DNA from: a virus
Length of the DNA stretch: 21,411 nucleotides
IMG/VR virus record: IMGVR_UViG_3300047323_000329
Span: 1 to 21,411 of that record
Reading direction: 5' to 3' (one strand)
The translations under genes and the position numbers were made by a program. Of this stretch, positions 1-21,411 are shown in pieces; position 1 is the first letter of the stretch; each line of letters starts with the position of its first letter. The notes beneath the pieces are model-generated. The model worked only from the letters and a program-made list of their open reading frames with translations, did no database searches and was not told the DNA's origin.

Positions 1-95
1 ACTACCCCCCCCGGCGAGAAACTGTGGATGTGAGCCAACCATTTATGGCCTGACCCACTGAAACAGTTTTCCCGCCCCTATTCGAGTGCCCAGCA
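1..95. other. Left edge, no assignable gene
   Basis: All three forward frames close before the first gene (stops at 31-33, 51-53 and 59-61), so an upstream gene probably ends here, but the fragment is too short to tell which frame is real. In P2-like phages the terminase small subunit (gpM) lies directly upstream of L, so the tail of that gene is the likeliest content. That is an inference from gene order, not a sequence match. Confidence 0.3.
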
Positions 96-557
96 ATGAG
101 CTTTTCCGGGAAACCCACCACCTTTGTGGAACAGGCGATCGAGAACGACGGCTTCTGGCCGGACCTCTCCTTGGCTGAGTTCCAGAAGGGTTACCGCCTG
201 CCGGCGGAGTACCTGGTAGACATGCTGGTCACTGATCTGACCACCGCGATGATCGAAGTCAACGGCGACCTCTCCAAGCGCAAGGCGGCATGGCAAAACG
301 CAGGGGTCACCACCGTGGAATCTGCTGACCCTATGGTGCTGCCCGAGCGCACATTTCACGCAGCGACGTACAAGCGCGCCGTGTATTGCCGTGCCAAAGC
401 TAGCTTGCTGACGCAGTTCGCCACCGTAACCCGCCGTGAAAGTGCGGAGAACACAGGCAAAGAGCTGCCCGAGCGTGGCGAAACCTTTCTGGAGTTCAGC
501 CAGCAGGCGGTCCGGTCGCTGCAGGGCCGTGGCCGCATTACGGCGGTGCTGCTGTGA
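96..557 (+). CDS. L: Head completion/stabilization protein (P2 gpL family)
   Basis: A 153-aa protein resembling P2 gpL, which closes the filled capsid after DNA packaging, before the tail joins. The length fits the family. The central part has the acidic/aromatic pattern of gpL (FWPDLSLAEFQKGYRLPAE) and the C-terminal half holds the YKRAVYCRAKASLLTQF stretch, comparable to the family's YERAV..A.ASLY. The ATG at 96 has only a weak upstream purine run (GAG at 84-86). The TGA stop overlaps the GTG start of the next gene, as expected for translational coupling. It is the only head gene in the window, which shows that the locus comes from a complete phage and not from a head-less tailocin alone. 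Family assignment is from memory of the alignment pattern. Confidence 0.82.
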   Translation: MSFSGKPTTFVEQAIENDGFWPDLSLAEFQKGYRLPAEYLVDMLVTDLTTAMIEVNGDLSKRKAAWQNAGVTTVESADPMVLPERTFHAATYKRAVYCRAKASLLTQFATVTRRESAENTGKELPERGETFLEFSQQAVRSLQGRGRITAVLL

Positions 558-1003
558 TCAAACTTCGCGCCCTCACCACGTACCTGATCGAGCGCCGCCT
601 GGTCGAGCCTGAACAGCTCGACAGCTGGACCGACCAGGTGAACCTGGAGCTGATCTGGAAGCCTGACCTCGACGGCCTGCGCATGGGTGACATGCGTTAT
701 AGCGCCACGATCGCGCTGGAGCGTTTTGCCGATCACCCCGGACGCCTGATGGCCCTGGTGGGTAGTTGGCTTGAAACCAATGACCAGGAGCGCTATCGCG
801 ACGAACTGCCGGCGCCGAAGTTCGACATCACCATGCTCGACAACGATCTGGCCGACGTGGACATCACCCTCGAGTTCAACGAGCCGCAATACCTGGCTGA
901 AGATCCCGCCGGCGAGATCGAGGCCTTCGGCAAAACGTGGGCGTTTGTTCCGTTTGACCTGTGGATTGCCGAGCACGGCGAGGTGGGCACCCGTGGCGCG
1001 TAG
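554..1003 (+). CDS. R: Tail completion protein (P2 gpR family)
   Basis: A 149-aa protein of the P2 gpR type, needed to finish the head-proximal end of the tail so that it can join the capsid. The family pattern is visible: an N-terminal LRALTTYLIERRLVEPEQLDSW segment, a central IALERFADHPGRLMALVGSWL stretch, and the acidic C-terminal half (DITMLDNDLADVDITLEFNE). The start is GTG at 554, overlapping the TGA of the L-like gene by four bases. The end overlaps the GTG start of the S-like gene. The L-R-S order is that of P2-like phages and supports the call. Confidence 0.85.
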   Translation: MIKLRALTTYLIERRLVEPEQLDSWTDQVNLELIWKPDLDGLRMGDMRYSATIALERFADHPGRLMALVGSWLETNDQERYRDELPAPKFDITMLDNDLADVDITLEFNEPQYLAEDPAGEIEAFGKTWAFVPFDLWIAEHGEVGTRGA

Positions 1004-1673
1004 CACCTTCGAGCTCGATGCCCGGGGCTACCTGGGCGTGCGTGAGCAGCTGGCGTTGCTCAGCCTGCCGCCGCAGCTGCGCCGGCGTCTGCTGAACAAC
1101 GTCACCAAGCGCGTGCGGACGATGAGCCGCAAGCGGGCAAGGGACCAGCAGAACCTGGACGGCTCGCCTTTCGAGGCGCGCAAGGGGCCGGCCAAAGGCA
1201 AGAAGAAGATGGAAGCCGGCCTGGCCAAGCTGATGATCGTCACCCGTGTGAGCGCTGACGAAGCCGAACTGGGGTGGCGTAACGCGCTGACCAGCTGGGT
1301 CGCCGCACAGCAACACAACGGCGTCAGCGAGCGCCGCACCGCCGCCCAAATGCGCAAGTGGAACACCGTTCCCGTGGGCCTGGCTGCCACGGAAAAGCAG
1401 GCCAAGCGTCTGCGTCGTCTGGGCTTCAAGGTTCGCCAGAAAGGCAAAAAATCTTTGTCCCGGCCGTCAGTGGCCTGGATTCAGGAGCATGTGAATTACG
1501 CCAAGGCGGGGCTGCTGATCCGAATCTTGGGCGATGAAAAAGCCGAGAGCAGCGGCGCACAGAGCTGGGAAATCACCTTGCCCAAGCGCCAGTTCATCGG
1601 CGTCAGCACCGAACGAGACACCGGCTTGCTGCTGAACCAGGTGCTCCAACAAATCCTTAATTCACCCCGCTAG
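993..1673 (+). CDS. S: Tail completion protein / virion morphogenesis protein (P2 gpS family)
   Basis: A 226-aa basic protein of the gpS (phage virion morphogenesis) family, acting with gpR in tail completion and head-tail joining. The reading frame is open much further upstream, but that part overlaps the R-like gene in another frame and is compositionally a shadow. The GTG at 993-995, overlapping the R-like stop at 1001-1003, gives a family-sized product beginning MARSTFELD. The segment LLNNVTKRVRTMSRKRARDQQNLDGSPFEARK is typical of the family, and a C-terminal block (ISEEQ-type in P2, here KRQFIGVSTERD) matches the conserved (P/R)xxFxG(L/V)S motif. Many Lys/Arg residues suggest contact with DNA or an acidic partner (inference). 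Confidence 0.85.
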   Translation: MARSTFELDARGYLGVREQLALLSLPPQLRRRLLNNVTKRVRTMSRKRARDQQNLDGSPFEARKGPAKGKKKMEAGLAKLMIVTRVSADEAELGWRNALTSWVAAQQHNGVSERRTAAQMRKWNTVPVGLAATEKQAKRLRRLGFKVRQKGKKSLSRPSVAWIQEHVNYAKAGLLIRILGDEKAESSGAQSWEITLPKRQFIGVSTERDTGLLLNQVLQQILNSPR

Positions 1674-1684
1674 CGAGGCACTGC

Positions 1685-2800
1685 ATGGCACTCGGCAAAG
1701 TCAGCGTAAACAATCTCAATCTGGGCCAGGGTGCCGTGACTGAGATCGAGCGCTATTTCCTTTTCATCGGCCCCGGCGCGAAGAGCATCGGTCAGCTGAT
1801 CCCATTAAACACCGATAGCGACCTGGACAGCGCACTGGGCATTCCGGCCAGCGACCTGAAAACCCAGATCACTGCCGCCCGACTGAACGGCGGCGATCGC
1901 TGGGCCGGTCTGGCGGCGCCGATCGCGGCGGACGGTGAGTGGTCCGAAGCATTGGAAAAGGCCCAGCAGCAGGGGTTTTCGGTCGAGGCGGTGGTGATCA
2001 CCAAACCGGTGACCACTGCTGCACAACTGTCGGCCATGCATGACGCGGCGATCTCGCTGAACAACGTCTACGGCCGCCGCACATTCGTCATGGCGGCGAG
2101 CGCCGGCATCACCGTGCTGCAGACCTGGGATCAATACCTGCTCGAGCAGCGGGCCATCACTGCCGACCTGTCCGCGCCGCGTGTCCTGGTCGTGCCTCAG
2201 CTGCACGGCAATGACCTGGGCGTGCTGGCTGGTCGCCTAGCGAATGCTGCCGTGAGCATTGCCGACAGCCCAATGCGCGTGGCTTCCGGTGCGGTGCTGG
2301 GCTTGGGCGCGGTCCCCGGCGACGTCGAAGGAGTGCCGCTGCCATTGTCGATCCGTGCCGAGCTGGATAAGGCGCGTTTCTCCGTGTCGCAGACCTACCC
2401 GGATTACCCGGGCGTGTTCTGGGGCGACGGCAACATGCTCGATGCGCCGGCGAGTGACTTCCAGGTAGTGGAGTACTTGCGCCTGGCTGACAAAGCCGCT
2501 CGCCAGGTGCGCCCGCTACTGATCCGCCGCGTCGCCGATCGCCGACTTAACAACACCCCCAACAGTATGGCCGCCGCGATCAGTGCGCTGATGAAACCAC
2601 TGCGCCAGATGGCCAAGTCCGCCACGTTCGCCGGCCAGGTCTTCCCTGGTGAGATCGAGGCGCCCAAGGACGGCGACATCGTCCTGGTGTGGCTCAGCAA
2701 AACCAAGGTTGAGCTCTACATCAAGATCCGGCCGCTCAACTGCCCCAAAGACCTGACGGCCAACATCGCCCTCGACCTTTCCAACGACGATTCGGAGTAA
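1685..2800 (+). CDS. Tail sheath protein (DUF2586 family, HP1/K139 type)
   Basis: A 371-aa protein recognised as DUF2586, the family that holds the tail-sheath position in HP1- and K139-like myophages. The sheath is the contractile outer cylinder of the tail. The N-terminus MALGKVSVNNLNLGQG and the late Tyr/Pro-rich SQTYPDYPGVFWGDGNML segment, followed by the RLADKAARQVRPLLIRRVADRRLNNTPNS block, are characteristic. The ATG is preceded by GAGG at 1675-1678. The tail-tube gene starts six bases after the stop, the usual sheath-tube pairing. The protein is not related at sequence level to P2 gpFI, so the phage carries an HP1-type sheath behind P2-type completion genes. The sheath role is known for relatives and inferred here. 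Confidence 0.8.
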   Translation: MALGKVSVNNLNLGQGAVTEIERYFLFIGPGAKSIGQLIPLNTDSDLDSALGIPASDLKTQITAARLNGGDRWAGLAAPIAADGEWSEALEKAQQQGFSVEAVVITKPVTTAAQLSAMHDAAISLNNVYGRRTFVMAASAGITVLQTWDQYLLEQRAITADLSAPRVLVVPQLHGNDLGVLAGRLANAAVSIADSPMRVASGAVLGLGAVPGDVEGVPLPLSIRAELDKARFSVSQTYPDYPGVFWGDGNMLDAPASDFQVVEYLRLADKAARQVRPLLIRRVADRRLNNTPNSMAAAISALMKPLRQMAKSATFAGQVFPGEIEAPKDGDIVLVWLSKTKVELYIKIRPLNCPKDLTANIALDLSNDDSE

Positions 2801-2806
2801 CCCCCT

Positions 2807-3256
2807 ATGTCACGTATTGGCGGCAAGAACTTCGACGTGAACCTGGGCGATCTGCTGGTCCACGTTGAAAACTGCACCCTCGACATCACGGACAACACGG
2901 CCGTGGCGCAGAGCGGGGGCGTCCCCAATGGTCACGTTGACGGTGACGTTTCGGCCAGCGGGGAAATGGAATTCGACACCAGCAACTTCAACCTGCTGAT
3001 TGAAGCCGCACGCACTGCCGGCAGTTTTCGCGAACTTGAACCTTTCGACTCCGTGTTCTTCGCCAAGGCCGGCGAAGAGGAACTGCGTGTTGAGGCCTTC
3101 GGCTGCAAATTGAAGGTCTCCAGCCTGCTGAACATCGATCCGCAAGGTGGTGAAAAGTCCAAACACAGGGTGCCGTTTGACGTCACCAGCCCGGATTTCA
3201 TTCGCATTAACGGCGTGCCGTACCTGGCTGCTGCCGAGATCGAGGGCCTGCGCTGA
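2807..3256 (+). CDS. Tail tube protein (DUF2597 family)
   Basis: A 149-aa protein of the DUF2597 family, which occupies the tail-tube position next to DUF2586 sheaths in HP1-like phages and would form the inner tube around the tape measure. Features are the start MSRIGGKNFDVNLGDLLVHV, a beta-rich body with ENCTLDITDNTAVAQSGGVPNGHVDGDV and a short FIRINGVPYL C-terminal strand. These fit the small beta-sandwich tube fold (inference). GGAG lies at 2794-2797, 9 bases before the ATG. The TGA overlaps the ATG of the next gene (TGATG), so the two are probably coupled. Confidence 0.8.
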   Translation: MSRIGGKNFDVNLGDLLVHVENCTLDITDNTAVAQSGGVPNGHVDGDVSASGEMEFDTSNFNLLIEAARTAGSFRELEPFDSVFFAKAGEEELRVEAFGCKLKVSSLLNIDPQGGEKSKHRVPFDVTSPDFIRINGVPYLAAAEIEGLR

Positions 3257-3468
3257 TGGGGGATTGGCTCGACAACGCCAAAGCGATCGAGGAGCTGGAG
3301 CGTGAGCGTTCAATCGCTGCCCAACTTGCCCAGCCGCGTTCAACGGGACCGAGCCGAACCCACTGTGCGACTTGCGGGGACGAGATCCCTGCTGCGCGCC
3401 AGGCGCTTGGCGGGATCACACGCTGTACGCCATGCCAGACCACTTTCGAGAAAGGAACCCGCCGATGA
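3256..3468 (+). CDS. Small TraR/DksA-type C4 zinc-finger protein
   Basis: A 70-aa protein with four cysteines, Cys37-x2-Cys40 and Cys57-x2-Cys60, spaced as in the DksA/TraR zinc finger and preceded by a short charged helix (residues 8-24). DksA/TraR proteins bind the secondary channel of RNA polymerase and modulate initiation, and short phage versions are common in P2-like tail/lysis regions (P2 Orf82 type). The protein has the zinc-finger end but only a very short helical part compared with DksA, so whether it can act on polymerase is unproven. The start overlaps the tube gene stop and the stop overlaps the next ATG. Location beside the lysis genes suggests a late role. Confidence 0.8.
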   Translation: MGDWLDNAKAIEELERERSIAAQLAQPRSTGPSRTHCATCGDEIPAARQALGGITRCTPCQTTFEKGTRR

Positions 3469-3794
3469 CAAACAGTCTGCGGCAGAAAATCGCTGCACCA
3501 CTTTCGGCGCATGGCCGGTTGACCGCCGTAGAGGGTGAGATCGCCATGATTGCCTACCGTCTGGGACAGCTGGAGACCCGGCATGAATTGGTGCCGACAC
3601 GCGTTACCAAGCTGGAACAGCAGTTCGAACACATGTCTGGCCAGCTGTCTGAACTCAACGTCGGCCAGCAGAAGCTGACCGTTGTCGTGTCCGCGATCGG
3701 CAGCAAGATCACCTGGGCATTGGCGATTGCCAGCACCTTGTGGGCAATCCTGCAGATGTTCGGTCCGACGCTGTTGCGGGTACTGCTGCCATGA
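3465..3794 (+). CDS. Holin-like membrane protein with N-terminal coiled coil
   Basis: A 109-aa protein with a soluble, heptad-like N-terminal part (about residues 18-72, rich in Leu/Glu/Gln) and one hydrophobic segment near the C-terminus (about residues 72-108, strongest 83-100, KITWALAIASTLWAILQMFG). This topology resembles XhlA-type phage holin accessory proteins. Placed directly before the lysozyme and spanin genes, it is the best holin candidate in the window. The ATG at 3465 overlaps the previous stop and has AGAAAGG upstream (3450-3456). The frame is open further upstream but that part overlaps the zinc-finger gene. A single membrane segment is fewer than in class I holins, so it may be a holin partner. 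The call rests on topology and context. Confidence 0.6.
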   Translation: MTNSLRQKIAAPLSAHGRLTAVEGEIAMIAYRLGQLETRHELVPTRVTKLEQQFEHMSGQLSELNVGQQKLTVVVSAIGSKITWALAIASTLWAILQMFGPTLLRVLLP

Positions 3795-4318
3795 GCCTGC
3801 GCGGCAAGATCACCGCCGGCGCGATCGCCCTGTGCAGTTCCGGGCTGCTGGCTTTCCTCGGCACCTGGGAAGGCAACGGCCAGAACTTGGTCTATGCCGA
3901 CAAGCTGGCCCGGGGACTGCCGACCGTTTGCAAAGGCATCACCCGTCATAGCAGCCCTTACCCGGTCGTGATCGGTGACTACTGGTCCGATGCTCGCTGC
4001 GACCAGGTGGAGCAGCTGGTGATCGAGAAAGGGCAACTGCAGCTGGCCGACTGCATCACCAATCAGCAAGTAGGGCAAAACACCTTCGACGCTCTGAGTA
4101 GCCACGCGCACAACTTTGGCGTGCCGAGTACTTGCGCCAGTCGAGCGATGGGCCTGGTCAACGCCGGACGTATCGCCGACGGCTGCAAAGCGATCGCCTG
4201 GGCTCCGGATGGCAAGACACCGGTGTGGGCATTCGTTACCGACGCTCAGGGCCGTAAACAGTTCGTTCGCGGACTGCATGCGCGGCGTGTGGCAGAAGCG
4301 GAGCTATGCGCGAAATGA
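3791..4318 (+). CDS. Endolysin, GH24 lysozyme with N-terminal signal-anchor
   Basis: A 175-aa phage lysozyme of the lambdoid/P2 K-like GH24 group, which cleaves peptidoglycan at lysis. The N-terminus has a positively charged start (MSLRGK) and a weakly hydrophobic Ala/Gly-rich segment at residues 7-25. This is the hallmark of SAR endolysins that reach the periplasm through Sec and stay membrane-tethered until the membrane is depolarised. The E-D-T catalytic triad is readable as Glu27, Asp37 and Thr45, in WEG...YADK...PTVCKGIT. Six or more cysteines (47, and several in the C-terminal half) could form disulfides that control activity, as in P1 Lyz (inference). The ATG at 3791 forms an ATGA overlap with the preceding gene. 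The open frame extends upstream but that part overlaps the holin-like gene. Confidence 0.85.
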   Translation: MSLRGKITAGAIALCSSGLLAFLGTWEGNGQNLVYADKLARGLPTVCKGITRHSSPYPVVIGDYWSDARCDQVEQLVIEKGQLQLADCITNQQVGQNTFDALSSHAHNFGVPSTCASRAMGLVNAGRIADGCKAIAWAPDGKTPVWAFVTDAQGRKQFVRGLHARRVAEAELCAK

Positions 4319-4782
4319 TCTTTACCCCGTTTCGACTTTTTCTCGCGGTGGCTCTGACCGGATTGATTCCGCTGTTTTGGTTCATCCAGGTCGCCCATGA
4401 CCGCGACACCGCCCGCAGTGAACGCGACAGCGCGCAATCCGAGGTGAAAGGCCTGCGCGAAGCGGCACGAATCAGCGGTGAGATGTTGGCCGCCCGCGAT
4501 GAGATCGATCTTCAACGTACCCAGGAGCTGAGCAATGCGCTCAATCAAAACGATGGCTTGCGCCTCGCTGTTGACGCTGGCAGTCAGCGGTTGCGCCTCG
4601 CCGCCACCTGCAGCACCCCAAAGCCCGCCCAAGCCGGCGCCGGCAGCGTGGCTGATGCAGGCACCGCCGAACTCACAGCAAACGCTCGATCGGATTATTT
4701 CACCCTCAGAGATCAACTCGCCCTCAGCCGGCAAATGATCCTGGGTCTGCAGGACCACGTGCGCCGGATCTGCCTGCGCTGA
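4315..4782 (+). CDS. Rz: Inner-membrane spanin subunit (Rz/LysB-like)
   Basis: About 155 aa. An N-terminal transmembrane segment (FTPFRLFLAVALTGLIPLFW) is followed by a long charged helical region (DRDTARSERDSAQSEVKGLREAARISGEML) and a C-terminal helix. This is the architecture of the i-spanin that reaches across the periplasm and joins the outer-membrane o-spanin to fuse the two membranes at lysis. Two starts are possible. The ATG at 4306 sits only 2 bases after GGAG (4300-4303). The ATG at 4315 forms an ATGA overlap with the lysozyme stop at a better distance, so it is preferred. The o-spanin gene lies inside this gene in another frame. Confidence 0.8.
   Translation: MIFTPFRLFLAVALTGLIPLFWFIQVAHDRDTARSERDSAQSEVKGLREAARISGEMLAARDEIDLQRTQELSNALNQNDGLRLAVDAGSQRLRLAATCSTPKPAQAGAGSVADAGTAELTANARSDYFTLRDQLALSRQMILGLQDHVRRICLR
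4535..4738 (+). CDS. Rz1: Outer-membrane spanin lipoprotein (Rz1-like), nested in Rz
   Basis: A 67-aa lipoprotein encoded entirely within the Rz-like gene in a different frame. A signal peptide (MRSIKTMACASLLTLAVSG) ends in a lipobox L-A-V-S-G-C with Cys20 as the lipidation site. The mature part is short and proline-rich (SPPPAAPQSPPKPAPAAW), as in known Rz1 proteins. AGGAG at 4523-4527 precedes the ATG at good spacing, so it has its own ribosome binding site. Nested Rz/Rz1 pairs are well known in lambda-like and P2-like phages. This one gives strong support for the lysis-cassette reading of 3465-4782. Confidence 0.88.
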   Translation: MRSIKTMACASLLTLAVSGCASPPPAAPQSPPKPAPAAWLMQAPPNSQQTLDRIISPSEINSPSAGK

Positions 4783-4814
4783 CCGTTACCCATAAATCTG
4801 AATGGAACAACACG

Positions 4815-5102
4815 ATGACTGATAAACGCGAAATCACCCTGGAAGTCGGCGACAAGGAATTCACCTTCTCCATGACCCCACAAGACGTGACCAAGTACTT
4901 CAACGCCATGACCGCCAACAACAAGGTCGCGCCGTCCCACAACCTGCTGAGCAACACCGTGGCGGCCGATCAGCGCACCGATCTGCGCTCGCTGATGGCC
5001 AACCCGGTGATGACGATGCAGATCGCCGGAGCGCTGCTCGAGGAGTACGCGCCGGACGTTGAAATCATCGTAAAAAAGCACTCGACCACGCTGAGCGCCT
5101 GA
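4815..5102 (+). CDS. Tail assembly chaperone, short form (gpE/gpG-like)
   Basis: A 95-aa acidic protein (MTDKREITLEVGDKEFTFSMTPQDVTKYF start), located just upstream of the tape-measure gene. This is the position and size of phage tail assembly chaperones that coat the tape measure before tube assembly. It is the zero-frame product of a probable frameshift pair. Near its end it runs through a slippery A AAA AAG and then terminates at 5100-5102 after eight further codons. A weak purine stretch (GGAACAA, 4804-4810) precedes the ATG. The long form is listed separately. The family name could not be fixed from sequence alone, and the chaperone role follows from position plus the frameshift. Confidence 0.8.
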   Translation: MTDKREITLEVGDKEFTFSMTPQDVTKYFNAMTANNKVAPSHNLLSNTVAADQRTDLRSLMANPVMTMQIAGALLEEYAPDVEIIVKKHSTTLSA

Positions 5103-5266
5103 GCGAAGACGGACTGGGTCAACTGATGGCCTTGTCCAGTCGCTGGCTCCCTGGCCAAGAGCCCACACCCGAGGTGATGGGCACGGCCAAGTGGCTGGAG
5201 GACGAACACTGGAAACGTATGGAAATCGCCGTGGCTAACGGCATCGCCCATGCACTGAACGGATAA
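4815..5266 (+). CDS. Tail assembly chaperone, -1 frameshift fusion (gpE+E'-like)
   Basis: The -1 frame is open from before the slippery site to a TAA at 5264-5266. A -1 shift on A AAA AAG (5072-5078) joins codons 4815-5078 to 5078-5266 and gives a 150-aa protein: 88 residues common to the short form plus 62 new ones. The extension begins ALDHAERLSEDGLGQL and includes a Trp-rich, charged part (SSRWLPG, AKWLEDEHWKRMEIAVANG) ending ALNG. It has no ATG in a plausible start context and fills the otherwise empty 5103-5266 gap before the tape-measure gene. Frameshifted chaperones at this position are a conserved feature of long-tailed phages, including P2 E/E+E'. Efficiency cannot be read from sequence. 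Confidence 0.72.
5072..5078 (+). promoter_or_regulatory. Slippery heptamer A AAA AAG for -1 frameshifting
   Basis: In the chaperone gene the zero-frame codons read GTA AAA AAG CAC, so positions 5072-5078 form the A AAA AAG heptamer known from E. coli dnaX. The last six bases allow both tRNAs to re-pair after a one-base slip backwards. No strong stimulatory stem-loop is obvious. CGCT...AGCG (5089-5105) could form a weak hairpin just downstream, and a GAGGAG (5039-5044) lies about 27 bases upstream, further than the dnaX spacing. Confidence 0.75.
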
Positions 5267-5272
5267 ATACAC

Positions 5273-7255
5273 ATGGCTGACCGCGCTGCCCGCCTGGCCT
5301 TCATCTTGAGCCTGACCGACAAGGTCACCGCGCCCCTGGGCAAGGTGAAAATGGGATTTTCCGACCTTGCCGAGCAGAGCGAAAAGAACATCAAGACGAT
5401 GGGCCTGGGGTTGGGCGGTATGGTCGGTGCCGGCGTGGCGATTACCCAGTCTTTGGCGCCTGCCCTGGAGATGAACCGCGCCCTGGGCGAGGTCAAGTCA
5501 CTGGGTGTGGCGGAAGATGCCCTGACCGCCCTCAATCAAAAGGCGTTGGAATTTTCCGTCGACTACGCCGCCAATGCCCGGGATTTTGTGGCGTCAGCGG
5601 CGACGATCGACGGTGCCATCAAAGGGTTGACCGCCAGCCAGCTGACCTCGATCACCAATACCAGCAACGTCCTGGCCAAAGCGACCAAGGCCGATGCGGA
5701 AACCACCAGCGCCTACGTGGGCACCATGTACAACCTGTTTAAGGGCCAGGCTGACGCCTTCGGCAAAACCGAATGGGTTGAGCGACTGGGCGGGCAAACC
5801 GCGCTGGCGGTGAAGCTGTTCCGCACCGACGGTGCCCAGTTGAAGGACGCCTTCAAGGAGGTCGGTTCGATCGCCACCACAGCGGGAGTGGACCTGGCCG
5901 AGCAGTTCGCAGTGATCGGCTCGCTCAGCAGCACCATGGAAGGCGGGGACGCCGGCGGGATCTACAAATCATTCTTCGAGAACATCGGCAGCGCCTCGGA
6001 AAAGCTCGGGATGAAGTTTGTCGACCAGAACGGCAAGTTGCTGCCGATGCTCGACATCCTCGGCAAGTTGGAGGGCAAGTTTGGTGATCTGAACAGCGCG
6101 TCGGCCGGCACCAAGCTGATTGAGGCTTTTGGTGGCGAGGGCGCTCGCGTGATCACGGCGCTGGCCAAGGACACCGATCGCCTGCGTATTGGCCTGGATC
6201 AGTTGGGCAAAGTCCGGGGCCTGGAGAATGCCGAGCAGATGGCGAAGGCCATGGTGGATCCATGGGCGCAATGGGCGTCCCTGGTGGAAAGCATGCGCGC
6301 CCTATTTGGTCAGGTGCTGATTCCTGTGCTGGCTCCCTTCATGGAAAAGATGGTGGCGATCGGCAAGGCGCTGATGCGTTGGGTCACCCTCTTTCCCAAT
6401 ATCACCCGCGTGATCGGCATTACCACACTGACCATCCTCGGCATCATTGCCGGCATGTCCCTGCTGACGCTGGCTGTCGGCATGTCAAAGATGGTGTGGC
6501 TGGGGATGCTGACCGTCTGGAAGCTCCTGACCTGGACCGGCTACCGCAGTATCGCGATGTTCCTGTTTCACACCGTCATGACCATCGCCTTCGTTGCCGG
6601 CCTGGTGCTGCTGTACACCTGGATGGGCCTTGTCAAAGTCGGGATGCTCGCGTGGCAGGCCGCTATCTGGCTGGTCAATGGCGCGCTGCTGGCCAACCCT
6701 GTCCTGCTGATCATTGTCGGTGTCGTGGCTTTGGTCGCGGCGGTGGTCGCTGCCGTCTACTACTGGGACGAATGGACCACGGCGCTGCTCAACAGTGACG
6801 CCTTCAAATGGGTCAGTGATCAGTTCAGGACCCTGTCCGACTGGTTCAACTCCATGGGCGGCTGGTCGGCCATGGCCAAGGGCGCCTGGGACAGCATCGT
6901 CAGCGTCTTCTACAAGGCGATCAACAGCCTGATCGAGATGATCAACAGCATCCCGGGCGTGAACATCGAGGCACGATTTGGCGGCATGCCCGAAGTGCCT
7001 GGTGTCGACGCGGCGGTGAACGCGGCCAGCACTGCCAGCGCCGCGCAGAAAGCCCAGCAGACCATCAATGCGGTAATCCCGAGCCTTTCCCCGTCGAGGG
7101 CATCGTCTGTGCCCCCGGGCGGCCTGCTGACCAGCATTCAAAACACCAGCAATCAGAACAAGGGAATGCGTGTGGAGAAGGTCGAGATCCACACCGCCAA
7201 GCCAATGACCCCCCTGGAGTTGGAGAACATGGTGGCGATGGGAGTCGGCGGATGA
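5273..7255 (+). CDS. Tail tape measure protein
   Basis: A 660-aa protein with the layout of myophage tape measures. It fixes tail length and is ejected ahead of the DNA. The N-terminal two-fifths contain the conserved TP901/P2-T-like core (MNRALGEVKSLGV...ALNQKALEFS, then SAYVGTMYNLFKG, GSIATTAGVD and FGGEGARVI). A broad hydrophobic region at about residues 377-498 has several potential membrane helices. The C-terminal 160 residues are soluble, Ala/Ser-rich, ending with the EKVEIHTAKPMTPLELENM block. At 660 aa it predicts a relatively short tail. It starts 6 bases after the end of the frameshift extension with no clear Shine-Dalgarno, so coupling is likely. The stop forms an ATGA overlap with the next gene. 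Confidence 0.9.
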   Translation: MADRAARLAFILSLTDKVTAPLGKVKMGFSDLAEQSEKNIKTMGLGLGGMVGAGVAITQSLAPALEMNRALGEVKSLGVAEDALTALNQKALEFSVDYAANARDFVASAATIDGAIKGLTASQLTSITNTSNVLAKATKADAETTSAYVGTMYNLFKGQADAFGKTEWVERLGGQTALAVKLFRTDGAQLKDAFKEVGSIATTAGVDLAEQFAVIGSLSSTMEGGDAGGIYKSFFENIGSASEKLGMKFVDQNGKLLPMLDILGKLEGKFGDLNSASAGTKLIEAFGGEGARVITALAKDTDRLRIGLDQLGKVRGLENAEQMAKAMVDPWAQWASLVESMRALFGQVLIPVLAPFMEKMVAIGKALMRWVTLFPNITRVIGITTLTILGIIAGMSLLTLAVGMSKMVWLGMLTVWKLLTWTGYRSIAMFLFHTVMTIAFVAGLVLLYTWMGLVKVGMLAWQAAIWLVNGALLANPVLLIIVGVVALVAAVVAAVYYWDEWTTALLNSDAFKWVSDQFRTLSDWFNSMGGWSAMAKGAWDSIVSVFYKAINSLIEMINSIPGVNIEARFGGMPEVPGVDAAVNAASTASAAQKAQQTINAVIPSLSPSRASSVPPGGLLTSIQNTSNQNKGMRVEKVEIHTAKPMTPLELENMVAMGVGG

Positions 7256-7569
7256 GTCTCTACATCGATCTGCTGATCACCAACAACGACCTGACCCTGG
7301 ACCCCTCGAACCAGCCGTTGCTGGTGGACGATCGGGCCAGCATCGCCCAGGACATCGGTCACATGATCCGCGAAAGCGGGCTCCTTGTGACGCTGGTCGC
7401 CGAGCGCGACCGCTTCCGTCAAGCCGACTGCATCCAGCAGCTGGAATTGCTGGTTGAGGCTGACGTGCGCCTGGTACCGGGCACCGTCCGCATCCTGGAG
7501 GAAGGGAAGGGCCAGTACCTGGTCACGGCCAAAACCGTTGAATTCGGATCTGTCGAGGTAGTGCTGTGA
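7252..7569 (+). CDS. DUF2590 baseplate protein (W-like position)
   Basis: A 105-aa protein of the DUF2590 family, found next to baseplate J genes in HP1-like phages. It has the IDLLITNNDLTLDPSNQPLLVDDRASIAQDIGHMIRESGLL pattern, comparable to the gpW/gp25 lysozyme-like wedge proteins (D..LTLD....L..D..AIAQDI.H...). In P2 gpW holds the corresponding place before gpJ. A wedge/baseplate role is inferred. ATGA overlap with the tape-measure gene; the stop overlaps the GTG of the baseplate J gene. Confidence 0.75.
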   Translation: MSLYIDLLITNNDLTLDPSNQPLLVDDRASIAQDIGHMIRESGLLVTLVAERDRFRQADCIQQLELLVEADVRLVPGTVRILEEGKGQYLVTAKTVEFGSVEVVL

Positions 7570-8741
7570 GTGACGTAGATTTCAAACAGGCGTTAAGCGA
7601 CGCCGGCATTCCGACCACCGAGGCCAAACTGCGCGCCGCCTGGGAACTTGAAGTCGTCGCCCAGGGTAGCAAGCTGAGCAACACCAGCGCCTGGTCGCCA
7701 TTCTGGCGAGTGATCACCGCGTTGGTGACCAAGCCGGTCATGTGGCTGATCGACTTTATCGCCGGCACCGTGTTGCCGAACTTCTTCGTGAAGACTGCCA
7801 TCGGCGCCTGGCTCGACATGTTGGCCTGGGCGGTCAACGTCACCCGCAAGCCAGCGACCAAGGCCGAAGGGTCGTTGCTGTTCACACGCAGCGCGCTGGC
7901 CGGCCTGTTGGAAATTCCGGCCGGTACCCGCGTGCAGTCGATCGCGATCAACGGCAACGTGTACGAGCTGGTGACGGTTGCAGCGGCCAGCTTTGCCGAT
8001 GGCGAATCCCAAATCCGGGTATTGGCCCGAGCGAAACAAGCCGGTAGCGGCTTCAATCTCGCACCAGGTTACTTTTCGATTCTCCCGGAGCCCGTGCCCG
8101 GGGTTGTCCAGGTGGTGAATGCTGACGGCTGGCTGAGCCAGCCCGGCGCCGACACCGAGCCCGACGACGAGCTGCGCCTGCGCGTGCGTAACCAGTTCTC
8201 AGCGGTCAACCAGTGGCACACCGATGCGGTGTATCGCGCCATGATTGCCGCGTTCCCGGGTGTGCAGCCCGATGGCGTTTACTTTGAGCACAACGCGCCC
8301 CGGGGGCCCGGCAGTGCCAATGCCTTTGTGCTGTTCGAAGCCGACTCGCCGGCGGATACCTTCCTGGCTGAAATCAACAGCTACATCCGCGACCAAGGCA
8401 ATCATGGCCATGGCGATGACCTGTTGGTGCTGGAGATGCCCGCCACGCTACACGCCGTCAGCTTGATAGTCTGGCCCAAGGCCGAAATCGGTACCGAGCG
8501 TTGGCCGGCGTTGAAAGCCGACATCGAGCTGTACATCCGTGCCGCGTTTCGTGAGAGCACGGCCAGCGACTATCAGCCGACGCTGACTCACCCCCAATCC
8601 CGTTTTTCCTTCAGCCGCTTGGGTGAGGAACTGCATCAGCAATTCCCTGGCATCGACTCCCTGAAATTCGACAACACGGACATCATTTCCGAGCTGACTA
8701 TCCCGCGCCTGTCCGGGGTTGAGGTGGGGCTGAATGCTTAA
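7566..8741 (+). CDS. J: Baseplate J-like wedge protein
   Basis: A 391-aa protein with the Baseplate_J core. It has an LEIPAGTRVQSIAINGNVYELVT motif (the family's 'pAGT.v.s..G..f.T' strand), a following QAGSGFNLAPGYFSIL block, and the TEPDDELRLRVRNQF segment typical of gpJ/gp47 proteins. The C-terminal half contains the expected wedge-interaction region (LKADIELYIRAAF). gpJ links baseplate hub and fibres and is needed for sheath contraction. The start is GTG at 7566 (MSDVDFKQ), overlapping the stop of DUF2590. It ends overlapping the ATG of the tail protein I-like gene. Confidence 0.9.
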   Translation: MSDVDFKQALSDAGIPTTEAKLRAAWELEVVAQGSKLSNTSAWSPFWRVITALVTKPVMWLIDFIAGTVLPNFFVKTAIGAWLDMLAWAVNVTRKPATKAEGSLLFTRSALAGLLEIPAGTRVQSIAINGNVYELVTVAAASFADGESQIRVLARAKQAGSGFNLAPGYFSILPEPVPGVVQVVNADGWLSQPGADTEPDDELRLRVRNQFSAVNQWHTDAVYRAMIAAFPGVQPDGVYFEHNAPRGPGSANAFVLFEADSPADTFLAEINSYIRDQGNHGHGDDLLVLEMPATLHAVSLIVWPKAEIGTERWPALKADIELYIRAAFRESTASDYQPTLTHPQSRFSFSRLGEELHQQFPGIDSLKFDNTDIISELTIPRLSGVEVGLNA

Positions 8742-9345
8742 GTTGAGTCTACCTTTCTGGCTTGACGGGCCGGAGCTGGCCAAGCTCAAAGCGGCGGCGC
8801 AAGCCTGGTGGAGCAAGGTCGAAAACTGGCTGCACTGGCCTTTGCTGCAAATGGATGCCGAGACCTGCCACCTGAGTGTGCTCGATCTGTTGGCCTGGCA
8901 GCGCGACATTCAGCGCTTCCACGGCGAGCCCGAAAGGTTGTACCGCCTGCGGGTCAAGTACGCGTTTATCAACGCCGTAGATGCGGGCAGCACCGCCGGC
9001 ATGGCCCGTATTTTCGAACGTCTGGGCGTGGGTTATGTGGAGATCCAGGAGCGCCTACCAGGGCTCGATTGGGACGTGGTCCTGCTGCAGCTGTCCGACA
9101 CGCAGCTGAGCGAAAACCCGGTGCTGCTGCGTGTCCTGATGCAGCAATACGGCCGCACTTGCCGGCGTTACGACTTCGTCACGATAACCCCCGTGAAACT
9201 GAACATTGGCGTGGCTGACTTCAACGACGACCAACAGACCCTGATTGCCACGTTGGACGACAGCGCAAGCCGCCTGGTCGTGATCAACGAGCTCGCACTG
9301 CTCACCTTTTTGAACGACCCTTTTAGGAGCACCCATGGGAGCTAG
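8734..9345 (+). CDS. Tail protein I-like baseplate protein
   Basis: A 203-aa protein in the gpI position between baseplate J and the tail fibre. In P2, gpI connects the wedge to the fibres. Recognisable features are the Trp-rich N-terminus (LPFWLDG, AQAWWSKVENWLHWPLLQMD), the LDLLAWQRDIQRFHGEPERLYRLRVKYAF stretch typical of this group, and a short beta C-terminus (RSTHGS). GAGG lies at 8721-8724. The 3' end overlaps the fibre gene by 11 bases. Sequence similarity to P2 gpI itself is weak, so the name reflects position and the R-LR-A core. Confidence 0.72.
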   Translation: MLKLSLPFWLDGPELAKLKAAAQAWWSKVENWLHWPLLQMDAETCHLSVLDLLAWQRDIQRFHGEPERLYRLRVKYAFINAVDAGSTAGMARIFERLGVGYVEIQERLPGLDWDVVLLQLSDTQLSENPVLLRVLMQQYGRTCRRYDFVTITPVKLNIGVADFNDDQQTLIATLDDSASRLVVINELALLTFLNDPFRSTHGS

Positions 9346-10924
9346 CATTACCCTTGCCGGCGAGAGTCTTATTGCCCAAAAGCAAGGCGCGGGGGAGAAG
9401 CTTGAGATCGCTCGCTTCGTTCTAGCGCTTGTCCCAGACCTTGATCCAAACGCCCCAGTCGACCGAGCTGCCGGCAAGCCGCCAGCGTCTCAAATCGTCT
9501 TTACCAAAGCCTATGACCGCAAAGGCTACGTCAGCCCCAATCAGGTGATCTACAGCCTGATGGTGGGCTCTGACGTCGGTGACTGGGACTTTAACTGGAT
9601 CGGCTTGGAGGCATCCGAGGGTGTGCTGCTGGCCGTTGCGACCGTTCCGATACAGCAGAAGCGCAAGAACATTCCGCCGCTGCAGATCGGCAACAACGTC
9701 ACCCGTAACTTTCTGGTGGAGTTCAACGGTGCACAGGCGCTGACGGGTATCACCGTCGACGCCAGTACCTGGCAGCATGACTTCACAATGCGCCTGAACG
9801 GCATCGATCTGCGTGAGCGCTTGAGCAATCGCGACGTGTTTGGTCGTGTCTGCTATCTGGCCGACAGCCTGCAGATGGAAAGCATTTTTGGGCTGTATCA
9901 GGTCAAGGCGGGCATTGCCTACGTTGAAGGGATCCGCGTCCAGCTGGATGAACCAGTCCAGGCGCAATTGCCCGCGCTGCCGGCCAAAGCCTGGCTCGAC
10001 GTGGCACTGGCCCGTGAAGGCAGTGACGCGGTCGCCGCGTGGAAGGTGGTATTCGGCGCGGCGAAAACGGACTACGTCGACAGCAACGGGACCGCCCACT
10101 ACGTGGTGGAGCTGGCCAGCGTGGCGACGTCGGGGGAAATAACCGACCTGCGCCAGAGCGAGCCGATCACTGGCGCCCTGGTGAAGCAATTTGCGTTGCG
10201 CAATGGCGACTACGAAAACCTGCGAGCCCGCGCTACCACCAAAGAAGACGTCGACCTGGGCGAGCTGCCCAACGCCAAAAGCGACGATCCAGTCACCGAC
10301 AGTAGCGAGGTCCTGGCGACCACCAAGGCGCTCAATGTCCTGCGCAAAATAATCGCTGACTCCGAGGTCGGGCGTATCGGCACGTTTGCGATGGCCACGC
10401 CACCACCTGGTTGGTTTCGGGCCAACGGTGCGGCGGTGTCGCGCACGGTCTATGCGGCGTTGTTCGCCAAGATCGGCACCACTTACGGCGCCGGTGACGG
10501 CGTCAGCACTTTCAATCTGCCGGACCCACGCGGAAAGTTCATTCGCGTTCTGGACGATGGCCGGGGTATCGACGCCGGCCGGATTTTGGGTAGCTCTCAG
10601 GCCGACGAAATTCGCAGCCACAACCACAGCGGCAGTGCAGCCTATGCCGGTAGCCACGCACACACGGCCTCCGCCGATGCGCAAGGCGAGCACACCCATA
10701 CCGTGACTGGTAGCACCATGAACTCCCCGAACAGCGGCTACGCCGGCGAGATTGGTAACGCGATCGACGGCTCGACCTTCACTACCAACGCTGCCGGCTT
10801 ACATGCTCACAACATCACCGTTGCTGCGACCCCGGATCACAGCCATTCCATCACCGTTGGCTACACCGGCGGTGCAGAAACACGCCCGCAAAACATCGCT
10901 TTCCTCGCCTGCATTAAGTATTGA
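9335..10924 (+). CDS. Collar-type tail fibre protein with HxH needle motifs
   Basis: A 529-aa receptor-binding fibre. Residues 1-170 match the phage tail-collar fibre N-terminal family (DUF3751: ITLAGESLIAQKQGAGEKLEIARFVLA, GYVSPNQVIYSLMVGSDVGDWDFNWIGL, LRERLSNRDVFGR), which attaches to the baseplate. Residues 345-402 are a phage tail collar domain (TPPPGWFRANGAAVSR..YAALFAKIGTTYG). The C-terminal part has five HxH pairs (429/431, 441/443, 453/455, 490/492, 502/504). This is the signature of metal-coordinating trimeric needles as in T4 gp37, and the fibre ends in the FLACIKY closing strand common to such tips. AGGAG at 9325-9329 gives good initiation. The iron-binding role is known for T4 and inferred here. 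Confidence 0.88.
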   Translation: MGASITLAGESLIAQKQGAGEKLEIARFVLALVPDLDPNAPVDRAAGKPPASQIVFTKAYDRKGYVSPNQVIYSLMVGSDVGDWDFNWIGLEASEGVLLAVATVPIQQKRKNIPPLQIGNNVTRNFLVEFNGAQALTGITVDASTWQHDFTMRLNGIDLRERLSNRDVFGRVCYLADSLQMESIFGLYQVKAGIAYVEGIRVQLDEPVQAQLPALPAKAWLDVALAREGSDAVAAWKVVFGAAKTDYVDSNGTAHYVVELASVATSGEITDLRQSEPITGALVKQFALRNGDYENLRARATTKEDVDLGELPNAKSDDPVTDSSEVLATTKALNVLRKIIADSEVGRIGTFAMATPPPGWFRANGAAVSRTVYAALFAKIGTTYGAGDGVSTFNLPDPRGKFIRVLDDGRGIDAGRILGSSQADEIRSHNHSGSAAYAGSHAHTASADAQGEHTHTVTGSTMNSPNSGYAGEIGNAIDGSTFTTNAAGLHAHNITVAATPDHSHSITVGYTGGAETRPQNIAFLACIKY

Positions 10925-10932
10925 GACCCACC

Positions 10933-11643
10933 ATGGATACCAAAGTCGTCTACCAAACCGATCACCTGGGCATCTTCACCGGCAAAACCGAGGCTGATCG
11001 TTCGCCGCTGGAACCGGATGTCTGGTTGATTCCAGGCGGTTGCGTTGAAGTCGCGCCGCCGGCGGTACCGGATAGAAAGGCGGCGTTTTGGGATGGTCGA
11101 CGCTGGCAACTGGTTGACTCCTACCAAGGGCTGACAGCCTACAACATCCAAACCTGTGCGCCCCTGGTGATCGAACGTGCGGGTTCGTTGCCGACGGGGT
11201 ACACGCTGGAAGTCCCAGGCCCGGGCCAGATATGGGGCAATGGCCATTGGGTCGACGACATCCCAGCCGTGATCGAGCTGCGCTATGTCGCCCAGTTATC
11301 GGCGGTCAACTTGGCATGTCTGCAGGAGATCACCGGAGGGTTCTGGTCGGCGGTATTGGGCGATCGCTTTTTTTACGAAACCCAGCTTCAGGATCAACTG
11401 AACCTGACCGGCATGATTTTACGCGGCATTGGCGGCGACTACGCCTGCCAAAATCAATCTGGGTTGAAAGCCTTCCTGGACCACACCGCCGAGCAGCTGC
11501 GTCAGATCGGCGACGAGTTCACCGAATTTAAAATGCAGCGGCTGCGCAAAGCCAACGACCTCAAGCAAGCCTTGGCACTGGCGCGATCGACTTCGGACCT
11601 GGACGCCCTCAACGCAGTGGCATGGGAGTCCGCATCGGTATGA
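10933..11643 (+). CDS. Tail fibre-associated protein (DUF4376-like; possible fibre assembly chaperone)
   Basis: A 236-aa protein directly downstream of the fibre gene. The C-terminal half (EFTEFKMQRLRKANDLKQALALARSTSDLDALNAVAWES) resembles DUF4376-type domains of fibre assembly proteins. The N-terminus (MDTKVVYQTDHLGIFTGKTEADRSPLEPDVWLIPGGC) is the pattern of Pseudomonas phage tail proteins that read 'VWQVDHNGYFVG..ADESP..PGVWLIPGGCV'. Start choice: an in-frame TTG at 10921 overlaps the fibre stop, but ATG at 10933 gives the family-like beginning. Genes of this type sit beside fibres and may chaperone or decorate them. The exact role is unknown. Confidence 0.65.
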   Translation: MDTKVVYQTDHLGIFTGKTEADRSPLEPDVWLIPGGCVEVAPPAVPDRKAAFWDGRRWQLVDSYQGLTAYNIQTCAPLVIERAGSLPTGYTLEVPGPGQIWGNGHWVDDIPAVIELRYVAQLSAVNLACLQEITGGFWSAVLGDRFFYETQLQDQLNLTGMILRGIGGDYACQNQSGLKAFLDHTAEQLRQIGDEFTEFKMQRLRKANDLKQALALARSTSDLDALNAVAWESASV

Positions 11644-12560
11644 CTTGGGCACCCATTACCATGCGCTGGCCGGAGCAATCAACGCAGTGGCTCAGCGACC
11701 TCGAGGCGGCCAAGGATCTGGCGAGCAGCGAACTGACCAGCACCGGGCAACGCCTGGAAGGTCTGGCCGACCTGGCCACCACCTCGCCCGGCCCGGTCGG
11801 TGCCGCAGCAGAAGCCGCCGTGGTCGCTGGCCGCGCAGGGCTCACCGATGCCTTGGGCGAGGTACCGACCTGCCTGGTAGTGACGCCATTTCAAAGTGGT
11901 GTGGGGCAGGGGCGCGGATACCAGCGCTACCTGTCCGCGCCCAACCTGCTGCAGCAGATGGGCGAGAAGCTGGAGGACACCGGCGACGACGGACGTCCGG
12001 CCGGCCCGCAATACGCCCTGGCAGTGATGTTCCTGGGTACGCGCTACGACAAATTCGCGACGACCTTGGCCCGATTTAATGCCGTGCTGCCAATGCCAGA
12101 CCTGCAGCGCGCCGAACGCCGAGCGAAAAACCTGTTCGCACTGGACGCTGAAAAGTGGGAACTGCCGACCGCCGGAACGCTGCCGCGCTGGGGGACACTG
12201 CCTTTGGAACGATGCACCGTGACCAAGGCCGCCACGCAAGCCCTGAACGGTCAGCTATCGGCATTGGAGAGCTACGCGGACAGTTCGCCGATGGCCGATC
12301 TTGGCCGGCTGGCTGCTCGCAAAGCCGACCAGGCACAAACACAGGCCAAGAAATTGGCCGACCTCAAGTCACAGTTCGCCGGCGGTACTGCAGACGACAC
12401 CATGCGCGCGCGCCTGATCGGCCCGGGTAATGCCGCCGAGTTGCGTCGCCAGCTGCTGCAGGGCGAAGCACCAGGTCACGAGTGGGGGCTGTCTGCCGGA
12501 TTGCTCCTGGTCGGATCCCTGAAAGGCTTGGGCTTTGTTCGGGAACTGGTGGGCCTATGA
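11640..12560 (+). CDS. Conserved phage protein of unknown function, helical
   Basis: A 306-aa protein not recognised as a named family. It begins MTWAPITMRWPEQSTQWLSD at the ATG forming an ATGA overlap with the preceding stop, with GGGAG at 11624-11628. The sequence is mostly helical: Ala/Leu/Glu/Gln-rich stretches at about residues 18-75 and 195-260 (ARKADQAQTQAKKLADLKSQF) could form coiled coils. A conserved-looking central block includes YQRYLSAPNLLQQMGEKLEDTGD. There is no signal peptide or membrane segment except a weakly hydrophobic C-terminal tail (GLSAGLLLVGSLKGLGFVRELVGL). Placed between the fibre pair and the baseplate complex genes and overlapping both neighbours, it is probably a structural or assembly component of the baseplate. 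That is inferred from context only. Confidence 0.8.
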   Translation: MTWAPITMRWPEQSTQWLSDLEAAKDLASSELTSTGQRLEGLADLATTSPGPVGAAAEAAVVAGRAGLTDALGEVPTCLVVTPFQSGVGQGRGYQRYLSAPNLLQQMGEKLEDTGDDGRPAGPQYALAVMFLGTRYDKFATTLARFNAVLPMPDLQRAERRAKNLFALDAEKWELPTAGTLPRWGTLPLERCTVTKAATQALNGQLSALESYADSSPMADLGRLAARKADQAQTQAKKLADLKSQFAGGTADDTMRARLIGPGNAAELRRQLLQGEAPGHEWGLSAGLLLVGSLKGLGFVRELVGL

Positions 12561-13099
12561 CTTTATTGCTCGATGGCGAGCAGGTGCGCGGCAAAAACCT
12601 CAAGGTCACCGCCAACCTGCGAATCGAAAGCGACGACCTGTCCGGACAGACCAGCAACACCGATTCGGCCCACAAAGGGTTCAAGCCCAAGACGCTGGCG
12701 GTCACCTTGCAGATCCCATTCGTCGATAACACGTATTTACGCAACCTGATGCGCTTGGCAGAAGCGACCGGCACCGGTGGCCAACTCAAAACCTACCGGG
12801 TCGTAAACGACACCGCGTCCGCGTTTGGCGTGCGCCAGGTGCAGTTTTCAGACGGCGTCAGCGCCCGGGAAGACGATTCTCTTCGGGCCTGGCTTGTTCA
12901 ATTCACGCTGTCGGAAAAGCTCTCTAACCCTGAGCGGGTCGAGACGCGCCGGGCCGGTAAGGGCGTAACCCAGCAAGGTGCGTCGGGGCAGTCCGTGACT
13001 GCACCAGGTGCAAGCGAAACCGGCGCACCAGGTGAGGAACTGACCGGCTTCGAAGCCACCCTGAAAAAACTGGATAACTACCTGGGCGGTGGGTCATGA
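12557..13099 (+). CDS. Baseplate complex protein
   Basis: A 180-aa protein. The N-terminal 130 residues look beta-rich (GEQVRGKNLKVTANLRIESDDLSGQTSNTD, PKTLAVTLQIPFVDNTYLRNLMRLAEAT, YRVVNDTASAFGVRQVQFSDG). The C-terminal 45 residues are a low-complexity Gly/Ala/Ser/Gln linker ending in a short helix (FEATLKKLDNY). Proteins of this type precede the hub and spike genes in Pseudomonas myophages and tailocins, where they are annotated as baseplate complex proteins, and may be LysM-like hub adaptors (inference). The ATGA start overlaps the upstream stop, and the frame upstream of 12557 is a shadow. The stop overlaps the ATG of the hub gene. Confidence 0.7.
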   Translation: MTLLLDGEQVRGKNLKVTANLRIESDDLSGQTSNTDSAHKGFKPKTLAVTLQIPFVDNTYLRNLMRLAEATGTGGQLKTYRVVNDTASAFGVRQVQFSDGVSAREDDSLRAWLVQFTLSEKLSNPERVETRRAGKGVTQQGASGQSVTAPGASETGAPGEELTGFEATLKKLDNYLGGGS

Positions 13100-13806
13100 G
13101 CATGAAACTGCACAAGGTGCTGACCATTGGCGGTGTGGTGTATCCCTTAGTCAACGATGACGTTCGCCTTGAACTGCGAACCCCAGGCCGAGCAACGCTG
13201 ACCATCCAGGCAGCGGCACCGGTGAAGGGGTTAGTCACCCTTGATATCGGCTACAACGACAGCCCGCTGCAGCGCCACTTCATCGGCTACGTCGAGCGCT
13301 GCACGTCGTCCAACGCGATCGAGCAGGTGCTGCTCTGTCGCGAGCTGGCCGCGATCTTGGCCAACCCATTGCCGCTCAATCTGCGCCATGCGGATCTGAG
13401 TACGGTGCTGGCCGAGATCAACCAGAAAACCGGGCTGAGCTTTCGCGTACCTGACAAGGCCTACGCCAAGCTAAAAACCCCGTTCTTCTACAACCTGGCC
13501 GCCGGCTACCAGGCGATGGACAGCTTGGCCCGGGTGTTCGGGATTCCCGATTTCATGTGGCAGCAGCAGGGGGACGGCGAAGTGTTTGTGGGCAGTTGGG
13601 CAGACGGTTTCTTCGGTTCCCGATCACCGCTGCAGCTGCCCGTCGAGCTGTTCAATGGCTACCAGAACAATCAGAGCGCGATGATCGCGGCCCTTCCCGG
13701 GTTGCGACCAGGTGCATCCATCAACCAAGGCGAGCGGATCACCAACGTGACTCTCACCGGCAACCAAATGGCGATCCGATGGAAGACGCAATCCGCCGCA
13801 GCGTAG
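13096..13806 (+). CDS. Baseplate hub protein (gpD/gp27-like)
   Basis: A 236-aa protein with the pattern of the tail hub ring that mounts the spike. It begins with a beta-strand pair (LTIGGVVYPLVNDDVRLELRTPGRATLTIQA). There is a HFIGYVERCTSSNAIEQVLLCREL segment (hub barrel strand leading to 'CRELAAIL'), a LSTVLAEINQKTGLSFRVPD helical core, and a C-terminal WQQQGDGEVFVGSWADG strand. This matches gpD-like hubs in Pseudomonas phages, though it is shorter than P2 gpD (about 390 aa) and lacks the second barrel part. The hub function is inferred from this pattern and from the spike gene that follows. The 3' end overlaps the spike gene start by 28 bases. Confidence 0.72.
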   Translation: MSMKLHKVLTIGGVVYPLVNDDVRLELRTPGRATLTIQAAAPVKGLVTLDIGYNDSPLQRHFIGYVERCTSSNAIEQVLLCRELAAILANPLPLNLRHADLSTVLAEINQKTGLSFRVPDKAYAKLKTPFFYNLAAGYQAMDSLARVFGIPDFMWQQQGDGEVFVGSWADGFFGSRSPLQLPVELFNGYQNNQSAMIAALPGLRPGASINQGERITNVTLTGNQMAIRWKTQSAAA

Positions 13807-14729
13807 AGCGGCAATTTCCCGAACTCACCGGTGGTTATCACCTGCCGCGCTTTGCTCGTGTGGTGGGGGTGGCCGATGCCCCGGCCGGCGCCGGGATCTG
13901 CGATGACTTTCGTCCGCGCTTCGCGGTGGACCTCGAACTGTTGGGCGAGGACGACGAGCCGGATCCGGAGTTGCCAGTGCTGGCCGGCGTCCCGCTGCCC
14001 ATGCCCATGGGCGGTGACGAGATGGGGTTCTTCGCCTTTCCCGAAGAAGGAACCCGGGTGGTCGTGTCCTTCGCCTACGGGTTGCCGAACAAGCCGTTTA
14101 TCCAAGCGATCCTGCCGCATGGCCTGAGCCTGCCGAAGGTGCCGAAAGGTGACCAGGTGTGGCAGCACAGCGAAGCCGCCCAGCAGCGCGCCGATGCGGA
14201 CGGCAACTGGCTGCGTCAGACCGACGGCCGGATCCTGGACAAGTCGATCGAGCGGGAAGTCGAGAGTCTGACCAACGTCGAGCGCCACCAGCGCAGCACG
14301 GTGGAGGTGGACGATCATTCGACCGAGTCGGTCGGGGGCATCAAGACGATCGAGGCGATCGGCGCGCTCAAGTTGCTGTCGGGGGGATCCGCCAGCCTGG
14401 CGGCCCTGGATGACCTGCACCTAGCCAGCGGCCGCGACCTCAACCAGGTCGTGGCCCAGAAGCTGAACCTGACCGTTGGGGGCGAGCTGCTCGAGCGGAT
14501 CGAAGGCGCCCGTCGCAGCATCGCGCCCAAGACCTGGCTGGGATCTGAGTCGGTCAACGTGCTCCAGGTGCTGTGCGATCTGATTGACCTGGTCACACAG
14601 ATGAATACCGAGATCGCGACCCATATCCACGGATCCAGCCCCGTTCCCAGTAACGCCGCGAGCTTCACCACCAACGCCGGGACTGGCGCACAGCTTAATG
14701 GGCAGCTGAAGCCCATCACCGGAGCCTAA
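13779..14729 (+). CDS. Baseplate spike protein (gpV/gp45-like)
   Basis: A 316-aa spike candidate. The N-terminal region has the OB-fold pattern of gpV/gp5 spikes (ARVVGVADAPAGAGICDDFRPRFAVDLELLGED and FFAFPEEGTRVVVSFAYGLPNKPFIQAIL, compare 'P.EGs.V.v.F..G....P.i.g.l'). The middle is a repetitive, regular beta region (REVESLTNVERHQRSTVEVDDHSTESVGGIKTIEAIGALKLLSGG...) typical of a triangular beta-helix. The end has a THIHGSSPVP motif, comparable to the HTH apex that binds a metal ion in P2 gpV. The start at 13779 (MEDAIRRSVERQF) lies inside the hub gene end. Upstream open frame is a shadow. Confidence 0.82.
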   Translation: MEDAIRRSVERQFPELTGGYHLPRFARVVGVADAPAGAGICDDFRPRFAVDLELLGEDDEPDPELPVLAGVPLPMPMGGDEMGFFAFPEEGTRVVVSFAYGLPNKPFIQAILPHGLSLPKVPKGDQVWQHSEAAQQRADADGNWLRQTDGRILDKSIEREVESLTNVERHQRSTVEVDDHSTESVGGIKTIEAIGALKLLSGGSASLAALDDLHLASGRDLNQVVAQKLNLTVGGELLERIEGARRSIAPKTWLGSESVNVLQVLCDLIDLVTQMNTEIATHIHGSSPVPSNAASFTTNAGTGAQLNGQLKPITGA

Positions 14730-14730
14730 T

Positions 14731-16839
14731 TTGGAACTCAAGAATTTCTTTCCCCAGGACGATCAAGGAAACGCTCTCGTTGGGGCGACTTGCTACCTGT
14801 ATTTGCGCGGTACCGAAAGCAAAGCCAACGGATTGCTCAAGTCCAATGGTGAGATCCTTTCGAACCCGTTCATAGCCGAAGAGAACCTGGTGCAATTTGC
14901 GGCACCCAATGGTTTGTATGACTTGCGGGTGATCAAGGACGCCCGGGATTACCGTATCCGCGTGCAGTTCAATGACGTGTCCGAATCTCTCCAAGCGGCT
15001 GAGTCCGCTGCGAATCGTGCCGAAGTGGCCCGGGATGCCACCCAACTGGTGGCCGGCGTCAAAAATGATATCGCGCACGGATTAGCGACGACGGTCAGTG
15101 GCCAAACCTTCACGGTCGCTTCTGCAGCGGGCAGCCAGTTTTTGATCGTGTACAAAAATGTCGCCGGCGAAGCCGTTGAGCAAAGTGGATACCCCAGCAC
15201 AAGCAGCCTGCAGGCCATTGCTCGCTCGACCTACCCGCTGGCATCCAAACGCTTCCATCGGAATGCTTTCCGGGCGCCGTGGGTACATATGATCCATGGC
15301 AAAAAAGTGCATGCCATTCGCCCCGATGGCGTTCACGAGATGAATGGCCTGACGTTGACGAAATCGGAGTCGTCGAGGCACACAGGGTTTTCGGGGTTGA
15401 CGCTCTTTTATGCACGCGATCCGGCCGGTACGCCGCACCAGGTGTTGTCGGCAGATCCTCAAGGACGTTTGACGTTCATTCCGTCGCCCAAGCTCAAAGC
15501 GCTCCTGGGAGTGGGAGCCAATCTGATCTATCCGATTTCGGATGTCCGCGGTGCCTATGCCGTCAGCAATGTTCGCAAGACCGACACGCACAACATTGCC
15601 GCAGTCCAGGACAGAGGCGGGCAGATCTACGATGCGCTGCAACGTCGAAATGGCATTCACGACACGTTGGTCGTCAGTCGTGCAGTTCCCATCGAGCTGA
15701 TGCCCGGGGCTGGTCAATCGAACCAGGGAGGCGCGGGCACTGGCGCTGCAGCGGGTGCAAAGCTCACCAGCGCGCAATGGCCCCATAGCGTTCTATCTCT
15801 GAACGGTCGTTTTCAGATGCAAGGAAGCAACGGGCTGGTCGATGGCGCCACGTTGAACGATCTGGTCCCACTGTACGACCCGGCGACGCCTTTGGGTCAG
15901 TACCCCATCACCATGCAAGCGTTTGCCTGGGCCAGACAGCAATGTCGCGAAGGTATCGCCCAGCCAGGCGTGATCGGTTACACGGCATGGCAGGGGGACA
16001 CGCCCGCCAGCGGTTTCCTGCCCGGGACCAACAACTGGACCAACTTGATGACGTTCACGGAGAAATCCGTGCTGTGTGCCGCCCTGTACCAACGGACTAC
16101 CGAGTGCCACTACATCACCCGCGTACAGGGTGAGGCCGGGGCGAACTGGGCAGCGGACTACGCCACTTGGGCAGACGCGGTTAAACCAGCAATAAAGGCA
16201 CGTACCGGTCAGTTGTTTGATCCGAAAATTGCCCTCTGGCAGATCGCGGGAGTCGCGCCGGATAACGGGGTGGCCAATCCGCAGCTGGATGCCGCGAACA
16301 ACCGCGCCGACACGGAGCTCGTTGGCACGTTGTATCCGTACCCCGTGAGCGATGTTCAGCATTTGACCGCTGAAGGCCGAATGATGATGGGCGACGTTTA
16401 CAGCGATTTTCGTTTGCAGCTCCAACGCGGAAGAACCTGGACACCGTTGCAAATGCAAAGCGTCACTCGGGTGGGCGCAGTGGTCACCATCACGCTGGCA
16501 TTGCCCCCGGGGACGTTCGAGGTGCTGAAGAAAACCGACTGGCCCCCTCAAGTTGCACAAGATGGGCTTGTATACCGAGACAGCAACGGTGACACCCCGA
16601 TCAGCAATATCGCCTACAGCGCGAACACCATCGTCCTGACCTTGGCCACTGTACCTACCGGAAACCTTGCGGCTGTCCGCTATGGCATGGACGCAGGTTC
16701 CGGTGTCGCTGGCTGGTATCAGCTGGGCGGCAACGTGTGCGCCGTATCGCGGACCCGCAGCGCCTATTACGAACAGGGCTTTAACGTCCCTGAATTTATT
16801 CGCCATTACCTGGCCCGTCATTCACGTCTCGTAGCGTAA
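14731..16839 (+). CDS. Tailspike with SGNH/SASA-type acetylesterase domain
   Basis: A 702-aa protein in the receptor-binding slot. Residues 1-110 form an N-terminal adaptor of the kind found on Pseudomonas tailspikes (MELKNFFPQDDQGNALVGATCYLYLRG...FAAPNGLYDLRVIKD), followed by an Ala-rich helical linker (SLQAAESAANRAEVARDATQLVAGV). From about residue 320 it carries a sialate O-acetylesterase-like (SASA) hydrolase: nucleophile block G-A-G-Q-S-N with Ser330, a Q466-G-E468 motif, and the D541-V-Q-H544 acid/base pair. The C-terminal 150 residues are beta-rich. Such spikes remove acetyl groups from, or otherwise modify, surface polysaccharide (inference for substrate). The start is TTG at 14731, two bases after the previous stop, with GGAG at 14721-14724. 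Confidence 0.86.
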   Translation: MELKNFFPQDDQGNALVGATCYLYLRGTESKANGLLKSNGEILSNPFIAEENLVQFAAPNGLYDLRVIKDARDYRIRVQFNDVSESLQAAESAANRAEVARDATQLVAGVKNDIAHGLATTVSGQTFTVASAAGSQFLIVYKNVAGEAVEQSGYPSTSSLQAIARSTYPLASKRFHRNAFRAPWVHMIHGKKVHAIRPDGVHEMNGLTLTKSESSRHTGFSGLTLFYARDPAGTPHQVLSADPQGRLTFIPSPKLKALLGVGANLIYPISDVRGAYAVSNVRKTDTHNIAAVQDRGGQIYDALQRRNGIHDTLVVSRAVPIELMPGAGQSNQGGAGTGAAAGAKLTSAQWPHSVLSLNGRFQMQGSNGLVDGATLNDLVPLYDPATPLGQYPITMQAFAWARQQCREGIAQPGVIGYTAWQGDTPASGFLPGTNNWTNLMTFTEKSVLCAALYQRTTECHYITRVQGEAGANWAADYATWADAVKPAIKARTGQLFDPKIALWQIAGVAPDNGVANPQLDAANNRADTELVGTLYPYPVSDVQHLTAEGRMMMGDVYSDFRLQLQRGRTWTPLQMQSVTRVGAVVTITLALPPGTFEVLKKTDWPPQVAQDGLVYRDSNGDTPISNIAYSANTIVLTLATVPTGNLAAVRYGMDAGSGVAGWYQLGGNVCAVSRTRSAYYEQGFNVPEFIRHYLARHSRLVA

Positions 16840-16851
16840 GGAGCAATCAAC

Positions 16852-17601
16852 ATGCCTGCAGGAATCGAACTCCCTTGGTCCATTGAACCCGCCGGTCAAG
16901 AACCCATGCTGGTGGAGCTTATTAAAGGTGCACCTGGTTTTGCCGGGTGGATCCAGGCGGACGCGGATTACGCGACGTTTGCCGGTGGCAAAGTCCTGTC
17001 ATTGGGCGGGCCAAGCGCCATGGCGGTCATGCAACCAGTAGCGGCCAATCAGGCTGCCCTGGTGGATAACGCGGTACCGGGTGGTTATTCCGCATTGGCC
17101 TTCACGCCGGCGGCGACGACACGTTATCCACTGTCCACCGGTGTGCTCGACACCACCAAGCCGTTCTCGCTCCTGGTGTTGATCAAGCCTGCTTTACCAG
17201 GGGGCTCTACGCAGATTTGTCTGGGACGTTTTGCCAGCTCAACTGTTCGAGCGGCATTGTCGACCCCTGCGAATGCGGTGGCGAAGATGAACTTCCTCTA
17301 TGGCGCAGCAACCATCGAGTTCCCGATTGCCTTTGGACAATGGAACGCGGTGTGGATCGTTTGGGACGGCGTAAAGCTCAAAGCCCGATCTAATGGCGTG
17401 CGTGCAGCAGACGTGACCGCAGCAGCGGACACGGCAACATCCCCATTCGTTATCGGTGGCCCGGCCAGTGGTGTGTTGTTCTGGGAAGGTCAGTTTGCCG
17501 AAATGATTGCGTTCAGTACCGATATGTTCGCCCAAGGCAATCAGGTAGGGTTTGATGATGTGAATACGTATTTGGCGAACGTGTACGGCCTTGCCGCTTA
17601 G
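16852..17601 (+). CDS. LamG/ConA-like lectin-fold tail-associated protein
   Basis: A 249-aa protein with the beta-sandwich pattern of concanavalin/LamG domains: FSLLVLIKPALPGGSTQICLGRF (strand pair and turn), WNAVWIVWDGVKLKARSNGVRAADV ('w....W.dG..l....nG') and PFVIGGPASGVLFWEGQFAEMIAFS ('iGg.....f.G.iae...y'). These domains bind carbohydrates or support trimer contacts in phage spikes. An excellent TAAGGAG (16837-16843) overlaps the preceding stop and precedes the ATG. It is the last gene of the late operon and probably partners with the tailspike (inference). No signal peptide or enzyme motif is seen. Confidence 0.68.
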   Translation: MPAGIELPWSIEPAGQEPMLVELIKGAPGFAGWIQADADYATFAGGKVLSLGGPSAMAVMQPVAANQAALVDNAVPGGYSALAFTPAATTRYPLSTGVLDTTKPFSLLVLIKPALPGGSTQICLGRFASSTVRAALSTPANAVAKMNFLYGAATIEFPIAFGQWNAVWIVWDGVKLKARSNGVRAADVTAAADTATSPFVIGGPASGVLFWEGQFAEMIAFSTDMFAQGNQVGFDDVNTYLANVYGLAA

Positions 17602-17608
17602 CGATCGC

Positions 17609-17637
17609 TTGTATGACGTTAGCTGGGAGTTTATAAC
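17609..17637 (+). promoter_or_regulatory. Predicted sigma70 promoter of the moron gene
   Basis: TTGTAT at 17609-17614 and TATAAC at 17632-17637 are separated by 17 bases, the ideal spacing (-10 box 5 of 6 matches, -35 box 3 of 6). They lie in the 90-bp gap before the AT-rich gene at 17692 and point towards it. With the terminator after that gene, this gives the promoter-gene-terminator unit typical of phage morons. Predicted from sequence only. Confidence 0.5.
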
Positions 17638-17691
17638 TCTGCAGAGAATATGCGCAGCACGCCCATATCAAGTATGAAAGGGTAGTCGGAT

Positions 17692-19014
17692 ATGAAGTTT
17701 GATAGTGCGGATCTAGGGAGGCTGATTGATAGAACACTTGCTATAGAATGTTTTGAAATCACTCTAACCCAGAATACTGATCAAGCCCCTTTTGTTTTTA
17801 GTGGGCCAGGTTGTATTACTCTGCAATCTGATGGGCGTCTTGCTCTAAAAATGTATGATGCTGCGAAGAAAAGCAGTATAGGGGATATTGCGCGATTTTT
17901 CTTTCATCAAACAATCGGACTGGTGCCAGAATCTGAGTATTATTCACTTTGCGCAAAGGATGCTCATGGAAATTTGTGGATCTCATCAAATATCTATATA
18001 AGGGACGGATTGTCTCTGACCCCCAATGGGACAATAATTGAACTGGATGTTCCCAATATATGGGCGACTAAATCCACGCGACCTAGGACAGATTTGATAG
18101 GGCAGTCGATTGCAGAAGTGATAGTCTTAGGGAAATTTAGATTGCCCTATAATAAGTTTGAAGATCAAGCAGACGGTTCTTCATCAGTGACAGCGATCGA
18201 ATTCGATGCTGCGAATCTCGAATTAAAAATAGCTCAAAAGCCTGAGCATCTAGCAATAAATATTGTTAGCAAAACAGGTGTTGTAGAACAGAACTGTGTA
18301 GTTAAAGTATCTGAGGCGCTTGGAATTGCCATTGGTACGGAAACGGCTCCGTCTTATTACCGTATCTACACTGAAGGCAGGATAGATTCATTTATAAGCG
18401 GAAGAAAAGATGTAAAGGGCTTGGGTGTTATGGAACCCTTGGTAGATGTATTTTCCTACAAGTCTGAAAAATTCGTTGCGTTTATGGGTTTTTATATTGC
18501 CAATAGAAAAAAAGAGCATGATCATTTAATTAGCTATTGGAATCGGCTGTATTACGTGTCCGACATTATTACAGATGTCGCCGCGCTTGTGCTGACAGTT
18601 AATATTGAAGGTATGGTTAAAAACTATTTTTCGAAGGGGAGAGTTCCTTCGCGCTCTATTCTAGATGAAATCGAAGCTAGTGCTAAATTGATTAAAAATG
18701 CTAAATTGCCAGACTATACAAATTCTCGAATTTCAAGTTGTCTTGGGAATTTAAAGAAGCTTACTGTGACTAATATTCTTAAAGAGCTAGTTGTCGAAGG
18801 TGTCGTTGAAACTGGGCATGTGTCGAGTTGGATTTCGCTTAGGAACTTGCTGGCGCATGCGGACAATGTTTCAGGGGAGCACGAAGCATTTGGCGTATTT
18901 GTAGAGAATATTTATAACTGCCTTAGGCTATTTTATCGACTTATTGGATTGAGCGTTGGGTATGACGAAAGATACGTCGAACAGTTAATTAGCGAACTGG
19001 AGTCGAAAGGCTAG
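17692..19014 (+). CDS. Probable HEPN-domain defence protein (ApeA/Abi-like moron)
   Basis: A 440-aa protein. No named family is certain, but two parts are visible. Residues 1-250 are beta-rich and soluble (FVFSGPGCITLQSDGRLALKMYD, then repeated strand-turn patterns), reminiscent of the N-terminal domain of ApeA proteins. The last 160 residues are helical and contain R384-N385-L-L-A-H389, the R-(N/D/H)-x3-H motif of HEPN RNases. The sequence around it, WISLRNLLAHADN, is typical of the motif helix, followed by a final helix (VFVENIYNCLRLFYRLIGL). HEPN proteins cut RNA, and ApeA is a known anti-phage abortive-infection protein. The gene is much more AT-rich than the tail genes, has its own promoter and terminator, and AGGG upstream. 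It is probably an accessory gene active in the lysogen. Substrate and trigger are unknown. Confidence 0.7.
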   Translation: MKFDSADLGRLIDRTLAIECFEITLTQNTDQAPFVFSGPGCITLQSDGRLALKMYDAAKKSSIGDIARFFFHQTIGLVPESEYYSLCAKDAHGNLWISSNIYIRDGLSLTPNGTIIELDVPNIWATKSTRPRTDLIGQSIAEVIVLGKFRLPYNKFEDQADGSSSVTAIEFDAANLELKIAQKPEHLAINIVSKTGVVEQNCVVKVSEALGIAIGTETAPSYYRIYTEGRIDSFISGRKDVKGLGVMEPLVDVFSYKSEKFVAFMGFYIANRKKEHDHLISYWNRLYYVSDIITDVAALVLTVNIEGMVKNYFSKGRVPSRSILDEIEASAKLIKNAKLPDYTNSRISSCLGNLKKLTVTNILKELVVEGVVETGHVSSWISLRNLLAHADNVSGEHEAFGVFVENIYNCLRLFYRLIGLSVGYDERYVEQLISELESKG

Positions 19015-19034
19015 CCAAAGTCTAATCCTGCATA

Positions 19035-19059
19035 AAAACCCGCCCATGGCGGGTTTTTT
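19035..19059 (+). terminator. Intrinsic terminator of the moron gene
   Basis: CCCGCC (19039-19044) and GGCGGG (19048-19053) form a perfect 6-bp GC stem with the loop CAT, flanked by A-run and T-run (TTTTTT at 19054-19059). A/T pairing extends the stem to at least 8 bp. It lies 25 bases after the HEPN gene stop and, since the A-run gives a reverse T-run, could also work on the other strand. Confidence 0.92.
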
Positions 19060-19139
19060 GATGAGGGCGGCTAAGATATGCAGCGGACCATTGTGAATGT
19101 CGTGGACCGAAGCCCGGGCTGACCCTAAGGAAACCAGGT

Positions 19140-19208
19140 AGACGCTGCTCCCAGGTACGTACAACTCTGCTGCTGACGAGTTGTGTTTACCCGAACAGCA
19201 TCGCGTCT
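19140..19208. other. Nested inverted repeats, possible structured RNA or protein site
   Basis: Outer arms AGACGC (19140-19145) and GCGTCT (19203-19208) are complementary, with TGCT/AGCA continuing inside. An inner perfect 7-bp repeat ACAACTC (19161-19167) and GAGTTGT (19178-19184) encloses a 10-base loop. Together they could fold a branched 69-nt structure. On the reverse strand a GGAGG followed by GTG lies just upstream (about 19216-19230) and would open only a 5-codon frame. Function unknown. Confidence 0.4.
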
Positions 19209-19746
19209 AACGTCGAAAACACACAAAAATTCCTCCGAAACAAAAACGATCAAGAAAACGCACTTATCCCCCTCCCGCCGACGGGCTTTGTGTCCTTTTT
19301 TTGTGCAATTCCGGATGTAGTGCAAACGAACCTGCAGCCCAGGCGGGCCGTGGGGCTCTGCAGGGGATCGGCCATTTCACAAAGTGCAAAGTTTTGAAAG
19401 GAAATGCAGCGGGGTTGCATAGCGGTGCATGGGGCTGTCACGGAGGGGGTATCGCTGGAGTGCTCGGTTTCATTGGACGAAAACTTTGAAAACGTAGGTT
19501 TCGGTGCGTTTTCAAAAACGCGCACGATCTTTTTTGGCCGGAGATTGGCTGTGTGCGGGGAGAGGCTGAATTCCCTGCAAGCCACGAATGGCGGGGGGTG
19601 TGGTGTGTTTGATGAATTTCACAGATTTGAAGACGATCGACGACCAGGTTCGTCTTTCTGTAACCGATCCAGGCTTCGTGAAAAAACGTCGTTTTTGAGA
19701 TTGATTCTTAAGGGGAGGGTGGTCGTTTCAAAAAGAGCGATATCAG

Positions 19747-20061
19747 CTATACGGGGGTGGCAATAGGTCTGGAGGCCCCGGTTTTAATGGGCTTCCGGTA
19801 TTAAAAGGGAAGGTAATATGAAGCGATATGAAAAGTAATATTTCCGGCAAACCCCCGGATTCATTGGGTTTTAAGGAATAGAAATATAGCTTTTAAGAAA
19901 GGTAATAATATCGCCTTCCTATCGCTCAAATATCGCCTTTTCCACAAATCGCAGAAAGCCTTGATCTACAAGGGCTGTAGCTGTTTTTCGGATGGGATAT
20001 TACTAATATTACTTTTTTTTCGGACCCCCACGGATTTTAGGATTGGCACCTATACGGGGGT
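19747..20061. repeat. Short direct repeats in the AT-rich att-side region
   Basis: CTATACGGGGGT occurs exactly at 19747-19758 and 20050-20061. AATATCGCCTT occurs exactly at 19907-19917 and 19929-19939 (22-bp period). TAATAT or ATATTA motifs recur at about 19814, 19836, 19905 and 19997-20012. Such clusters next to an attachment core could be integrase arm, excisionase or IHF sites, but the window gives no direct proof. Confidence 0.45.
19771..19796. repeat. 8-bp inverted repeat (hairpin)
   Basis: GGAGGCCC (19771-19778) pairs with GGGCTTCC (19789-19796) with one G-T wobble and a 10-base AT-rich loop. It has no T-run directly after it on the forward strand, so a terminator role is doubtful. It follows the CTATACGGGGGT repeat copy at 19747-19758. 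Confidence 0.45.
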
Positions 20062-20102
20062 TGGGCTCAGGTTGTGCGGCTGTTTGCGTCTACTCTTATC
20101 AA

Positions 20103-20124
20103 ACGGTCCCCAATACGGCCCCCA
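20103..20124 (+). repeat. Putative integrase arm-type direct repeats, copy 1
   Basis: ACGGTCCCCA (20103-20112) and ACGGCCCCCA (20115-20124) repeat with a 12-bp period, about 34 bases before the att-type duplication. The same pair, ACGGACCCCA and ACGGCCCCCA, recurs at 21238-21259 at the same distance from the other tRNA-Gly copy. A variant, CGGACCCCCA, is at 20021-20030. The layout fits tyrosine recombinase arm sites. Confidence 0.5.
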
Positions 20125-20157
20125 GAGGGATGCGGTAAGGGATGAACAGAGCTGCAG

Positions 20158-20213
20158 GCCTTGAAAATAGTGGATCGGGTGAAGGGAATCGAACCCTCGT
20201 TATCAGCTTGGGA
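20158..20213 (-). repeat. Attachment site: duplicated 3' half of tRNA-Gly (prophage right end)
   Basis: These 56 bases match 21293-21348 with a single mismatch (20175 against 21310), and 20176-20213 are a 38-bp perfect match. The part from 20171 to 20213 equals the tRNA-Gly(CCC) from the anticodon loop to the CCA end. The 5' half of the tRNA is absent, so this copy is not a gene. A truncated 3' tRNA copy downstream of the intact gene is the standard mark of tyrosine-integrase insertion into a tRNA. It defines the right limit of the prophage. The left att copy is outside the window. Confidence 0.82.
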
Positions 20214-20221
20214 GCTACTGT

Positions 20222-21046
20222 TTAGGGTCTTGGCCGTTGCACGTGTTTCGCCACGAAATCCCCAGCCCCGAGGCAACAAGCGACAACTGCGGCAGAGATC
20301 CAGGCTTTATAACCGCCAAGCCCGTCGTCCATTAACTGGAGATCTTCGATGACGCTGGTCAGAGAAAGCACGCCCCCTACTCCGCAACCAATTGCCGACG
20401 CAACTAAGAATCGATAATCGAGGCTTTGCTCACGTCGTCTAGGAAGGATCCAAACGTAAGAAAAGTACGTAGTGAGCGCGATAATACACAGGACCAAATT
20501 CATGCCAAGTCGCCACGGCTTGCGATGGTTGACGAATGAGTCTTCGATAACTATTTGGCGAATGCCTGCAATTCTGGCTTTGACGCTTATCTCCGGGTCA
20601 CTTCCAGACGTGATCGTTGAAAAGACAATCTTGTCTCCCGGATTTATGAGGAAAGGGGCAATAGACACGTGCTTAGCGTTGGACGAGACCACCGCGGGGA
20701 TATCCCTAGGGTCGGTAAAATCCACTCGTGCGGTCACAAACTCAAGACCGTTTCCACCAGAGAATTCGATTGGCCCCTCGAAATCAGAACTCAAAATCGG
20801 TTTTGTACCGGAGTTCGTCACCTCAACAGTGGTGAAATGCGGGTTGGCCAGCTGAGTGCCATTTACGGTCATTTGTATTTTGTAGATTTCGGAACTTGGA
20901 AGGGGCTGCAGCGATGACGTGGCTATCAGCCTAACCGAGAGGTCGTGCGCCTTGAGTTCGGACTGCCATTGGTAGGCCGGGAGCGCTACGGCAGCGACTG
21001 CCAGGATAGTACCGAGGAGGTATTTCCAATCGAAAGTCCGTTTCAT
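20222..21046 (-). CDS. Membrane protein of unknown function (cargo between att copies)
   Basis: A 274-aa protein, not recognised. One N-terminal membrane segment (about residues 9-26, YLLGTILAVAAVALPAY) is followed by a beta-rich domain of about 150 residues (YKIQMTVNGTQLANPHFTTVEVTNSGTKPI...), probably periplasmic. Three more hydrophobic helices follow near the C-terminus (about 180-201, 213-231 and 248-265) and then a basic tail. The middle domain has the feel of an Ig-like/beta-sandwich fold (VEVTNSGTKPILSSDF). Composition is more moderate than that of the tail genes. The stop lies 8 bases from the att duplication and the gene fills most of the 1.1-kb segment between the two tRNA-Gly copies, so it is the only cargo gene there. 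AGGG precedes the ATG. A membrane-linked defence or exclusion role is possible but unsupported. Confidence 0.68.
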   Translation of the reverse strand: MKRTFDWKYLLGTILAVAAVALPAYQWQSELKAHDLSVRLIATSSLQPLPSSEIYKIQMTVNGTQLANPHFTTVEVTNSGTKPILSSDFEGPIEFSGGNGLEFVTARVDFTDPRDIPAVVSSNAKHVSIAPFLINPGDKIVFSTITSGSDPEISVKARIAGIRQIVIEDSFVNHRKPWRLGMNLVLCIIALTTYFSYVWILPRRREQSLDYRFLVASAIGCGVGGVLSLTSVIEDLQLMDDGLGGYKAWISAAVVACCLGAGDFVAKHVQRPRP

Positions 21047-21120
21047 TTACTACCCTGGCGGCGAGCGCTTTTCTGGCATTCCCAAAATGCACTTTTACGT
21101 ACGTTGTTACGTCGACGACA

Positions 21121-21152
21121 AAAAACAAAGGCCTGCATCGCTGCAAGCCTTT
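21121..21152 (-). terminator. Intrinsic terminator downstream of the tRNA-Thr fragment
   Basis: Read on the minus strand, AAAGGC-T-TGCA pairs with TGCA-G-GCCTTT around a 4-base loop (21127-21152), followed by TGTTTTTT. It lies nine bases after the CCA of the broken tRNA-Thr, the usual spacing for a tRNA terminator. It was probably inherited together with that tRNA's 3' half. Confidence 0.72.
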
Positions 21153-21160
21153 GATTTATA

Positions 21161-21210
21161 TGGTGCCAGCACCAGGAATCGAACCTGGGACCTACTGACT
21201 ACACGTCAGG
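21161..21210 (-). pseudogene. Broken tRNA-Thr: 3' half only
   Basis: On the minus strand this reads as anticodon arm, variable loop, T-arm (CCAGGTTCGATTCCTGG) and acceptor 3' strand ending TGCTGGCACCA. The matching 5' acceptor strand (GCCAGCA) and the D-arm are absent upstream, where unrelated att-side sequence begins. The anticodon loop reads CGTGTAG, suggesting a TGT (Thr) anticodon but with G instead of the invariant T33. It therefore looks like a decayed or recombinant remnant. Identity as Thr is by resemblance of CAGTAGGTCCC and the acceptor end to tRNA-Thr(TGT). Confidence 0.66.
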
Positions 21211-21237
21211 GGCTTGCCTGGACATCAAAACGTTCAA

Positions 21238-21259
21238 ACGGACCCCAAAACGGCCCCCA
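21238..21259 (+). repeat. Putative integrase arm-type direct repeats, copy 2
   Basis: ACGGACCCCA (21238-21247) and ACGGCCCCCA (21250-21259), 12-bp period, lie exactly 1135 bases after the pair at 20103-20124. They are 34 bases before the repeated stretch that leads into the intact tRNA-Gly. Between them and the tRNA the two copies diverge, so the arm sites are conserved beyond random drift. Confidence 0.5.
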
Positions 21260-21292
21260 ACTGATTGCAGAAATGTTCATGCACCGCTGGAA

Positions 21293-21348
21293 GCCTTGAA
21301 AATAGTGGAGCGGGTGAAGGGAATCGAACCCTCGTTATCAGCTTGGGA
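21293..21348 (-). repeat. Attachment core copy at the intact tRNA-Gly
   Basis: Partner of the duplication at 20158-20213 (55 of 56 positions identical). It covers the anticodon loop to CCA end of the tRNA-Gly gene plus 13 bases downstream (GCCTTGAAAATAG). The identity outside the tRNA must come from related mobile-element ends, since the chromosome alone would not supply it twice. Confidence 0.8.
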
Positions 21349-21379
21349 AGCTGGAGTAATGCCATTATACGACACCCGC
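21306..21379 (-). tRNA. tRNA-Gly (anticodon CCC)
   Basis: A complete 74-nt cloverleaf with encoded CCA. The acceptor arms are GCGGGTG and CACCCGC. The D-arm is short, and the anticodon stem is CCAGC/GCTGA (outermost pair mismatched) around the loop TTCCCAA, anticodon CCC. The T-arm is AGGG-TTCGATT-CCCT and the end is TCCA. The sequence closely follows E. coli tRNA-Gly(CCC). Its 3' half serves as the integration target, and the inserted DNA lies downstream of its 3' end, as expected for a tRNA that stays functional after integration. Confidence 0.95.
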
Positions 21380-21411
21380 TCAGAGCGGCTGACTTTGTAC
21401 CAGATGTGAGC

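Follow-up and report, generated by a model that had tools for sequence, protein, structure and literature searches.

A predicted HEPN protein with a beta-rich N-terminal domain, encoded in the cargo slot of a P2-like Pseudomonas prophage

Described HEPN systems and the prophage protein

HEPN proteins share a published signature, Rx4-6H, in which the residue after the arginine is usually a polar N, D or H; in the domain's published arrangement, this motif closes helix 3 (PMC3710099). Several described systems invite comparison with the protein reported here. ApeA (HEPN_Apea, PF18739; PADLOC models Cas13-ApeA and PDC-S58) is encoded by a single gene and comprises a HEPN domain at the C-terminus and, ahead of it, a long N-terminal part. 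The title of a preprint cited as reference 19 of PMC13405049 reports deoxydinucleotides as its activators. Tha, which occurs in Staphylococcus prophages, has been reported to be an infection-triggered HEPN RNase that causes abortive infection (PMC11087260). The HEPN-MNT toxins (PDB 7ae2, 7ae6, 7ae8, 7ae9, 7bxo and 5yep) are small, stand-alone toxins accompanied by an MNT antitoxin. Finally, P2-like prophages possess a defence hotspot, the A-Q interval or old/tin locus (PMC9122126, PMC9519451).

The subject of this study is one gene in a 21.4-kb virus record (21,411 nucleotides, analysed whole and called "the window" below). Its product shares with ApeA the single-gene format and the domain order, is of comparable length (440 aa vs. 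454–505 aa), and has its Rx4H motif in register with that of ApeA; one difference lies in the motif itself, which in the window family reads R[NH]xx[A/V/M]H and is preceded, four residues before the arginine, by an invariant tryptophan. Comparison with the published description of Tha of Staphylococcus aureus (PMC11087260) shows that both proteins are encoded in prophages, have their HEPN domain at the C-terminus and contain an RNxxxH motif (in Tha, R265NSIMH270). The tail-activated Tha, however, has 301 aa, no discernible N-terminal domain, and an overlapping inhibitor gene; no inhibitor was identified for the window protein. The HEPN-MNT toxins furnished the best fold matches of the window protein's C-terminal domain, but the window protein has a large fused beta domain, and no MNT gene was seen adjoining its gene. 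The family's E. coli member sits in the A-Q hotspot, in contrast to the window's cargo, which lies at the opposite end, after the tail genes.

The cargo slot, the gene and its signals

The late genes of the window match those of Pseudomonas phage UFJF_PfPro (Peduoviridae) and of other Pseudomonas phages; judged by sequence, the host element is a P2-like Pseudomonas prophage and its host a Pseudomonas-type bacterium. The original prediction had described an AT-rich, 440-aa gene between a GC-rich late operon and the attachment region, and it was correct: the open reading frame has a GC content of 0.401, compared to 0.611 in the late operon, and it stands alone at the right end of the prophage, between the last tail gene (16852–17601) and attachment-side DNA. 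The same prediction called the gene a prophage moron, i.e. cargo. Indeed, the region after the last tail gene can be regarded as a cargo slot, because other genes occupy it in relatives and because sequence identity breaks and resumes at its edges. Identity of 92% with the Pseudomonas prophage L024 ends at position 17588, and conserved DNA restarts at 19225–19254 in L014, L018, L019, L020 and L024. The slot of L024 is filled by two different genes, both on the minus strand (1666–2469 and 2807–3640) and one of them with DUF2971, while UFJF_PfPro has a glycosyltransferase gene between its late genes and its right end. The gene in the window thus has the marks of a moron: a predicted transcription unit of its own (with putative promoter and terminator), a deviant base composition, and absence from relatives. 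The two genes in the L024 slot are themselves further candidate cargo.

Table 1. Positions in the window of the gene, its putative signals and the predicted features of its product
Feature	Position	Strand	Basis or remark
Variable cargo slot, last tail gene to attachment-side DNA	17602..19224	.	Identity break vs. related prophages
Putative promoter, TTGTAT-17-TATAAC	17609..17637	+	8/12 consensus; core common to three homologues
Putative ribosome-binding site, AAAGGG	17677..17682	+	9 nt before ATG; AAGGG kept in three homologues
Gene for predicted HEPN protein	17692..19014	+	ATG start, intact ORF, 440 aa
Beta-rich N-terminal domain (predicted), residues 17-236	17740..18399	+	AlphaFold2 model
C-terminal HEPN domain (predicted), residues 255-424	18454..18963	+	Model and profile match to HEPN_Apea
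Codon of E306, invariant acidic residue	18607..18609	+	13/13 rows
R384-N-L-L-A-H389 motif (Rx4H)	18841..18858	+	R and H in 11/11 rows
Intrinsic terminator	19034..19059	+	Folds at -16.6 kcal/mol, z = -3.9

Of the signals proposed to give the gene its own transcription unit (Table 1), the strong terminator was recovered, and the promoter was upheld in part. The proposed promoter sequence is present and its core is conserved in three homologues, but its score against the consensus is no better than chance: 50% of shuffles of the region do equally well, and a consensus promoter scan did not list TTGTAT-17-TATAAC at this position. The conservation takes the form of TTG and TATAACTCT at matching positions upstream of the three homologues of the HEPN gene; a 9-nt run that the window shares with all three is reached in 0.05% of shuffles. 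In L018 and L019 the conserved core bases double as the coding end of the upstream tail gene, and the conservation could therefore partly have another cause.

Farther to the right, the window has a 115-nt direct repeat (20099–20213 and 21234–21348, 82%) that overlaps a tRNA-Gly (21306–21379). The repeats are probably attachment-site copies; they lie approximately 1.1 kb from each other and enclose an ORF of 274 aa on the minus strand (20222–21046). The stretch at 21163–21210 resembles another tRNA fragment by eye, a spot at which ARAGORN makes no call; it could mark a further attachment site.

The predicted HEPN domain and its kinship with ApeA

R384-N-L-L-A-H389 is the sole Rx4H sequence in the protein. 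The presence of such a sequence is by itself weak evidence, as one occurs in 30% of the sequences obtained by shuffling the protein (R[NDH]x3H occurs in 4.1%). What makes it strong evidence is its conservation: the alignment has 13 rows, 11 of which cover the site, and both R384 and H389 are invariant in those 11. In each of these rows the residue following the arginine is N or H. Residues kept in every covering row include G38, G40, L301, E306, L363, G370, W380, R384 and H389. In the window protein, E306 forms part of an E-x3-K sequence that conforms to the Ex3[KR] pattern of HEPN proteins; the basic residue is not retained in all rows. The identification of this hexapeptide as a HEPN motif, made originally from a single sequence, is thus strengthened by the alignment.

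An AlphaFold2 model built with seven sequences is of moderate confidence (mean pLDDT 71.7, pTM 0.73), with a poor stretch at residues 315–356. It bears out the claim of a beta-rich N-terminal half, and it predicts helices at residues 255–271, 274–288, 294–313 (containing E306), 359–368, 374–388 (containing R384) and 397–421. This topology is HEPN-like, and R384-H389 is predicted to close a helix, in agreement with the published arrangement. A Foldseek search with the full-length model returned no meaningful match in the PDB or among viral models. When the C-terminal domain was isolated, the top eight PDB fold matches were all HEPN proteins, each of them weak (E of 0.35 or worse). HEPN proteins accounted for 21 of the best 50 such matches, a count that includes 2jpu and 2q00, which we take to be HEPN proteins. 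In the predicted model, then, the fold check ranks HEPN proteins first, and from the sequence and the model together the assignment of the C-terminal domain to HEPN is well supported.

For comparison with ApeA, PF18739 matches in Pseudomonas provided nine loci, eight of which were aligned; six of the PF18739 loci were checked against PADLOC, and all six match its ApeA or PDC-S58 models. The C-terminal profile of the window family matches HEPN_Apea at P = 0.0012, with the motifs in register. Among the controls, a reversed one gave 0.56, the best of 29 unrelated families gave 0.054, and none of 150 column shuffles reached the score. By profile comparison, the window's HEPN domain thus appears to be a remote, above-control relative of ApeA's HEPN domain, in keeping with the original suggestion that the protein is ApeA-like. 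N-terminal profiles yielded two short matches to ApeA (P = 0.008 and 0.06, against controls of 0.089 or more), which are suggestive only; aligning with ApeA globally by hhalign was not informative. Because the N-terminal domain could be a highly diverged counterpart of ApeA's N-terminus, the domain pairing, which the original prediction raised as possibly undescribed, may be new only in part. The ApeA models of Pfam and PADLOC found no match in six family members. To call the gene an ApeA was ruled out, since no ApeA model matches the protein.

The family, its neighbourhoods and a proposed function

About a dozen relatives, with 17–54% identity, came to light when genomes, viral contigs and plasmids were searched. 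The closest are on the viral contigs L018, L019 and L020 (53–54%, full length). A P. agarici copy has 34% identity and a frameshift that splits the gene, leaving RHTLAH in the other frame; a Salmonella plasmid copy is truncated, with an IS3 transposase gene next to it; and a P. veronii plasmid has a split copy. More distant Pseudomonas and viral members (L007–L010), plasmid proteins of Bradyrhizobium and Agrobacterium, and a member in an E. coli P2-like prophage (L021, about 21% identity) complete the set. Three homologues are broken (L002:7998-9319 by a frameshift, L003:8001-9014 by truncation before the IS3 transposase gene, and L004:4264-5629 by a split frame), suggesting frequent loss or inactivation of the gene. 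Within the genus, only 4 of 400 genomes gave a match, and a profile search of 369 same-class genomes revealed no new member. Among three close relatives, a dN of about 0.07 and a dS of about 1 indicate purifying selection. Single-sequence scans of the 440-aa protein against Pfam, PADLOC, PHROGs and NCBIfam (Pfam and PADLOC at E up to 5) assigned it to no family, profile libraries held no named-family match for any member, and PDB sequence searches with family profiles gave nothing, or chance matches only.

The neighbourhoods of several homologues contain defence systems. The E. coli member (WP_089624026.1), present in 9 of 5426 genomes, has the P2 replication endonuclease gene on one side and the portal gene on the other, an interval known as a P2 defence hotspot (PMC9122126, PMC9519451); the passages of these papers on the hotspot do not name the protein, and a literature search did not find its accession. 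In one strain this member adjoins a retron Ec67 / I-C gene, and in another it is followed by a DUF4145 gene (L035:6727-7425), DUF4145 being a predicted member of the HEPN superfamily (PMC10799925). The L036 homologue adjoins a complete Lamassu set (LmuA, LmuB and LmuC), with Drt8 (DRT8) about 4.5 kb away. Between that distant homologue and the Drt8 gene is a 469-aa protein (L036:11831-13237) that has no PADLOC match and is a candidate defence gene in its own right. Other neighbours include an integrase, a weak DUF2971 match and a DzbA-like gene (L037), Tn7-type transposition genes (L038 and L004), an AriA-like ATPase (L010), and an integrase gene to which the HEPN homologue is directly 3' (L002). 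Judged from these neighbours, the family appears to be genetically associated with known defence systems.

We consider it probable that the moron encodes an infection-triggered, single-gene abortive-infection HEPN RNase of an ApeA-like family, with its beta domain as the sensor. The gene would be cargo of the P2-like Pseudomonas prophage, and its product a single-chain, two-domain RNase. We infer that the C-terminal HEPN domain dimerises, and that R384 and H389, with E306 assisting, would cut cellular RNA, perhaps tRNA, in a metal-independent manner. The beta-rich N-terminal domain would hold the RNase off until infection and, as the presumed sensor, would switch it on in response to a protein from the phage or to a nucleotide signal produced during infection; a nucleotide ligand is worth considering because ApeA, according to the preprint title noted above, is reportedly activated by deoxydinucleotides (PMC13405049). 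The infected cell would then stop growing or die before phage release, and the lysogen population and the prophage would thereby be guarded against rival phages. It is the gene neighbours that point to this anti-phage effect; the presence of non-defence genes in cargo slots, such as the glycosyltransferase of UFJF_PfPro, counts against a defence reading.

Could the gene instead be half of a two-gene system that pairs a HEPN protein with a membrane protein? In L018, L019 and L020 a 278-aa gene whose product has one N-terminal membrane helix lies directly 3' of the HEPN gene, and the window gene would then either be a variant that acts alone or a remnant that no longer works. We regard this as unlikely, given that the partner is limited to those contigs among all loci searched, that a remnant of it was sought in the window and none was found, and that the window gene is intact and closes at its own terminator. 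The 278-aa gene (L018:4575-5411, L019:5940-6776 and L020:5269-6105) begins about 20 nt after the HEPN gene, has no confident Pfam match, and may be the second component of a two-gene system. An improbable reading, too, is that of a toxin/addiction gene or another lysogenic-conversion function serving prophage upkeep or altered host physiology instead of phage defence: many HEPN proteins are toxins (PMC3710099) and the P2 hotspot has non-defence cargo too (PMC9122126), but no antitoxin-like partner gene was seen beside the window gene and several homologues adjoin defence systems. That the C-terminal domain is not HEPN at all, its Rx4H having arisen by chance in a helical domain of another kind, is very improbable: the frequency of the motif in shuffles, the weakness of the fold matches, and the lack of any named family among sequence-profile matches at E up to 5 would allow it, but independent lines agree against it, namely the invariant R, H and E, the N or H after the arginine, the position of the motif in the helix order, the HEPN proteins that come first among the fold matches, and the HEPN_Apea profile match above controls.

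HEPN abortive-infection proteins are known as a kind; what is new to the libraries searched is the window family and its N-terminal domain. We suggest only tentatively that the gene represents an undescribed single-protein anti-phage RNase whose sensor fold is absent from known defence systems and that exists in both solo and membrane-protein-paired forms. The family is missed by PADLOC, Pfam, NCBIfam and PHROGs, yet its members occur on plasmids, in defence islands, and in prophages of E. coli and Pseudomonas, all of which would contain an uncounted HEPN defence should the family prove active. With one conserved predicted RNase joined to strongly diverged natural sensors, the family would be suited to the study of ApeA-like triggers.
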